Source: Gammaproteobacteria bacterium
GTDB taxonomy: Bacteria; Pseudomonadota; Gammaproteobacteria; Pseudomonadales; Azotimanducaceae
Direction: 5' to 3'
NCBI GenBank assembly: GCA_009846005.1
Contig: VXYL01000100.1
Location: 1-64,000, forward strand
DNA length: 64,000 nt
Shown here: piece by piece, positions 1-64,000 of the stretch
Position numbering within the stretch: the first letter of the stretch is position 1
How the letters are laid out: each line of letters opens with the position of its first letter
Position numbers and translations under genes: made by a program
Notes under the pieces: model-generated
Databases searched by the model: none
What the model was told of the DNA's origin: nothing
What the model saw: only the letters and a program-made list of their open reading frames with translations

Positions 1-173
1 ACCACGTGGAATCGGAAGCGATGCGCGCTGCGGCCGAGTCACGCGCCGATGCCGCTGAGACGCAGGTCATTGCCGTCGATGAACGCCTAGCCGAAGAAAT
101 GGCTGCCCGCCAAGCGGCAGAACGTCGTATCGAGGAGCTCGAACGGCACCTGTGGGGGTCGGAGTCGCGTTGA
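1..173 (+). CDS. C-terminal fragment of a protein with a charged coiled-coil tail (possibly Uma2-family)
   Basis: Open from the window edge to TGA at 171-173; reads HVESEAMRAAAESRADAAETQVIAVDERLAEEMAARQAAERRIEELERHLWGSESR*, like the Ala/Glu/Arg coiled tails of Uma2 proteins. Confidence 0.45.
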   Translation, partial: HVESEAMRAAAESRADAAETQVIAVDERLAEEMAARQAAERRIEELERHLWGSESR

Positions 174-239
174 GCACTGGTCGCGAAGGACAACGGTTGG
201 GTCGGATTGGCCATCGGCGGTTGCGACACCCAAGATGAG

Positions 240-1928
240 TCAACTGCTTCGCGTCGAGTCCGGCGGCACGGTCAGCGTCTCCGTGTATACGTCGGCTGCA
301 TCGCCGTAGCGCCCTTCGAGCAATTCGCGGATCTCGGCGGCCGTCTCGTGGATACGTTGCTGATCTTCGACCGCCACCCGAAGGTAGTCAGGCCGCCTGC
401 CCTCGAAGAACAGCCTGACGCCGACCCCAAAAGGCACGTACACGCGCTTCGCCAAGGCGCTCGCCATGTGTTCGGGATACGGTGTATCGACATTCACGAA
501 CGGCGGATGGGGCGCCAGCACTCCCTTGACTCGAAACGGTTCACCACCGATGACGACTTCCTCGCCAATGGCGGTCGCCCCGTCCCCGAACAGCGCGTCG
601 CGTATGGGACCACCGATCACCGCGACCCGTTCGCCGTTAAGGTCGTCGCTGGCCGATAGGTGGTGGCCTGCTTCGAGCGGCCACGCCGCTCCGGCCGAAG
701 TTTCGGCCCTTGGACTCAGATCCTCCTGGGCGATGACGACCGTTGGGGCTTCCCGGTCCCCGTGACGAGCGACGAAGATGCTAATGTGGGATGAGTAATA
801 CGGCGAGGCGCGTGTGACGTTGGCCAGTTGTTTGGCGATCTCCTCCGCGTCCTGAACAGTCGGTCCGTGCAGCTGCGGGTATCGGAGATAGACAAAGATC
901 TCGCGGTTGGGCTCGCGGGCAAACTGCGGCTCGCCTAGTAGGCCCGAATCCCCGACTCCCGTCGCCCGGACCGTGCACGCACCGACCGGCAGCACGAGCG
1001 CCGCTGCCAACGCGATCAACAGCCCGAGCTTGGCGAATGTCATCCGGGTACGCCTCGCTCCCGAACGAAGTATCGACCGCAATCTGACGGACAGGTCGCT
1101 GCGGCTGATTGAGAGCCCCATCGGCTTGGCGTCCCGGTTGCGGCGAGCCACCGCCAATAGGGCTGCGGCATAGTCGCACGGGTCGGTACCCGCCGCGAGC
1201 GCCGCGTCGTCGCAGGCCTCCTCGGCGTACTTTCGCTGGCGCAGCCACAGCATCCACATCATCGGGTGGAACCAGAACACGTTGCACAGCCATCGGGATA
1301 CCCCATCGGTCAGGCAATCACGGCGTTGGACGTGGCTCAGTTCATGCGCGAGCACGGCTTGCTGCCGTTCGCGAGGCCACGTTTCGAAGTCGAGGGGCAG
1401 CACCATGACCGGGTGCCGATGCCCCCACGTCCAGGGGGTGCCGCGCCCGTCGACCCGCACATCGACGTGGTCCGGCACGAGGGCGGGCCCGGGCCATACG
1501 GGCAACTGCCGAACGTAGTTCGCCACGCGCCGTCGACCGGCCAGCATCGAGACACCCAAGGCGACAACGGTCACCGCATACATCCCCAATCCCAAGACCC
1601 ACCAGTTGCCAGCCCTTGCGGGAATCTCCGGCGGCACCGCCATCGCTGCCGTGGCGGGACCGACTTGGCTCGCCGCGTCCGGCAGCGGCGATGCCGCTGA
1701 GACAGGAACGAGCTCGCCGGTCTCCACAGGCAATACGAACGTCCACGCAGGAATCCCAGGCTGTTCCGTGAGACACGCCAGCGCCGCGAGCACCGCCACG
1801 GCGACCAACCCGGTTCCCGCAACCGCGTGGCGTTCTGCTGCGGAAAGGCGCTTCAAGGAACACACCCACAGGGCCAACGCGAGTACGACCGTCGACTTGA
1901 CGAGAAACGCGACGATGCTTTCAACCAT
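240..1928 (-). CDS. M56-family (BlaR1-like) membrane metallopeptidase with C-terminal MacB periplasmic-core-like domain
   Basis: HELSH zinc motif (VLAHELSHVQRRD) and N-terminal TM segments; C-terminus shares ERVAVIG..IGE...GEPFRVKGVLAPHP..VYVPFG with the adjacent MacB-like ORF. Confidence 0.85.
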   Translation of the reverse strand: MVESIVAFLVKSTVVLALALWVCSLKRLSAAERHAVAGTGLVAVAVLAALACLTEQPGIPAWTFVLPVETGELVPVSAASPLPDAASQVGPATAAMAVPPEIPARAGNWWVLGLGMYAVTVVALGVSMLAGRRRVANYVRQLPVWPGPALVPDHVDVRVDGRGTPWTWGHRHPVMVLPLDFETWPRERQQAVLAHELSHVQRRDCLTDGVSRWLCNVFWFHPMMWMLWLRQRKYAEEACDDAALAAGTDPCDYAAALLAVARRNRDAKPMGLSISRSDLSVRLRSILRSGARRTRMTFAKLGLLIALAAALVLPVGACTVRATGVGDSGLLGEPQFAREPNREIFVYLRYPQLHGPTVQDAEEIAKQLANVTRASPYYSSHISIFVARHGDREAPTVVIAQEDLSPRAETSAGAAWPLEAGHHLSASDDLNGERVAVIGGPIRDALFGDGATAIGEEVVIGGEPFRVKGVLAPHPPFVNVDTPYPEHMASALAKRVYVPFGVGVRLFFEGRRPDYLRVAVEDQQRIHETAAEIRELLEGRYGDAADVYTETLTVPPDSTRSS

Positions 1929-2307
1929 CGGCGTCCGTCCGTCCCCGAATGGATGCCAGCATCGCTTCGAGCTCTTTCAACTCGGTCTCGTCGATAACCT
2001 CCGTGGACATTCCGAGGAGCGCACCGAGCGCCTCCTTGTTGCTGCCCTTGAAGAACGTGTCCACGACCTCGCGCAGCGCGTATTTGCCAGCGGAGGACGA
2101 GTCCTGAACGGGTTCGTAGATGTACCGCGGTCCGTCGTAGCGGTGGTTTGCCAACCCCTTGGCCACTAGGCGAGATAGCACCGCGCGGGTGCCCGAATAG
2201 GTACCGCCGACCTCGCCTTGAAGTTGCGCTGCGGTACAGGGAGCGAGACGGTGCAACGCCTCCAATGCCTCCTGCTCACGCCGCGCAAGTTTCCTTCGGA
2301 GGCTCAT
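1921..2307 (-). CDS. BlaI/MecI/CopY-family transcriptional repressor
   Basis: MSLRRKLARREQEALEALHRLAPCTAAQLQGEV...YSGTRAVLSRLVAKGLANHRYDGPRYIYEPV is a BlaI-like winged helix; overlaps the M56 gene; start set at the internal MSLRRK. Confidence 0.85.
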   Translation of the reverse strand: MSLRRKLARREQEALEALHRLAPCTAAQLQGEVGGTYSGTRAVLSRLVAKGLANHRYDGPRYIYEPVQDSSSAGKYALREVVDTFFKGSNKEALGALLGMSTEVIDETELKELEAMLASIRGRTDADG

Positions 2308-2330
2308 TCCGAATCGCCGAAGAGGAGTAG

Positions 2331-2366
2331 TTGCACAATTGTAAGCATAGTGCACAATATTGTGCA
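2331..2366. promoter_or_regulatory. Candidate BlaI-family operator between the divergent repressor and MacB genes
   Basis: Perfect 16-bp palindrome TGCACAATATTGTGCA at 2351-2366 plus a related site TTGCACAATTGTAA at 2331-2344. Confidence 0.6.
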
Positions 2367-2412
2367 AGCATAGCTACTACGCACACGTGGACTCGCCAGG
2401 CAGGTCTGAATC

Positions 2413-4422
2413 ATGTCCGAACGCGCCTCGCCCCGCCGACCGCTGATCAAGCTCGAAGGCATCACTCGCGATTTCCAGCACGAGGGCGGTGATCATGTCC
2501 GCGCCCTCGACGACGTATCGCTGCAGATCGGTCAAGGCGAGTTCGTCTGCGTGACCGGCGCATCGGGTTCCGGCAAGTCCACACTGCTCAACATCATTGG
2601 TTGCCTTGATCGACCCACCGGCGGCACCTACCGGTTCGCGGGGAACGATATCGCCCGATTGGACGACGATGGGCTTGCCGCCATTCGCCTCACCGCCTTC
2701 GGGTTCGCGTTCCAGTCCTTCAACCTGCTCAAGCACGCCACCGCACGCCAGAATGTCGAGTTGCCCGCTGTCTACGCCAACATCGGGGGCTCGAACCGGG
2801 AGCGTGCGGTCGAACTTCTTGACTCGCTAGGGGTCGGGACGCGCACCGACCATCGCCCCGCCGAGTTGTCCGGGGGCGAGCAGCAACGCGTTGCCATCGC
2901 CCGCGCGCTCGTGAACGGCGGGCAAGTGTTGCTGGCCGACGAACCGACCGGCGCGCTCGACTCGAAGCAACGCGACGAGATCATGGCGCTGATGAGGGAC
3001 CTCTCGGCACGCGGCCGGACGGTGGTCGTCGTCTCCCACGACCCGGCTGTCGCGGCCTACGCGGGGAGACGCGTCGAACTGCGGGATGGCCGTATCGTGG
3101 CCGATTCGGGTGCCCCGCCCCGGCCCGAACGCGACATGACAACGGCGCCGAAATTCCCCGTAGGCCCCGCTGGGCCACTCCGCAGTATCCACGCAGCTGT
3201 TCGACAGGCGTTTGGATCTCTCAAGGCCGGGCTGCTGCGTTCGGCGTTGAGCACGCTGAGCATCGCCATTGGCATCGTCTCGGTGACGACGGCGCTCGGC
3301 TTCGCCGAGGGCACCTACGTCGCCATGCGTCAGGCCATCGGTCGCGCGGGCCTGGACCGGATTAGCGTCGTCCCAAGCCCAGCCTTGGTATTCGCGGACA
3401 ACCGTCTTCAGAAAGCTGATATCGAACCCGTGCTTCTGACGGTCGCCGACGCCCGGGCCATCGAGGCCGAGGTGCCGAACGTCCGGGAAACGGTACCCTC
3501 GCTCTCCCGCAAAGCCACTGCTCAATCCGGGACACAAAATGTCGAAGCTGGCGTCTATGCATACGCCACCGACTCCCTGCCGGAGTTCATGTACGAAGAG
3601 TGGCCGGTCGAACTGGGCACCTTTCTGAGCACGCGCGACGACGAAGGTCGGAGGCACGTCGCGGTGATCGGACCAGGTCTGCGCGAACGCCTCTTCCCGC
3701 AGAGAGCGGACCCAATCGGCGAATCCCTGCTGCTCGACGGAATCCCTTTCACGGTCAAGGGCGTCCTCGCACCTCATCCGATCATGACGGGGCCCAACTA
3801 CACGGCCGAACGGGCCGTGTTGATGAGCACGTTTGTCTACGTTCCGTTCGGGACCGCCGAAGCGACGCTGTTCCCACCCGACGCGCGCTTGTCGATCGAC
3901 GTCTTCGTGCACAACGCCGCAAAGGTCCAGGAAACCGCCGGCCACATCCGCAACCTGCTCATGCGGCGCCACGGCAGGGAGGGCTTTCAAACGCACCTGC
4001 ATCGCACGTTGCTGGATGTCAGCCGGCAAACGACCCGTCAACGCTACGCCGTGCTTGGCGGCATCGGCGCCGTCGCGCTGATCGTCAGCGGACTTGGCGT
4101 CATGGCAGTGATGCTGGCGTCGGTCAGCCAGCGTACCCGGGAAATCGGTATCCGGCGGGCGGTGGGCGCCCGTCGCCGCGACATCGTATGGCAATTCCTG
4201 ATCGAGTCCGGCACCGTGGCGTTGGTAGGCGGGACCGCCGGCACCATTCTGGGATTCGCGGCAGGTCCGGCAATTGGTGCCGCTCTCGACATGCCCACCG
4301 CGTTCGCGCCATGGATCTGGCCTGCGGCCATCGGACTCGCCGTCGCAACGGGCCTCGCGTCCGGTATCGTGCCCTCAGTTCGAGCGGCAAGGCTCGAGCC
4401 CAGCGTGGCGCTCGCCGACTAG
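2413..4422 (+). CDS. MacB-like ABC transporter (ATPase plus FtsX-type permease fusion)
   Basis: Walker A GASGSGKST, signature LSGGEQQR, Walker B VLLADEPT; MacB periplasmic core; C-terminal FtsX segment REIGIRRAVGARRRDI. Confidence 0.92.
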   Translation: MSERASPRRPLIKLEGITRDFQHEGGDHVRALDDVSLQIGQGEFVCVTGASGSGKSTLLNIIGCLDRPTGGTYRFAGNDIARLDDDGLAAIRLTAFGFAFQSFNLLKHATARQNVELPAVYANIGGSNRERAVELLDSLGVGTRTDHRPAELSGGEQQRVAIARALVNGGQVLLADEPTGALDSKQRDEIMALMRDLSARGRTVVVVSHDPAVAAYAGRRVELRDGRIVADSGAPPRPERDMTTAPKFPVGPAGPLRSIHAAVRQAFGSLKAGLLRSALSTLSIAIGIVSVTTALGFAEGTYVAMRQAIGRAGLDRISVVPSPALVFADNRLQKADIEPVLLTVADARAIEAEVPNVRETVPSLSRKATAQSGTQNVEAGVYAYATDSLPEFMYEEWPVELGTFLSTRDDEGRRHVAVIGPGLRERLFPQRADPIGESLLLDGIPFTVKGVLAPHPIMTGPNYTAERAVLMSTFVYVPFGTAEATLFPPDARLSIDVFVHNAAKVQETAGHIRNLLMRRHGREGFQTHLHRTLLDVSRQTTRQRYAVLGGIGAVALIVSGLGVMAVMLASVSQRTREIGIRRAVGARRRDIVWQFLIESGTVALVGGTAGTILGFAAGPAIGAALDMPTAFAPWIWPAAIGLAVATGLASGIVPSVRAARLEPSVALAD

Positions 4423-4518
4423 CACCGCTCCTGCCGAAAACGCATGTTGCGTCACGCGACGAGTCTGACGACCGTAGAGTCAGCGTCTCCGTACTGGCCT
4501 CGGGGTCGCGGCGATCCT

Positions 4519-4594
4519 GGGGCGACCCTTGCGGTCGCCTCTGAACGTTACGGCGGTGAGCCGGATCGGGCGGGGACAACCCCGCCCCTCCGCG
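4519..4594. repeat. REP-like palindromic elements (GGGGCGACCCTTGCGGTCGCC and CGGGCGGGGACAACCCCGCCCC)
   Basis: Inverted-repeat units related to copies near 53.2 kb and 61.6 kb. Confidence 0.7.
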
Positions 4595-4597
4595 TTC

Positions 4598-7372
4598 CTA
4601 TCCGTCGCCTCCCATCTCGTATTTCACCTCGAAGAACAGCACCCGCTTGCGCAGGTCGACCCGGGCAGAGTCGTAGGGTCGCCGGCTGGAACTCAGCATG
4701 TACGGAAATCCGCGGTCGAAGATATTGCGACCGCCGCCACGGAACAGCAGGCCATTGTCCATCTCGTAGGCCACGGTCAAGTCCGTCGTGGTGCGCGAAC
4801 GCACGGGTTCGTTGGGCAGCGGCGAGAAGGCGTTCTCGTGATCGTTGTTGACATACCCCGGCGTATGGTTGATCCAGAGGTCCGCCGTGACGGCTCCGGA
4901 GATCAAGCTGACGTTGCCCCGTAGTTTGTACTCGTCGACACCGACCGACTCGCCGTAGAAGCGGAACTCATCGGCACCGGGGATAGCCTGGTCGAACATG
5001 TCCAGCACCCGGTGGTAGATGAGGCGCGGGCGGATTGTGCCGAAATCCGTCCCCACGGAGTATCCGACTTCCAGGTCGACGCGCTGATCGGCACGGCGCG
5101 CGATGTTGATCTGCCGGCTGATCACCTCGGTGAGGTTGCCCGCCGGGTCTCGCACGAAGAACTGCGACAGATTGCCGTACTCCTCGGGCGGCAGCAGCCC
5201 TCGCAACTGATTGCTCGATGTAACCCGGTCCTCGAGGTCGACACTCGACCAGGCCGCCTTCACCTCCAACCCCTCGAGCATCCTAGGCCGCCATTCGGCG
5301 GATACCGTCAGATTGACGGACTGCTCCGGAAGGAGGTCGGGATTCGGTCCGAAGGTGAGCTTGACGGGAACCCACGCGTTGTTAAGCAGCGGATCCGGTT
5401 GCAGGGTGTTGAAGGACCGCGTAGTGCCGCCGAATATCGCTGTGAACGTCGGTGTCGAGAACGCTTCGGACCGGGAGGCCTGAATATCGAGATTGTCGGC
5501 GGGGCTCCAGAGCACGCCAACACGGTAGACCGTGTTGGTGTATTCCGCGTCGATAAGAATGGGCTCCCCGTTCTGGTTGTTCTCAACCGAACCCGTTGCG
5601 CTGTAGGCGTCGTAACGGGCCTGCATGGACAGCGTCAGGCGTTCGGCGAACCGATTGTCGTTGCCTTGGCCGACCAGCGGGACGGTCGTCTCCAGGAAGT
5701 ACGCGTCGAGCTCTACCGTGGGCGTGGCCGTGCCGACGTAGCCCTCAAGGAAGTCATCCTCCGGCTCCTCGATCCACTCCTCGCGGGACTCTATCCCCAG
5801 CACGAAGCCGAGGCGCCCGCCGGGAACCTCGAATAGCTCCCCGTAGAGCTTCGGCTCGATGCTGCGCACATGGGTGTTGTCGAGAGAGTTGGCGTAGCTC
5901 CGGTAGAACTCCGCGATCGTGGGGTTCTGGCCCGAGCCGTCGCCGAACAAGTTCAGCGCCTGGGACGGATCCGAGCTCGCGATCAGGGAACTCAATCGCT
6001 CGAAGCGGGCTTGGTCGTCGATCCGCTGGCTTGGCGGCGCGAACATGAACTGATCGCCGTCCGACGACGACTCCGCCTTCGTGTAGTCCAGCTCCAGCCG
6101 CAGATTGTCCCGGAACCTGTAGGTGGCGCTCAGGACGTAGCGACGTTGCTCCTGGACATTGGCCTGTTCGACCATGGGCAGGAGGCCGAGCTCCATTTCG
6201 GTGTCGGCGTTGTAGCGCACATAGACATCGTGGCCGAAGTTGTTGAAGGCGTTGCTAGCGGGAATCAGGATCGAACTGAAGCCGAAGGTCGTGACGGCGG
6301 ACTGGGTCTCGGTCTCCGAGTAAAGCAGGTCTGCCCGAAGCTGGATCCGCTCGTCGGCGCCGAAGTTCTGAAGCACCGTGGTGGTCAGCGAGATGCGGTC
6401 GGTCGAGCCCCCGATATCTGCGGGGATTCTCTCCAGGCAGTCGTCGATGGTGATCGTGCCGAAGTCCGCGGGTTGCGCGTTGCGCCCGTCATTGCCCGGC
6501 GGAAGGATCAGGTTGGTCGGTCCCCATCGCGATGTGCCGACGACACCCGAACGCGTGTCGCAATAGCTCGGGTTGATGAAGTTGTAGCGTTGGTCGCCTC
6601 CGTAGCGGGCGCTGTAGTCATTGGAGGTATAGCCGGTCTTGGCGGTCTTGATCGGATCCGACTGGTTCCGCGCGACGATGGCCGAGACGTTGCCGCTGCC
6701 CCAGCCGGTGCCGACGTACACGTTGGCGGAACGGGCGTGGCCACCGGTAGAACTCTGTTCCACCTTGCCGCCGACCGACGCGCCGGTGTAGTCCTTCTTG
6801 GTGATCACGTTGATCACCCCGGCCACCGAGTCCGACCCGTACACCGCGGCGCCGCCGTCAAGCAGGATCTCGACCCGGTCGATCGCCGCCGCCGGAATGT
6901 CGTTGAGATTGGCCGCCAGTTGCTGGGCCGAACTGCTGATACCCGCCAGCCGCTTGCCGTTCAGGAGCACCAGCGTGTTCTTGGAACCGAAACCGCGCAG
7001 ATTGGCGGTGGCCGCGCCCAGACCCAACGCGCCGAGGTTCGCATCGAGCAGGTCGCTGCCGAAGAGCAGGTTGTTGGTGCTGTTGATCGTGGCGAAGTTC
7101 TGCGGCAGCGACCGGATGACGTCCTCGAACGTCGTCAGTCCCTGCATGGCGATGTCGTCGGCGCTGATCACCTCGACACGGGCGGTCGGGTCGCCGCCGA
7201 CAAGGCGCGTGCCCGTGACGATCACCTCGTCGACGACCCCGTCATCGTCGGCAGACGTATCGCCGTCCCCCTCTTCGCCTTGCGCCGCCGCCGGCAACGC
7301 GATGGCAACAATCAATATCCCGATACCACGGACCCAGCTGGCCCACGCACAATCGTCTTGCATCGTTGTCAC
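4598..7372 (-). CDS. TonB-dependent outer membrane receptor
   Basis: Signal peptide, plug domain (VEVISADDIAMQGLTTFEDVIRSLPQNF...LRGFGSKNTLVLLNGKRLAG...VAGVINVITKKDY) and C-terminal beta-barrel ending VLFFEVKYEMGGDG. Confidence 0.93.
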   Translation of the reverse strand: MTTMQDDCAWASWVRGIGILIVAIALPAAAQGEEGDGDTSADDDGVVDEVIVTGTRLVGGDPTARVEVISADDIAMQGLTTFEDVIRSLPQNFATINSTNNLLFGSDLLDANLGALGLGAATANLRGFGSKNTLVLLNGKRLAGISSSAQQLAANLNDIPAAAIDRVEILLDGGAAVYGSDSVAGVINVITKKDYTGASVGGKVEQSSTGGHARSANVYVGTGWGSGNVSAIVARNQSDPIKTAKTGYTSNDYSARYGGDQRYNFINPSYCDTRSGVVGTSRWGPTNLILPPGNDGRNAQPADFGTITIDDCLERIPADIGGSTDRISLTTTVLQNFGADERIQLRADLLYSETETQSAVTTFGFSSILIPASNAFNNFGHDVYVRYNADTEMELGLLPMVEQANVQEQRRYVLSATYRFRDNLRLELDYTKAESSSDGDQFMFAPPSQRIDDQARFERLSSLIASSDPSQALNLFGDGSGQNPTIAEFYRSYANSLDNTHVRSIEPKLYGELFEVPGGRLGFVLGIESREEWIEEPEDDFLEGYVGTATPTVELDAYFLETTVPLVGQGNDNRFAERLTLSMQARYDAYSATGSVENNQNGEPILIDAEYTNTVYRVGVLWSPADNLDIQASRSEAFSTPTFTAIFGGTTRSFNTLQPDPLLNNAWVPVKLTFGPNPDLLPEQSVNLTVSAEWRPRMLEGLEVKAAWSSVDLEDRVTSSNQLRGLLPPEEYGNLSQFFVRDPAGNLTEVISRQINIARRADQRVDLEVGYSVGTDFGTIRPRLIYHRVLDMFDQAIPGADEFRFYGESVGVDEYKLRGNVSLISGAVTADLWINHTPGYVNNDHENAFSPLPNEPVRSRTTTDLTVAYEMDNGLLFRGGGRNIFDRGFPYMLSSSRRPYDSARVDLRKRVLFFEVKYEMGGDG

Positions 7373-7572
7373 CCTACTCCTCCCAGAACTATTTTTTCTT
7401 GGCTCGCGACATACTTAGTGGAGATGCTTACCGAAACCTTACGGGATGTTTCGGGGGTATGTCACGCGCGTCTCCTGAACACGCCGGCAAGGCGTCGGTC
7501 GTTATAGGGCAATCTGTCAGCTTCCGGTAAGGTGGCATGGCTACGGTCAATGCCTGTGATGGCAAGGAACCG

Positions 7573-9009
7573 ATGCACATGAGACGGCCACAATCGTTCG
7601 TGCTGGCAGCCGCGGTGGCCGCCAGCGGTCCCCTCGCCGCGGGCGAAACGGACTTCCCGACGATTGCCGATCCCGGCATTCCCGGCACGCCCCGGCTTGG
7701 GCAGCCGACACTCGTAATGGGCGATACGAAACCCATCCTCACCGAGAAACACGGCCTCGCGGCCCCGGCACTTTGGGACTGGAACGGCGACGGCAAGCGC
7801 GACCTCTTAGTCGGCGAGTTCGAGACGAACTCCGGCGAGGATTTCCCCATGGGCGCCGACGGATCGACCATCCGCGTCTACCTCAATGTCGGGACCGACT
7901 CGGCTCCCAAGTTCACCGACGAGTTCGAGTGGGCGCGCGACACCGAGGGGACGATCATGGAGGTGCCGCAGTGGTGCTGCATCGGGTTCACGCCGCAGTT
8001 CGTCGACCTCGACAACGACGGCCACCTCGACATGATCACCGGCCAGTACCACCCCGGCGAGGTAACCTGGTTCCGGGGTACGCGTGACGGCTTCATGCCG
8101 GGCGTGAAATTGCCCCAGGAGGGCGATCCAACCTCGAGTGGAAACCCGATGTTCGGCGACTACGAGGGCGAGCCGGGGGACATTGGAACTTTCGACTACT
8201 GGGTGTATTCGTCGGCCAGCTTCGGCGACCTGGACGGTGACGGCGACCTGGACCTCGTTGTCGGCGGCGGCAGTGGGCTCCGAATGAGTGAGAACATCGG
8301 GGGCCCTAACAGACCGAGCTTCGGCAAGCGCGAGTTGCTTCTGGATGTCCATGGCGAGCCCCTGAAGATTCTCGAGCGAGACGACGTGGCCGAGACCTTG
8401 CCGGGTGCAAGTTCTCCACCCGCTGACGGCGACGGGAAGAGCAGTCCCCTGGTGGTCGACTGGAACGATGACGGCACGCCGGACCTGCTCGTCACTGGCA
8501 GCTACCGGCATCCCAACAGCCACGCGGTGACGTACTTCCGTGGCGTCAGGACCGATGCGGGTCTTCGCTTCCACCCGGGGGTGGACCTGTTGCCCACCGC
8601 CGACGGCGACAAGGCGTTGCCGGGGAGCGGCCAGCGCGTCTACGTCGACGACTGGAACCGCGACGGTGTCAAGGATCTGATCATCGGTGCCAGTGTCGCC
8701 ACGGTGAACGGCGGCGAGTTCAGCGACGAGCTTTCCTGGGCATGGGAAGATGTCACCAAGGTCGAGAGCGCAGGCAAGGATCCGGGGAGGTACCCCCCGA
8801 GGGAACGGCCGACGAAGGAGTCGATGGCCGAATTCCTGAATCTCGAAGCCCTCGGCGAAGAGCGGTTCGAGGAGACCGTGCGGATGAACCAGGAGTACTG
8901 GGACGAAACGGTCGGCAAGCTCTACGAGGAAGGCAAGGCGCACTGGCTGACCATGCGCCACCAAGGTCGGATCTACGTGATGCTTGGTGAGCAACGCACC
9001 GACGATTGA
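7573..9009 (+). CDS. Secreted FG-GAP/VCBS repeat protein
   Basis: Signal peptide and repeated DxDGDGxxD motifs (WDWNGDGKRDLLVGEF, DLDNDGHLDMITG, DLDGDGDLDLVVGG, DWNRDGVKDLIIG). Confidence 0.85.
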   Translation: MHMRRPQSFVLAAAVAASGPLAAGETDFPTIADPGIPGTPRLGQPTLVMGDTKPILTEKHGLAAPALWDWNGDGKRDLLVGEFETNSGEDFPMGADGSTIRVYLNVGTDSAPKFTDEFEWARDTEGTIMEVPQWCCIGFTPQFVDLDNDGHLDMITGQYHPGEVTWFRGTRDGFMPGVKLPQEGDPTSSGNPMFGDYEGEPGDIGTFDYWVYSSASFGDLDGDGDLDLVVGGGSGLRMSENIGGPNRPSFGKRELLLDVHGEPLKILERDDVAETLPGASSPPADGDGKSSPLVVDWNDDGTPDLLVTGSYRHPNSHAVTYFRGVRTDAGLRFHPGVDLLPTADGDKALPGSGQRVYVDDWNRDGVKDLIIGASVATVNGGEFSDELSWAWEDVTKVESAGKDPGRYPPRERPTKESMAEFLNLEALGEERFEETVRMNQEYWDETVGKLYEEGKAHWLTMRHQGRIYVMLGEQRTDD

Positions 9010-9029
9010 ACATCAGACGGGAGACAGCA

Positions 9030-10931
9030 ATGAAACGCGCAAATATCCTGCTTTTTGCCACCGCGCTGACCCTCGCAGGCCAGCTTGCGGCGGACGAGAA
9101 GAGTTTTCCGGAGATCCTCGATGCCGGTATTCCGGGCACCCCCAAACTCGGCCAGCCGATCCTCGTGACGGGGGCCACCAAGCCCATCCTCACCGAGAAA
9201 CACGGCCTCGCGGCCCCGGCGCTCTGGGACTGGAACGGCGACGGCAAGCGCGACCTCCTGGTCGGCGAGTTCGAAACCAACTCAAGTGATTTCCCGATGG
9301 GCGCGGACGGTTCGACCATCCGGGTCTACCTCAACGTCGGCACCGACGCCGACCCCAAGTTCACCGACGAGTTCGAGTGGGCGCAGGATACCGAAGGGAC
9401 CATCATGGAGGTGCCCCAGTGGTGCTGCATCGGCTTCACGCCGCAGTTCGTCGATCTCGACGACGATGGCCACCTCGACATGATTACCGGTCAGTACCAC
9501 CCCGGCGAGGTCACTTGGTTCCGGGGCACCGGCGCCGGGTTCCTGCCCAGTGAGACGCTGCCCCAGGAGGGTGATCCCACGGCGGACGGCAATCCGATGT
9601 TCGGCAACTACGAGGGCGAGCCCGGCGACATCGGCACGTTCCACTACTGGGTCTACACCTCGGCGAGCTTCGGGGACTTCGACGACGACGGCGACTACGA
9701 TCTGATCGTCGGCGGCGGCGACGGCCTGCGCATCAGCGAGAACATCGGCAGCCCGCGGCGACCGAGCTTTGCCATGCGCGAACCCCTGCTTACTCTCGAT
9801 GGAGAGCCCTTAAGGATCCTGGACCGTGGCGAGGAATGGGAAGCCAACTTCCCCGACGGGGAACTCCTGCCGCCCGATGGCGACGGCAAGAGCAGCCCGC
9901 TGGCGGTGGACTGGGACGACGACGGGGTTCTCGACCTGCTGGTCACCGGTTCCTACCGTCACCCGTCGAGCCACGCCGTGACTTTCTTCCGTGGCGTCAA
10001 GACCGACGACGGGCACCGTTTCCATCCAGGCGTCGACCTGCTGCCGACTGCAGATGGCGCGAAAGCGCTGCCCGGCAGCGGGCAACGCGTCTACGTGGAC
10101 GACTGGAACAAGGATGGCGTGAAGGACCTGATCATCGGTGCAAGCGTCGCCACCGTGAACGGCGGCGAGTTCAGCGACGAGCTTTCCTGGGAGTGGGAGG
10201 ATGTCAACGAAGTGGAAAGCGCCGGGAAAGATCCCGGGCTGTACCCGCCGAGGGAGCGACCGACCGAGGAGTCGGAGATCATGGTGTGGGCGAAGGAAAA
10301 CTACACCGAGGAGGAGTTCGAAGCGCACCTGAAGCTGAACCAGGAATATTGGTACGAGACGGTTGGCCGACTGTACGACGAGGGCAAGGCGCACTGGCTG
10401 ACCATGCGCCACCAGGGGCGTATTTACGTGATGATGGGTAAACAGCGCGAAGCCAGCCCCGTCACCGCCGACGCGGTTCCGGTTCCCGCGGACACGCCGA
10501 AACGCCGCTCGGCGTCGACTGCGTCTGCCAAGCCGCCCGTGACGATCGCGTTCGTCGCGCCCGACGAGGTCCGCACCGGGGAACGGGCCAACCTTGCGGT
10601 CAGCTTCTCCATGCGCCCCGGCTGGTACATCTACGCGCCGACCGGTCGCAATGCGCCGCACGGCATGATCGAGACGAGCGTTAGTCTGGCACTGCCGGAG
10701 GGCATCGAAAGCGCCGGCCCCCGCAGCCTGCCCGTGCATCATTTCAAGGGCCTCTACGACATCTACGAGGGCTCGGACCGTGCATGGGCACAGCCCGTCG
10801 AAGCGAGCGCCGCGGGGAACTACGAAGTAACCGCGAAAGTCACCTACCAGACCTGCAAGGACGATCTGTGCCTGCCACCCCGGACCGAAACCCTTCGGAC
10901 CGTGCTCGCGGTCGTCGACGCGGGCAGTTGA
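9030..10931 (+). CDS. Secreted FG-GAP/VCBS repeat protein with C-terminal DsbD alpha-like domain
   Basis: Paralogue of the preceding ORF; C-terminal extension ...MRPGWYIYAPTGRNAPHG...VTYQTCKDDLCLPPRTETL resembles the DsbD N-terminal (alpha) domain. Confidence 0.82.
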   Translation: MKRANILLFATALTLAGQLAADEKSFPEILDAGIPGTPKLGQPILVTGATKPILTEKHGLAAPALWDWNGDGKRDLLVGEFETNSSDFPMGADGSTIRVYLNVGTDADPKFTDEFEWAQDTEGTIMEVPQWCCIGFTPQFVDLDDDGHLDMITGQYHPGEVTWFRGTGAGFLPSETLPQEGDPTADGNPMFGNYEGEPGDIGTFHYWVYTSASFGDFDDDGDYDLIVGGGDGLRISENIGSPRRPSFAMREPLLTLDGEPLRILDRGEEWEANFPDGELLPPDGDGKSSPLAVDWDDDGVLDLLVTGSYRHPSSHAVTFFRGVKTDDGHRFHPGVDLLPTADGAKALPGSGQRVYVDDWNKDGVKDLIIGASVATVNGGEFSDELSWEWEDVNEVESAGKDPGLYPPRERPTEESEIMVWAKENYTEEEFEAHLKLNQEYWYETVGRLYDEGKAHWLTMRHQGRIYVMMGKQREASPVTADAVPVPADTPKRRSASTASAKPPVTIAFVAPDEVRTGERANLAVSFSMRPGWYIYAPTGRNAPHGMIETSVSLALPEGIESAGPRSLPVHHFKGLYDIYEGSDRAWAQPVEASAAGNYEVTAKVTYQTCKDDLCLPPRTETLRTVLAVVDAGS

Positions 10932-10964
10932 CTCGCGCCGTTCGCCAAGGCAGACGCATCCACC

Positions 10965-11657
10965 GTGAGAATCCTGCTCGTCGAGGACGATTCGGACCTG
11001 GCCGAGGCGGTTCGCCGACTGCTGCGCCGGGAAGGTCACGTGGTCGATCTGGCCGACTCGCTGCGGATGGCGCGGGCGGCTATCACCGAGCATCCGTACG
11101 AGTTGGTGTTGCTTGACCGCATGCTTCCCGACGGCGAAGGCACGGCGCTGATTTTCCACGCCCGGGAGGCCGGGGTGCGAACCCGGTTTCTCATTCTGTC
11201 GGCGCTTGGGGACATCCAAAAGCGCGTCGAGGGTCTCGACCTCGGTGCCGACGACTACATCGTCAAACCCTTCGAGCCCGACGAACTCTGCGCCCGGATT
11301 CGCGCCGTCGGTCGCCGACCGACAGGCGACGCTCCACGCTCGGTCGAATTCGGCAATCTGCGCCTGGACCGAGCCTCCCGGGACATCCTGGCAACCACCG
11401 ACGGTGAAACCGAGGCTCGGCCCGTGGTTCTGCCGCGGCGGGAGCTGACCTTGCTTCAGACGCTCTTGGAGCGCGCCGGCCGGGTGGTGACCCGGGATTC
11501 GCTGGAGTCGGCGATGTACGGCTACGACGACCTCTTCCAATCGAATACGCTCGAATCCCACGTCTCCCGGTTGCGCAAACACCTGGCGGAGACCGATGCG
11601 CGCGTGGCCATCCACACGATCCGGGGGGTCGGCTACATGCTCAAGGAACAGCCGTGA
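10965..11657 (+). CDS. OmpR-family response regulator
   Basis: Receiver ILLVEDDSDLAEAVRRLL...LVLLDRMLPDGEG...DYIVKPFEPDEL; C-terminal winged helix ...SNTLESHVSRLRKHL...IHTIRGVGYML. Confidence 0.95.
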   Translation: MRILLVEDDSDLAEAVRRLLRREGHVVDLADSLRMARAAITEHPYELVLLDRMLPDGEGTALIFHAREAGVRTRFLILSALGDIQKRVEGLDLGADDYIVKPFEPDELCARIRAVGRRPTGDAPRSVEFGNLRLDRASRDILATTDGETEARPVVLPRRELTLLQTLLERAGRVVTRDSLESAMYGYDDLFQSNTLESHVSRLRKHLAETDARVAIHTIRGVGYMLKEQP

Positions 11658-13057
11658 GTCTGAATGGCATCAGCATCAAGTGGCTTTCCCGGTCGTTGAT
11701 CGGTCGGATGACGCTTCTTTCGGTGGTGTTCCTGATCCTAGCGGGCGGTTGGTTCACAATCGTGCCCTACTGGAGCTACCTGGCGACTGCAGATCCTCTC
11801 GACCTGACCCGTAACAGCGTGCGCGGGGAAATCAGCTGGGCGATCTTCGAAGAACAGCCGCTCGCTTCACTCGCGGAGTCGATGCTCCTGAAGGAAGTCG
11901 CTCGCGCCAACGCGGGTTTTCGAATCTATGTGCGCCGAGGCACCGACGAGTTCCAGTTCGGCGACGCGCCCCGGCATCTGGCACTTGCTTCGTCGATGCG
12001 TTTGGTACTGGACAACCGCCAGACGGAACCGAGCAGTACCTACTCGAGCTTCACGATCCAAGAGGAGGGCGCGCCCACCATCATCTCGTTCACCCACGAC
12101 GAAGACCGCGACTATCACTATGAAATCGGCGGAATCACGGCACCCGTAGCGCAGAACATCTTCGAGGCGGTGAACCCGATGGCGTTTTGGGGCACTAGCA
12201 GAGAAGCGCTGATCGCCGGGGCCGGCGTGTTGCTGATCGCATTCGCCGTATTGCTGTTCGCGGCCCGTTCGCTGCGCACCCTCACCCGCGCCGCCCGTGC
12301 CTTCGACATGCGAACCGCAGAACGCCAACTGCTACCCGTGGAAGGCCTGCCGACCGAGGTCGCCTCGCTGGTGCGGGCCATCAACGAGATGGTCGAACGG
12401 GTCGAGCAGACCCACGAAGAGCAGGAGCTGTTCCTCGCGACTGCCGCCCACGAACTGCGCACGCCCATGGCGGTGCTCCGAACCCGGCTCGAGGAGTTGC
12501 CCGAGTCCGAGACCAAGGAGACCCTACGCGACGATGTCCGTCGCATGGCCTCGCTGGTCGAACAACTGCTGCGCCTCATGCACATTCACAACAACCGCGA
12601 TCTGCCGGACCGCGTCGACCTCGTCGCGACCGCACGCGACGTGGTCGCCGAGCGGGCTCCGCTCGCCATCGACCGTGGCGTCGACATCGAACTCGAGAGC
12701 GTTCCCGAGTCGCTCATCGTCAAAGGCCACCGCGGACTCGTGGGCGTGGCCATCGCCAACCTCGTGGACAACGCCATCTCGTTCAGTGCGCCCGGCGATA
12801 CCCTGAAGGTGAGCGTGGGCGATGCCGGCACGGTTTCCGTCAGCGATTGCGGCCCGGGGATTCCCGACACCGAACTCGAACGCATCTTCGAGCCGTTTGC
12901 CAAGAGCCCGCCGAACCGGCACGGTCACGGCTTGGGCCTCGCCATTGTCCGGGCTGTCATGACCGCGCACGGCGGTGAGGTGTCGGCCCGCAATGCCGTC
13001 GGGGGCGGCGCCGATTTCGCCCTGCGATTCAGGAACGCGTCCCCGCAACCTGCCTGA
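11654..13057 (+). CDS. Sensor histidine kinase
   Basis: H-box ATAAHELRTPMAVLRTRLEEL, N-box NLVDNAISFS, G-boxes DCGPGIPD and HGHGLGLAIV; overlaps the regulator gene by 4 nt. Confidence 0.95.
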   Translation: MSLNGISIKWLSRSLIGRMTLLSVVFLILAGGWFTIVPYWSYLATADPLDLTRNSVRGEISWAIFEEQPLASLAESMLLKEVARANAGFRIYVRRGTDEFQFGDAPRHLALASSMRLVLDNRQTEPSSTYSSFTIQEEGAPTIISFTHDEDRDYHYEIGGITAPVAQNIFEAVNPMAFWGTSREALIAGAGVLLIAFAVLLFAARSLRTLTRAARAFDMRTAERQLLPVEGLPTEVASLVRAINEMVERVEQTHEEQELFLATAAHELRTPMAVLRTRLEELPESETKETLRDDVRRMASLVEQLLRLMHIHNNRDLPDRVDLVATARDVVAERAPLAIDRGVDIELESVPESLIVKGHRGLVGVAIANLVDNAISFSAPGDTLKVSVGDAGTVSVSDCGPGIPDTELERIFEPFAKSPPNRHGHGLGLAIVRAVMTAHGGEVSARNAVGGGADFALRFRNASPQPA

Positions 13058-13085
13058 GCTTGCCGACCAGGCTAACGCAACGCTG

Positions 13086-13112
13086 AGCCCGACGGACTGC
13101 GAGTCGGGCCGG
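13086..13112. terminator. Candidate bidirectional terminator between convergent genes
   Basis: GCCCGACggactgcgaGTCGGGC hairpin between convergent stops at 13057 and 13120. Confidence 0.4.
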
Positions 13113-13119
13113 GTGTCGG

Positions 13120-14163
13120 CTATCCGCCGAGTAGATCTGCCAGGGTCTCGGACACGTTCGTGCCGCGCAGGTGCCTTGCCACCGTCTTGCCCTCGGCGGA
13201 CACCAGGAAGTTGGCGGGGATCGCCTTGACCCGGTAGAGCTTGGCGACGGGACTTCCGAACGCCTGGTTGTCCGAGACGTTCAACCAGTTGATGTCGTAG
13301 TCCTCCTCCGACGCAACGCGCCAATTCTCGGGATCGTCGTCCAGATTGACAGCGAGGATCTCGAAACCGTTGCTTCGAAAGCGCTCGTAGGCTTCCTGCA
13401 GATGCGGAATCTCCGCGATGCAAGGGCCGCACCACGATGCCCAGAACTCGACCAGCGTGTACTGGTTCTCGCGCAGGACATCGCGCAGCCGGACCTTCTC
13501 GCCGGCCAGGTTGAAGGCGGTGAAATCCTTGATGGCCTTCGCGGCGGCCTCGTCCCGGCTGTCGATGACCGCGTTGATGAGCTCGATGCTCAAGTCGTCG
13601 CCGAGAATCCCTTCAAGCTCCGCCAGCACGGCGATCTGTTGCGGATCCTCCGTGTCCCGCCACGCACCGGTGCGATCCTTCCAGGCATGGCGCAGCGCCA
13701 ACACCCGCGCATGCGGATCTTCGTGCTTGTCGTAGATGGCGCGCAGTCGTTCGACTGCCTGCTCGTCCGGCGTTTCCTGCACCGAACCGATCAGGGCTTG
13801 GTAGTCCCCGCCCGAGAACCCGAGCACGGAACCGTCGGCCACGAGTTCGTGGCGGCCGCCCGGTTCGACGATGCCGCGCGCCCTGGGACCGTCATCAACA
13901 ACCACCGCGAACTCGGTCGCCAAGGGCGCGTCGAGTTCCGCGCGCATTGTTGCCCGGCCGTTCTCGATTAGGGCTAGGTCGAGCACCTCGAACCCGCCGG
14001 CCTGTCGCGGATCGGTGTAGCCGAACTCGATAAGCTCGCCTTCGTAGCCATCAAGGCCCACCGCCTCAACGGTGGTTTCCGCGCCCGCACCCGCGTACCC
14101 GGCCCAAGCACCCAACGCCCCGATCCACAGGCACCGCACTCGACTCTCTGCATTCGCTGTCAT
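13120..14163 (-). CDS. TlpA-like thioredoxin-domain protein with N-terminal extension
   Basis: YTLVEFWASWCGPCIAEIPHLQEAYERFRSNGFEILAVNLD; signal-like N-terminus. Confidence 0.85.
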   Translation of the reverse strand: MTANAESRVRCLWIGALGAWAGYAGAGAETTVEAVGLDGYEGELIEFGYTDPRQAGGFEVLDLALIENGRATMRAELDAPLATEFAVVVDDGPRARGIVEPGGRHELVADGSVLGFSGGDYQALIGSVQETPDEQAVERLRAIYDKHEDPHARVLALRHAWKDRTGAWRDTEDPQQIAVLAELEGILGDDLSIELINAVIDSRDEAAAKAIKDFTAFNLAGEKVRLRDVLRENQYTLVEFWASWCGPCIAEIPHLQEAYERFRSNGFEILAVNLDDDPENWRVASEEDYDINWLNVSDNQAFGSPVAKLYRVKAIPANFLVSAEGKTVARHLRGTNVSETLADLLGG

Positions 14164-14331
14164 GGACCCGAAACTCCTAACCGATTGCCCTTCCGACCGG
14201 CTGCGCCGCCGTTCGACGCTCGCTTGGGATTGTAGTTCAACGTGCGACATCGCGCTTGGCCACGCGAGTCACTCCCCGCGAGAGCATCGCGACCGCAGGG
14301 GGCGGGCTTGTGCGTTCCGCATTCGTTCACG

Positions 14332-15303
14332 TCAGCAACGAAGAAGCTTCCACGCATAGTCCAAGGCCGCCTGCAGCGAACCGGTGAACGCTTTGCCCTG
14401 CCAGGCGATATCGAAAGCCGTGCCATGGTCGACCGAGGTTCGTACGATGGGCAGGCCGATGGTCACGTTGACCGCGGACTCGAAGCTCATGAGCTTCATC
14501 GGCGCATGTCCCTGGTCGTGGTACATGCACACGATGGCATCGAATCGGTCCTGGCGTATGGCCTGGTGAAAAACGGTGTCGGCTGGAAAGGGGCCGGACG
14601 CGTCGAGACCCTCACGGCGGGCACGTTCGATAGCCGGAACGATGACCATGCCGTCCTCCGTGCCGATGATGCCTCCCTCGCCGGCATGGGGGTTCAATCC
14701 GCACACGGCGATCCGCGGCACGTCGACGAAACGGCGCAGGGTCGCGTGGGTGAGACGAATCACGGTGACGATCCGCTCCGGCGTCACGAGCCCGATCGCC
14801 TCCCTAAGCGGGACATGGGCGCTTACGTGGGACACCGCGACATCGCCCGTGGTCAGCATCATGGCGTAGTCGCGTGTTCCGCACAGGGCAGCGATGAACT
14901 CGGTGTGGCCAAGGAACCCAGGCGTCGAAACCCGCGTGGCCTCCTTGTTCATCGGCAAGGTGACGACGCCGGCCACACGGCCCGCAAGGGCGTCCCGCGT
15001 CGCGCGTTCGACGTAGTCCCTCGCCGCGGCGCCGGCCCTTCCGTTCAGTCGCCCGGGTGTGAGATCCGAAGCGGTCAGCCTGGCGAGATCCACCACATTG
15101 AGCTTCGAAGTCTCTGCAGCTTCAGGATCGGCGACGGCATTGAGCGGTATCGTGAGGCCCAGCAAGCGAGCGCCGGCACTGAGAATCGCCGCATCGCCGT
15201 ACGCCACGACATCCTCGCCGAGTTGCCCGGCTGCGAACCGGCGCAGCAGGATCTCCGGCCCGACCCCGCTGGCGTCACCCATGGTGATCGCCATCCGCAT
15301 CAA
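14332..15303 (-). CDS. pdxA: 4-hydroxythreonine-4-phosphate dehydrogenase (PdxA family)
   Basis: MAITMGDASGVGPEI, GLNPHAGEGG, YHDQGHAPMK, RTSVDHGTAFDIAWQGKA. Confidence 0.9.
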   Translation of the reverse strand: MMRMAITMGDASGVGPEILLRRFAAGQLGEDVVAYGDAAILSAGARLLGLTIPLNAVADPEAAETSKLNVVDLARLTASDLTPGRLNGRAGAAARDYVERATRDALAGRVAGVVTLPMNKEATRVSTPGFLGHTEFIAALCGTRDYAMMLTTGDVAVSHVSAHVPLREAIGLVTPERIVTVIRLTHATLRRFVDVPRIAVCGLNPHAGEGGIIGTEDGMVIVPAIERARREGLDASGPFPADTVFHQAIRQDRFDAIVCMYHDQGHAPMKLMSFESAVNVTIGLPIVRTSVDHGTAFDIAWQGKAFTGSLQAALDYAWKLLRC

Positions 15304-16214
15304 GCAGCCTTAAGCGGTGCGTTGCCGCCGCTCAGAATGACGCCCACCCGTCCGGTCGCGGTGTCGCGGTGCTCGGCCATGGCGGCGAGCGCCACGGCCG
15401 CCGACGGCTCGATGACGATCTTCATGATCTCGGCAACCCGTTCTGTCCAACCCCGGATGCCCTCCTCCGATGCAAGGCACACAGGGGTTCGCGCGTTGTA
15501 GAGGATTTCGAAGTTTCGCTTGCCCAATGCCGTCCGCAGGCCGTCGGCGATGGTCTTCGGCGGCAACGCATCGCGGAGAACCCCGGTAGTGAGCGACGCC
15601 TTGGCATCGCAGGCCATGGCAGGTTCGGCGAGTATCACTTCCGCGGAACCGCCCGCCGCGACGACGGTGCCCGCCGCCAAGCCGCCGCCGCCAACGGGCA
15701 CCCAGATCTGCTCGAGATCCGGACAATCCTCAAGGAACTCCAGTGCTGCCGTACCTGCTCCCGCGATGATCCGCTCGTCGTCATAGGGCGGAACGAACGT
15801 TGCACCCGTTCGCCGACACACCGCTTCGAGGGCAGCCTCCCGTGCCGCGAGCGTCGGTTCGCAAGTCACGATCTCCGCCCCGTAGCGCTCGATGGCGACG
15901 CGTTTCGAAGCCCGTGCGTCCCGCGGGACGACGATGATCGCCTGCAACCCCGCTTCTGCTGCCGCAAGGGCCAAGGCAGCTCCGTGGTTGCCCGACGAGT
16001 GTGTGGCAACGACTTCCGTATCGGCGGGAAGCGAGCGCACCGCGTTCGTCGCACCCCGGATCTTGAACGCACCGGCCCGCTGCTGGTTTTCGCATTTGAA
16101 ATGGATCTCGGCACCGAGCATCGCGTCGATGGTTCGGCTCGTGAGTACCGGCGTCCGATGAACACGTCCCGCGATCCGACGTGCCGCCACGACCACGTCG
16201 GTTCGCGACACCAT
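15300..16214 (-). CDS. PLP-dependent threonine/serine dehydratase-like enzyme
   Basis: KCENQQRAGAFKIRGATNAV (PLP lysine), SSGNHGAALALAA, GGGGLAAGTV, LSGGN; ATG overlaps the glnS stop (ATGA). Confidence 0.88.
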   Translation of the reverse strand: MVSRTDVVVAARRIAGRVHRTPVLTSRTIDAMLGAEIHFKCENQQRAGAFKIRGATNAVRSLPADTEVVATHSSGNHGAALALAAAEAGLQAIIVVPRDARASKRVAIERYGAEIVTCEPTLAAREAALEAVCRRTGATFVPPYDDERIIAGAGTAALEFLEDCPDLEQIWVPVGGGGLAAGTVVAAGGSAEVILAEPAMACDAKASLTTGVLRDALPPKTIADGLRTALGKRNFEILYNARTPVCLASEEGIRGWTERVAEIMKIVIEPSAAVALAAMAEHRDTATGRVGVILSGGNAPLKAA

Positions 16215-17860
16215 CAGACCCTTTCCGGCTTGTAGCTGTCGCGCAGCGAAACCGTGCGGTTGAATACCGGGGCGTCGGGTCGGTAGTCCCGATTGTCCTT
16301 GACGAAATAGCCGGTGCGTTCGAACTGGAAACATTCGTCGTCGCTAGCGACGATGGCCGGCTCGATCACCGCCTTGGCGACGCCCATCGAGTCCGGGTTC
16401 AAGGTTTCGGCGAAGTCGTCGGCACCGGGACGCGGGTCGTCGAAGAGACGTTCGAACAGGCGAACGTCCGCGGGGATGGCGGACGCCGCGTCGACCCAGT
16501 GGATGACGCCCTTTGGCTTCAGGCCGCTGGTGTCGCTGCCGCTCTTGGACTCGGCTACGTAACGACAGCGCAGTTCCTGGATCTCCCCGGCCGCGTTCTT
16601 GACCACCTCCTCGCAGACGATGATGTAGCCGTAGCGCAGGCGCACCATGCCGCCCGGGGTCAGACGCCGGTATTTGGGCGGCGGGTTCTCCGAAAAGTCC
16701 TCCCGCTCGATATACAGCGTTGCCGAGAAGGTCATCTCGCGCATGCCTCGGTCCGGTTGCTGGGGATGCCAAGGCGACGGGAGCGTCTCGCCGTTTTCCT
16801 CGTAGTTGGTCAACACGACGCGCAACGGGTCGAGCACCGCCATCGCCCGGGCTGCGGCGGCTTCCAGGTCACGGCGCACGCAGAACTCGAGGAACTCGTA
16901 CCCCACCATGCCATCGGACTTGGTCACGCCGATGCGCCGGCAGAACTCGCGTATCGCTGCCGGCGGATAGCCCCGGCGGCGCATTCCCGCCAACGTCGGC
17001 ATGCGAGGGTCATCCCAGCCCGCGACGTGACCACCTTCGACCAGCGCGGCGAACAGCCGTTTCGACATCACCGTGTATTCCAGTCCGAGGCGCGAAAACT
17101 CGATCTGCGGGGGGTGGTAGTTGATGGCGATGTTGTCGAGCACCCAGTCGTACAACGGGCGGTGGTCCTCGAACTCCAAGGTGCACAGCGAATGCGAGAT
17201 GCCCTCCAGTGCATCGCAGATGCAGTGTGTGAAGTCGTACATCGGATAGATGCACCAATCGTCGCCGGTGCGGTGGTGCGTTGCGTGGCGGATGCGGTAC
17301 AGAACCGGGTCGCGCATATTGACGTTGGGCGACGCCATGTCGATCTTCGCGCGCAGCACGTGCGTGCCATCGGGGAACTCCCCTGCCCGCATGCGCCGGA
17401 ACAGATCGAGATTCTCGGCCACGGACCGGTTCCGGTAGGGGCTGTCGGAACCGGGTTCGGTCAGCGTACCCCTGGTTGAGCGGATTTCACCTGCAGGCAG
17501 ACTGCACACGAATGCCTTGCCCCGTTCGACCAACTGTTCGGCGAACCGATAGAGCTCCTCGAAGTAGTCGGATGCGAAGGTGGGGCCCTGCCAGCGGAAA
17601 CCGAGCCACGCGATGTCGCGCTGGATCGACTCGACGAACTCCTCGCTCTCGCGCAGCGGGTTGGTGTCGTCGTAGCGCAGGTAGGTCGTGCCCCCGAACT
17701 CCTGCGCGACACCGAAGTTCAGGCAGATGGACTTCGCATGCCCTACGTGCAGGAACCCGTTCGGCTCCGGCGGAAAACGCGTAACCACGCGCTCCACCGC
17801 GTCGGCACGCAGATCGTCGCGAATGCGGTGTCGGATGAAATCCCGAAGGTCTTCGGCCAT
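16214..17860 (-). CDS. glnS: Glutaminyl-tRNA synthetase
   Basis: RFPPEPNGFLHVGHAKSICLNFGVA (HIGH region), VMSKR (KMSKS-like), GNDWCIYPMYDFTH-type motif; start set at MAEDLRDF. Confidence 0.94.
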   Translation of the reverse strand: MAEDLRDFIRHRIRDDLRADAVERVVTRFPPEPNGFLHVGHAKSICLNFGVAQEFGGTTYLRYDDTNPLRESEEFVESIQRDIAWLGFRWQGPTFASDYFEELYRFAEQLVERGKAFVCSLPAGEIRSTRGTLTEPGSDSPYRNRSVAENLDLFRRMRAGEFPDGTHVLRAKIDMASPNVNMRDPVLYRIRHATHHRTGDDWCIYPMYDFTHCICDALEGISHSLCTLEFEDHRPLYDWVLDNIAINYHPPQIEFSRLGLEYTVMSKRLFAALVEGGHVAGWDDPRMPTLAGMRRRGYPPAAIREFCRRIGVTKSDGMVGYEFLEFCVRRDLEAAAARAMAVLDPLRVVLTNYEENGETLPSPWHPQQPDRGMREMTFSATLYIEREDFSENPPPKYRRLTPGGMVRLRYGYIIVCEEVVKNAAGEIQELRCRYVAESKSGSDTSGLKPKGVIHWVDAASAIPADVRLFERLFDDPRPGADDFAETLNPDSMGVAKAVIEPAIVASDDECFQFERTGYFVKDNRDYRPDAPVFNRTVSLRDSYKPERV

Positions 17861-17986
17861 CCTAGGCGGCAGCCCGCTGCACAAACGGGACATTGTACCG
17901 GCAGCCACGGCTCGTTCGTCGATCGCCGACCAACGCACGCACGGCGTCCCCCACCGAGCCCGGTCGCATTGTGATACGTTGCGAGA

Positions 17987-19468
17987 ATGCAACCGAGGTC
18001 CTCGCCAACAGGTTCAGGCATGCTCCGCAATGCTAGGCGCCGTTCGGCGTTTGTACCGCGCAGGATCGGCGTCGCGGCCAGCATGGTCGGCGGCGGTCTG
18101 GTCACGTTCGTGCTCGTCGCTGCCGCAGCGACGATTTGGCACTTCCGACCTGCAACGACCGACGCCGACGTGGCAACGCAACTCGCCGGCGAACGCTGGT
18201 ATGCGGTCACGTTTCGACACACGCCCATCGGCCACTATCGATCCGAAGCCGGTCGGACGCACGACGGTGATTTCGAGTTCCGCGGCACGCTTCACTTCAA
18301 GCTTGCCGACGATGTCGACTCCCGAATCGAAGACCGATTGGTCTTCGACCGTGATTCACCACACCGGCTGATTCGTGCGGAACACGCGTCGTCGAAGGGC
18401 CAGCGTCACGAGACACGGGTCGTCATCGCGGACAGCAAGGCGCAGGTCGTCGAATCCGGGTCGTCACGGTTGACCGACGCCGACTCGGACCTGGAACTCG
18501 GTGACTACCTGGCCGTTGAACGCTGGTTGGCCACCGAAGCACCGGAGCCTGGTGAAGTGCAAGCGGCCCGTTCGGTCGACTTCGACAGTTTGTCGATCGC
18601 CACCGACCGCTGGCGTATCCTCGCCAGCCACGGCGGGGAGTTCGAGGTTGCGAGGGAGGTCCGCGCCGCGGCCGCCGCTCCCGGCCCGACGCGTATCCGC
18701 ATGGGCGCCGACCTCGCACCGTTGCGCATGGAATCCGGCGATCTCATCAGCCTGCATCGCGTGCAGGATGAAGCGACCGCACGGATCTGGGAGCAGACCC
18801 CGCCCCTTTTCGCTTCCGCTCAACACCGTGTTGTCGTGGACCGACCGATTAGGAACCCCCGCGCCCTGAAACGCCTCGTGGTTGCGCTCGACGGCCAAGA
18901 TGGTCGCGCCTTCGATTGGGCGGGTGCACCGGGCGTGGACGCCCTCTCGGCGGAAGCCGACCCGATGAGACCGGCGACCAGCGCCGAGCTCGATGCGGCC
19001 AGGGCGACCACGATCAACTATCCCGCCAACGCTCCCGCAGTCCACGAGTTGGCAAGTCGCGCCACAGGAAGGCTTGAGGACGCCCGCGAGAAGGCCATCG
19101 CGCTGACCATGTTCGTGCACCACCACCTTAGCTACCGCGACAACGCCGGGGGGCGCACCGTATTCGACACCATCCGCGACAGGAGCGGCGACTGCACCGA
19201 GTTTGCGGACCTCTACACGACCTTGGCACGGGCCGCAGGCTTGCCCGCGCGCACCGTCATCGGTCTCGCCTATCTGAGCGAGTCCCAGGCGTTCGCGCTG
19301 CACGCCTGGAACGAGGTCGCCATCGCCGGAACCTGGCGGGGTGTGGATCCAACCTGGGGCCAGACCCGAATCGGGGCAGCCCGTTTCCCGCTGCCGAGCG
19401 ACGGTGCCCTAACCGCGATCGCCCAACTCCCCCACCTGCGATTCCGAGTCGTCGAAACCGAATATTGA
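17987..19468 (+). CDS. Membrane-anchored transglutaminase-like protein
   Basis: N-terminal TM segment; catalytic RSGDCTEFADLYTTLARAAGLPARTVIGL and HAWNEVAI...GVDPTW. Confidence 0.88.
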   Translation: MQPRSSPTGSGMLRNARRRSAFVPRRIGVAASMVGGGLVTFVLVAAAATIWHFRPATTDADVATQLAGERWYAVTFRHTPIGHYRSEAGRTHDGDFEFRGTLHFKLADDVDSRIEDRLVFDRDSPHRLIRAEHASSKGQRHETRVVIADSKAQVVESGSSRLTDADSDLELGDYLAVERWLATEAPEPGEVQAARSVDFDSLSIATDRWRILASHGGEFEVAREVRAAAAAPGPTRIRMGADLAPLRMESGDLISLHRVQDEATARIWEQTPPLFASAQHRVVVDRPIRNPRALKRLVVALDGQDGRAFDWAGAPGVDALSAEADPMRPATSAELDAARATTINYPANAPAVHELASRATGRLEDAREKAIALTMFVHHHLSYRDNAGGRTVFDTIRDRSGDCTEFADLYTTLARAAGLPARTVIGLAYLSESQAFALHAWNEVAIAGTWRGVDPTWGQTRIGAARFPLPSDGALTAIAQLPHLRFRVVETEY

Positions 19469-19548
19469 GTGAAGCGCACGTCATCCCGACGGCGCGCAAG
19501 TTCGATGGAAGCTATGATGGCTGGCTTTCGAGCTAGAGAGATGCGCCA

Positions 19549-20547
19549 ATGAAGTCACGGGAAGTCGTACTCGCCAACCGTCCGGTGGGAATGCCGAAAG
19601 TCGAGGATTTCGAAATTCGCGAGGTGGAATTGCCCAACCCAAGCGCTGGCGAAGTGCTCGTTCGGAACGTCTGCATGTCGGTCGATCCGTACATGCGGGG
19701 CCGCATGATCGACCGCAAGTCCTACACCGCGCCGTTCGGCGTCGGCGACACGCTGACCGGAGGCGCCATCGGTCGCGTGGAACGTTCCAACCACACCCAA
19801 CTTCGGGAAGGCGAGTACGTCGAGTCCCATCTCGGCTGGCGGGAAGCGTTCGTCGCGAAGGACGCCGGTCTACGGCGCCTAGGCGAGTTGGCTGCGCCTG
19901 CATCGGCCTATCTCGGCGTCCTGGGCATGCCGGGCATGACCGCGTACGCGGGTCTCCTCGAGGTCGCCGAACTCGCCCAAGGGGAGTCGGTATTCGTCTC
20001 CGGCGCCGCGGGTGCAGTGGGGAGCGCCGTTGGCCAGATCGCGAAGATCAAGGGTTGCACCGTCGTTGGCAGCGCGGGCAGCGCCGAGAAGGTCCGCCAC
20101 CTCACCGAGGATCTCGGTTTCGACCACGCCTTCGACTACCACGACGGTCACCTCGAGCGGCACATCTTCGAGGGCGCCCCGCAGGGCGTCGATGTGTACT
20201 TCGACAACGTCGGCGGCGACCACCTGCAGGCGGCGCTGAACTGCATGCGTCCCAACGGCCGGCTCGCCCTGTGCGGCGCCATCGCCCAGTACAACGCCAC
20301 GGCACCCGTTCCAGGGCCCAACAATCTCGCCATCGCCATCGGCATGGGATTGACGCTGCGCGGCTTCATCGTCTCGAACTTCAACCACCTGCGTGACCAA
20401 TTCATGCGCGACATGACCGCGTGGGTAGCCAGCGGCGAAGTGAAATACCGCGAGACGACTTTCGACGGCATCGACAAGGCACCCGAGGCGTTCATCGGCC
20501 TCTTCACCGGGGCGAACACCGGAAAGATGGTCGTGAATCTCTCGTAG
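19549..20547 (+). CDS. NADP-dependent oxidoreductase of the MDR/CurA type
   Basis: VSGAAGAVGSAVGQIAKIKGCTVVGSAGSAEK, GVDVYFDNVGG, NPSAGEVLVRNVCMSVDPYMRGRM. Confidence 0.92.
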   Translation: MKSREVVLANRPVGMPKVEDFEIREVELPNPSAGEVLVRNVCMSVDPYMRGRMIDRKSYTAPFGVGDTLTGGAIGRVERSNHTQLREGEYVESHLGWREAFVAKDAGLRRLGELAAPASAYLGVLGMPGMTAYAGLLEVAELAQGESVFVSGAAGAVGSAVGQIAKIKGCTVVGSAGSAEKVRHLTEDLGFDHAFDYHDGHLERHIFEGAPQGVDVYFDNVGGDHLQAALNCMRPNGRLALCGAIAQYNATAPVPGPNNLAIAIGMGLTLRGFIVSNFNHLRDQFMRDMTAWVASGEVKYRETTFDGIDKAPEAFIGLFTGANTGKMVVNLS

Positions 20548-20604
20548 GGTCGACCCCAACGCGCCTAAGGCCATGCACATCGCCGTGAGGCTCCGACGTC
20601 GCTC

Positions 20605-22206
20605 TTGACCGAGTACGACTACATTGTCGTCGGCGCCGGCACCGCCGGTTGCGTGCTCGCCAACCGGCTGACCGCGTGTGGCCGCTTCAAGGTGTTGCTC
20701 GTCGAGGCCGGCGGCAAGGACGACTACCTCTGGATCGACATTCCCGTCGGCTATCTCTACACCATCGGCAATCCCCGCACCGACTGGTGCTATCGAACCG
20801 TACCGGAAGCCGGGCTCAACGGCCGGTCCATCGGCTATGCGCGCGGCAAGGTGCTCGGCGGCTGCTCGTCCATCAACGCCATGATCTACATGCGCGGCCA
20901 GGCGAGCGACTACGACCACTGGGCGCAACTCGGCAACCGCGGCTGGTCCTGGGACGACGTGCTACCCGTGTTCCGTCAGTGCGAGGACTACCAGCACGGC
21001 GCCAACGACTACCACGGCGCCGGCGGTGAACTGCGCGTGGAAGAACGTCGGGTCAACTGGGAGATCCTGGACGCTTGGCGCGAGGCCGCCGCGCAATGCG
21101 GGATTCCGAAGATCGACGAGTTCAACCGGGGCGACAACTTCGGCTGCGCGTACTTCCAGGTGAACCAACGCCGCGGGCGGCGTTGGAGCGGCACGAAGGC
21201 ATTCCTTCGGCCCGCGCTGAAACGGGCGAATCTCGACGTCATGACCAGCGCCCAGGTGCACCGCATCGATTTCGACGGACGCAGGGCCATAGGTGTCCAT
21301 CTCGACGCTGGTACCGATGGGCTGAGATCGATCCCCTCACGGCGCGAGGTGATTCTCGCCGCCGGATCGATCGGCTCGGCGCAGGTCCTGCAACTTTCCG
21401 GGGTCGGTCCGGCGCAGCTACTTCACGACAAGGACATCGGCGTCGTGCACGATTCGCCGGGCGTCGGTGACAATCTGCAGGATCACCTTCAGATTCGCAC
21501 CATCTACCGAGTCAGCAACACGGTAACCCTGAACCGCCGCGCCAAGTCACTATTCGGCAAAGCGGCCATGGGCCTGGAATATCTGATGTTCCGGACCGGA
21601 CCACTCACGATGCCGCCGTCGCAGTTGGGCGCCTTCGGCAAGAGCGACGACCGCCAACCCACGGCGAACCTCGAGTGGCACGTGCAACCCCTTTCCCTCG
21701 ACGCCTTCGGTGAACCACTGCACGCCTTCGACGCGATCACGCCATCGGTATGCAACCTTCGGCCCACCAGCCGCGGCAAGGTTCGCATCGCCAGCAACCG
21801 CGTCGAAGACCCGCCCCAAATCGCGCCGAACTACCTTTCCACCGAAGAGGACCGCGCGTTGGCGGTCGAGGGGCTCAAGTTCACGCGCCGCATCATGCGG
21901 GCCGAGGCCCTGCGCCGATTCGATCCCGTGGAGTGGAAACCCGGAGCCCAGTGCGTCACGGACGATGCGCTATTGCAGGCGGCGGGAGATCTGGGTACGA
22001 CGATCTTCCACCCCGTGGGAACCTGCCGGATGGGCCGCGACCCCCTGGCCGTGGTCAGCGACCGCCTCAAGGTTCATGGCGTCGACGGCCTGCGCGTCAT
22101 CGATGCGTCGGTGATGCCGACCATCACCTCGGGCAACACCAACGCCCCAACCGTGATGATCGCCGAGCAGGGGGCGCGATTCGTGCGTGACGACGCACGC
22201 GGCTGA
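20605..22206 (+). CDS. GMC-family FAD oxidoreductase (choline dehydrogenase-like)
   Basis: [68 protein letters not shown] start. Confidence 0.93.
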
Positions 22207-22213
22207 AGCCCGG

Positions 22214-24934
22214 CTACGGGTCCAGGATCGTGACCGTACCGCGGTTTCCGTCGACGGCGATCCTGTCCCCCGACCTCACTCGCTGGGTGACGTCGCCGAT
22301 ACCTAGTACGGCGGGGATGCCGTATTCCCGGGCAACGATGGATCCGTGGGCGAGAATGCTGCCGATGTCGGTCGCGAGGCCGACGGCATGGGGGAACAAC
22401 TGCGTCCATGCCGGCGTCGTCAATGGGCAGACAAGAATCGACCCGGGCCTCATCTTGCCGAAGTCGTTCGGTGTCATTACCACGCTCGCGGTGCCCGTCA
22501 CCGTGCCCGGCGACACCGCGAAGCCGCGCAGCACGTCGTCGCCTTCCGCGTTGCTGACCACCGTGGATAGCGGCCCCTTGCGTTTCGCGGGCGGAATCGC
22601 CGCCGGCTGGTCCATCCGGAAACGCAATGCCCTCAAGTCGCGCTGCTTCGCCGCCTTGTCCGCCAGCCTTGGCACGGGCCGACCACCGGCCTTCGCCGCG
22701 ATAGCGACGGCGAGGTCCTCGCTGGCTAAATAGAACACATCGTCGGGGCGGCGGAACGTACCCACGGCGACGAGCCTGCGGCCGAGTTCGAGCGCCAAGG
22801 GTCGAAACGTGGACCACGCCAAGCCCATGTGGAACAGGGCCTCCTCCCGGGCCGGGTAGTTGTTGCGCGCGGTCCAGTACGCGCGCAGGAACTCGAGGCG
22901 CCGCCGACCCCTGAAGAAGCGCAGCGCCGCCGCGAACGCCCGCCGGCGGGTGCGCGCGACCCCCTTCTGGCGGGTCACGGGGTCATGGCCGGGATCTCGC
23001 ACCAGCGCTTCCAGGCTCACGGCGAACGGCAGCGGGTCCTCCGCAAGAGCCGGTTCGACGAAGTCGAGGTTGAACACTTGCCGACCGAAGTCGCGCAGGT
23101 AGGCGTCCATCGCCTCGCAGACGGCCCCGGCGGCCGGGCATTGCCGCATCGCGTCCAATAGCCGCGGTGCCGGGGTAACGATCGCCAACTCGGTCAACAC
23201 CGGGTCGGAACGGATCGCCGCCGCGATGGCGCGCAAGGCAAGCTCGGCTTCGAGAGTCTTCGACGAAAAGCCCGACAGGAAGCTGCCGCTGATGAACCGG
23301 CCCTCGGGCGCGTTTTCCTCGAGAAACCGCTGCAAGCCGCCGTCGGTGAGCTTCGCCGTGCCGATCACGCTGCGCAGGGCGAGCCAATAGCGCGCCTCGG
23401 CCACGGTCAAGGACTTCATGCCGGCGAGCAGTTCGGCGTCCGAGAAGGCGGCGGGGACTCGGTCATCCCATTCACCGATAGCGGCGAGATAGGCCGGCAA
23501 CTCCTGGCGCTCCCAACGGACGATCGTCGGGTACTTCCTGAATGTGCGCAGCGTGCGGGCGAACAGGTAAATCCAGTACGGGAGGGGTGCAGCTTTCATC
23601 TCCGCGATCATGAACTCGGGCATGGCGAAGGTTGCCTTGAAGTTCGCCCACCGGGATCGCTTAGCCTGGCCCGAGCGAACCTTGGCCATGTGCTTGTCCC
23701 AATCGCCTGCGCCTGTGCGGTAGATCGGCTGGTAGGCATAGCCGTTGACCGTGACGATCACGAAGTTCTTCATCCAGTTCCGGGTCTCGTTGCCCTTCCA
23801 CTCCCAGCCCTCGGGCCAGTCCTGCACGTCGAAAAGTGCACGCAGGTAGAGATCCTCGAAGAGCGGCGACAAGGGGTCGGGCATGTTCTCCGCCACCTGG
23901 CGCTTCAGGAGTTGGGCACCGGGAATCTCCGGCCACGTCACATTCTTCGGGGGCGGTGGGGCAAGGTTCGTGATCGGGCGCGACTGCAGGATCCGGAACC
24001 GGGCGGTCGAATTCCCGGCGGCCCCGCGATAGGCCCACTCGATGTCCTGGGGCACGCCATCGAACGTGCGCTCCACCTCGACGGCTAGGGCAGCCAGTTC
24101 CGACGCCCGGGCCCCGTCGAGGGAGGCCGCTGTTTGCCGTTGTGCAGCTACGGACTCTATACGGGTTCCGCCATCGGCAACCGGAACGACCATTAGGACC
24201 TTGGCACCGACAACGGTGTCCTTCGGGGACAAGGTCTCCCGGTCGATCACGAAGGTGTCCGGAGTCACCTGGCCACCAACCACCGCCTCGCCCAGACCGA
24301 AGCTCGCGTTGACGATCAACTCGCCGCGTTCGCCCGTGGCCGGATTCGCCGTGAAGAGAATGCCCGAGACATCCGCCGGCGCCATGACCTGCACCACCAC
24401 GGCCATTGCTACGCTACCGGAATCGATGCCCAGTTCGTGACGGTAGTGCATGGCCTGGGGCGTCCACAGCGATGCCCAGCAATCCTTGACGGCCGTGGTC
24501 ACGGCTTGCGCACCGCGAACGTTCAGGTAGGTCTCCTGCTGTCCGGCGAAGGACGCCTCGGGAAGATCCTCGGCGTTGGCCGAGGAGCGCACGGCGACAG
24601 CCGGCTCGCCTGCGGCTGCGAGGCCGCCATAGGCTCGACCGATGACGGCGATCAAGTCCGCGGGAAGATCCGCCGCTTCGAACAGCCGCCGGACGTTCGT
24701 TGAAGCACCTTCGAACGACACCGTCCCGTCCACAACCGACGGTCGCGCGAGTTCGAGGATGCGGGGCTCGAGTCCATGGTCCGCCACGAATCGGCGATAG
24801 GCGCCGGTTGCCACCACGAACCCCGGCGGCACCGGAAAGCCGGCCCCGACGAGGCGCATCAGTGAGTGTCCCTTGCCGCCGACGGTCTCAAGGTCGGCGT
24901 CGCCGGCATCCAAGGCAACGATGTGTCCGGTCAT
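22214..24934 (-). CDS. PEP-synthase/rifampicin-phosphotransferase-like dikinase
   Basis: N-terminal PPDK ATP-grasp region (GGKGHSLMRLVGAGFPVPPGFVV...ASFAGQQETYLNV) and C-terminal swivelling His domain (DIGSILAHGSIVAREYGIPAVLG). Confidence 0.85.
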   Translation of the reverse strand: MTGHIVALDAGDADLETVGGKGHSLMRLVGAGFPVPPGFVVATGAYRRFVADHGLEPRILELARPSVVDGTVSFEGASTNVRRLFEAADLPADLIAVIGRAYGGLAAAGEPAVAVRSSANAEDLPEASFAGQQETYLNVRGAQAVTTAVKDCWASLWTPQAMHYRHELGIDSGSVAMAVVVQVMAPADVSGILFTANPATGERGELIVNASFGLGEAVVGGQVTPDTFVIDRETLSPKDTVVGAKVLMVVPVADGGTRIESVAAQRQTAASLDGARASELAALAVEVERTFDGVPQDIEWAYRGAAGNSTARFRILQSRPITNLAPPPPKNVTWPEIPGAQLLKRQVAENMPDPLSPLFEDLYLRALFDVQDWPEGWEWKGNETRNWMKNFVIVTVNGYAYQPIYRTGAGDWDKHMAKVRSGQAKRSRWANFKATFAMPEFMIAEMKAAPLPYWIYLFARTLRTFRKYPTIVRWERQELPAYLAAIGEWDDRVPAAFSDAELLAGMKSLTVAEARYWLALRSVIGTAKLTDGGLQRFLEENAPEGRFISGSFLSGFSSKTLEAELALRAIAAAIRSDPVLTELAIVTPAPRLLDAMRQCPAAGAVCEAMDAYLRDFGRQVFNLDFVEPALAEDPLPFAVSLEALVRDPGHDPVTRQKGVARTRRRAFAAALRFFRGRRRLEFLRAYWTARNNYPAREEALFHMGLAWSTFRPLALELGRRLVAVGTFRRPDDVFYLASEDLAVAIAAKAGGRPVPRLADKAAKQRDLRALRFRMDQPAAIPPAKRKGPLSTVVSNAEGDDVLRGFAVSPGTVTGTASVVMTPNDFGKMRPGSILVCPLTTPAWTQLFPHAVGLATDIGSILAHGSIVAREYGIPAVLGIGDVTQRVRSGDRIAVDGNRGTVTILDP

Positions 24935-24935
24935 G

Positions 24936-27002
24936 TCAGCGTTGTGTCGACAGGTCGCCGCCCTGCAGTTCAACGAATTCGCGGTACGGGCTCGCTGGAT
25001 TCGCGATCAATTCGTCGTGGCTGCCGATGTCGCGGATCCGGCCGCCTTCGAGAAACACGATTCGGTCGGCGTTCCTGATGGTGGACAGACGATGCGCGAT
25101 CACGACGACCAACCGGTTCTCCGCCGCCGCGTGCAGCGATGCCACCAGTTGGTTCTCCGTCTGCGGATCGAGAGCCGCCGTGGGTTCGTCGAGGATCAGA
25201 ACGCTGGAATCGCGGACCAGCCCGCGGGCAATGGACAGGCGCTGCTGCTGTCCCACCGAGAGCGTATCCCCGGAACGGCCGAGCACCGTGTCGATGCCGT
25301 CCGGCAACTCGTGGATGAAGTCCATGCAGCCGGCGGTGGCGAGCGCGGTGCGCATCCGTTCTTCGGACGCCTCGGGATTGGCCAGCAGAAGGTTCGCCCG
25401 GATTGACTCCGGTAGCAGCAGGTGCTCCTGGAAGACGTAGGTGACTTCGCGTCTGAGACCATCGAGATCGATTTCATTCGCGTCGATGCCGTCGACGAGC
25501 ACCTTGCCCCGCGTCGGCCGAAGCAATGCGGGAATGAGGTAGGCGAGCGTCGTCTTGCCCGCACCCGTGGGTCCGACCAGGGCCACGAGTTCGCCGCGCC
25601 GTAGGTCGAGGTTGATACCCAGCAGCGCGCGGTGGCCGTTCGGATACTCGAATTCGACATCCACCATTCGAATGCCGGTGCGTACGGCGGCGAGCGCCCG
25701 CCCGCCCTGGCGGGTTTCCTCGGACTCGTAGTCGGCGAAGAAGAACACCCGGCGCGCGGCCGCGATGGCCTCTTGCAGCTTGATCCAGATCGCCCCGAAA
25801 TACCCGGCGGGAACAGCGATGCCCCAGTAGATCCCGATCAGCACGGCGAAATCGCCTGCCGACATGACGCCGTCGATGATCCCGTCGGTAACCAGGAAGG
25901 TGACATATAGCGCAGCAATGCCGCCGATGGCGCCGGCAACCATTCCGGCGGCGATGATGACGGCGAAGGCGTAGCGCTCGCGCAGGAACGACTGGTGGCT
26001 GCGGCCAGCGAAACGCGCCTTCTCCTGATCCCCCGCGCCCAGGCTCTGTACCGCAGCAATGCTGCCCATGGATTCCTCCATGGCGTTGGTCGTCGCGGAG
26101 CCGGCCGCACGCTTGTTCTGGTTGGTTCGGCGCAGCGCACCGGAAAACGGAAACGTCGTGATGAAGGCGATCGGGACCGCGGCCCACGCCACCCAGATCA
26201 ACTCCGGCGACACCTCGCCGTAGGAATACTGCAGGATGTAGAGGTTCAAAGCAGCGCCCACCGCCATGAGGAACGGCCCGGATGTCACCCGAAAGGCGAG
26301 ATCCGGCGCCATCGGCGTGTCGTACAGCACCCGGTAGACGCCGTCCCCGGTTCGCTGGTCGTCGAGCACCGTCATCGGCAGATGCGTCAGGCGGTCGAAG
26401 AGCCGCGACCGCAGGCGGTTGGAGAGCGTTTGGGTAAGGCGAACGTTGATCATGAATTCGACTAGGCCCCACAGGCCTCCCGCCCTGCTGCCGCCCTCGC
26501 TGATCTGGTTTTCCGCCTGGGTGGCGGCATCGCGCCCCCGCAGGAGCCCGGCGCCGGTACCCCCCGAGCGGCTGCCGAACAGGAACAGCAGGCCGAAGTA
26601 GATGAACACCAGAGTGAGCGCGATTCCGAGCGGGTCCCGGCCCTGCACGACGCCGAGTATCGGATCCATGAACGGCGGAAAGGCGACCTCGGTGGTCCCG
26701 AACGGGCGCTGAAGCATCGCGTTGTCGATGAGGATCTTCCCCATCCACGGCAGCAAGAGGCCCGGAAGCAAGGCGACGAAGGCGAGCACCACCTTGGCGC
26801 TAAAGAGTCCCGGAGCCTCGGCGATGAGCCGGATGCTGCGCCCGATGACGCCGAGCGCCTCGACGGTCGTAACGTCCGGCTGTGTGTCGATGCGGTCATC
26901 GAACTGGTTCCTGCCGGCAACCTCCTTGAGCAGGGCGAGGGTCTTGCTTCGCTGCGAATTCCCCGGCTGCGCTCCCTCGGGTGGAACCGTGGTCTCGGTC
27001 AT
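24936..27002 (-). CDS. ABC exporter half-transporter (pair A, subunit 2)
   Basis: TM domain plus NBD: GPTGAGKTTL, LSVGQQQRLSIARGL, SVLILDEPTAALD, IAHRLSTIRNADRI; start set at MTETTVPP (ATGA overlap with the next gene). Confidence 0.92.
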   Translation of the reverse strand: MTETTVPPEGAQPGNSQRSKTLALLKEVAGRNQFDDRIDTQPDVTTVEALGVIGRSIRLIAEAPGLFSAKVVLAFVALLPGLLLPWMGKILIDNAMLQRPFGTTEVAFPPFMDPILGVVQGRDPLGIALTLVFIYFGLLFLFGSRSGGTGAGLLRGRDAATQAENQISEGGSRAGGLWGLVEFMINVRLTQTLSNRLRSRLFDRLTHLPMTVLDDQRTGDGVYRVLYDTPMAPDLAFRVTSGPFLMAVGAALNLYILQYSYGEVSPELIWVAWAAVPIAFITTFPFSGALRRTNQNKRAAGSATTNAMEESMGSIAAVQSLGAGDQEKARFAGRSHQSFLRERYAFAVIIAAGMVAGAIGGIAALYVTFLVTDGIIDGVMSAGDFAVLIGIYWGIAVPAGYFGAIWIKLQEAIAAARRVFFFADYESEETRQGGRALAAVRTGIRMVDVEFEYPNGHRALLGINLDLRRGELVALVGPTGAGKTTLAYLIPALLRPTRGKVLVDGIDANEIDLDGLRREVTYVFQEHLLLPESIRANLLLANPEASEERMRTALATAGCMDFIHELPDGIDTVLGRSGDTLSVGQQQRLSIARGLVRDSSVLILDEPTAALDPQTENQLVASLHAAAENRLVVVIAHRLSTIRNADRIVFLEGGRIRDIGSHDELIANPASPYREFVELQGGDLSTQR

Positions 27003-29155
27003 CCGGTACCGCTCCCGACGGTTTCGGCGTCCACGAACGCCCGATAGCGGCCGTCGGCGTCGGCGATCAGTTGATCGTGGGTACCGTATTCGACGATGCG
27101 GCCGTCCTCGACGAGGGCGATGCGGTCGGCGTTCCGAATCGTCGAAAGTCGATGGGTGATCAGGAAAATGACCCGATCCCGACCCCACTCGGCCAGGTTC
27201 GCGAGAACCCTCTGCTCGGTGCGGGCATCCAGCGACGCCGTCGGTTCGTCGAGAACGAGAACCGGCGTATCGCGCACCACTGCGCGGGCGATGGAGAGCC
27301 GCTGGCGCTGGCCCGAGGAGAGCTTGCCGCCGCGCTCGCCGAGTTCGGTGTCGTAGCCGTTCGCCATCTCGAGGATGAAGTCCTCCGCACAGGCGACCTT
27401 GGCCGCCGTCTCGATGGCGGCCCGATTCGCTTTCGGCGTTCCGAACGCGATGTTGTTCGCGACGGTCGCCGCGAACAGGACGTTTTTCTGCAGCGCGATG
27501 CCGACATGGGCTCTGAGGTCCGAGACGGCCATGTCCTTGATATCGACGCCGTTGATGGACACCGTGCCCTGATCGGGGTCGTACAACCGAAGTAGGAGGC
27601 TCATGAGTGTCGACTTTCCGGCACCGGTCCCGCCAACGATGGCCGTGACCGTGCCAGCGGAGGCGGAGAGATCGATGCCCGCCAAGACTTGCTTACCCGC
27701 TTCGTATCCGAACCGCACCGATCGCCATGCAACGGTGTCGATGGGTGCGGGAAACGGCACGGGGTCGGGCGGATCGGTGACGTCCGGCTCGAGGTCGAGC
27801 AGGAAGAACGCGCGTTCCAAGGCAAGGAAGAGATCCTGCATACGCATCCAGATGACGAGCAGGCCGCGGGCGCGTCCGGCGACGCCGCCGAGGCGCCCCC
27901 GTGCGATCTCGACGGCGCCTAGGTTCCAGATGACGAAGCCGATGATGCCGGCCACAAGGGCGCCCAGGAACGTCTCCCGTTGCTCGATGACCCACGAGAC
28001 CATGAGGAATTCGCCGACGATCACGAGGCTGGCGCCCAACACCGCCACCACCAGCGTGACGAGGACCATGTCAAGGCGCAGGAAGTAGGCCGCGCTCAAC
28101 GCTTCCCGCGAGTCCTCGTCGAACTGCTTGAAGATGCGCGCCTCGGCCCGGTTCGCCTTGACGACCTTGACGGCCGTGAACGCTTCCTGGATGCGCGACG
28201 TGAGACGGCTGTTGGCAACCCGGTTGACCAGTGCGCGACGGCGGATTCGCGGCGTTGACTTGACGATTGTCCAGCCGACCGGGATCGCGACAAGCACGAC
28301 CATCAAGGCGAACCAGGGATCGAAGGCCGCAACGATCCCGATGCCGCCCAGCAGTGCGTAAACGGCCATCAGGGGTGCGATGATCGCGCTCTGGATGAGA
28401 TTCACGATCATCGCGCTATCCTGGTAGACGCGGAAAATGGCGTCCCCCACGCGACTGTTGTCGTGGTACTTGAGCGACAGCGACTCGGCGCGTTCGATCA
28501 TCGCGACGCGGAGGTTCTGGTTGACGCACTGCCAGACCCACATGCTGTAGTACCCGAACACGGCGCCGAGGAGACCGCCGAAAACACCACCCGCGACGGT
28601 CCACATCAGCAGACGGTTTCGGACCGTGCGGCGCTGATCCTGCGTCAGCTCGGGTTCGACCGCCGTTGCCGCCTTGTCCTCCCCCTTGGCCGCGGCACGG
28701 GTCGCCCCGCCTGTTTTCTTGCCACCGGCACCCTTGGCTTTGCCGCGCCTGATCTTGCCGAGTTTCTGCGGGTCCGTGGTCACGTACTCGTCGTCGACAA
28801 ACAGCACCGTCGCCTGGATCGGTTGCAGCCCCTCGCCGAGAAGCACCTTGTTGTGCATCAGGTCCACGCCGACGAAGAAGCCGACGAGGCCCGCGATACT
28901 GCCCGAAAAAATGAACACCAGGACCACCACGATGTGAATGAGCATCGGGCGCATGTAGGGCCACGTCCGCCAGGCGAGTTGGACCATCCGGCGGAAGCTC
29001 ATTTCCGGCGGCGCCTCGACGAGCCGCATGTCGCTGTAGCCCCCGATCAAGGAGAGGGCATCGCGTTCCGGACCAGAACGTGGCGACTTGGTCGTTGCGG
29101 TGTCGAGTTCGTTCGGCACGGCCCCCTCTATTCGCACCGGTCCATGCGACCGCAC
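26999..29155 (-). CDS. ABC exporter half-transporter (pair A, subunit 1)
   Basis: GGTGAGKSTLMS, KLSSGQRQRLSIARAV, VLVLDEPTASLD; Lys/Ala/Gly-rich insert in the N-terminal region. Confidence 0.92.
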   Translation of the reverse strand: MRSHGPVRIEGAVPNELDTATTKSPRSGPERDALSLIGGYSDMRLVEAPPEMSFRRMVQLAWRTWPYMRPMLIHIVVVLVFIFSGSIAGLVGFFVGVDLMHNKVLLGEGLQPIQATVLFVDDEYVTTDPQKLGKIRRGKAKGAGGKKTGGATRAAAKGEDKAATAVEPELTQDQRRTVRNRLLMWTVAGGVFGGLLGAVFGYYSMWVWQCVNQNLRVAMIERAESLSLKYHDNSRVGDAIFRVYQDSAMIVNLIQSAIIAPLMAVYALLGGIGIVAAFDPWFALMVVLVAIPVGWTIVKSTPRIRRRALVNRVANSRLTSRIQEAFTAVKVVKANRAEARIFKQFDEDSREALSAAYFLRLDMVLVTLVVAVLGASLVIVGEFLMVSWVIEQRETFLGALVAGIIGFVIWNLGAVEIARGRLGGVAGRARGLLVIWMRMQDLFLALERAFFLLDLEPDVTDPPDPVPFPAPIDTVAWRSVRFGYEAGKQVLAGIDLSASAGTVTAIVGGTGAGKSTLMSLLLRLYDPDQGTVSINGVDIKDMAVSDLRAHVGIALQKNVLFAATVANNIAFGTPKANRAAIETAAKVACAEDFILEMANGYDTELGERGGKLSSGQRQRLSIARAVVRDTPVLVLDEPTASLDARTEQRVLANLAEWGRDRVIFLITHRLSTIRNADRIALVEDGRIVEYGTHDQLIADADGRYRAFVDAETVGSGTG

Positions 29156-29284
29156 GGTCGTTCATTGTCCGTCATGCGAACGTGCGATAGTCACCCATGA
29201 ACCCGACAAACGCAAAGACGACGAGGACGCGGAAAAAATCGATACCCAACTTGGCGGAACCGGCGTATGATCGCGCTCCTTTTT

Positions 29285-29537
29285 GCGGCCGATCCTGGGA
29301 GCGCTATCCGATGAAGCATCATCTGCACCCGCTAACCCTCGTGACGAGAGGGGACTAGCTCCTACGGCCACGCCCGCCACGCGCGGGAAAAAAGACTCAG
29401 GCGGAGTTGTCCTCCGCACTTCCCCAGGGGCTAAACCACCAGACGCACCGGCTCGTCGCAGAGGCTTCGCGGCGCGTCCGTCCCGTCTTCGGGATGGTGG
29501 CGTCATTTGTTCAATCTGAAGCAGTTGGCTTGGACAC
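29285..29537 (+). ncRNA. Candidate structured RNA leader upstream of an ABC exporter operon
   Basis: Series of hairpins: GATGA-agca-TCATC 29310-29323; CCCTCG-tga-CGAGaGGG near 29336-29352; CCCGC-cacgc-GCGGG 29373-29387; GCGGAG-ttgtc-CTCCGC 29401-29417; TCCCG-tctt-CGGGA 29481-29494; no credible ORF. Strand and class unproven. Confidence 0.4.
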
Positions 29538-31373
29538 GTGAACAACAAGACATCGAAAAACCTGTGGCGAATCACCGCCGGTCAGCGCGTGAGGTACGCC
29601 GCCGCCATCGCGGTAACGGGCCTTGCGAGCGCGTTCATGCTCACCGTCCCGCTGGTCGGGGGCTACGTCCTCGACGTGGTGGACACCCAAGACCTGTCGC
29701 GGGGCCCCGAGGCACTCGTAAACGCCGCCCACGCGCTGGCGGCGTTCTGGGGCTGGCAACCGTACGTCGCCTATCTCGTCGTCTCCGGTGTTGCCGGCGT
29801 CGGTCTCACGGCGCTCGGCGCGAGTTGCCAGTACCTGCAGGGTCGGTGGGCCGCCATCGCATCCGAAGCCCTCGCGCGGCGACTGCGCGAGACCATGTAC
29901 GCCCGGCTGCAGCATCTACCGGCGTCCTTCTTCGACGAGGCGGATACCGGGGATCTCGTGCAACGCTGCAGTTCGGATGTCGAGACGGTGCGCGTCTTCC
30001 TGTCCTCCCAGGTAGTGCAGATCGGCCGCTCGGTGCTCCTGCTCAGCGTCCTGACGCCGATACTGTTCGTCCGGGACGCCCGGCTGGCGGGTCTCGCACT
30101 CGTGCTGATGCCGTTCATCATCACCGGGGCGTACTACTTCTTCGCGAAGGTCCGCGCTCAGTTCAAGATCACCGACGAGTCCGAGGGCGCGCTCACCGCT
30201 CGACTCCAGGAAAACCTGACAGGCATCCGCGTGGTCCGCGCCTTTGCAAGGCAGGACTACGAAGTCAGCCACTTCGGCGCGAAGAGCATCACACTGCGCG
30301 ACAACCGTGAACGCCTCAACCGTTTGAGCGGCGCCTACTGGGCGGTCAGCGACTTCCTGTGCACGGCGCAGGTCTGCATCGTGCTCATCGCGGGCGGCAT
30401 CTTCCTTGCGGGCGGGACCCTGACCGTCGGCGAACTGTTCGCCTTCATGATGCAGGTGACGATGGTCATCTGGCCGGTCAGGCATCTCGGCCAGGTCCTC
30501 AACGAGTCCGGCAAGGCCATGGTCTCGCTAGGGCGCATCAACCATGTTCTTCAGGCCGACGAGGAAAGCCGGGAGCCGGCGCCAACCGTCGAGCGTGCCC
30601 GGGGCGAACTGGTGCTTGAGGATGTGTGCGTCGAGTACGAGCCCGGCAAACCGGTCCTGGATGGGCTTTCGGTTCATATCCCCGCCGGCGAGACGGTCGG
30701 CATCGTGGGGCCGCCGGGCGCCGGCAAGTCCACCCTGATCCGGGTCTTGGCGCGGCTCTACGAACCGCAGCGGGGACGCATCCTGATCGACGGCCTGGAC
30801 ATCCGCGACGTCGATCGCCATTGGCTCCGCCGCCAGTTCGGCATCGTCATGCAGAACCCCTTCCTCTATTCGCGCACCGTCGCCGACAACCTGCGCCTCG
30901 CGCGCTCAGACGTGAACGACGACGAGATGGTGGCGGCGGCCCGGGAGGCGGCGGTCCACGACGCCATCGCGGGCTTCCCCGCCGGCTACCGTTCGCGGGT
31001 GGGCGAACGGGGGGTCACGCTGTCCGGCGGCCAGCGGCAACGACTCGCGCTTGCGCGCGCGCTGCTCGTCGAGCCGCCGATCCTCGTTCTCGACGATGCG
31101 CTGTCCGCCGTCGACACGGGCACCGAACGCGAGATCATGTCGGCGCTAGACCGTCGCCGCGGCCGTCACACCACGATCATCATTGCCCACCGGCTGTCCT
31201 CAGTTCGCAATGCGGACCGCATCCTGGTGCTGGAGCGAGGTCATCTGATTCAGGAAGGCACCCACGCCACGCTGGCCGCGACGTCGGGTCCCTATCGGCG
31301 GTTGTGCGAGATCCAGGGTGCCCTAGACCAAGCCATAGAGCAGGACCTGAAGGAGGCAACCGATGCCGTTTGA
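29538..31373 (+). CDS. ABC exporter half-transporter (pair B, degenerate Walker B)
   Basis: GPPGAGKSTLIRVLARLY, LSGGQRQRLALARAL, ILVLDDALSAVDTGTE (Asp in place of the catalytic Glu), IIIAHRLSSVRNADRI; GTG start. Confidence 0.93.
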   Translation: MNNKTSKNLWRITAGQRVRYAAAIAVTGLASAFMLTVPLVGGYVLDVVDTQDLSRGPEALVNAAHALAAFWGWQPYVAYLVVSGVAGVGLTALGASCQYLQGRWAAIASEALARRLRETMYARLQHLPASFFDEADTGDLVQRCSSDVETVRVFLSSQVVQIGRSVLLLSVLTPILFVRDARLAGLALVLMPFIITGAYYFFAKVRAQFKITDESEGALTARLQENLTGIRVVRAFARQDYEVSHFGAKSITLRDNRERLNRLSGAYWAVSDFLCTAQVCIVLIAGGIFLAGGTLTVGELFAFMMQVTMVIWPVRHLGQVLNESGKAMVSLGRINHVLQADEESREPAPTVERARGELVLEDVCVEYEPGKPVLDGLSVHIPAGETVGIVGPPGAGKSTLIRVLARLYEPQRGRILIDGLDIRDVDRHWLRRQFGIVMQNPFLYSRTVADNLRLARSDVNDDEMVAAAREAAVHDAIAGFPAGYRSRVGERGVTLSGGQRQRLALARALLVEPPILVLDDALSAVDTGTEREIMSALDRRRGRHTTIIIAHRLSSVRNADRILVLERGHLIQEGTHATLAATSGPYRRLCEIQGALDQAIEQDLKEATDAV

Positions 31374-33234
31374 AGACGAACAACTCGACGACGGCTTCAG
31401 CGACGGCACTACGAAGGTCCAACTCGACCTTTGGAAGCGGTTGTTCGGCTATGCGCTCGCCTACAAGCGGGAACTGGCCTTCCTGATCGTCGCGGCCATC
31501 GCCACCGCCGGCGTGGAAGTCTCCTACTCGCTGTTCGCGAAGTGGGTGGTCGACGACGTCCAGGCGAATGGCATGGACGCGTCGTTCGGGCTCTGGGCCG
31601 GGCTATACCTGCTCTGCAACCTGGTGGTCGCGGTGTCCGTCGGCGGCTTCGAGTGGATTGCGGGACGGGTGAGCTGCTACGTAAGCCACGACATCCGCTT
31701 CGATGCCTTCGTGAATTTGCAGAAGCTGTCGTTCTCGTACTTCGACCGGCGTCCGGTGGGCTGGCTTATGGCGCGCCTCACCGCCGACTGCGACCGCCTG
31801 ACGGGCATCCTGTCCTGGGGGTTCGTGGACATGATCTGGGGGTTCACGATCATGGTCGGCCTCACCGGGGCCATGCTAGTGATGGATTGGCGGCTGGCGC
31901 TGCTCGTGATGACGGTGCTGCCCGTGGTCTGGTGGGTGTCGATCAAGTTCCACCGCCGCATCTTGAAGAGTGCCCGGCTGGTGCGCAGCACCAACTCGGA
32001 GATAACGGGATCGTTCAACGAGTCCATCATGGGGGTGGTGACGAGCAAGACCTTCGTCAGCCAAGACGCCAACGCCAAGCAGTTCGGCGTGTTGACCAAA
32101 CGGATGTACCGGGCCTCGGTGCGCAACCTCGTGCTTGCCGCGGTGTACCTGCCCCTGGTGCTGGTGATCGCTTCGGTGGCCGTCAACCTGACGCTGACCG
32201 TCGGCGGCTCGTTCGTCTACCTGGGACTCATCGGGGCCGGAACCGTGGTCGCTTTCACGATGCTCGCGCGCAATTTCTTCTGGCCCGCCGAGATCATGTC
32301 GTCCTGGTTCATCGAATTGCAGATGGCCCAAGCCGCCGCCGAGCGCGTGTTGTCGGTGATCGACGAGGATCCGGAGATCCAGGACTCGGCAAGCGTCATA
32401 CGTGCGCTGGCCGACGGGTCCACAGAGTCGCGGCTCGGCCGGTTCGCGGCGGACGGCGGCCATGCGCGCATCCAACGGATCGAACTAAAAGGCGTCGGTT
32501 TCGCCTACGATCCGGAGCAGCCCGTGCTCCGGGACATCGATCTCGTCGCCGAACGGGGCGATACCATTGCCATCGTCGGACCCACCGGGGGCGGCAAGAG
32601 CACCCTCGTCAACGTCATCTGCCGGTTCTACGAACCCACCGCCGGACAGGTGCTGATCGACGGCACCGACTACCGCAACCGCAGCCTGCACTGGCTGCAG
32701 TCGAATCTCGGCATGGTCCTGCAGGACGCGCACGTGTTCAGCGGATCGATCCGGGAGAACATCCGCTACGGGCGATTGAGCGCGAGCGACGCGGAAGTGG
32801 AACACGCGGCGCGACTGGCCGATGCCCACGGCTTCATCATGGCCCTGGATCAGGGCTACGACACGCCGGCGGGCGAAGGCGGCAGTCGGCTTTCGGCTGG
32901 CCAGAAGCAACTGATTTCCCTGGGCCGCGCCATCCTCGCCGACCCGCAACTCCTGGTCATGGACGAAGCGACGTCGTCGGTGGACACCGAAACCGAGCTC
33001 GCCATCCAGCACGCGCTGGCCGAGATATTCCGGGGCCGCATCAGCTTCGTGATCGCGCACCGCCTGTCGACGATCCGGAACGCGACCCGCATCCTGGTAG
33101 TCGACGAGGGACGCATCGTCGAATCCGGTGACCACCGCGAACTGATGGCTGCCAACGGCCGCTACGCGTCGCTGTACCGTCAACAGGGACTGAACGAAGC
33201 CACCCGAGAGTGGGCCGAGGTTGCCGGTTCGTAG
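31363..33234 (+). CDS. ABC exporter half-transporter (pair B, canonical Walker B)
   Basis: GPTGGGKSTLVNVICRFY, LSAGQKQLISLGRAI, LLVMDEATSSVDTETE; overlaps the upstream gene by 11 nt. Confidence 0.93.
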   Translation: MPFEDEQLDDGFSDGTTKVQLDLWKRLFGYALAYKRELAFLIVAAIATAGVEVSYSLFAKWVVDDVQANGMDASFGLWAGLYLLCNLVVAVSVGGFEWIAGRVSCYVSHDIRFDAFVNLQKLSFSYFDRRPVGWLMARLTADCDRLTGILSWGFVDMIWGFTIMVGLTGAMLVMDWRLALLVMTVLPVVWWVSIKFHRRILKSARLVRSTNSEITGSFNESIMGVVTSKTFVSQDANAKQFGVLTKRMYRASVRNLVLAAVYLPLVLVIASVAVNLTLTVGGSFVYLGLIGAGTVVAFTMLARNFFWPAEIMSSWFIELQMAQAAAERVLSVIDEDPEIQDSASVIRALADGSTESRLGRFAADGGHARIQRIELKGVGFAYDPEQPVLRDIDLVAERGDTIAIVGPTGGGKSTLVNVICRFYEPTAGQVLIDGTDYRNRSLHWLQSNLGMVLQDAHVFSGSIRENIRYGRLSASDAEVEHAARLADAHGFIMALDQGYDTPAGEGGSRLSAGQKQLISLGRAILADPQLLVMDEATSSVDTETELAIQHALAEIFRGRISFVIAHRLSTIRNATRILVVDEGRIVESGDHRELMAANGRYASLYRQQGLNEATREWAEVAGS

Positions 33235-33340
33235 ACACTGAGTCGCGCCGTGGTTGACAAGGGATCGGTCCACGCCGACGATGCGAACCGATCCATCGGC
33301 CACTTGCCGCGGATGGTCCGCCTCAGGGAGGGAACAACCC

Positions 33341-33955
33341 ATGAAGACGATCAGCATCGGCGTTGCGACATCCGCGCTGGCCATCACTCTTGGCCACATC
33401 GCCTTCGCAGAGGAAGCCGAGGAGGCCGTGGACAACGTCACGGCGTCGGCAGCTATCAAGCGCTGCGACACCCAGCAGCCTATCGGTCGCGCCCGACTGA
33501 CCGAGCGCCCCTCCGAGGAGGGCGTCAAGGTCGTCGAGGTGGAAATCGGCATCCGCAACGGGCTGACCGAGGGCAAGCACGCCGTTCACATCCACGAGAC
33601 CGGCATGTGCGAGCCGTGTTCCGCCGCCAAGGGGCACTTCGACCCCGGTCCCAACAGCAATACGAGCCCGGACGGCAATCATCCGTTCCACGCGGGCGAT
33701 CTCGTCAACATCGACATCACAGACATGTCTGGCGACGTGACCGACGACGACGGCAACCCGTTGGGGAGCGGCAGACTGCAAACGCTCACGACCCGGGTCA
33801 CGCTCTCCGATGGCCCGCTGTCCCTGTTCGATGCGGATGGCAGCGCGTTCATCATCCACGTCGACCCGGACTCCTACTGCCCGGGCGGCGAGGAAGCAGG
33901 TTGTGCCGGCGGCGCCCGAGCCGCCTGCGGGATCATCGTCAAGGACGAGGCCTAA
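33341..33955 (+). CDS. Periplasmic Cu/Zn superoxide dismutase-family protein
   Basis: Signal peptide; GKHAVHIHETGMCEP...GHFDPGPNSNTSPDGNHPFHAGDLVNI...FIIHVDPDSY. Confidence 0.85.
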   Translation: MKTISIGVATSALAITLGHIAFAEEAEEAVDNVTASAAIKRCDTQQPIGRARLTERPSEEGVKVVEVEIGIRNGLTEGKHAVHIHETGMCEPCSAAKGHFDPGPNSNTSPDGNHPFHAGDLVNIDITDMSGDVTDDDGNPLGSGRLQTLTTRVTLSDGPLSLFDADGSAFIIHVDPDSYCPGGEEAGCAGGARAACGIIVKDEA

Positions 33956-34536
33956 CTCGGTTCCCGAATCACGTGGCGCACGTGGCCGTCCGCACCGGCA
34001 ATGCCGCAACTAGCCAAGACAGCGAGAACGAAGTCGAGCAGGACCCCTTCGTCGTTGAGCGTCTCGGCATCCACGGCCGGCAGGTCTGGATAGCCGGCGA
34101 GTACCGCCGCGGCATACACACCCCGGCCGACACGCTCGAACGAGCCGTCCTCCGCGAATACCTTGACGCCGACCAAACCGCAGCTCGGCGAGCGGTCGGC
34201 GAAGATGTAGCCATGGACATCGTCTAGCACCCCGGCGACTTCCGACGCGTATCCCTTGAGGCGATCCGTGTAGTCCCGGTTCGGGTCGTCGACCGCGACC
34301 ACGCGCGGCGCGGATTCCTCGCCGACAAGCTGGATCGGATCCCGCGGCACACCCATGCCGATGCCCACCTCGGGGCAGATGCCAACCAGGGTGAAGACCT
34401 TCTCAAGCCGGTGTCGCGGCCACGAATCGCCATTGTGCTCGCCGTTCCAGCGCACGTGACGCCCGAGCAGGCATTCGCTGGCGGCGACACGGATCGACCG
34501 CCCCGCCACCAGCGATCGGAGTTCATCCGGCGCCAA
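33952..34536 (-). CDS. DUF523-family protein
   Basis: IRVAASECLLGRHVRWNGEHN...CPEVGIGMGVPRDPIQLV...FADRSPSCGL; probable TTG or GTG start near 34536/34509; the longer upstream ORF overlaps the neighbouring gene. Confidence 0.75.
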   Translation of the reverse strand: MAPDELRSLVAGRSIRVAASECLLGRHVRWNGEHNGDSWPRHRLEKVFTLVGICPEVGIGMGVPRDPIQLVGEESAPRVVAVDDPNRDYTDRLKGYASEVAGVLDDVHGYIFADRSPSCGLVGVKVFAEDGSFERVGRGVYAAAVLAGYPDLPAVDAETLNDEGVLLDFVLAVLASCGIAGADGHVRHVIREPS

Positions 34537-35431
34537 CGAGGAACTCCCAGAACGAATCGGCGCCGCCGCCGGCCACGCGTCTGCCGAGTTGCTCCTGCCA
34601 ATGGGTCTCGCGACCGTATTCGTCGCGCCACGCCCACAGCCGACGGGTGAAGTGGTGCAGGCTGTGCTCGTGGGTGAAGCCCATGGCACCATGTACCTGG
34701 TGAACGATCTCGGCGGCGACTCCGGCGGCTTCGCCGACGCGCGCTTTCGCGGCAGCGACGCTAACGGCAAAGTTGGCGGATGCATGCGCCATGATCGCAC
34801 CATCGCAGGCGCAACGCGCCGCGGCCACCTCCCCGGCCAGGACCGCGAGGTTGTGCTGCACGGCCTGGAACTTGGCGATTGGACGCCCGAACTGCTCGCG
34901 TGCGGTGGCGTAGTCGATGGTCATGGCCAGGATCCGGTCGAGTGCGCCGGCCATAAGCGCCACGCGGGAAAGCGCCATGCGTTCGTACAATTGTGCGGGC
35001 ACATCGATTCGATGGGCGCTCCGCAACCGGATGCGGTCCCGGCTCTCGCCGGCGAGATTCGCATCCTCGGCAACGTCGAAGTCGACGCTCATTTCGCCTT
35101 CGACGGTCACCACCCGGTCCGCCACGCGACCCCACGGCGCAACGCCCTCGCCCGCAATCGTGGTCAGACCGGCCTCGTCCAGGAACGAGTTGGCGATCAA
35201 TGCCTCCGCCAGCGGCAGGGGGACAGCGTGTCGCCCGGCAACTTTCAGCAACTCGTAAACGTCACCACCGTCGGTGCCGGATCCGGGGCTTCCGACGAGA
35301 TGCAGGCCGGCCTCCCGAACGACATCCCAGAGGGCGCGCGGGAACTCGCCGCGCTCCGCAGCGTCCAGAACGCCTCTGTCGACATGGTCGGAGAATATCC
35401 GCGCGGCGGTGTCTGCGATCAGGCGGTCCAT
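34523..35431 (-). CDS. Acyl-CoA dehydrogenase-like protein
   Basis: DYATAREQFGRPIAKFQAVQHNLAVLAGEVAAARCACD...QVHGAMGFTHEHSLHHFTRRLWAWRDEYG. Confidence 0.9.
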   Translation of the reverse strand: MDRLIADTAARIFSDHVDRGVLDAAERGEFPRALWDVVREAGLHLVGSPGSGTDGGDVYELLKVAGRHAVPLPLAEALIANSFLDEAGLTTIAGEGVAPWGRVADRVVTVEGEMSVDFDVAEDANLAGESRDRIRLRSAHRIDVPAQLYERMALSRVALMAGALDRILAMTIDYATAREQFGRPIAKFQAVQHNLAVLAGEVAAARCACDGAIMAHASANFAVSVAAAKARVGEAAGVAAEIVHQVHGAMGFTHEHSLHHFTRRLWAWRDEYGRETHWQEQLGRRVAGGGADSFWEFLVGAG

Positions 35432-36582
35432 CAACGCAACCCCAGTCCCCGAGCGATGACGCCGCGCAGGATCTCGCGCGTGCCGCCGCGCAGCGTGAAC
35501 GACGGCGAATGCAGCAGCGTCTGGCGCAGGCACTTTTCGAGATGGACGTGGCCTGGCGGGGCCTGCAGTCGCACCAGCTCGCCGAGCAGTTTCTCGAAGT
35601 CGTTGCCAAGCGACTTGACCAGCGCCGACTCCACCACGGGGCTGCCGCCTTCCTGCAACATGCCGGCCACGGAAATGGACATCCGGCGCAATGTGATGAG
35701 GTGACTGGCCAACCGGCCGATCAGGGCCGCTTCGCCGGGTGACGGGTCGTTCCCGACCGCCCGCACGAATTCGACGAGCACCCGAAACGCCGACAGGAAC
35801 CGTTCCGGTCCGCTGCGTTCGTAGCCCAGTTCGCTGGTCACCTGCGTCCAGCCGTTGCCGGGTTCGCCCACGACCCCGTCATCCGGCACGAAGCAGTCCG
35901 CGAACACGACCTCGTTGAAGTCCTCGCCGCCTGCCAGGTTCCTGATCGGTCGAACGGCGACTCCCTCGCCGCAAAGGTCGATGAGCAGTTGCGAAAGGCC
36001 GGCATGACGGTTTTCCGACGGTGGTTCCGTGCGCACGAGCGTGATGATGTAGTGGTTGCGGTGGGCGTCCGTGGTCCAGATCTTGGTGCCGTTCACAACC
36101 CAACCATCCGAGACCCTTTCGGCGCGGGTCCGAACCGAGGCGAGGTCGGAGCCTGAGTTCGGTTCGCTCATGCCGATGGAGAAGAAGCACTCGCCCCGGG
36201 CGATCCGCGGCAGATAGCGTCGGCACTGATCTTCGGTACCGTAGTTCAGCAGCAGGGGGCCGCTCTGTCGGTCGGCGATCCAGTGCGCGCTCACCGGCGC
36301 TCCCGCAGCCAGCAACTCCTCGGTCACCACGTAGCGTTCGAAGAAGGTGCGTTCACCCCCGCCGAAACGCTTGGGCCAGGTCATCCCGATCCAGCCGCGC
36401 CCGCCGAGTTTGCGGGAGAACGCCGGACTGTGCCCCTCGTTGAAGTCCGAGTTGGGCCAGTAGTCCGGCGGGAGTTCCCGGGCAACGAAGTCGCGGACCT
36501 CGGCCCTTAGCGCTTCCGCCTCGCCCGGCAAGCGGGTGGGTTCGAATGAGAGCCCCGCAAACATCGCTACAGGCGAGGCCAC
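35431..36582 (-). CDS. Acyl-CoA dehydrogenase
   Basis: FFSIGMSEPNSGSDLASVRTRAERVSDGWVVNGTKIWTTDAHRN; ATGA overlap with the next gene. Confidence 0.93.
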   Translation of the reverse strand: MASPVAMFAGLSFEPTRLPGEAEALRAEVRDFVARELPPDYWPNSDFNEGHSPAFSRKLGGRGWIGMTWPKRFGGGERTFFERYVVTEELLAAGAPVSAHWIADRQSGPLLLNYGTEDQCRRYLPRIARGECFFSIGMSEPNSGSDLASVRTRAERVSDGWVVNGTKIWTTDAHRNHYIITLVRTEPPSENRHAGLSQLLIDLCGEGVAVRPIRNLAGGEDFNEVVFADCFVPDDGVVGEPGNGWTQVTSELGYERSGPERFLSAFRVLVEFVRAVGNDPSPGEAALIGRLASHLITLRRMSISVAGMLQEGGSPVVESALVKSLGNDFEKLLGELVRLQAPPGHVHLEKCLRQTLLHSPSFTLRGGTREILRGVIARGLGLR

Positions 36583-36600
36583 CGCCCCAGACCGAGGTCG

Positions 36601-38052
36601 CTACCCATCCGATTGGCCGACACCGCGCGGATGTTGCGTGCGAGCTGAAACGAGTCGCAAGGCGCGTTGGATTTCCTGCGCCACGAGCCACAGCCGGTCC
36701 TGGCCCCAGACCCGAAGCCGCGTCTCGCCTGCGGCATCAAGCAATCGGAAGCTGGGTACGCCCCAAAGCCCAATGTCGTACATTGCCCTTCGATTCGCCT
36801 CGATTTCGTCACGCCAAACGTGGTCGTTCCACGCGTCCTTCCCGACGATGGATTGGGCGTCCGCCCAGGGTAGTCCCGCCGCCTCGACCACATGACGCAG
36901 GCCTGCGTCGGTATTGGTGTTGATCCCCTCACGGAACGCGGCACGCATGAAGGCGCTTAGCAGCTCGACGCCCCGACCCTCGGCAACGGCCCATGGGTAG
37001 AGGGAATAGCACCGCTCTACCGGAGCGCCGACGGGTTCGTAGTAGCTGCCCCAATCGGCCAGGCCGTGCGAGCTCGCCTCCCGGGCGGCGTCGATGAAGA
37101 TGTAGACCCCCTTGGTGCGGGTCACGGGTACGCCACGCATCACCATGGGCAGCACCGGTCGGACCCGCAGGCGGACGCCGGTGGCGCGTGCGAGATCCAC
37201 GGCGGCGTCGAACGACAGCGCCGTATAGGGACTTCGCACGGACGGAAAGATCTCCAATGTCATCGATCCGTCGTCGTGGTGCGGACCGTGCTCGATTGCC
37301 GGTGGCGCGCTGAGGATTTCCCCGCCGTCGCGGCTCGCGCCGAGTTCCATCAGCCGCCGCTCGAGGAAGTGGAGGCGGTCGACACCCCAGTACCACTCCT
37401 TTGTGTAGTGGAACATCGCGCCCGAGTAGTGGCCAAGGTCGGCCCGACGCCTCTCGCCCGAGGCGAGAACCGATGCCGCGTCGGCAACGGGCCGGTAGCG
37501 CTCGGCCAAGGCCTGCAACGCCTCCGCGGATCCGGACCAGAGGGCATCGCCGACGCGGGGTGCCGCGTCGACGAAGGTTCCGGAGTCGGTCACCACCCCG
37601 GCCAGGATGCGCGTCGCCAGATCCACCAGATCTCCGCCCGGGGAATCCGAACCTCCGGGAAATTCGAGGCCGTAGTGCGGGCCAATCCGGGCGGCGTCGT
37701 AGCGGGACAGGTCGAGCAGAAAGTCCGGTTCCGGCGCGTTCGGCCCCCTAGGCGGCCCTACGAGGTGACAGACGAGGCGAATCTGGTAGCGCTCGACGAA
37801 GGCACTGAGCAGCTGCGCGGCAAGGTGACTGTAGCCGTCGTCCACTTGGTGGAAGTACTCGACCACATGGGCCGCCCCCGACCTGCGGCGCCTTGCCTCA
37901 AGCTTGCGCCGACGGGCGGCAATTCGATCCGGGTCGGCGGCGCGGGCGAGCAGCTTGGACATGGCCCACCGCAACGGCGGCGAGGGGTTCGCCATCTCGC
38001 CGCCGCGTGGTTTCCTGGATTCGGCTGCCATCGTCTCAACCGGTACTGACAT
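36601..38052 (-). CDS. Tandem DsbA/HCCA-isomerase-like thioredoxin-fold protein
   Basis: Two related halves (VVEYFHQVDDGYSHLAAQLL... and LEIFPSVRSPYTALSFDAAVDLARATGVRLRVRPVLP); ends with WGVPSFRLL; no CxxC. Confidence 0.72.
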   Translation of the reverse strand: MSVPVETMAAESRKPRGGEMANPSPPLRWAMSKLLARAADPDRIAARRRKLEARRRRSGAAHVVEYFHQVDDGYSHLAAQLLSAFVERYQIRLVCHLVGPPRGPNAPEPDFLLDLSRYDAARIGPHYGLEFPGGSDSPGGDLVDLATRILAGVVTDSGTFVDAAPRVGDALWSGSAEALQALAERYRPVADAASVLASGERRRADLGHYSGAMFHYTKEWYWGVDRLHFLERRLMELGASRDGGEILSAPPAIEHGPHHDDGSMTLEIFPSVRSPYTALSFDAAVDLARATGVRLRVRPVLPMVMRGVPVTRTKGVYIFIDAAREASSHGLADWGSYYEPVGAPVERCYSLYPWAVAEGRGVELLSAFMRAAFREGINTNTDAGLRHVVEAAGLPWADAQSIVGKDAWNDHVWRDEIEANRRAMYDIGLWGVPSFRLLDAAGETRLRVWGQDRLWLVAQEIQRALRLVSARTQHPRGVGQSDG

Positions 38053-38057
38053 CGATC

Positions 38058-39104
38058 TCAAGAGTGCGTGACATCGATCGCAGTGCTTTCCGCCGGCAGT
38101 TTGAACTCCGTGCCATCGCGCGTGAGGACCGTCTCGTCCGGCAGATCGTGCCGATATATGCGCTCCATCAGGTAGTTCACGGGCGGCGGCACGAAGTGAT
38201 ACACGGCGAGCATCCGCACGCCCGTGCGTTCTGCGAGCGGGCCGAGTTCGACGGCGTGCGCGTGGTAGGTCGGGATGTCCGAGAATATCTTGGCGGGGCG
38301 GGATGCGCCGACCGCAGCCGCAGCGGCTTGCATGGTGCCGACGATCCGCATCGACAACACGTCGTGCAGCAGCAGATCGGCACCGCGCGCCGCGGCTTCG
38401 AGGCTGTCTGTCACCACGGTGTCCCCGCTGACGACCACCGAGCGGCCCCGGTAGTCGAAACGGTAACCGTACGCCGGCGTGATTGGCTCGTGGTTGACGG
38501 CAAACGCGGTGATCACCAGCCCGTTGTCTTCAACGACAATCCCCGGTTCGACGGTTTCGGCGTGCATCACACCCAGTTCCGGCGCGAGAAGGTGGATGCC
38601 ATGATGGGCAACCCGGAATCCTCGATCGAGGGCGAGGACCTCGTTGTATCCGCGAACAACCCTGTCAGTTCCCGCAGGTCCGAGGATTCGAAGAGGCTCG
38701 GTTCGGCCCATGACCCAGGAGGCCAGGTTCATATCGGGGATTCCGGTGATGTGGTCGCTGTGCAGATGGGTGAGCAGAATAGCGCGAAGGCGGGCCATCG
38801 GTTGACCGTGCATCTGCATGACGGCAGGCGAACCGGCCCCCGAATCGACGAGATACAGCGACTTCCCCGCCGTGACAGCGACGCACGCCTGGGCGCGACC
38901 GGGTAGCGGCGAGCCGGTGCCGCAAAGGAACACCCGCAAGCCGTCGTACCGTGTCGGCGCACCTGCCGCGAGGATGCCCGAAACCGCCCGCTCCAGGGCG
39001 AGATCCTGGCCATGCCTCGTGCCCAGCACATAGAACGCGGTAACGCCAACGATCAACGCCAATGCGACGACCACGACAACGACGATCCGCCCGGCTCTGC
39101 CCAC
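38058..39104 (-). CDS. MBL-fold metallohydrolase with N-terminal membrane anchor
   Basis: CGTGSPLPGRAQACVAVTAGKSLYLVDSGAGS, LTHLHSDHITGIPD, VVSGDTV, LLLHDV. Confidence 0.9.
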   Translation of the reverse strand: MGRAGRIVVVVVVALALIVGVTAFYVLGTRHGQDLALERAVSGILAAGAPTRYDGLRVFLCGTGSPLPGRAQACVAVTAGKSLYLVDSGAGSPAVMQMHGQPMARLRAILLTHLHSDHITGIPDMNLASWVMGRTEPLRILGPAGTDRVVRGYNEVLALDRGFRVAHHGIHLLAPELGVMHAETVEPGIVVEDNGLVITAFAVNHEPITPAYGYRFDYRGRSVVVSGDTVVTDSLEAAARGADLLLHDVLSMRIVGTMQAAAAAVGASRPAKIFSDIPTYHAHAVELGPLAERTGVRMLAVYHFVPPPVNYLMERIYRHDLPDETVLTRDGTEFKLPAESTAIDVTHS

Positions 39105-39154
39105 GCCGTGCCTCCATCAAACTTCCCGGAACGATATTAAGCGGGCGACACGCC

Positions 39155-40528
39155 CTAAAGGAACCAGAGCGACAGCGCCGGAACGTAGGTGATGATCAGC
39201 AGCGCGATCAGCAGCACGGCCATGAACGGCAGGCAGGCCGCGTACAGCTCGAGAACGGGACGATCAAACCGGTAGCTCGCGATGAACAGATTCATGCCGA
39301 TGGGTGGCGTGAAATAGCCGATCTGAAGGTTGGCGAGGAAGATCACACCCAAGTGGATCGGGTGAATGCCGTAGCCCACCGCCACCGGCAGCAGGAGCGG
39401 CACCATGATGATGATGGCCGAGAAGATGTCGAGGATGGCGCCGAGCACCAGCAGGAGGATGTTCAGCAGAATGAGGAAGGTCAGCGCGCTCGTGACATGC
39501 TCCTGCATGAACGCGAACAGTCGTTGGGGAACGTCGGCACCGATAAGGAAGTCCGTGAAGGCCAAGGCAACACCAAGAATCAATAAGATACTGCCGACCA
39601 TGACCATGGAATCCCGTGCAACGCCCGGCAGCGCCCGTAGCGAAACCTCCCGGTAGAGTCCAACTTCGACGATCAGTACGTATAGCGCAGTCATCGCCGC
39701 CGCCTCGGAGATGGCGAACAACCCCGAGTAGATTCCACCGAGCACGACGAACGGCAGGGGCAGCTCCCATCGGGCAGCTTTCACGGCTCGCCATAGTTCC
39801 GCCGCGTCGAAGGTGGTGCGGGGCACGCCTTCCCGATGCTCAACCGACCATGCCGAGGCCAACTCCGAGAAGCGGCGCCTCGACAACGCCTGCCAGAGCG
39901 CTCCCGTCTCGAACCCGAGGCGGCGTCCGCCGCCATAGCGCCAAACCGTCCAGGCGGCCAGCAGGGTCAGCATCACCAATACCGGTCCGATGCCACCAAG
40001 GAACAGTTGCTGAATCGTGAACGTCTCGCCGACAGCCATTTGCTGGGCGACCACCCCGTAGAGGATCAGCGGAACCGCAGGCACGATCAGTACGCCCAAG
40101 CTGCCCGACGCGGTCACGAGCCCAAGGCTGAACCGTTCCCCGTAGCCGCTTGCCTTGAGCATGGGCAAGAGCAGCGCCCCCAAGGCGACGATGGTGACGC
40201 CCGACGCTCCCGTCAGGGCCGTGAACACGGCACAGGCCAAAAAGCCGACAATGGCCAGTCCCGCCGGCATCCACCCGAATAGGGCACGGGTGAGCGCCAT
40301 CAAGCGTTCGGAGGACTTCGCCGCCGCCATGAGGTAGCCCGCGAAGGTGAAAAACGGCAGCGCGAGCAGCAGCGGCTTGTCGGTCATGCCGTAGATGTTG
40401 ATGGCGACGAGGCTTAGCTCCTCGCCCGCGCCGAGGAAACCGAGCATTGCGGCCGCAAGCACGATCGCGAACAACGGCGCGCCGAGCAGAGCCATCAGCG
40501 CAACGACCGCCACCCCCATCCAGATCAT
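39155..40528 (-). CDS. dctM: TRAP transporter large permease
   Basis: Multi-TM; GASGVTIVALGALLLPMLKASGYGERFSLGLVTASGSLGVLIVPAVPLILYG...LGVIFLANLQIGYFTPPIGMNLFIASYRF; ATG overlaps the DctQ stop. Confidence 0.92.
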   Translation of the reverse strand: MIWMGVAVVALMALLGAPLFAIVLAAAMLGFLGAGEELSLVAINIYGMTDKPLLLALPFFTFAGYLMAAAKSSERLMALTRALFGWMPAGLAIVGFLACAVFTALTGASGVTIVALGALLLPMLKASGYGERFSLGLVTASGSLGVLIVPAVPLILYGVVAQQMAVGETFTIQQLFLGGIGPVLVMLTLLAAWTVWRYGGGRRLGFETGALWQALSRRRFSELASAWSVEHREGVPRTTFDAAELWRAVKAARWELPLPFVVLGGIYSGLFAISEAAAMTALYVLIVEVGLYREVSLRALPGVARDSMVMVGSILLILGVALAFTDFLIGADVPQRLFAFMQEHVTSALTFLILLNILLLVLGAILDIFSAIIIMVPLLLPVAVGYGIHPIHLGVIFLANLQIGYFTPPIGMNLFIASYRFDRPVLELYAACLPFMAVLLIALLIITYVPALSLWFL

Positions 40529-41001
40529 TCTTGAGGGTCCGTGTTCGGCCAGATGGCATGGCCGACGTAGCGGATCGCGATGACGGCGGCGGCGACGGGG
40601 ATGATCGTCTCGCACACCCAAGCCGGCACGACCCCGAACCCGGGCGTACCGTCCAGGTAGTCCCAACGAATGAACTCGATGGAGTACCAGGCGAGGCAGG
40701 CGCAGAGCACGGCCGTGAACAAGGCCGTGACGCGCATCGCCAAGGCTCGGAACTTTCGATCCGCGAAACGCGACACGAGGTCGATTCGAATGTGGCTGTC
40801 CGTTCCGGCGGCCGCGGTCGCCCCCAGCATCGTGATCCAAAGCACCGCCACCTGCACGAGGTCCTCGCCCCAGACGAAGCCCGTCCCGAAAGCGTTGCGC
40901 GCAACGATCTGCGCAACGGCGACGCCGATCATCACCAGCAGCAGGATGGCAAGTAGGAGAGTCTCCGCGAGGCGCAAACCCCGCTGCAGGCCATGTGGCA
41001 T
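40525..41001 (-). CDS. dctQ: TRAP transporter small permease
   Basis: Four-TM protein with NAFGTGFVWGEDLVQVAVLWITMLGATAAAGTDSHIRIDL. Confidence 0.9.
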   Translation of the reverse strand: MPHGLQRGLRLAETLLLAILLLVMIGVAVAQIVARNAFGTGFVWGEDLVQVAVLWITMLGATAAAGTDSHIRIDLVSRFADRKFRALAMRVTALFTAVLCACLAWYSIEFIRWDYLDGTPGFGVVPAWVCETIIPVAAAVIAIRYVGHAIWPNTDPQE

Positions 41002-41005
41002 CGCG

Positions 41006-42112
41006 CTACCGACCGGCGAAGCCCGGTTCGAGGACGGTTCGGACCGCCTGCTTGGACCTCGCCTGATCAAGCACGCTCGTCAAGGTGGCGTGCATGCCCT
41101 TGCTGACGATGCCCTCGTCGATCCAAAGCCGTGTCGCTAGGCGCGCGTTGCTGCGCCATTCCGCCACCTCGTTCTCGGTGGGGCTCAGGAATTCGAGGCC
41201 CTGTTTCTCAAGGGCCTGCCACGCCGCGCTGTGGTCGGCACGGTTCAAGCGATCTACTTCTGCGATTCCCGCGCCCATGATCCGCTTCAAGGCAACCACG
41301 TCGGCCTCGGCGATGTCCCTCAAGCTTCGATCGGAGACGACCACCAAGCTGTAGATGTACATGAATGGCAGATCGAGGACGTACCGGAGCTTGGTATGCC
41401 AGGACAACGGCAGGACAGCGACGGGTGGCGCGGCCACGGTGTCGATCAGGTCGGTCTGCAAGCCCGAGAGCACCTCGGCAAGGCCCAAGGGGATCGGTTT
41501 GATCCGAAACGCCGACAGGGCGCGCTCGGCCGGCCGATCGCCTTGCGGGGACCAGACCTTGAGTCGGCGCGCGTCGGCGAGGCTTCGCACCTCCTTGGTG
41601 CTCATGGCGTACGCCATGCCGATCTCGGCGATGCCAAGGGCCACGAAGCCCGCCTCCGCGAGGCCCGCGACCAGCAACGGGTCCACGACTTCCCGCACGG
41701 CGTCCACCTCGTCGAGGTTCTCGAACACCATGGGCAGGTTGTATATCTGGACATCCGTGAACAGTCTGCTGAACACGCCCGTCTGGACGATACCGCCGTC
41801 GAGTTGGCGAACCCGTATCCGGCGCAGCACCTGTTGGTCGTCGCCACGGACGCCGCCGGGGTAGTACTTGATCTCGACCCGGCCCTCCGTCGCCGCCGCG
41901 ACGTCGGCCCCGGCCTGGCGCAGCACTTTCATCCAGGATGATCCATCCGGGGCGGTGGTCGCAATTTTGAGAGCCTTCGCCGTCGCCGTCGGCGCACTCG
42001 CGACCAACGCCGCGAAAGCCAGTGCCGACGCGACGCGGCACCATCGTCGATGGCGGCAATCAGAAGTAGCCGTCGGCGGAATCCAATAGGGCACGTGCCT
42101 GCTCCTTACCAA
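41006..42112 (-). CDS. dctP: TRAP transporter substrate-binding protein (DctP family)
   Basis: Signal peptide; LKIATTAPDGSSWMKVLRQAGADVAAATEGRVEIKYYPGGVRGDDQQVLRRIRVRQLDGG...SGLQTDLIDTVAAPP; exact start uncertain. Confidence 0.88.
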   Translation of the reverse strand: MVRSRHVPYWIPPTATSDCRHRRWCRVASALAFAALVASAPTATAKALKIATTAPDGSSWMKVLRQAGADVAAATEGRVEIKYYPGGVRGDDQQVLRRIRVRQLDGGIVQTGVFSRLFTDVQIYNLPMVFENLDEVDAVREVVDPLLVAGLAEAGFVALGIAEIGMAYAMSTKEVRSLADARRLKVWSPQGDRPAERALSAFRIKPIPLGLAEVLSGLQTDLIDTVAAPPVAVLPLSWHTKLRYVLDLPFMYIYSLVVVSDRSLRDIAEADVVALKRIMGAGIAEVDRLNRADHSAAWQALEKQGLEFLSPTENEVAEWRSNARLATRLWIDEGIVSKGMHATLTSVLDQARSKQAVRTVLEPGFAGR

Positions 42113-42917
42113 TCGTGTTCATCAGGGTAAGCCCGGGCGCCGCCGGGTCTGCCGCCAACACCTCGTTCAGCAAGGCGTCGTGGAGTTCACGGTCGAACAG
42201 CAGCCGGGCGTACTGCTGGGCAAAAAACACCTTCGCCATCAGGTGGCGACCATCGGTGAGTTCGATCACGCGCTCGAAATGCGCACGCCCGATCTCCGGA
42301 TGCCCACCCGATGCCGGGGGAATCAGCGTCTCGAAGACCCCCATGTAGAGGTGCGGCCCTCCGTGATCGTGCGCCTCGTCGAGTTCGACCACGCGAGCCA
42401 TGATCGGTTTCACCCGGGCGAGGTCGGCGATGGCGTTCCAGTCGTGGGCATGGGCTTGGATCCATCCCGCCCATGCCGTGGCCAATGCGTAGGCGGGGCC
42501 GACGTGCCGCTCTTCAAGCATGGCGGCGTGTCGAGCCAAATCGTCAAAGCCCACGGTCCGCACGTCGCACAGCCAGTCGATGTCGATGCACGCGGCGCGG
42601 TGCGCATAGTCGAACGCCTTGCTGGCGAACGCCCGGCGTCGAACCTCGTCCGCGACGAACGCGGTTGCGTAAGCGCCGTTCAAGGTCGCCGCGCCGCGCA
42701 GTAGCTCCGGGTTGTCGGGATCGCCGCGCAGCAAGGCATCGAGCATGAGGAGATACGCCGGCGCCCCATCGCGAACCGTCGCGGGATCGTCGCTATCGAG
42801 GATCGCATCGGACAGATCCTCGAAAAGACCCCCCGTCACGTTCCCGATGAGGGACGCGCAACCGGCGAGCAGCAACGAAATCGCCGCCACACCAACATGG
42901 CGCATTCGCGAGTTCAT
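42060..42917 (-). CDS. TatT (TP0956)-like lipoprotein associated with the TRAP transporter
   Basis: Lipobox LLLAGCASL; helical-repeat protein with VELDEAHDHGGPHLYMGVFETLIPPASGG, typical of TatT family; adjacent to dctPQM. Confidence 0.8.
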   Translation of the reverse strand: MNSRMRHVGVAAISLLLAGCASLIGNVTGGLFEDLSDAILDSDDPATVRDGAPAYLLMLDALLRGDPDNPELLRGAATLNGAYATAFVADEVRRRAFASKAFDYAHRAACIDIDWLCDVRTVGFDDLARHAAMLEERHVGPAYALATAWAGWIQAHAHDWNAIADLARVKPIMARVVELDEAHDHGGPHLYMGVFETLIPPASGGHPEIGRAHFERVIELTDGRHLMAKVFFAQQYARLLFDRELHDALLNEVLAADPAAPGLTLMNTIGKEQARALLDSADGYF

Positions 42918-43021
42918 CGCGCGAGTATAGCCAACGCCATTTGGAGAAACGGTGACGGCAAAGTGGAAACAATGGCGAAAACCGACGCAGGGACTACCTA
43001 TCGACGCCCTGGGCACTTCGG

Positions 43022-43123
43022 GACGCCACAAAGGCATCCCCTACCCGATCTGCGGCTGCACGGTCGCCCGTGCCCGACATACCGGCTCGGTTGGCAACAG
43101 GACGGGACGAGCCCGTCCCCTAC
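43022..43123. repeat. REP-like palindromic element GACGGGACgaGCCCGTCCCCTAC
   Basis: Matches the GTAGGGGACGGGCTTGTCCCGTCCC repeat at 53.1 and 61.6 kb; a degenerate CACAAaGGcatCCCCTAC unit lies just before it. Confidence 0.6.
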
Positions 43124-43132
43124 GGACCGTGC

Positions 43133-43747
43133 CTACTCGGTCGCGACGAGCGCTCGCGCGGCTTCGAGAAGCTCGTCGAACGGCGGGCGCGTCCGGTAGT
43201 TCTCGTGGGCGCGCTTGAGCCGCACGACGCCTCTCGCGTCGACGAATAGGATGCCCGGATGCGCAACGCCGTGGGCGCCGTGCCCCTTGGGGAACCGTTC
43301 GTTGCGAACACCCAGCGCATCGATGTACTTCGAGCCCGGGTCCGAAAGCAACGCGTAGCCGATCTCCCGTTCCTCGCCGAAATCCGCAAGATCGTCGGCG
43401 GCGTCGTAGGTCATGCCCGCGACCTTGACGCCAAGGGCCTCGAAGGCGTCCTGCCAGTCGTTCAGCTGAACCAGCTGAGCCTTGCAGAACGGTCACCAGA
43501 CCGCGCTGCGGCTGACAACCAGGACGAGACCTCCCGGGCCGGTCAAACTCGCCAAATCGCGCACGTTGCCGTGCTGGTCCTCGGCGGCGATCGGCGGCAC
43601 GGCATCGCCCACCGACGGCCCCCACGCGTCCTGATAGGCGTCTGCGCCGCCGCTCTGCGTCGATGCCTCGCCCGTGCCAAAGGCGGTCGCTGCCACCAAC
43701 CAGCCGCCCGCCGCCAGCGCGGCTACCGTCAGGCGTCGATTAACCAT
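43133..43747 (-). CDS. Redoxin (AhpC/TSA-type) with in-frame TGA, candidate selenoprotein
   Basis: ORFs 43493-43747 and the downstream one ending at 43133 share a frame; the joined product reads GLVLVVSRSAVW-[TGA]-PFCKAQLVQLNDWQDAFEALGVKVAGMTYD..., placing UGA at the first Cys of a CxxC. Confidence 0.75.
43462..43478 (-). promoter_or_regulatory. Candidate bacterial SECIS hairpin
   Basis: 14 nt after the TGA (43493-43495): UCAGCUG-GUU-CAGCUGA, seven base pairs with a GUU apical loop. Confidence 0.55.
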
Positions 43748-43905
43748 GGTCGTCCCTCCGCGAAAGTCGCGCCATTATCCGCCGGTCGGTACGGCATGTC
43801 AGTACCAGCCCGATTGCGCCGTTCCCAACACCCGGCCGGTTCGGACACTTTGCTAACATTTCCAGCCCCGGTACCGGCACGGACAAAAGGAGACGGCACG
43901 TTCCC

Positions 43906-44799
43906 ATGGCGAAGTTCAAGGCCGAATGCGGCGAAATCTACTTCGAGCACAAGGGCGCTCGCGCCAATCCCCGCGTACTCTTCGTGCACGGCCTAGGATG
44001 CCAGCTCGTGCAATGGCCGGATTCGTTGATCGACGGCATTGTCGATGCGGGTTTTTGCGCGGTCATGTGTGACAACCGCGACATCGGCTTGTCCGATGGC
44101 CCGCCGGGCCCGGCACCATCCGTGGAGGCCCTGCTCGCGGCACGCGACGACCCATCCGCATTGACCCCGGCCTACACGCTCTCGGACATGGCCGATGACG
44201 TCGTTGCGCTGCTCGATCACCTCGGGCAGGGCGGCGCGCATGTGGTCGGCCTGTCCATGGGGGGCATGATCAGCCAGCGGCTCGCGATCGAGCATCCCGA
44301 GCGCGTCTACAGCCTCACGTCGATCATGTCGTCGACGGGCAACCCCGATCTACCGGGCCCGCCCGACGAAGTAGTCGGTGCGCTCATCGGGACTGTCAGC
44401 GCCACCGATCCCGAGACCGTCATTGCGCAGAGCATCCAGGCCGCGAAGGTCTTCGGTGGACCGCACTACGACTCCGAGGTCCACGGGATCGGTCGCTTCG
44501 CCCGCGTCGCGGTGGAACGCGCCCACAGGCCCGAAGGCGTGATGAGGCAACTCGGCGCGATACTCGCGGCCGAGGATCGCCGCGCCGCTCTCGCCGAGCT
44601 CGACGTGCCGACGCTTGTCATTCACGGCAACGCCGATCCGCTGGTGCCGGTCGAAGCCGGGCGCGATACCGCCGCCGCCGTGCCAGGCGCCAAGTACATC
44701 GAGATCGACAAGCTTGGACATGACCTGTCCGAGCCGGTGATCGGGGAAATCGTCGAGGCGATCACGACCCACCTCCGGGACGTGGAGGTGAGCCGCTGA
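43906..44799 (+). CDS. Alpha/beta hydrolase
   Basis: VLFVHGLGCQLVQWP, HVVGLSMGGMISQRLAIEHPERV, LVIHGNADPLVPVEAGRDTA, DKLGHDL. Confidence 0.93.
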   Translation: MAKFKAECGEIYFEHKGARANPRVLFVHGLGCQLVQWPDSLIDGIVDAGFCAVMCDNRDIGLSDGPPGPAPSVEALLAARDDPSALTPAYTLSDMADDVVALLDHLGQGGAHVVGLSMGGMISQRLAIEHPERVYSLTSIMSSTGNPDLPGPPDEVVGALIGTVSATDPETVIAQSIQAAKVFGGPHYDSEVHGIGRFARVAVERAHRPEGVMRQLGAILAAEDRRAALAELDVPTLVIHGNADPLVPVEAGRDTAAAVPGAKYIEIDKLGHDLSEPVIGEIVEAITTHLRDVEVSR

Positions 44800-44846
44800 G
44801 GAGCGCCCGGCCTTAGCGGACGCCGCTCCCGGCCAGTCAGTCGCCC

Positions 44847-45377
44847 TCAGTCCTCGTAGAGCTCACCGTCCGGTAGTTCTTCGGGTGGCAGTTCCCATGA
44901 CGCCGCCGCTTCCTCCCATGCCGGCAACTCCGAGGCGAGCGACCATCGACCACCGGCATCGCGTCGGTACAGCAGGTAGAACCCGCGGTCTCCCGCGCCG
45001 AAGATCTCGACACAGAGCAGTGCGTCATCGCCCGCCAGTCCCAGGCGCGACACGGAAACGACCGGCATGCCGCGACGAAACCGGATCGTCTCGGCGTCCG
45101 CGGCGCTGGTATCCAGGCGCAACTTCGGCGCGTACCGGTCGAGGTCTAACCCGTCGGCATCGTCGGCGTTCGCCGCTAGGTACGCAGACCATGCATCCGG
45201 CGGCACGGCCACCTTCGTTCCGCGACAGTCGCTCGGTCGACTAACAACGACCACCTTGTCCATGCGCGATATCACCGTTTCCACGAGGACGTCGACGACG
45301 TCTTGCTCGCGGGGCTCCCCTAGATCCTGTTGACAGCCGGCCAGGAGCAGCGCCACGACCCCCCAACTACGCGCCAT
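44847..45377 (-). CDS. Hypothetical lipoprotein
   Basis: MARSWGVVALLLAGCQQDLGEP lipobox; no recognised domain. Confidence 0.6.
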   Translation of the reverse strand: MARSWGVVALLLAGCQQDLGEPREQDVVDVLVETVISRMDKVVVVSRPSDCRGTKVAVPPDAWSAYLAANADDADGLDLDRYAPKLRLDTSAADAETIRFRRGMPVVSVSRLGLAGDDALLCVEIFGAGDRGFYLLYRRDAGGRWSLASELPAWEEAAASWELPPEELPDGELYED

Positions 45378-45385
45378 GCGCAGAA

Positions 45386-47728
45386 TCAACCGAGCGCTCG
45401 CACCCCGACGGTCCGGTCCGCGATCAGCGCGTCGATCTCGGCGTCCGAATAGCCGAGTTCTTCGAGCAGAGCGACGGTGGCTCCACCCATCGCGCCGGTC
45501 CCGGGGTAGTCGTCGCCCTTCGAGAAGCGCACCATCGGACCGTTGCGGTAGTAGTCGCCCCAGTCCGGATGCACCGCCGGTACGCGCAGTTCCTCGATCC
45601 CGCAGTGCGCGTCTTCAAGCAGGAATGCCGGAGGCTGCGGACCGTCCGCGCGCACGCAGCCGATGCCCTTCGTCGCGAGGCGAGCTTCGAAGTCATCGGC
45701 ATTGCCTGCCGCGAAGACTTCCCCGAGCACGGCGTCCAAGTCCGCCGCATCGCGTTCGACCTCAAGACGCAACTCGTCCCGCAGCACCATCCACTCGTGG
45801 TCGCTCGCAATCATCAGGAACACCCAGCCATCGGCGCATCGGTAGAGACGATGCAACGGTCCGAGGCCGTAGCCGTCCTTGTCCACCGTTGGCCGTTCGG
45901 GCTTGCCCTCGTAGCTTAGGAAGTCGTCCCAGTTGGCATACGCATTGGCCCCGAACATGTCGACGAAGACCTTCTGGCCACGGCCGTGGGCACGCCTGGC
46001 CGCGAGGCCGATCAGGGCCGTCGTCGCAACCACCATGGACATGTTGGGATCGGGATTCACCTCGTTGGCCCGCAGGAGCTTGCGCGCCGTCTCGCGCAGT
46101 TCGGCGTTGTCGGGAACGTTCTCCTCCGGGGGCAGACCGCCGAGCTGCCAGACCACGCCGCCAAGCGCAGCGCCGGGGATGGGGTGCGTTGAGGGCCGCT
46201 TCGCACCCGGGCCGTTCGGACCGTAGCCGTTCGCGGAGACATAGACGAGGTCTGGATTCACCGCCGACAACTGCTCGTAGCCGATGCCGAGCCGCTCCGG
46301 GACACCCATCCGGTAGTTGTGGATCCAGATGTCGGCGTTCTCGGCCAGCGATCGCGCAATGCGTTGGCCTTCGGCGGACTTGAGGTCGAGGCAAATGCAC
46401 TCCTTGCCGGCGTTGCATTTCGATGCGCCGAAACCGTGGAACATGGACCGGAAGGGGTCGCCGGTCAGCGGCTCGATCTTGATGACTCTCGCACCCAGGT
46501 CGGCGAGCGTCGCGGCAGCGAGCGGTGCGGCGATGATGGTCGCGCTTTCGACCACGGTAACGCCGGCAAGCGGCTTGGCGGGTCTATTGCCGTCGACCGG
46601 CACGGTCTCAACAGGACGCGCCTCGATGGCGTCAAACGCCGTGTCGACCGCCGCGGCGCCAACTTCGCCGGGCGATTCCGTGAGGTTGGCCAACACCCCG
46701 AGCTGGGTAACGCCGTCGCGTTCGACGACATGGCCATTGGCCGTGACATCGGGGTCGGCCAGCGCCTCCTGGGTCGTCTGGTAGGGGTGTGAGGCGACGC
46801 CACCGTCGGCGACGAAGATGTCGGTCCATTCGGCCAGCGTCTTCGACTGCATGTGTTCGAAAAGGTAGTCCCGGAACTGTTCGACCGCCTCCCGGGGCCA
46901 GCGGAACGGGTCGCCCGGGTGCTCGCTTTGTGCGATGACGGCGTCGAGTCCGGAAGCCCGGAAGAAATTGTCGAGGAGGTGCGGCAGCAGGTTGCCGAGC
47001 TGCAGCCACTTGCCGTCCTTGGTCCGCACAGGGTGGTAGTTGAAGGTCGGCATGGAGACCGTGCGGTCACGCGTGGCCTTCGGGCGTTCGAGAATGCCCT
47101 TGTCCCACAGTTGGGCCATGGCCATTATGCCCATCTCGTAGGGCATCATGCCGCGCAACAGCGACGTGTCGAAGGTGAAGCCGTGACCCGTCGCCTCGCG
47201 TGCGATCAGACCCGCTAGGAGGCCGGCGGCCGCGCTCTGGGCCGTCGCATGGGTACCGACCTGCAACGCGGCGTAGTTCGGGCCCCGCCGATCCGCGACG
47301 CCGGCGAAACTGAGCATTCGGCCGGACTTCGCGGCGACAACAGGTTCGTAGGCGGGATAGCTCGCGTAGGGTCCGTCCTCGCCGAAGCCCGACACGACCC
47401 CCAAGACCAGATCCGGGCGCCCGAGGGACTCGGCATCGAGCCCGATGGCGCCTCGTGTGCCGCGATCGAGCGTGGTCAGCACGGCGTCCGTCGAGTCGAC
47501 GATCAAGCTGCGCAAGGTGGCCGCATCGTCGGGATCGTCCAGATCCGCCGCCACGATCCGCTTGCCCCGAGTCCAAAGCGGCCACGATCCCGTGTCGGCC
47601 CACGGGTCGCCGCCCCTGGGCACGACCTTAATGACGTCCGCACCGAAGTCCGCGAACACCATGGTCGCCAACCCGGTAACCGGTCCAACGCCCAACTCGA
47701 CGATGCGGAAACGGGAAAGCGGGGCCAT
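45386..47728 (-). CDS. Double-domain CaiB/BaiF (class III) CoA-transferase
   Basis: Two copies of the family core: FRIVELGVGPVTGLATMVFADFGADVIKV... and VTVVESATIIAAPLAAATLADLGARVIKIEPLTGDPFR. Confidence 0.9.
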   Translation of the reverse strand: MAPLSRFRIVELGVGPVTGLATMVFADFGADVIKVVPRGGDPWADTGSWPLWTRGKRIVAADLDDPDDAATLRSLIVDSTDAVLTTLDRGTRGAIGLDAESLGRPDLVLGVVSGFGEDGPYASYPAYEPVVAAKSGRMLSFAGVADRRGPNYAALQVGTHATAQSAAAGLLAGLIAREATGHGFTFDTSLLRGMMPYEMGIMAMAQLWDKGILERPKATRDRTVSMPTFNYHPVRTKDGKWLQLGNLLPHLLDNFFRASGLDAVIAQSEHPGDPFRWPREAVEQFRDYLFEHMQSKTLAEWTDIFVADGGVASHPYQTTQEALADPDVTANGHVVERDGVTQLGVLANLTESPGEVGAAAVDTAFDAIEARPVETVPVDGNRPAKPLAGVTVVESATIIAAPLAAATLADLGARVIKIEPLTGDPFRSMFHGFGASKCNAGKECICLDLKSAEGQRIARSLAENADIWIHNYRMGVPERLGIGYEQLSAVNPDLVYVSANGYGPNGPGAKRPSTHPIPGAALGGVVWQLGGLPPEENVPDNAELRETARKLLRANEVNPDPNMSMVVATTALIGLAARRAHGRGQKVFVDMFGANAYANWDDFLSYEGKPERPTVDKDGYGLGPLHRLYRCADGWVFLMIASDHEWMVLRDELRLEVERDAADLDAVLGEVFAAGNADDFEARLATKGIGCVRADGPQPPAFLLEDAHCGIEELRVPAVHPDWGDYYRNGPMVRFSKGDDYPGTGAMGGATVALLEELGYSDAEIDALIADRTVGVRALG

Positions 47729-47863
47729 GGGGACTCCCGATGCAAAACAAGCGCCGAACTGTGCGCGAGGCCGGACATTGGGTCAACTGCGAGCTTGACC
47801 GATTGGCCGCGTGAGGCCAGTTGAGTTGACCGTTGGCCGGATCGATACTGCCGACGTCGTCAG

Positions 47864-48716
47864 ATGCGGAGCGAAGCAATGGTCCACAACGGCGGGAGCG
47901 GGCAAACGCTGGTCGCGATCGGTCTCTGCGCCGTAGCAGTCACGGGCTGCGGCAACTTCGAGAACCCCCTCACCTGGGGACGAGAGCCCGGCCGCCAATG
48001 ACCTACTCGGATCCTGGCGCGGCATCGAAGGAGACGAAGCCGGATCCGTCGTTGTCGTGTCGCGGGCACGAGAGAAGGGACTTCGATTCCACATCACGTA
48101 CCCGGACGGAACGCCGGCGACCGTTGAGGAAGGCAAGTACAAGCACCGCGCCGAATTCCGCGCCGATCTTCTTGGCCTCGGGTCCTTGACGGTTCTTCAG
48201 ATCGAAGCGTCGACCTACGAAGAGTACGACGACGACGAGAAATCGTTGGGTTCGGCAGGCAGCGGCTACCTGTTCCGACGCCTCAAGCCGTCGCCCGACG
48301 GGAGTCTAGCCGTGCGCAGGCTCGACCGGCCTGTCCTTGGTCAGGTGGCCGAGTCAGAGTTCGCCGGCAGCGGCTTGCATATGGACATCGACAAAGTCCA
48401 CGGCTGCCTTGGCGCCGACCTGAGGACGTTCGCACTGAGCCGGGCGTGGAAGGCGTTCACCGAGAAGCTAGATGCCGACCTGAAGGTCGAGGTCGTCGCG
48501 GCACTCGGCGAGACGGACTCCACGGACGATCTCGTGCGGGAACTCGGCAACCTGGTCGATCGTTTTGACCAACTGGACATCGACCCGTACCAAGAGTTGG
48601 CACGGCTACGGACGTGCGTCGTCCGCCATCTGCCCAGCGAGTCCTTGGGGCAGGTATTTTCGTCTCATGCCGACCGGGTATTCGCTGGCGGTCTCGATCG
48701 GTATGTCCGCCAATAG
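47864..48716 (+). pseudogene. Frameshifted lipoprotein gene (lipocalin-like body)
   Basis: Frame starting at 47864 gives MRSEAMVHNGGSGQTLVAIGLCAVAVTGCGNFENPL then stops; another frame continues SPGDESPAANDLLGSWRGIEGDEAGSVVVVSRAREKGLRF...; the switch lies near AACCCCCTCACC (47963-47974). Confidence 0.55.
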
Positions 48717-48739
48717 ACCCGCCCCGGGGCCAACTCGGT

Positions 48740-49444
48740 TCAGGTCACCGTAAACTCGATCGTTCCGAAATCCCCGTAGTCCGCCACGTAGTGCCCGGGT
48801 TCTGCAGGATGGATGCCGCCGCAAGCACCCGTTATGAGCAACATGCCCTCCTCGACTTCCAGGCCCCGCTCACGCGCCTCGTTCAACATCCACGCCAGCG
48901 CCGCCTGGGGTCCACCCAAGGCGTCGGACGCCGGGGCCGAACACACCTCCTCGCCGTCCCGGGTCAGCGTGATCTGGATATCCCCGTAGGAGTCCCGTAG
49001 CGGCCGCTGCTCGCCGACGATATACCGGTCGGCGGCGATATTGCAGGCGGTTAGGTTAGCCCCGTTCCGGTCCTCGTCGGCCGCGAACGCCATGCGCGGA
49101 ACCTCGATGACCGGGCCCGCACTTCTCGGCGCGCCGTTCCCGTCGACCACGATGCCGATCTCGCATTCCAGGCTGACACCCGGAGCACTGGGGAACCTCG
49201 CCCCGGGCGAAAGCCGCCCGGATTCGTACAGGCTGCCGATCAATGGGTGGGTAAGCCCGAACGCCTTCTGCCCGGCGGCAGCCGTCATGCCGGCCTTGAG
49301 GCCCGCAACGGCGCCCCCCGACACTGCGGCGACAACCTGCTTCTGCAACGCATAGGCATCGTCCAGGCTGAGTCCGGCCGGCATCTTCGGCAAGGTGCCG
49401 CCGTCGCGGATGGCCGCTGCCATCCCGTCAACTGTTGCGTCCAT
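48740..49444 (-). CDS. 2-keto-4-pentenoate hydratase/fumarylacetoacetase-family protein
   Basis: MDATVDGMAAAIRDG...GLKAGMTAAAGQKAFG...LECEIGIVV...GGPQAALAWMLNEARERG...LLITGACGG; the 583-aa ORF upstream part is antisense/overlap. Confidence 0.82.
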   Translation of the reverse strand: MDATVDGMAAAIRDGGTLPKMPAGLSLDDAYALQKQVVAAVSGGAVAGLKAGMTAAAGQKAFGLTHPLIGSLYESGRLSPGARFPSAPGVSLECEIGIVVDGNGAPRSAGPVIEVPRMAFAADEDRNGANLTACNIAADRYIVGEQRPLRDSYGDIQITLTRDGEEVCSAPASDALGGPQAALAWMLNEARERGLEVEEGMLLITGACGGIHPAEPGHYVADYGDFGTIEFTVT

Positions 49445-49446
49445 GC

Positions 49447-50703
49447 CTAGTTCCCGAAGTCCCAGGTCTCCCCGGCGTGGTAGCGCCGGAGCACGTTCTT
49501 GGCGATGAGTATCTTGTGCACCTCGTCGGGGCCGTCGGCGATCCGCAGCGTCCGCGCACCCTCGTACATGCCCGCGAACGGGAAGTCGCCCGAGACGCCG
49601 GCGGCGCCGTACACCTGGATGGCGCGATCGACGACCCGGTGGTAGGCGTTCGGCACGAACACCTTGATCGACGAGATGTCGGTACGGGAATCGGCACCCT
49701 CCTCCATTTTCCAGGCGCAGTCCACGACCATCAGCCTCGACGCCTGGATGTCCATGTAGGAGTCGGCGATGAAGCCCTGCATGAACTGCTTCTCTTCGAG
49801 CTTTTCGCCGCCGTGCACCTCCCGGGTCATGATCCGTTCCACCATGAGGTCGAAACAGCGCCACATCGAACCCACCGAATTCATGCAGTGGTAGATGCGC
49901 CCCGCGCCCAGCCGGTCCTGGGCGGCCTGGTGGCCGGTGCCGGTGCTGCCGAGCTGGTTCGACTTCGGCACCCGCACGTTGTCGTAGATGATCTCGCAGT
50001 GCGACGACGCCTTGCCCCAGACCGGCACGCCGCGGACGATGTTCACGCCCGGGGTGTTCTTCGGCACGATGATCTGGGTCATCTTCTCGTTGGCGCCGCC
50101 GGGATCGTCGGGGTCCGCCGTGCGGCACATGACGATGAAGAAGTCCGCCGCATGGCCGTTCGAGGTGAACCACTTGTGGCCGCTTATCACCCACTCGTCG
50201 CCGTCGAGCTCGGCGCGGGTCTGGATGGAGCGCGGGTCGGAGCCGGCGTTGTGCGGCTCGGTCATGGAGAAGCCGGACTGCATCCGGCCCTCGGTCAGTG
50301 GAACTAGCCACTTTTCGTGCTGTTCCGGCGTACCGTACTTGACGAGGATCTTCTGGTTGCCGGAGTTCGGCGCCACGACGCCGAACAGCGACGCCGCGCC
50401 GGGACTGTAGGCGAGCACCTCGTTCATGTAGGCGTGCTGCATGAAGGACAGACCCATGCCGCCGAACTCGGGCGGCAGGTGCGGCGCCCACAGGTTCGCC
50501 TTCTTGACCTTGTTCTGCACCCCGACGCGCAGTTCGTGGGCTTCCTCTTGCTGCTCGCGGCTTGGCCGCCCGCCATCGGTGCGGTGCGCCCAGAGCTTCC
50601 CCTCGTTGGGCAGGATGTCGTTGTTGACGATCTCCGCCGTGGCGAGCCGGACCTCGTTGACCTCGTCGTCCAAGGTCGGCACGGGTTTGACGTTCATGGG
50701 CAT
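49447..50703 (-). CDS. Acyl-CoA dehydrogenase
   Basis: QSGFSMTEPHNAGSDPRSIQTRAELDGDEWVISGHKWFTSNG...QVYGAAGVSGDFPFAGMYEGARTLRIADGPDEVHK. Confidence 0.95.
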   Translation of the reverse strand: MPMNVKPVPTLDDEVNEVRLATAEIVNNDILPNEGKLWAHRTDGGRPSREQQEEAHELRVGVQNKVKKANLWAPHLPPEFGGMGLSFMQHAYMNEVLAYSPGAASLFGVVAPNSGNQKILVKYGTPEQHEKWLVPLTEGRMQSGFSMTEPHNAGSDPRSIQTRAELDGDEWVISGHKWFTSNGHAADFFIVMCRTADPDDPGGANEKMTQIIVPKNTPGVNIVRGVPVWGKASSHCEIIYDNVRVPKSNQLGSTGTGHQAAQDRLGAGRIYHCMNSVGSMWRCFDLMVERIMTREVHGGEKLEEKQFMQGFIADSYMDIQASRLMVVDCAWKMEEGADSRTDISSIKVFVPNAYHRVVDRAIQVYGAAGVSGDFPFAGMYEGARTLRIADGPDEVHKILIAKNVLRRYHAGETWDFGN

Positions 50704-50797
50704 GGTGGCCCCTCCCTATGATTCCCCAACGGGCAAAGGGGCTAATTTAATCGAAGTCGGCGCGAACGCGCCATGACAACCGCCTAGGCGAGTCAGT

Positions 50798-51043
50798 TCA
50801 CTCGGCGAAGAACCTCGGTCGCAAGCCCTGCTCTGGGACGAAGCGACTGGCCTGTCGGTAGATCGCGTGCAATGTGCCAACGGTCAGTTGCCGTCGGATC
50901 GGCACGATTTGTATTTCCTTGCGGCCAGCCCGGTTCCTGCGCGCCAGTTTGGCGTGGCTACCACGCATCGATGTCACCTCGAACCCAAACTCGTGCAGAA
51001 TCCGGAGGACATCTCGGGCCCCCAGCCGCCTCATCCGTGCCAC
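50798..51043 (-). CDS. HicA-like toxin (YcfA family)
   Basis: RMRRLGARDVLRILHEFGFEVTSMRGSHAKLARRN...IVPIRRQLTVGTLHAIYRQASRFV with the conserved GSH motif. Confidence 0.85.
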   Translation of the reverse strand: MARMRRLGARDVLRILHEFGFEVTSMRGSHAKLARRNRAGRKEIQIVPIRRQLTVGTLHAIYRQASRFVPEQGLRPRFFAE

Positions 51044-51561
51044 TACGGCTGGCCCGCGGGCACATCAAGCGTGACAAGCAAACGGGGGTTGGCAACGATT
51101 CCCAGCAGGTCCAGGTCCTCGTCAGCCAGGTAGAGGTCAAGGGCTTCCCGAAGATTGGCAAGGGTTTCGTCGAGCGTCGCCCCCTGAGTGACGATGGCGA
51201 TCTCAAGACACTCCGCGACGAATTGCCCCTCGCTTTCCACCACGACCGCATGGACCGACTGACGCGGGGCTACGGGTGTCAGTTCGTACTCGGCGGCTGC
51301 TTCGGCGGCCTCGGGAGGTCCAGCCTGGCGGTAGCCGGGCTGTATCTCGTATAGACCTCGGCCGATGCGTCTGAAATACGGCCAGCGGTGCGCATGGTGG
51401 CTCGGTGCGTTCACGCAGCACCGACTGATGACATGCGTTCGAACAGACCGCTCATTGAGATGTGGCACTGCGTTGACGATCTCCGATGGGGCGAACGTCC
51501 AAGACCCGCGTGCCGAACACAGGCGGCGGGCAGCCGCTAGGATTTCTTCGTGGATGGTCAT
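51043..51561 (-). CDS. HicB-like antitoxin with N-terminal DUF7669-like winged-helix domain
   Basis: C-terminal half VHAVVVESEGQFVAECLEIAIVTQGATLDETLANLREALDLYL is HicB-like; N-terminal half FAPSEIVNAVPHLNERSVRTHVISRCCVNAPSHHAHRWPYFRRIGRGLYEI resembles DUF7669; adjoins HicA. Confidence 0.75.
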   Translation of the reverse strand: MTIHEEILAAARRLCSARGSWTFAPSEIVNAVPHLNERSVRTHVISRCCVNAPSHHAHRWPYFRRIGRGLYEIQPGYRQAGPPEAAEAAAEYELTPVAPRQSVHAVVVESEGQFVAECLEIAIVTQGATLDETLANLREALDLYLADEDLDLLGIVANPRLLVTLDVPAGQP

Positions 51562-51564
51562 CCG

Positions 51565-51612
51565 TTCAACAAAGGTTGAATGTTTGATGAACAATGTTTA
51601 CACGTTGTTGAA
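51565..51612. promoter_or_regulatory. Candidate operator upstream of the HicBA-like module
   Basis: TTCAAC-aaag-GTTGAA at 51565-51580, plus TTCAACAA (51565-51572) and an inverted copy TTGTTGAA (51605-51612). Confidence 0.45.
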
Positions 51613-51727
51613 TTGTCAAGCCCGCTACGCCCAAACATCGTCGAAACCAACGCTTGACCCTCTCGCCACGTCAGGCTCTACAGTCCGCTCAAACGGCCTT
51701 CGGAACAGGCCGAACAAGGAGGAAACG

Positions 51728-53128
51728 ATGTATCAAATCAGCGAAGCAGCGGCTTTGTCGGGACTCACGATTCGCGCGTTGCGTCACTACGACGCCATCG
51801 GCCTGCTGCAGCCCGTCACGCGCTCGGACGCCGGCTATCGGTTTTACGGCAACGACGACGTCGAAGCCCTGCAGCGCATCCGGCGCTACCAGGGATACGG
51901 TTTCTCGCTCCACGAGATCGGCGAGTTGCTCACCGCGAAGGCAGCGGATCGGCTCAAGGCGCTGCGCAACCAGCGCGATGCGGTTCGGCAACGGGCCTCG
52001 GACACCGCCCAAGTGGTGCAAGCCATCAATCAGGAGATCACCATGGAAAACAACGGCGAGAAGGAACCAACTAATCGACTGGGAAGGGCCCAAGGTCTCT
52101 ACCGCGAATACCATGACCGGTCGAAGTCCGAGCCTGTTCCCAGCCTTTCGCCACTGCTCGTTGACGCCCTCGACCTATTGCGTCCCCTCACCGAGACGAA
52201 GTCGATGGATCCCGATGCGGTCAAGTTGGCGGCTCTCATCCACCACTGCCGCAATGACAACGCCAACCTGGCCGACCTGTGCCAACGGTTCCTGGACCAG
52301 GAACCGAACCCCGACGACCGCGCGTTCGCCGTAATCGACCTAGTCAATGCGCTGACGTTCCTCGGGCGATACGAAGACGCCGTGGCCATCCATCGGGCGC
52401 ACATCGAGCATGTCATGGATAGCCGACCCGCCACGGAATGGGCAGACACGATGGATATCTCGTCGACCAGCTTTTCCTGGAGCGCAACCGACCGCCGCGA
52501 CGAGTGGCTACGTCTGTTTCGTTCGGTCAACGTCGGTGTCGCCCCAACGGACGAGAACCGTGCATCACGCTACGAGCTGTGCCACACGGCCATCATGGTG
52601 ATGGGCGGCGACGATGGGAAATACGCGGACGACATCGTGGAGCTGACCGGGCAGATGGCGGAGATCATCGCCGAAGACCCGGCCTGGTCCGAACGCCGCT
52701 GGGCCGAACAGCGGTTCGAGCAACAGAAGGTCGGCAATGCCCTTCGCAGCGACGACCCCGAGGCTGTGACGGAGACTGTCGACGCCTACCGGTCGTTCCT
52801 CGAACAATGCGACTGGCCGGTCGAGTTCATCGCGACGGCCTACAGCAACCTCGGGGCGATGATGCACTGGGATTGCCGGGACGAAGTCGCCGTGGAGTGC
52901 TTCGTGCGCGCCCAGCAGGACGGCGAACTCGACGGCTACGGGTACGCTTGGTTCGCTTCCGCGTCGCTCGGCAACGGCGCACCCCGGGAACGCGTCACCG
53001 AGCTTCTCGCCGAGTCGGGCCGCCGCCTCGAATCTGCCGATGCGATGCGGATCTTCAACGAAGATTCGCTGCTCTCCGCGCAACCGGACCGGGAAGACCT
53101 ATTGAACGCGCTCCTGGAGCCCCGCTAG
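51728..53128 (+). CDS. MerR-family regulator with long TPR-like C-terminal region
   Basis: MYQISEAAALSGLTIRALRHYDAIGLLQPVTRSDAGYRFYGNDDVEALQRIRRYQGYGFSLHEIGELL; ORF extension before 51728 rejected. Confidence 0.87.
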   Translation: MYQISEAAALSGLTIRALRHYDAIGLLQPVTRSDAGYRFYGNDDVEALQRIRRYQGYGFSLHEIGELLTAKAADRLKALRNQRDAVRQRASDTAQVVQAINQEITMENNGEKEPTNRLGRAQGLYREYHDRSKSEPVPSLSPLLVDALDLLRPLTETKSMDPDAVKLAALIHHCRNDNANLADLCQRFLDQEPNPDDRAFAVIDLVNALTFLGRYEDAVAIHRAHIEHVMDSRPATEWADTMDISSTSFSWSATDRRDEWLRLFRSVNVGVAPTDENRASRYELCHTAIMVMGGDDGKYADDIVELTGQMAEIIAEDPAWSERRWAEQRFEQQKVGNALRSDDPEAVTETVDAYRSFLEQCDWPVEFIATAYSNLGAMMHWDCRDEVAVECFVRAQQDGELDGYGYAWFASASLGNGAPRERVTELLAESGRRLESADAMRIFNEDSLLSAQPDREDLLNALLEPR

Positions 53129-53133
53129 CACCC

Positions 53134-53337
53134 GTAGGGGACGGGCTTGTCCCGTCCCGTTTCCGTCGCATCGACAATGCCCGGCGCGGGCGGGGACAAG
53201 CCCCGCCCCTACGGGGTCTTCGCCGCATCCCGGGGCATTCAGTAGGAGACGGGCTGTCCCGTCCCGTTGCCACGGGAGCCAATACGTCCGCCACGGGCGA
53301 CCGCGCGCCCTTCGGTGCGCGATAGGGTCGCCCCTAC
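53134..53337. repeat. Cluster of four REP-like palindromic units
   Basis: GTAGGGGACGGGCTTGTCCCGTCCC at 53134; CGGGCGGGGACAAGCCCCGCCCCTAC at 53187; GTAGGAGACGGGCTGTCCCGTCCCG at 53242; CGGGCGACCGCGCGCCC...AGGGTCGCCCCTAC at 53294. Confidence 0.85.
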
Positions 53338-53341
53338 GCGG

Positions 53342-53716
53342 TCATTCGCGCCGGGTCACCAAGGCAACCGTGTTGCCCTCGGGATCCTCGAAGAACGCCA
53401 TCCACTCCGTCTCGCCCGCCGGCCCGAAGGTGCCGTCCTCGTCCTTGTGGACAGCCTGCGGGCCGTGGACGAAGCGGACACCCTTTCCCTCAAGGTCCGC
53501 GACGCGCGCGTCGATGTCGTCGGTCCAGAGGTAGAGAATCGAGTTTCCCTTCGCCTCGCCGCCGGTCTCGAACAGCACCCGGACGCCGTCGAAATCGAAG
53601 AACAGCAGCCCGGGCGGATCGAAACGGGCGATGAACCTGGCGCCGACGACGTCGCGATAGAACGCTTCCGTCGCGTCGAGGTCCTCGGCATGCATGGCGA
53701 TTTGGTAGATCTGCAT
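53342..53716 (-). CDS. VOC/glyoxalase-family protein
   Basis: MQIYQIAMHAEDLDATEAFYRDVVGARFIARFDPPGLLFFDFDGVRVLF...EWMAFFEDPEGNTVALV. Confidence 0.9.
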   Translation of the reverse strand: MQIYQIAMHAEDLDATEAFYRDVVGARFIARFDPPGLLFFDFDGVRVLFETGGEAKGNSILYLWTDDIDARVADLEGKGVRFVHGPQAVHKDEDGTFGPAGETEWMAFFEDPEGNTVALVTRRE

Positions 53717-53736
53717 GGATTGCTCCTCCGTTGCCG

Positions 53737-55746
53737 TTATGCGCCGCCCTGCAACTCGACGAACCGGCGGTACGGACTCTCGGGATCCGCCATGAGGTCG
53801 TCATGGCTGCCGATGCCGCGGATCCCCCCGTCTTCGAGGAAGATGATCCGGTCGGCGCGTCGGATTGTCGACAGGCGGTGGGCGATGACGACCACCAGCC
53901 GGCCCTCGGTCGCCTCTCGAAGCGAACGAACCAGGGCATGCTCCGTGGCCGGATCGAGCGCGGCCGTGGGTTCGTCCAGGATGAGGATGGGGGTATTCCG
54001 GATCAGGCCCCGGGCGATGCACAGGCGCTGCTTCTGCCCCACCGAGAGGGTGTCACCCGATCGGCCAAGCACCGTGTCGAAGCCTTCCGGCAGCGCGTCG
54101 ATGAATTCGAGCGCCCCGGCCGTCCTGCACGCCGCGCGCATGTCGGCCTCGGATGCCGACGGGTTGACCAGCAGCAGGTTGGACCGGATGGACTCGCTCA
54201 TCAGCAGGTGCTCCTGGAAAACGTAGGATACCTGGCGGCGTAGCGAAGCGAGGTTCACGCTGTGGATGTCCACGCCGTCGATGAGTACGCGCCCGCGGGC
54301 CGGGCGATAGAAGCCGGGGATGAGATACGCAAGGCTTGTCTTGCCGGCGCCCGTCGGCCCCACTACGGCCACGAGTTCGCCGAGGCGCAAGTCCAAGTCG
54401 ACGCCGCGCAGCGCGACCTGGCCGTTGGGGTAGTCGAAGTCGACATTCTCGAAGCGCACCCCCTGGCGGACCGGCCGAAGATCCCCCATTCCCTCGAAAG
54501 CGTCCTCCGCCTCCATGTCCAGGAAGAAGAACACGCGCCGGATCGCCGCGGTATTGCCCTGCAGGTTGATCCAGGCCATGCCGATGGCAAGGCCCGCGCC
54601 GCCGATCGACAGCGCGAAGCCGAACACCGTCCCGAAGTCCCCCGGCGTCATCGACCCCTCGATGACGCCGCCGAGAACCGCGATGGCGACGTAGATGCCT
54701 AGGCCAATGGTCAAGATCGTCGACAGTGCCCACATGGCGATCTGCATGAGCACGACATGCCGGTAGCGCCGGTACGACTCGTCGCTCTTCGCCTCGATGC
54801 GTTCCTTGTCCCGGTTCATGCCGCCAAGACTCTGAACCGCGGCGATGTTGCTCATGCTTTCCTCGATGGCGTTCGTGGTCGCCGTACCCGCAGCCCGGCT
54901 CGCCTGCTGCACACGGCGGATCAGGCCGGAAGCCGGCAACGTGGCAAGCAACCCCAGGGGGACTAGGAGGCCGGCAATCCAGACCAGGTTCGGCAACGCC
55001 TGGTCGTAGCTGTATTGCAGGAGGTAGAGCGTGACGACGACCCCGATCAGCGTGAAGATCGGCTCCAGCGTGAGCCCTAGGGAGATCTCGGGCACGTCCG
55101 GCGCGTCGTACATCACCCGGTAGACGGAGTCGCCGATGCGGTGGTCGTCCAGGCGGCTCATCGGCAGTTGCGCGAGGCGATTGAACAGGCGCGTGCGCAA
55201 GGCGTTCGCCAGGCGCTGGGTGAGCCGGATGTTGATCCAGGTCTCGACGACGCCGAACACGCCGGACACGGCACTGTGTCCGGCGTTCAGCTTGAGTTCC
55301 GACGTGCTGGCGCTGTCCGCACCGCCGCCGATCCACACGAACAGTCCGCCGCGGCCGAACAGGAACAGCAGCATCGCCGAGACGGCGATCACCGCCAGCA
55401 TGATCTCCATCTGGCCAAGGCCCGAGACCGCATCGACGAACGGGACGATGTGCGGCGGGAACGGAATCTCGATGTCCTCGAAGGACTTGCCGAGGATCAC
55501 CTGATCGACCGTGATCTTGGCGAGGAACGGCAACGTGAGCCCCGGGACAAGCGCAAGCGCCGCGAGAACCATCTTTCCTGCGAACAGCACCTTGACGTTC
55601 CTGAGCAGGACCAGGGCGCGACCGATGAGCCGGAGCGCCTGGATGTTGGTGATGTTCGTCGAAAGGTCGATGCGGTCGTCGAACCGGGCATCTTTTCCGA
55701 ACGACGCGAGTCCTTGTCCCGACTCGACGGTTGCGCCCTCGCTCAC
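53737..55746 (-). CDS. ABC exporter half-transporter (pair C, subunit 2; paralogue of 24936-27002)
   Basis: GPTGAGKTSLAYLIPGFY, LSVGQKQRLCIARGL, ILILDEPTAALDPATE; GTG start at 55746 (GTGA overlap with the next gene's stop). Confidence 0.92.
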   Translation of the reverse strand: MSEGATVESGQGLASFGKDARFDDRIDLSTNITNIQALRLIGRALVLLRNVKVLFAGKMVLAALALVPGLTLPFLAKITVDQVILGKSFEDIEIPFPPHIVPFVDAVSGLGQMEIMLAVIAVSAMLLFLFGRGGLFVWIGGGADSASTSELKLNAGHSAVSGVFGVVETWINIRLTQRLANALRTRLFNRLAQLPMSRLDDHRIGDSVYRVMYDAPDVPEISLGLTLEPIFTLIGVVVTLYLLQYSYDQALPNLVWIAGLLVPLGLLATLPASGLIRRVQQASRAAGTATTNAIEESMSNIAAVQSLGGMNRDKERIEAKSDESYRRYRHVVLMQIAMWALSTILTIGLGIYVAIAVLGGVIEGSMTPGDFGTVFGFALSIGGAGLAIGMAWINLQGNTAAIRRVFFFLDMEAEDAFEGMGDLRPVRQGVRFENVDFDYPNGQVALRGVDLDLRLGELVAVVGPTGAGKTSLAYLIPGFYRPARGRVLIDGVDIHSVNLASLRRQVSYVFQEHLLMSESIRSNLLLVNPSASEADMRAACRTAGALEFIDALPEGFDTVLGRSGDTLSVGQKQRLCIARGLIRNTPILILDEPTAALDPATEHALVRSLREATEGRLVVVIAHRLSTIRRADRIIFLEDGGIRGIGSHDDLMADPESPYRRFVELQGGA

Positions 55747-57698
55747 GGCGCCGTCTCCTCCGTGGACACATCGTCGGTCTCGGCGGCGACGAAGCGGCGG
55801 TAGCGTCCGTCCGGGATCGCCATCAAGGCGTCGTGGCTGCCGACCTCGCCGATCCGTCCGTCCTCCAGAAAGGCGATCTGGTCCGCTTGGCGGATCGTCG
55901 ACAGCCGGTGCGTGATGAGAAACACGATGCGGTCGCGACCCCAATCCGACAGGTTGGCGAGCAGGCTCTGCTCGGTCTCCGCGTCCAGCGACGCCGTGGG
56001 TTCGTCGAGGATCAGGATCGGCGTGTTCCGGACGATGGCCCGGGCGATGGACAGCCGCTGGCGCTGGCCGGTGGAGAGCTTGCCGCCCCGTTCGCCGAGT
56101 TCGGTGTCGTAGCCCTCGGCCATGTCGCGAATGAACTCGTCGGCACAGGCGATCCCGGCCGCGGCCTCGATGTCGCTCCGCGTCGCGTCGCGACTCGCGT
56201 AGCCGATGTTGTCCGCGACGGAGGCGGCGAACAGCACGTTCTGCTGAAGCGCGATGGCAATATGGGCGCGCAGTTCGTCGACAGCCACGTCGCGTACATC
56301 CACGCCGTTCAGGGACACGCTGCCGGCGGACGGGTCGTAGAGTCGCAACAGGAGCGACATCAGGGTCGATTTGCCGGAACCCGTCGCCCCGACCAAAGCG
56401 GTCACCGTGCCCGAGCGCGCCGTGAGATCCACGCCGTCGAGCACCGTCTGACCGGCTTCGTAGGCGAAGTGGACATCCCGGTAGCAGACTTCCCGAATCG
56501 GAGTCGGTACGCGTATCGGCTCGGCCGGATCCGACACCCCGGGCTCGACATCCAGCAGGTGGTACGCCCGATTGAGCCCCACGGCCATGTCCTGCATCAG
56601 GCTCCATTTGTTGATCAGGCCACGACCCCAGTCGAAGTACTCCTGGACCCGCCCGCTGGCCTGCTGGAAGGCACCCAGGTTCCACACCGCGAAACCGACC
56701 AAGGTGATCGCGCCGGCGAGCCAGGTCGTCTCCTCGTCGACGGTCCAGCCGGCCATCAGGTAGTCGGCGGTGTACATGGCGGCCCCGGCGATGGCGAGCA
56801 CGATCATCCACAATAGGATCATTTCCATCCGCACCCGGAGCGCCGCGTTCAGGGCGTGGTTCGAGTCGGCGTCGAAGCGCCGCATCGCCCTCGCCTCCAC
56901 CTGGTTGGCCTTGATGACGCGGATCGCGGCGAAGGCCTCCTGGATCCTGGAGGTCAGGTTGCTGTTGGCCTCCCGCGCCAAGCGCGCAAGGCGCTGCAAA
57001 CGCGGCGTATAACCGGCGACCACCAGCACGATGGGGACCGTCGCCAGGATGCAGATCAGCCCGAGCACGGGGTTGAACAGCCACAGAATGAAGAACGCCA
57101 GCGCGAGCTTCCAGATCATGTTGATGGGATCGAGGATCGCGGTGTCGATGATCGCTGTGATGGTCGCGCTGTCCTGGTAGACCCGGTAGATGGCATCGCC
57201 GGTCCGCGCGTGGCTGTGGTAGCGCAGCGACAGGTGCTCGGCCTTCTCCACCATAGTCACCCGGAGCCGCTGGTTGATGCGCTGGATGATCCAGGTGTAG
57301 TAGTAGTGCAGGAAGCCGAGCTGCAGCAACACCGTGTTGAGGAAGTAGCCGAGGGCGACGTACAGCACGAAACGGTTGCGGACCACGAGGCGCTGCTCCT
57401 CGCTCAGTTCCTCGACCTCCGCATAGCTCGAATCAACCATCAACAGCGTCGTCTGGGCGGGCTCCAAGGGGTGTCCGAGCATGATCTTGTTGTTCAGCAC
57501 GTCGCCCACGAGCACCATGACGAGGCCGACCGCCGTATACGACGTCAGTTGCAGCGCCAGCCAGCACAGGATGTGCAGGAACTGCGGTCTCAGGTACGGC
57601 CAGGTGCGGACGAAAACGCGCACGACGCCCAGCAATCCGAACGTCGCGGGCGGCTGTGGCGAACGACCCGTCGAACCCTCCACGGACACCCCACCCAA
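55743..57698 (-). CDS. ABC exporter half-transporter (pair C, subunit 1; paralogue of 26999-29155)
   Basis: GATGSGKSTLMSLLLRLYDPSAG, KLSTGQRQRLSIARAI, ILILDEPTASLDAETE. Confidence 0.92.
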   Translation of the reverse strand: MGGVSVEGSTGRSPQPPATFGLLGVVRVFVRTWPYLRPQFLHILCWLALQLTSYTAVGLVMVLVGDVLNNKIMLGHPLEPAQTTLLMVDSSYAEVEELSEEQRLVVRNRFVLYVALGYFLNTVLLQLGFLHYYYTWIIQRINQRLRVTMVEKAEHLSLRYHSHARTGDAIYRVYQDSATITAIIDTAILDPINMIWKLALAFFILWLFNPVLGLICILATVPIVLVVAGYTPRLQRLARLAREANSNLTSRIQEAFAAIRVIKANQVEARAMRRFDADSNHALNAALRVRMEMILLWMIVLAIAGAAMYTADYLMAGWTVDEETTWLAGAITLVGFAVWNLGAFQQASGRVQEYFDWGRGLINKWSLMQDMAVGLNRAYHLLDVEPGVSDPAEPIRVPTPIREVCYRDVHFAYEAGQTVLDGVDLTARSGTVTALVGATGSGKSTLMSLLLRLYDPSAGSVSLNGVDVRDVAVDELRAHIAIALQQNVLFAASVADNIGYASRDATRSDIEAAAGIACADEFIRDMAEGYDTELGERGGKLSTGQRQRLSIARAIVRNTPILILDEPTASLDAETEQSLLANLSDWGRDRIVFLITHRLSTIRQADQIAFLEDGRIGEVGSHDALMAIPDGRYRRFVAAETDDVSTEETAP

Positions 57699-57784
57699 TT
57701 GAAATAGAACCCTGTTTAGTCTAGCTTACGGCGTCGCACAGGCAGCCTGGGGGGCGGGCCCAACTGTAGGAGGCACCGGGAGGA

Positions 57785-60700
57785 TTGGTGCAAGCAACGG
57801 AAGCCCCTGCGGTCAAAGGACTTCGACGCGACCGGCCTCGCAACGCGGTGGATCGCATTTTGGCTTCCGTGTTCGTTCTTGGCGTCGCCGGGTGCGGCGG
57901 CGGCGGTGGCGTAACTCCTGAACCCCCGCCACCGCCAGAGCCGCCGGCGCCGCCCGTGTCCGAGACGGGCATTCGATTCACGCGGGTCATGGACTCGGGC
58001 CTTGCCCGGGAGTTCGTCGGCCAGTTTCGGAGCCTTAAGCACCCCGATCGTTTCACTAGCGGGATCGCCGCCGCCGACTACGACGACGACGGCGATGTCG
58101 ATCTATACGTCGTCGGCGGCCGCAACGGTCCCAACCACCTCTACCAGAACCAGGGCGACGGAACGTTCGCCGAGGTCGGGGCCAGCGTCGGCCTGGACGT
58201 TTCCCATTGGGGCAGCGGTCCCGTGTTCGGGGATGTGGACGGCGATGGCGATCTGGACCTGTTCATCGGTGCCGGCGACGGCGATCCGGTCTACCTGTTC
58301 GAGAACCGGCTGAACGCCGCCGACGCCCCCGCCGGCGTCTTCGTCGACCGCACGGCCGGCTCCGGGATCACCATCACAACCGACAACACGGTCTCCGCCG
58401 CATTCCACGACTACGACCGCGACGGCTACCTGGATCTCTTCCTGGCCCACTGGGGGGCGGTACGCGAGCGCGGGGCCGACACCGAGACCGTGTGGCGCAG
58501 CAACGGCGACTTCACGTTCACCAGCACCAGCGTCGAGACGGGTATCGCCGATGCCATCGTCGCAGGCGGCCGGGACTGGTCCTTCACCCCGAACCTTTCC
58601 GATATCGACGGTGATGGGGATGGCGACCTCCTGATGGTTTCCGACCTGAACAACAGCGAGGTGCTGATCAACAACGGCGACGGCACGTTCACCAGGAGCA
58701 CGGATCCGGAGGTGATCGTCGACCAGGCGGGCATGGGGGCCGCCGTCGGCGACTACGACAACGACGGCGACATGGACTGGTTCGTCACCTCCGTCTACAA
58801 CCTCGACGTGGGTGGCAACCGCTTCGGCAACCGGCTGTATCGAAACGACGGCGCGGGGGTCTTCACCGATGTCACGACCGAGGCACAGGTCGAGGACGGG
58901 GGATGGGGCTGGGGGAGTTGCTTCGCGGACTTCGACAACGATGGCCTTCTCGACATCTTCCATGTCAACGGCTGGCACTTCGAACTCAACAAGGACTTCA
59001 CCACGGACCAGATCCGGTTCTTCCATTCCCGGGGCAACGGCGTCTTCGACGAACGCGCCGAGGAGGTCGGCCTGGTCACCAAGAGCCAAGGCCGGGGTGT
59101 CGCCTGCTTCGACGCCGAACGAGACGGCGACATCGACATCGTCATCGTGAACAACAGTGCGGATCACCTGGTCTACTACCGCAACGACACGGACACGGAC
59201 GACCGGTACCTCGGCATCAAACTCGCCGCGGACGGCACCAATCCCCACGGGGTCGGTGCCAAGATCACCGTCTCCACACCCCAGGAGGAGCAATTGCGCG
59301 AGTTGCGCGCCGGCAGCAACTACGTCTCGCAGAATCCCCTCGAGGTGCACTACGGGCTCGGCAACGCCCGGTTTGCGGACATCGTCGTCGACTGGCCCGA
59401 TGGCACGACCAACCGGCTGCGCGCGATCGAGGCCGACCAGCTACTCACCGTGACGCAGGGCCGGGACGTCGTGCTGCGCCTCAACGTCGTGCAAGGCGAC
59501 GGCGACGGCATCTATGCCGAAGGCGACGAGATCGCGATCGAGGCCGCTCCTCCGGTCCGCCACTATCACTTCAGCCATTGGACGAGCAGCGAGGGTGGCA
59601 CCTTCGCGGACCGCTTCGCCTCGGCGACCGTATTCACCATGCCCGGCAACTCCACGACCCTGATCGCCAACTACCTGCCTGGTGTGGCGTTGGACGAAGA
59701 CGTGTCGGTGGCGCGACGTTGGAACGAGGTGCTGCTGCAGTCGATCCGAAACGACTGGGCACGGCCCACGGTCCACGCCCGCAACCTGTTCCACTCCTCT
59801 GCGGCCATGTACGACATCTGGGCGGCCTACTCGGACACGGCGACGCCGTGGCTGCTCGGCCGCACGCGGGCCGGGTCGGCCTGCGAGTTCTCGACCCTCG
59901 AAGCACCGGACGACGTGGACGCGGCACGGGAGGAAGCCATCAGCTACGCCGTTTACCGGATGATCTTCCAGCGATTCCGCCGTTCGCCGGGAGTCGGCCG
60001 CATCCGCCGCGACATCAACACGCTGATGGGCGCGTTGGGCTACGACCCGGCCGTCGACTCCACCGACTACGCCTCCGGTTCGGCGGCGGCCCTCGGCAAC
60101 CATATCGCGCGCTGCTATCTCGACTTCGGTCTCCTGGACGGCGCCAACGAGGAAGACGACTACGTGAACACGGTCTACGAACCGGTCAATCCCGGCCTGG
60201 AACCCCACCTGCCCGGCAATCCCAACATCGTCGACCTCAACCGCTGGCAGCCCCTCTCCCTGGAGACGTTCATCGACCAGGCCGGCAATCCCGCCCAGTC
60301 CGAACCGGAATTCCTAGGTCCCGAATGGGGCATCGTCGTGCCCTTCGCGCTTACCAGAGACGATGTGACGATCTACGAGCGCGACGGGTTCGAGTACTGG
60401 GTCTATCACGATCCGGGCATGCCGCCGACCATCGACGGCACCCTGTCCGACAGCTACAAGTGGGGATTCTCGCTGGTTTCCATCTGGTCGGCGCACTTGA
60501 GCCCGGACGACGGCGTGACGATGGACATCTCCCCGGCAAGCCTCGGCAATATCGACGACTATCCCCGGAACTTCGAGGACTACCCCGACTTCTACAACAC
60601 CCTCCAAGGCGGCGATCCGGGTACCGGCTACGTCACCAATCCCGTCACCGGCGCGCCGTACGCCCCGCAGGTCGTCCCGCGCGGCGACTACAGCCGCGTG

Positions 60701-61549
60701 CTCGCCGAGTTCTGGGCCGACGGACCGGACTCGGAAACGCCGCCCGGGCACTGGTTCACGATCCTGAACGAGGTCAACGAGCACGAACTGCTGGTGCGCC
60801 GCTACCGGGGCATGGGTCCTGAACTCGGCCACCTGGAATGGGACATCAAGTCGTACTTCACCCTCGGCGGCGCCATGCACGACGCCGCCATCACCGCCTG
60901 GGGGATCAAGGGCTGGTACGACTACATCCGGCCGATCTCCGCCATCCGCGCGATGGCCGACCGGGGCCAGAGTACCGATTCCGAACGTGCCGCCTACGAC
61001 GTCGACGGCATTCCCCTCGAGGACGGCTACGTCGAACTCGTGGCGGCCGACGACGACTTGGCCGGCGAAGACGGCGAGCATGTCGACAAGATCAAGCTCT
61101 TGGCCTGGAGGGGTCCGGACTTCATCGACGACCCGGAAACGGACCAAGCGGGCGTCGACTGGATCCTCGCCGAGAACTGGTGGCCCTACCAGCGGCCAAC
61201 GTTCGTCACCCCGCCCTTCGCGGGCTACATCTCGGGACACTCGACGTACTCGCGGGCGGCCGCCGAAGTGATGACGGCGCTCACCGGCAGCGAGTACTTT
61301 CCAGGCGGCATGAGCGGCTTCGAGATCCGCGCCAACGAATTCCTGGTCTTCGAGGAAGGCCCGTCGGTGGACATGACCCTGCAATGGGCCACGTACCAGG
61401 ACGCCTCCGACCAAACCAGCCTGTCCCGGATCTGGGGCGGCATCCATCCGCCCGCCGACGACATCCCGGGCCGGTTGATCGGCATCGAAGTGGGCCAAGA
61501 CGCATTCGCCTTGGCGGAGTCTTATTTCGACAGCACGGCGCAGCCATAA
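57785..61549 (+). CDS. FG-GAP repeats + ASPIC/UnbV + vanadium-dependent haloperoxidase-like fusion
   Basis: Lipobox-like GVAGCGGGGGVTPEPPPPPEPPAPP linker; DYDDDGDVDLYVVGG, DVDGDGDLDLFIG repeats; UnbV-like VDWPDGTTNRLRAIEADQLLTVTQG; C-terminal PAP2/haloperoxidase motif FVTPPFAGYISGHSTYSRAAAEVMTALTG. Confidence 0.85.
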   Translation: MVQATEAPAVKGLRRDRPRNAVDRILASVFVLGVAGCGGGGGVTPEPPPPPEPPAPPVSETGIRFTRVMDSGLAREFVGQFRSLKHPDRFTSGIAAADYDDDGDVDLYVVGGRNGPNHLYQNQGDGTFAEVGASVGLDVSHWGSGPVFGDVDGDGDLDLFIGAGDGDPVYLFENRLNAADAPAGVFVDRTAGSGITITTDNTVSAAFHDYDRDGYLDLFLAHWGAVRERGADTETVWRSNGDFTFTSTSVETGIADAIVAGGRDWSFTPNLSDIDGDGDGDLLMVSDLNNSEVLINNGDGTFTRSTDPEVIVDQAGMGAAVGDYDNDGDMDWFVTSVYNLDVGGNRFGNRLYRNDGAGVFTDVTTEAQVEDGGWGWGSCFADFDNDGLLDIFHVNGWHFELNKDFTTDQIRFFHSRGNGVFDERAEEVGLVTKSQGRGVACFDAERDGDIDIVIVNNSADHLVYYRNDTDTDDRYLGIKLAADGTNPHGVGAKITVSTPQEEQLRELRAGSNYVSQNPLEVHYGLGNARFADIVVDWPDGTTNRLRAIEADQLLTVTQGRDVVLRLNVVQGDGDGIYAEGDEIAIEAAPPVRHYHFSHWTSSEGGTFADRFASATVFTMPGNSTTLIANYLPGVALDEDVSVARRWNEVLLQSIRNDWARPTVHARNLFHSSAAMYDIWAAYSDTATPWLLGRTRAGSACEFSTLEAPDDVDAAREEAISYAVYRMIFQRFRRSPGVGRIRRDINTLMGALGYDPAVDSTDYASGSAAALGNHIARCYLDFGLLDGANEEDDYVNTVYEPVNPGLEPHLPGNPNIVDLNRWQPLSLETFIDQAGNPAQSEPEFLGPEWGIVVPFALTRDDVTIYERDGFEYWVYHDPGMPPTIDGTLSDSYKWGFSLVSIWSAHLSPDDGVTMDISPASLGNIDDYPRNFEDYPDFYNTLQGGDPGTGYVTNPVTGAPYAPQVVPRGDYSRVLAEFWADGPDSETPPGHWFTILNEVNEHELLVRRYRGMGPELGHLEWDIKSYFTLGGAMHDAAITAWGIKGWYDYIRPISAIRAMADRGQSTDSERAAYDVDGIPLEDGYVELVAADDDLAGEDGEHVDKIKLLAWRGPDFIDDPETDQAGVDWILAENWWPYQRPTFVTPPFAGYISGHSTYSRAAAEVMTALTGSEYFPGGMSGFEIRANEFLVFEEGPSVDMTLQWATYQDASDQTSLSRIWGGIHPPADDIPGRLIGIEVGQDAFALAESYFDSTAQP

Positions 61550-61623
61550 TACGACCCATGGCAGGCCAGAAACCGGCATCCCGTTCACTCGGGACAAGGC
61601 GGACGTGCGAGGGACAACGACCC

Positions 61624-61698
61624 GTAGGGGACGGGCTTGTCCCGTCCCGCAGACCCATGCGCGCGTTTGTCGCGGGCGACCACAAGGGTCTCCCCTAC
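61624..61698. repeat. REP-like palindromic elements
   Basis: GTAGGGGACGGGCTTGTCCCGTCCCG (61624-61649) and CGGGCGACCACAAGGGTCTCCCCTAC (61673-61698). Confidence 0.8.
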
Positions 61699-61718
61699 GA
61701 GGCGATTTGCCTCGGCCC

Positions 61719-62606
61719 GTGAGTACCGAAACCCCGGCATCCCGTCTCGTTGCGCGGGTCTCCTACCCGGGTGTGATAGCCATTGCGTTCGCCGTCTTCG
61801 CGGCGATGGTCGGTGCCGGAGTGCACGTCACCATCGCTTCGTACGTCGCCGGACTAGCCGGTGCCGCACTCGTTACGCTTCACGAGTTCAAGTTCCCGTA
61901 CCGCCGCCAATGGCACCCGGGGATGACGGATGCGCGCGCCGACCTGGTGTTCATGCTCGTCGTTCAGGTCGCCCTTCCGTACCTGCTGTCGATCACCCTG
62001 GTGATCTTCCTTGCCGCGCAACTCCGCACAACGGGCATCGCCATAGACGGCATCTGGCCACACGACCTCCCGGTGGCCGCGCAAGCCGTACTGATGCTTC
62101 TCGCGGCCGACTTTCCGCGCTACTGGCTGCACCGGGCGTTCCACAAGTTGGAGTTCATGTGGCGCTACCACGCCGTGCACCACTCGCCGCACCGCCTCTA
62201 TTGGCTTAACGTGGGGCGTTTCCATCCGATCGAAAAGGCCATCCAGTTCGCCGTCGACACCCTGCCCTTCGCACTGCTCGGCGTCTCGACCGAGGTGCTC
62301 GCCGCCTACTTCGTCTTCTACGCGGTCAACGGCTTCTTCCAGCACTCCAATTGCGACGTGCGCTTAGGACCGCTCAACTACCTCGTCAGCGGTCCCGAAC
62401 TGCACAGATGGCATCACTCGGAATACGCCGAGGAGTCGGACACCAACTTCGGCAACAACCTGATCATCTGGGACCTGGTCTTCGGCACGCGATTCCTGCC
62501 CCCCGACCGCGAGGTCGGGCGCTTGGGACTCGTCAACCGCGACTACCCCTTGGGATTCCTCGCGCAGATGACCACGCCATTCGTGCCCGGTCTCGACAAG
62601 CGCTGA
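61719..62606 (+). CDS. Sterol desaturase/fatty acid hydroxylase family protein
   Basis: Membrane protein with His clusters HRAFHKLEFMWRYHAVHHS, ELHRWHHSEYAEESDTNFGNNLIIWDLVFGTRF; GTG start at 61719. Confidence 0.9.
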   Translation: MSTETPASRLVARVSYPGVIAIAFAVFAAMVGAGVHVTIASYVAGLAGAALVTLHEFKFPYRRQWHPGMTDARADLVFMLVVQVALPYLLSITLVIFLAAQLRTTGIAIDGIWPHDLPVAAQAVLMLLAADFPRYWLHRAFHKLEFMWRYHAVHHSPHRLYWLNVGRFHPIEKAIQFAVDTLPFALLGVSTEVLAAYFVFYAVNGFFQHSNCDVRLGPLNYLVSGPELHRWHHSEYAEESDTNFGNNLIIWDLVFGTRFLPPDREVGRLGLVNRDYPLGFLAQMTTPFVPGLDKR

Positions 62607-64000
62607 TGTCGCCGCGACATCTCATCGCCAAGGCCGGGTTGGCCGCGATGCACGGCCATCGGTTCCGACGGCTGCATGCCGAGGCCAAGTCGCCGGCGCC
62701 GGCACAGCAGAGGGTCCTCTCGGAGATACTCGCAGCGAACGCGGACACCGCCTTCGGCAAGCGCCACGGATTCGACTCGATCCGCAACGCGGCCGACTAC
62801 CGACGCGCCGTCCCGGTGCAATCCTACGAGGATCTTCGTGACGACATCGAGGCGCAGGAAGCAAGCGGCGAATCCCGGCTAACCCGCGAACAACCCGTCT
62901 ACTACAACCGGACCAGCGGCACCGTCGCCGCGCCCAAGAACATCCCGGTCACAGAAAGTGGATTGAAGCGGATCCGCGGCAACCAGCAGCTTGCGGCGTA
63001 TTCGTTCTCGCGATGGCCCGGGCTCTTCGGCGGCAAAATGTTCGCGGTCACCGGCGCAGCGGTGGAAGGCCATATGCCCGGCGGCACGCCTTTCGGGTCG
63101 GCTTCGGGCCTCTTGTACCAGAACCAGCCCAAGCTGCTCCGAGCCCGCTACGTACTGCCTGCGGAACTGACCGCCATCGAGGACTACGAGGACCGCTACC
63201 TGTCGATGGCCGCGTTCGGTCTTTCCGAATCCCGCGTCACGGTGGCCGCCATGCCGAACTCCTCGACCCTGCTGCGGCTGCTCGACATCGTGAACCGGCG
63301 CGCCGACGAACTGCTGTGCACTGTCGCCGACGGCATGCTGCCGAGCGGGGTTCCGCCCGAAGTCGGCGCGGCGCTCAAGCCCCGGCCACGACGCGCGGTG
63401 GAGCTTGGCCGGATCTGGGACGCACATGGGAAGCTCAGCTACGCCGACATCTGGCCGGGGCTCACCGGGTTGGTCACCTGGACCGGCGGCAGTTGCGGCG
63501 TGGCGATCCGCAACCTGGTTCCAACGTTGACCACCGGTTGCGCAATCATCGAGTTGGGCTACGTGGCGAGCGAGGTGCACGGCACCGTCAACGTCGATCC
63601 ATGGCGCAACCTGTGCTTACCGCCCCTCGATCACACGTTTTTCGAGTTCGCACCCCGGGCCGACTGGGAGGCGGACACCGACACGGAGTTGCTGAATCTC
63701 GCCGACCTGGAGCATGGCAAGGACTACTACGTGATCGTCACGACCGCCGACGGGCTTTACCGCTACGACATGAACGACATCGTGAGGGTGAGCGGCCGCA
63801 TCCACGACACCCCGACCCTGGAGTTCCTGCAGAAGGGCAAGGGCGTCACCAGCATCACGGGCGAGAAACTCCACGAGGTGCAGGTGCTCAATGCGGTTGG
63901 CGAGGCGCTCGGAAAGACCAACGTCGAGGCGGAGTTCTTCATCGTGCTGGCGAACCCGGCAACCGCCAGCTACACGCTCTACCTCGAGCCGCGCGGGGAC
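62606..64000 (+). CDS. GH3-family (auxin-responsive GH3-like) acyl-adenylating protein, truncated by window end
   Basis: 465 open codons from ATG 62606: YYNRTSGTVAAPKNIPVT, ADIWPGLTGLVTWTGGSCG, YVIVTTADGLYRYDMNDIVRV, EFLQKGKGVTSITGEKLHEVQV. Confidence 0.88.
   Translation, partial: MSPRHLIAKAGLAAMHGHRFRRLHAEAKSPAPAQQRVLSEILAANADTAFGKRHGFDSIRNAADYRRAVPVQSYEDLRDDIEAQEASGESRLTREQPVYYNRTSGTVAAPKNIPVTESGLKRIRGNQQLAAYSFSRWPGLFGGKMFAVTGAAVEGHMPGGTPFGSASGLLYQNQPKLLRARYVLPAELTAIEDYEDRYLSMAAFGLSESRVTVAAMPNSSTLLRLLDIVNRRADELLCTVADGMLPSGVPPEVGAALKPRPRRAVELGRIWDAHGKLSYADIWPGLTGLVTWTGGSCGVAIRNLVPTLTTGCAIIELGYVASEVHGTVNVDPWRNLCLPPLDHTFFEFAPRADWEADTDTELLNLADLEHGKDYYVIVTTADGLYRYDMNDIVRVSGRIHDTPTLEFLQKGKGVTSITGEKLHEVQVLNAVGEALGKTNVEAEFFIVLANPATASYTLYLEPRGD

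Follow-up and report, generated by a model that had tools for sequence, protein, structure and literature searches.

The window analysed here, a stretch of 64 kb, is part of contig 44 in a draft genome of 4.96 Mb that is 97% complete. On the minus strand, a redoxin frame runs from an ATG at 43747-43745 to a stop at 43135-43133 and is interrupted by one in-frame TGA. An earlier note on this DNA had described a single TGA splitting one secreted-redoxin frame, and translation showed its coordinates to be correct to the base. With the TGA read as selenocysteine (Sec, U), the surrounding residues are VSRSAVW-U-PFCKAQLVQL, where U85-P-F-C88 forms a UxxC motif in place of the TxxU of peroxiredoxins (Prx). 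The protein read in this way matched PF00578 (AhpC-TSA) with 81.8 bits (cut-off 26) and the Redoxin profile with 47.9 bits, and both matches span the TGA. The signal-peptide-like N terminus, together with relatives of which several look like lipoproteins, points to a periplasmic location. Downstream of the redoxin gene lie the genes for a TRAP transporter T-component (TAtT) and DctP, followed by further TRAP-transporter genes. The redoxin-TAtT order is kept in one relative ('Gammaproteobacteria bacterium RHO3_bin_63', locus L049). Within the 64-kb window no tRNA was detected by ARAGORN and no RNA family by Rfam search.

Table 1. Position of the redoxin gene, its elements and the neighbouring gene in the window.
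Feature	Position	Strand	Evidence
Predicted selenoprotein gene, 204-residue AhpC/TSA-type redoxin, UGA as Sec at residue 85	43133..43747	minus	translation, PF00578 match, homologues, dN/dS, AlphaFold model
Predicted Sec codon (U85), in-frame TGA	43493..43495	minus	TGA in 50/50 open family members, TGC/TGT in 20/20 outside
Cys88 codon TGC, resolving-type, UxxC motif	43484..43486	minus	invariant across 42 aligned sequences
Probable signal peptide, ~residues 1-31	43655..43747	minus	hydrophobic N terminus; model confidence low for residues 1-30
SECIS hairpin UCAGCUG-GUU-CAGCUGA	43462..43478	minus	compensatory changes over 42 sequences; stem absent in Cys homologues
TAtT, next gene downstream of redoxin	42060..43037	minus	PF16811, 233 bits

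Only three in-frame TGAs of the window have coding-like flanks on both sides. Besides the one in the redoxin gene, there is a TGA at 10929-10931 that simply terminates a gene ahead of a response-regulator frame and was discarded as a Sec codon for this reason. The frame preceding it (8991-10928, plus strand) carries FG-GAP repeats and, at its C terminus, a DsbD_N domain (36 bits), and the response regulator directly after it is OmpR-like. The TGA at 30906-30908 (minus strand) is a weak candidate with coding-like flanks of 79 and 125 codons, in which no Sec-like motif was visible.

The AlphaFold model, obtained with the family alignment, displays a thioredoxin fold with a mean pLDDT of 89.8, in which U85 directly precedes helix 86-103, where the active-site helix begins. 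The closest folds in the PDB are those of AhpE, Bcp and ApPrx, the peroxiredoxin of Aeropyrum. The idea that U85 corresponds to the peroxidatic Cys of Prx was abandoned after alignment to ApPrx, where U85 occupies the position of the catalytic Thr and C88 that of the peroxidatic Cys. This arrangement indicates a thioredoxin-like UxxC pair rather than the TxxU of Prx. A true peroxiredoxin, carrying Sec and devoted mainly to peroxide removal instead of thiol:disulfide exchange, has in its favour the AhpC-TSA domain, the nearest folds and the alignment of C88 with the peroxidatic Cys. However, the Prx active site PxxxTxxC was not found in the redoxin, which reads SxxxUxxC with the Pro missing and Sec in the catalytic Thr place, and this function is considered possible but rather doubtful. 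Compared with the AhpE/Bcp/PrxQ peroxiredoxins in general, the protein shares the fold and weak sequence matches but differs in the active site and in being apparently exported. It resembles ResA and DsbE (CcmG) in its apparently exported thioredoxin fold, its CxxC-type motif and weak matches, whereas it has Sec for the first Cys and scores far under the cut-offs of these families. The match to the SelL-related family NF040769 reached 36.5 bits, below the curated cut-off of 120.

Selenoproteins of a Prx-like family in which UXXC replaces TXXU have been known from the Sargasso Sea since 2005 (PMC1088965), and the GOS data contained 225 'Prx-like 1' members with PF00578 and UxxC (PMC2398784). 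Prx-like thiol:disulfide oxidoreductase (UxxC) selenoproteins are also listed elsewhere (PMC9312934, PMC13188914). On the basis of PF00578 and the UxxC motif, the predicted redoxin is assigned to this known family, and the likeness to UxxC Prx-like proteins from marine metagenomes had been rightly recognised in the earlier note. The shared features are the AhpC-TSA domain, UxxC and not TxxU, the existence of Cys homologues and a bacterial SECIS right after the UGA; compared by published descriptions, no separating feature was found.

The homologue search covered 99 relatives. Close homologues are present in most genomes of the same bacterial family, nearly all of them with exactly one stop, which is a TGA. 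Base-by-base inspection of the Sec codon revealed TGA in all 50 open copies of the family (the window and 49 further homologues) and TGC or TGT in all 20 more distant homologues. The latter belong to Sphingomonadales, Hyphomonadaceae, SAR86-type and other Gammaproteobacteria, and one acidobacterium. The TGA had indeed been proposed to sit at the active-site Cys of Cys homologues, as the alignment column now shows. The occurrence of the same TGA in independently assembled genomes excludes a sequencing error. On a maximum-likelihood tree, the Sec and Cys labels are strongly clustered (3 changes; shuffles, 15.9). Nested in the Sec group is a Cys clade of Gammaproteobacteria, which suggests a Sec-to-Cys replacement there, although its exact placement has low support. 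Residues invariant across Sec and Cys forms are G73, R80, S81, W84, C85 (U), C88, Q91, D136, G160 and R187. Three Sec copies (L083, L085, L086) display U-G-Y-C or U-S-[FY]-C in place of U-P-x-C, so that the family can dispense with the Pro after Sec. Within 369 genomes sampled across the class, the search (E <= 1e-12) yielded only the window's own genome and one distant stop-free match, and no further Sec forms.

The SECIS-like hairpin begins 14 nt past the TGA. Bacterial SECIS elements have been modelled with a loop of 3-9 nt, an upper stem of 4-16 bp, a G at loop position 1 or 2, a UGA-to-loop distance of 16-37 nt and an MFE <= -7.5 (PMC13188914). The present hairpin lies within every one of these limits, with a loop of 3 nt (GUU, G first), a stem of 7 bp, a spacing of 21 nt and -22.5 kcal/mol for the 53-nt segment folded by RNAfold (z = -2.3). 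Of 200 shuffles, 7 folded equally well. A single hairpin on its own would be weak evidence; it is the homologues that argue against chance. Over 42 distinct sequences, 92.2% of the cells are paired; shuffles gave 78.6%, and slid structures no more than 40%. Double-change cells amounted to 56 versus 20.1 in shuffles, and the covariation score was 0.458 (0.189 shuffled); none of 500 shuffles reached these values. All 44 distinct sequences have either C-G or U-A at pair 22-30, without a single mixed combination; silent codon changes alone gave a table of 27/0/0/9. Pair 21-31 is G-C in 32 sequences, A-U in nine and G-U in two, with one mismatch, and its changes are mostly silent. As the sequences share ancestry, they are less independent than the Fisher p-values for the pair covariation (1e-12 and 7e-7) imply. 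The GU of the loop is invariant family-wide, and the stem is not formed in the Cys homologues. What had been claimed for this hairpin, namely the position, the 7-bp stem and the G-first loop, was confirmed, with one minor correction: only six pairs are conserved family-wide. The seventh, loop-closing pair is present in about half of the sequences, giving a working apical loop of 3-5 nt.

A search of the window's genome with the SECIS covariance model retrieved only the redoxin gene and a paralogue, plus two chance-level matches (L092, L093); in the single frame viewed, the surroundings of L092 contained nothing notable. The paralogue is a second TGA redoxin of the same family (L070:2086-2637; G000 contig 34, 81597-82109) with 51% identity, and its own SECIS-like hairpin scored 54.6 bits to the family model. 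Up to six TGA redoxin copies were counted in one genome (G015).

Translation past the TGA was addressed by comparison with five relatives. The dN/dS of about 0.21-0.34 indicates that translation and selective constraint continue downstream of it. Among 61 genomes of the family, the TGA redoxin is present in 48 of the 52 with selB versus three of the nine without a selB match (Fisher p = 3e-4). These three (G005, G033, G043) are all incomplete drafts that keep selD, and in four genomes selB is present with no close TGA copy. Genome G031 has no selB match, and its selD match is short and TGA-interrupted. The redoxin homologue of G031 (L071, contig 49) has decayed, with TGG at the Sec codon and TAA and TAG further on. 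As judged from these sequences, G031 serves as a natural control, in which gene and machinery appear to have decayed as expected after the loss of Sec decoding.

The genome encodes a complete Sec machinery. selB was detected above cut-off by profile search (377 bits), and selA, identified from sequence and not by profile, lies directly upstream. selD scored 246 bits and the tRNA-Sec, with anticodon UCA, 69.5 bits. The recommended check for selA, selB, selC and selD was thus positive for all four in the same genome. A 723-residue frame (L016:1399-3570, G000 contig 72) has selD as its C-terminal part and an N-terminal part that appears to resemble a pyridine-nucleotide-disulfide oxidoreductase.

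Altogether, the region 43747-43133 (minus strand) is most probably, at roughly 93%, a selenoprotein gene with Sec at residue 85 encoding a probably exported UxxC redoxin that works as proposed below. This reading draws on computational evidence for the frame, the Sec machinery, the UGA/Cys exchange, covariation in the SECIS, purifying selection downstream of the UGA and the fold. The earlier proposal that UGA is decoded as Sec at this site is strongly supported by the machinery, the U/C exchange and the covarying SECIS. A pseudogene created by nonsense mutation, or an error at a Cys codon, is what an in-frame TGA normally signifies, and a decayed copy does exist in G031; yet this is very improbable here, given the same TGA in 49 homologues from other assemblies, the selection that goes on past it, the covarying hairpin after it and the different appearance of the G031 copy. 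The frame being open on either side of the TGA would also fit a general code change (e.g. UGA as Trp) or leaky read-through without Sec, an explanation hardly credible with only one convincing in-frame TGA in the window, a complete Sec machinery including tRNA-Sec (UCA), Cys and not Trp in the homologues, and a SECIS with compensatory change.

In the selenoprotein reading, SelB carrying Sec-tRNA(Sec) would bind the hairpin just 3' of the UGA, and the ribosome would insert selenocysteine at residue 85 rather than terminate. The product, with its AhpC/TSA-type thioredoxin fold, would probably be exported. The U85-P-F-C88 pair is expected to cycle between selenol/thiol and selenenylsulfide. Most likely the protein would act as a periplasmic thiol:disulfide oxidoreductase or as a thiol-dependent (per)oxide reductase, and it may be re-reduced by a membrane reductase of the DsbD/ScsB type.

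A DsbD_N domain was observed behind the redoxin in a Sec protein of the same family (L089:1378-2526) and in a Cys protein of an acidobacterium (L066:2947-4005). The window's genome encodes one DsbD_TM protein with thioredoxin-like domains. These fusions and the DsbD_TM protein make a DsbD-type reductant plausible. A literature search returned nothing specific on DsbD_N-redoxin fusions. Compared with the published Prx-like UxxC selenoproteins, what differs here is the multiplication of the gene within a single bacterial family and, in some members, a fusion to DsbD_N; both features may be less documented than the UxxC kind itself. It is tentatively proposed, as a possibility on the unlikely side, that the exported UxxC redoxins multiplied in this gammaproteobacterial family, some of them DsbD_N-fused, constitute a selenium-based periplasmic relay with its own reductase and are a major reason why the family keeps Sec decoding.

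Standard annotation would label the redoxin gene a pseudogene or two fragments. With silent compensation in the SECIS and a relative losing machinery and gene together, the family represents an unusually clean in-silico case of a bacterial selenoprotein.
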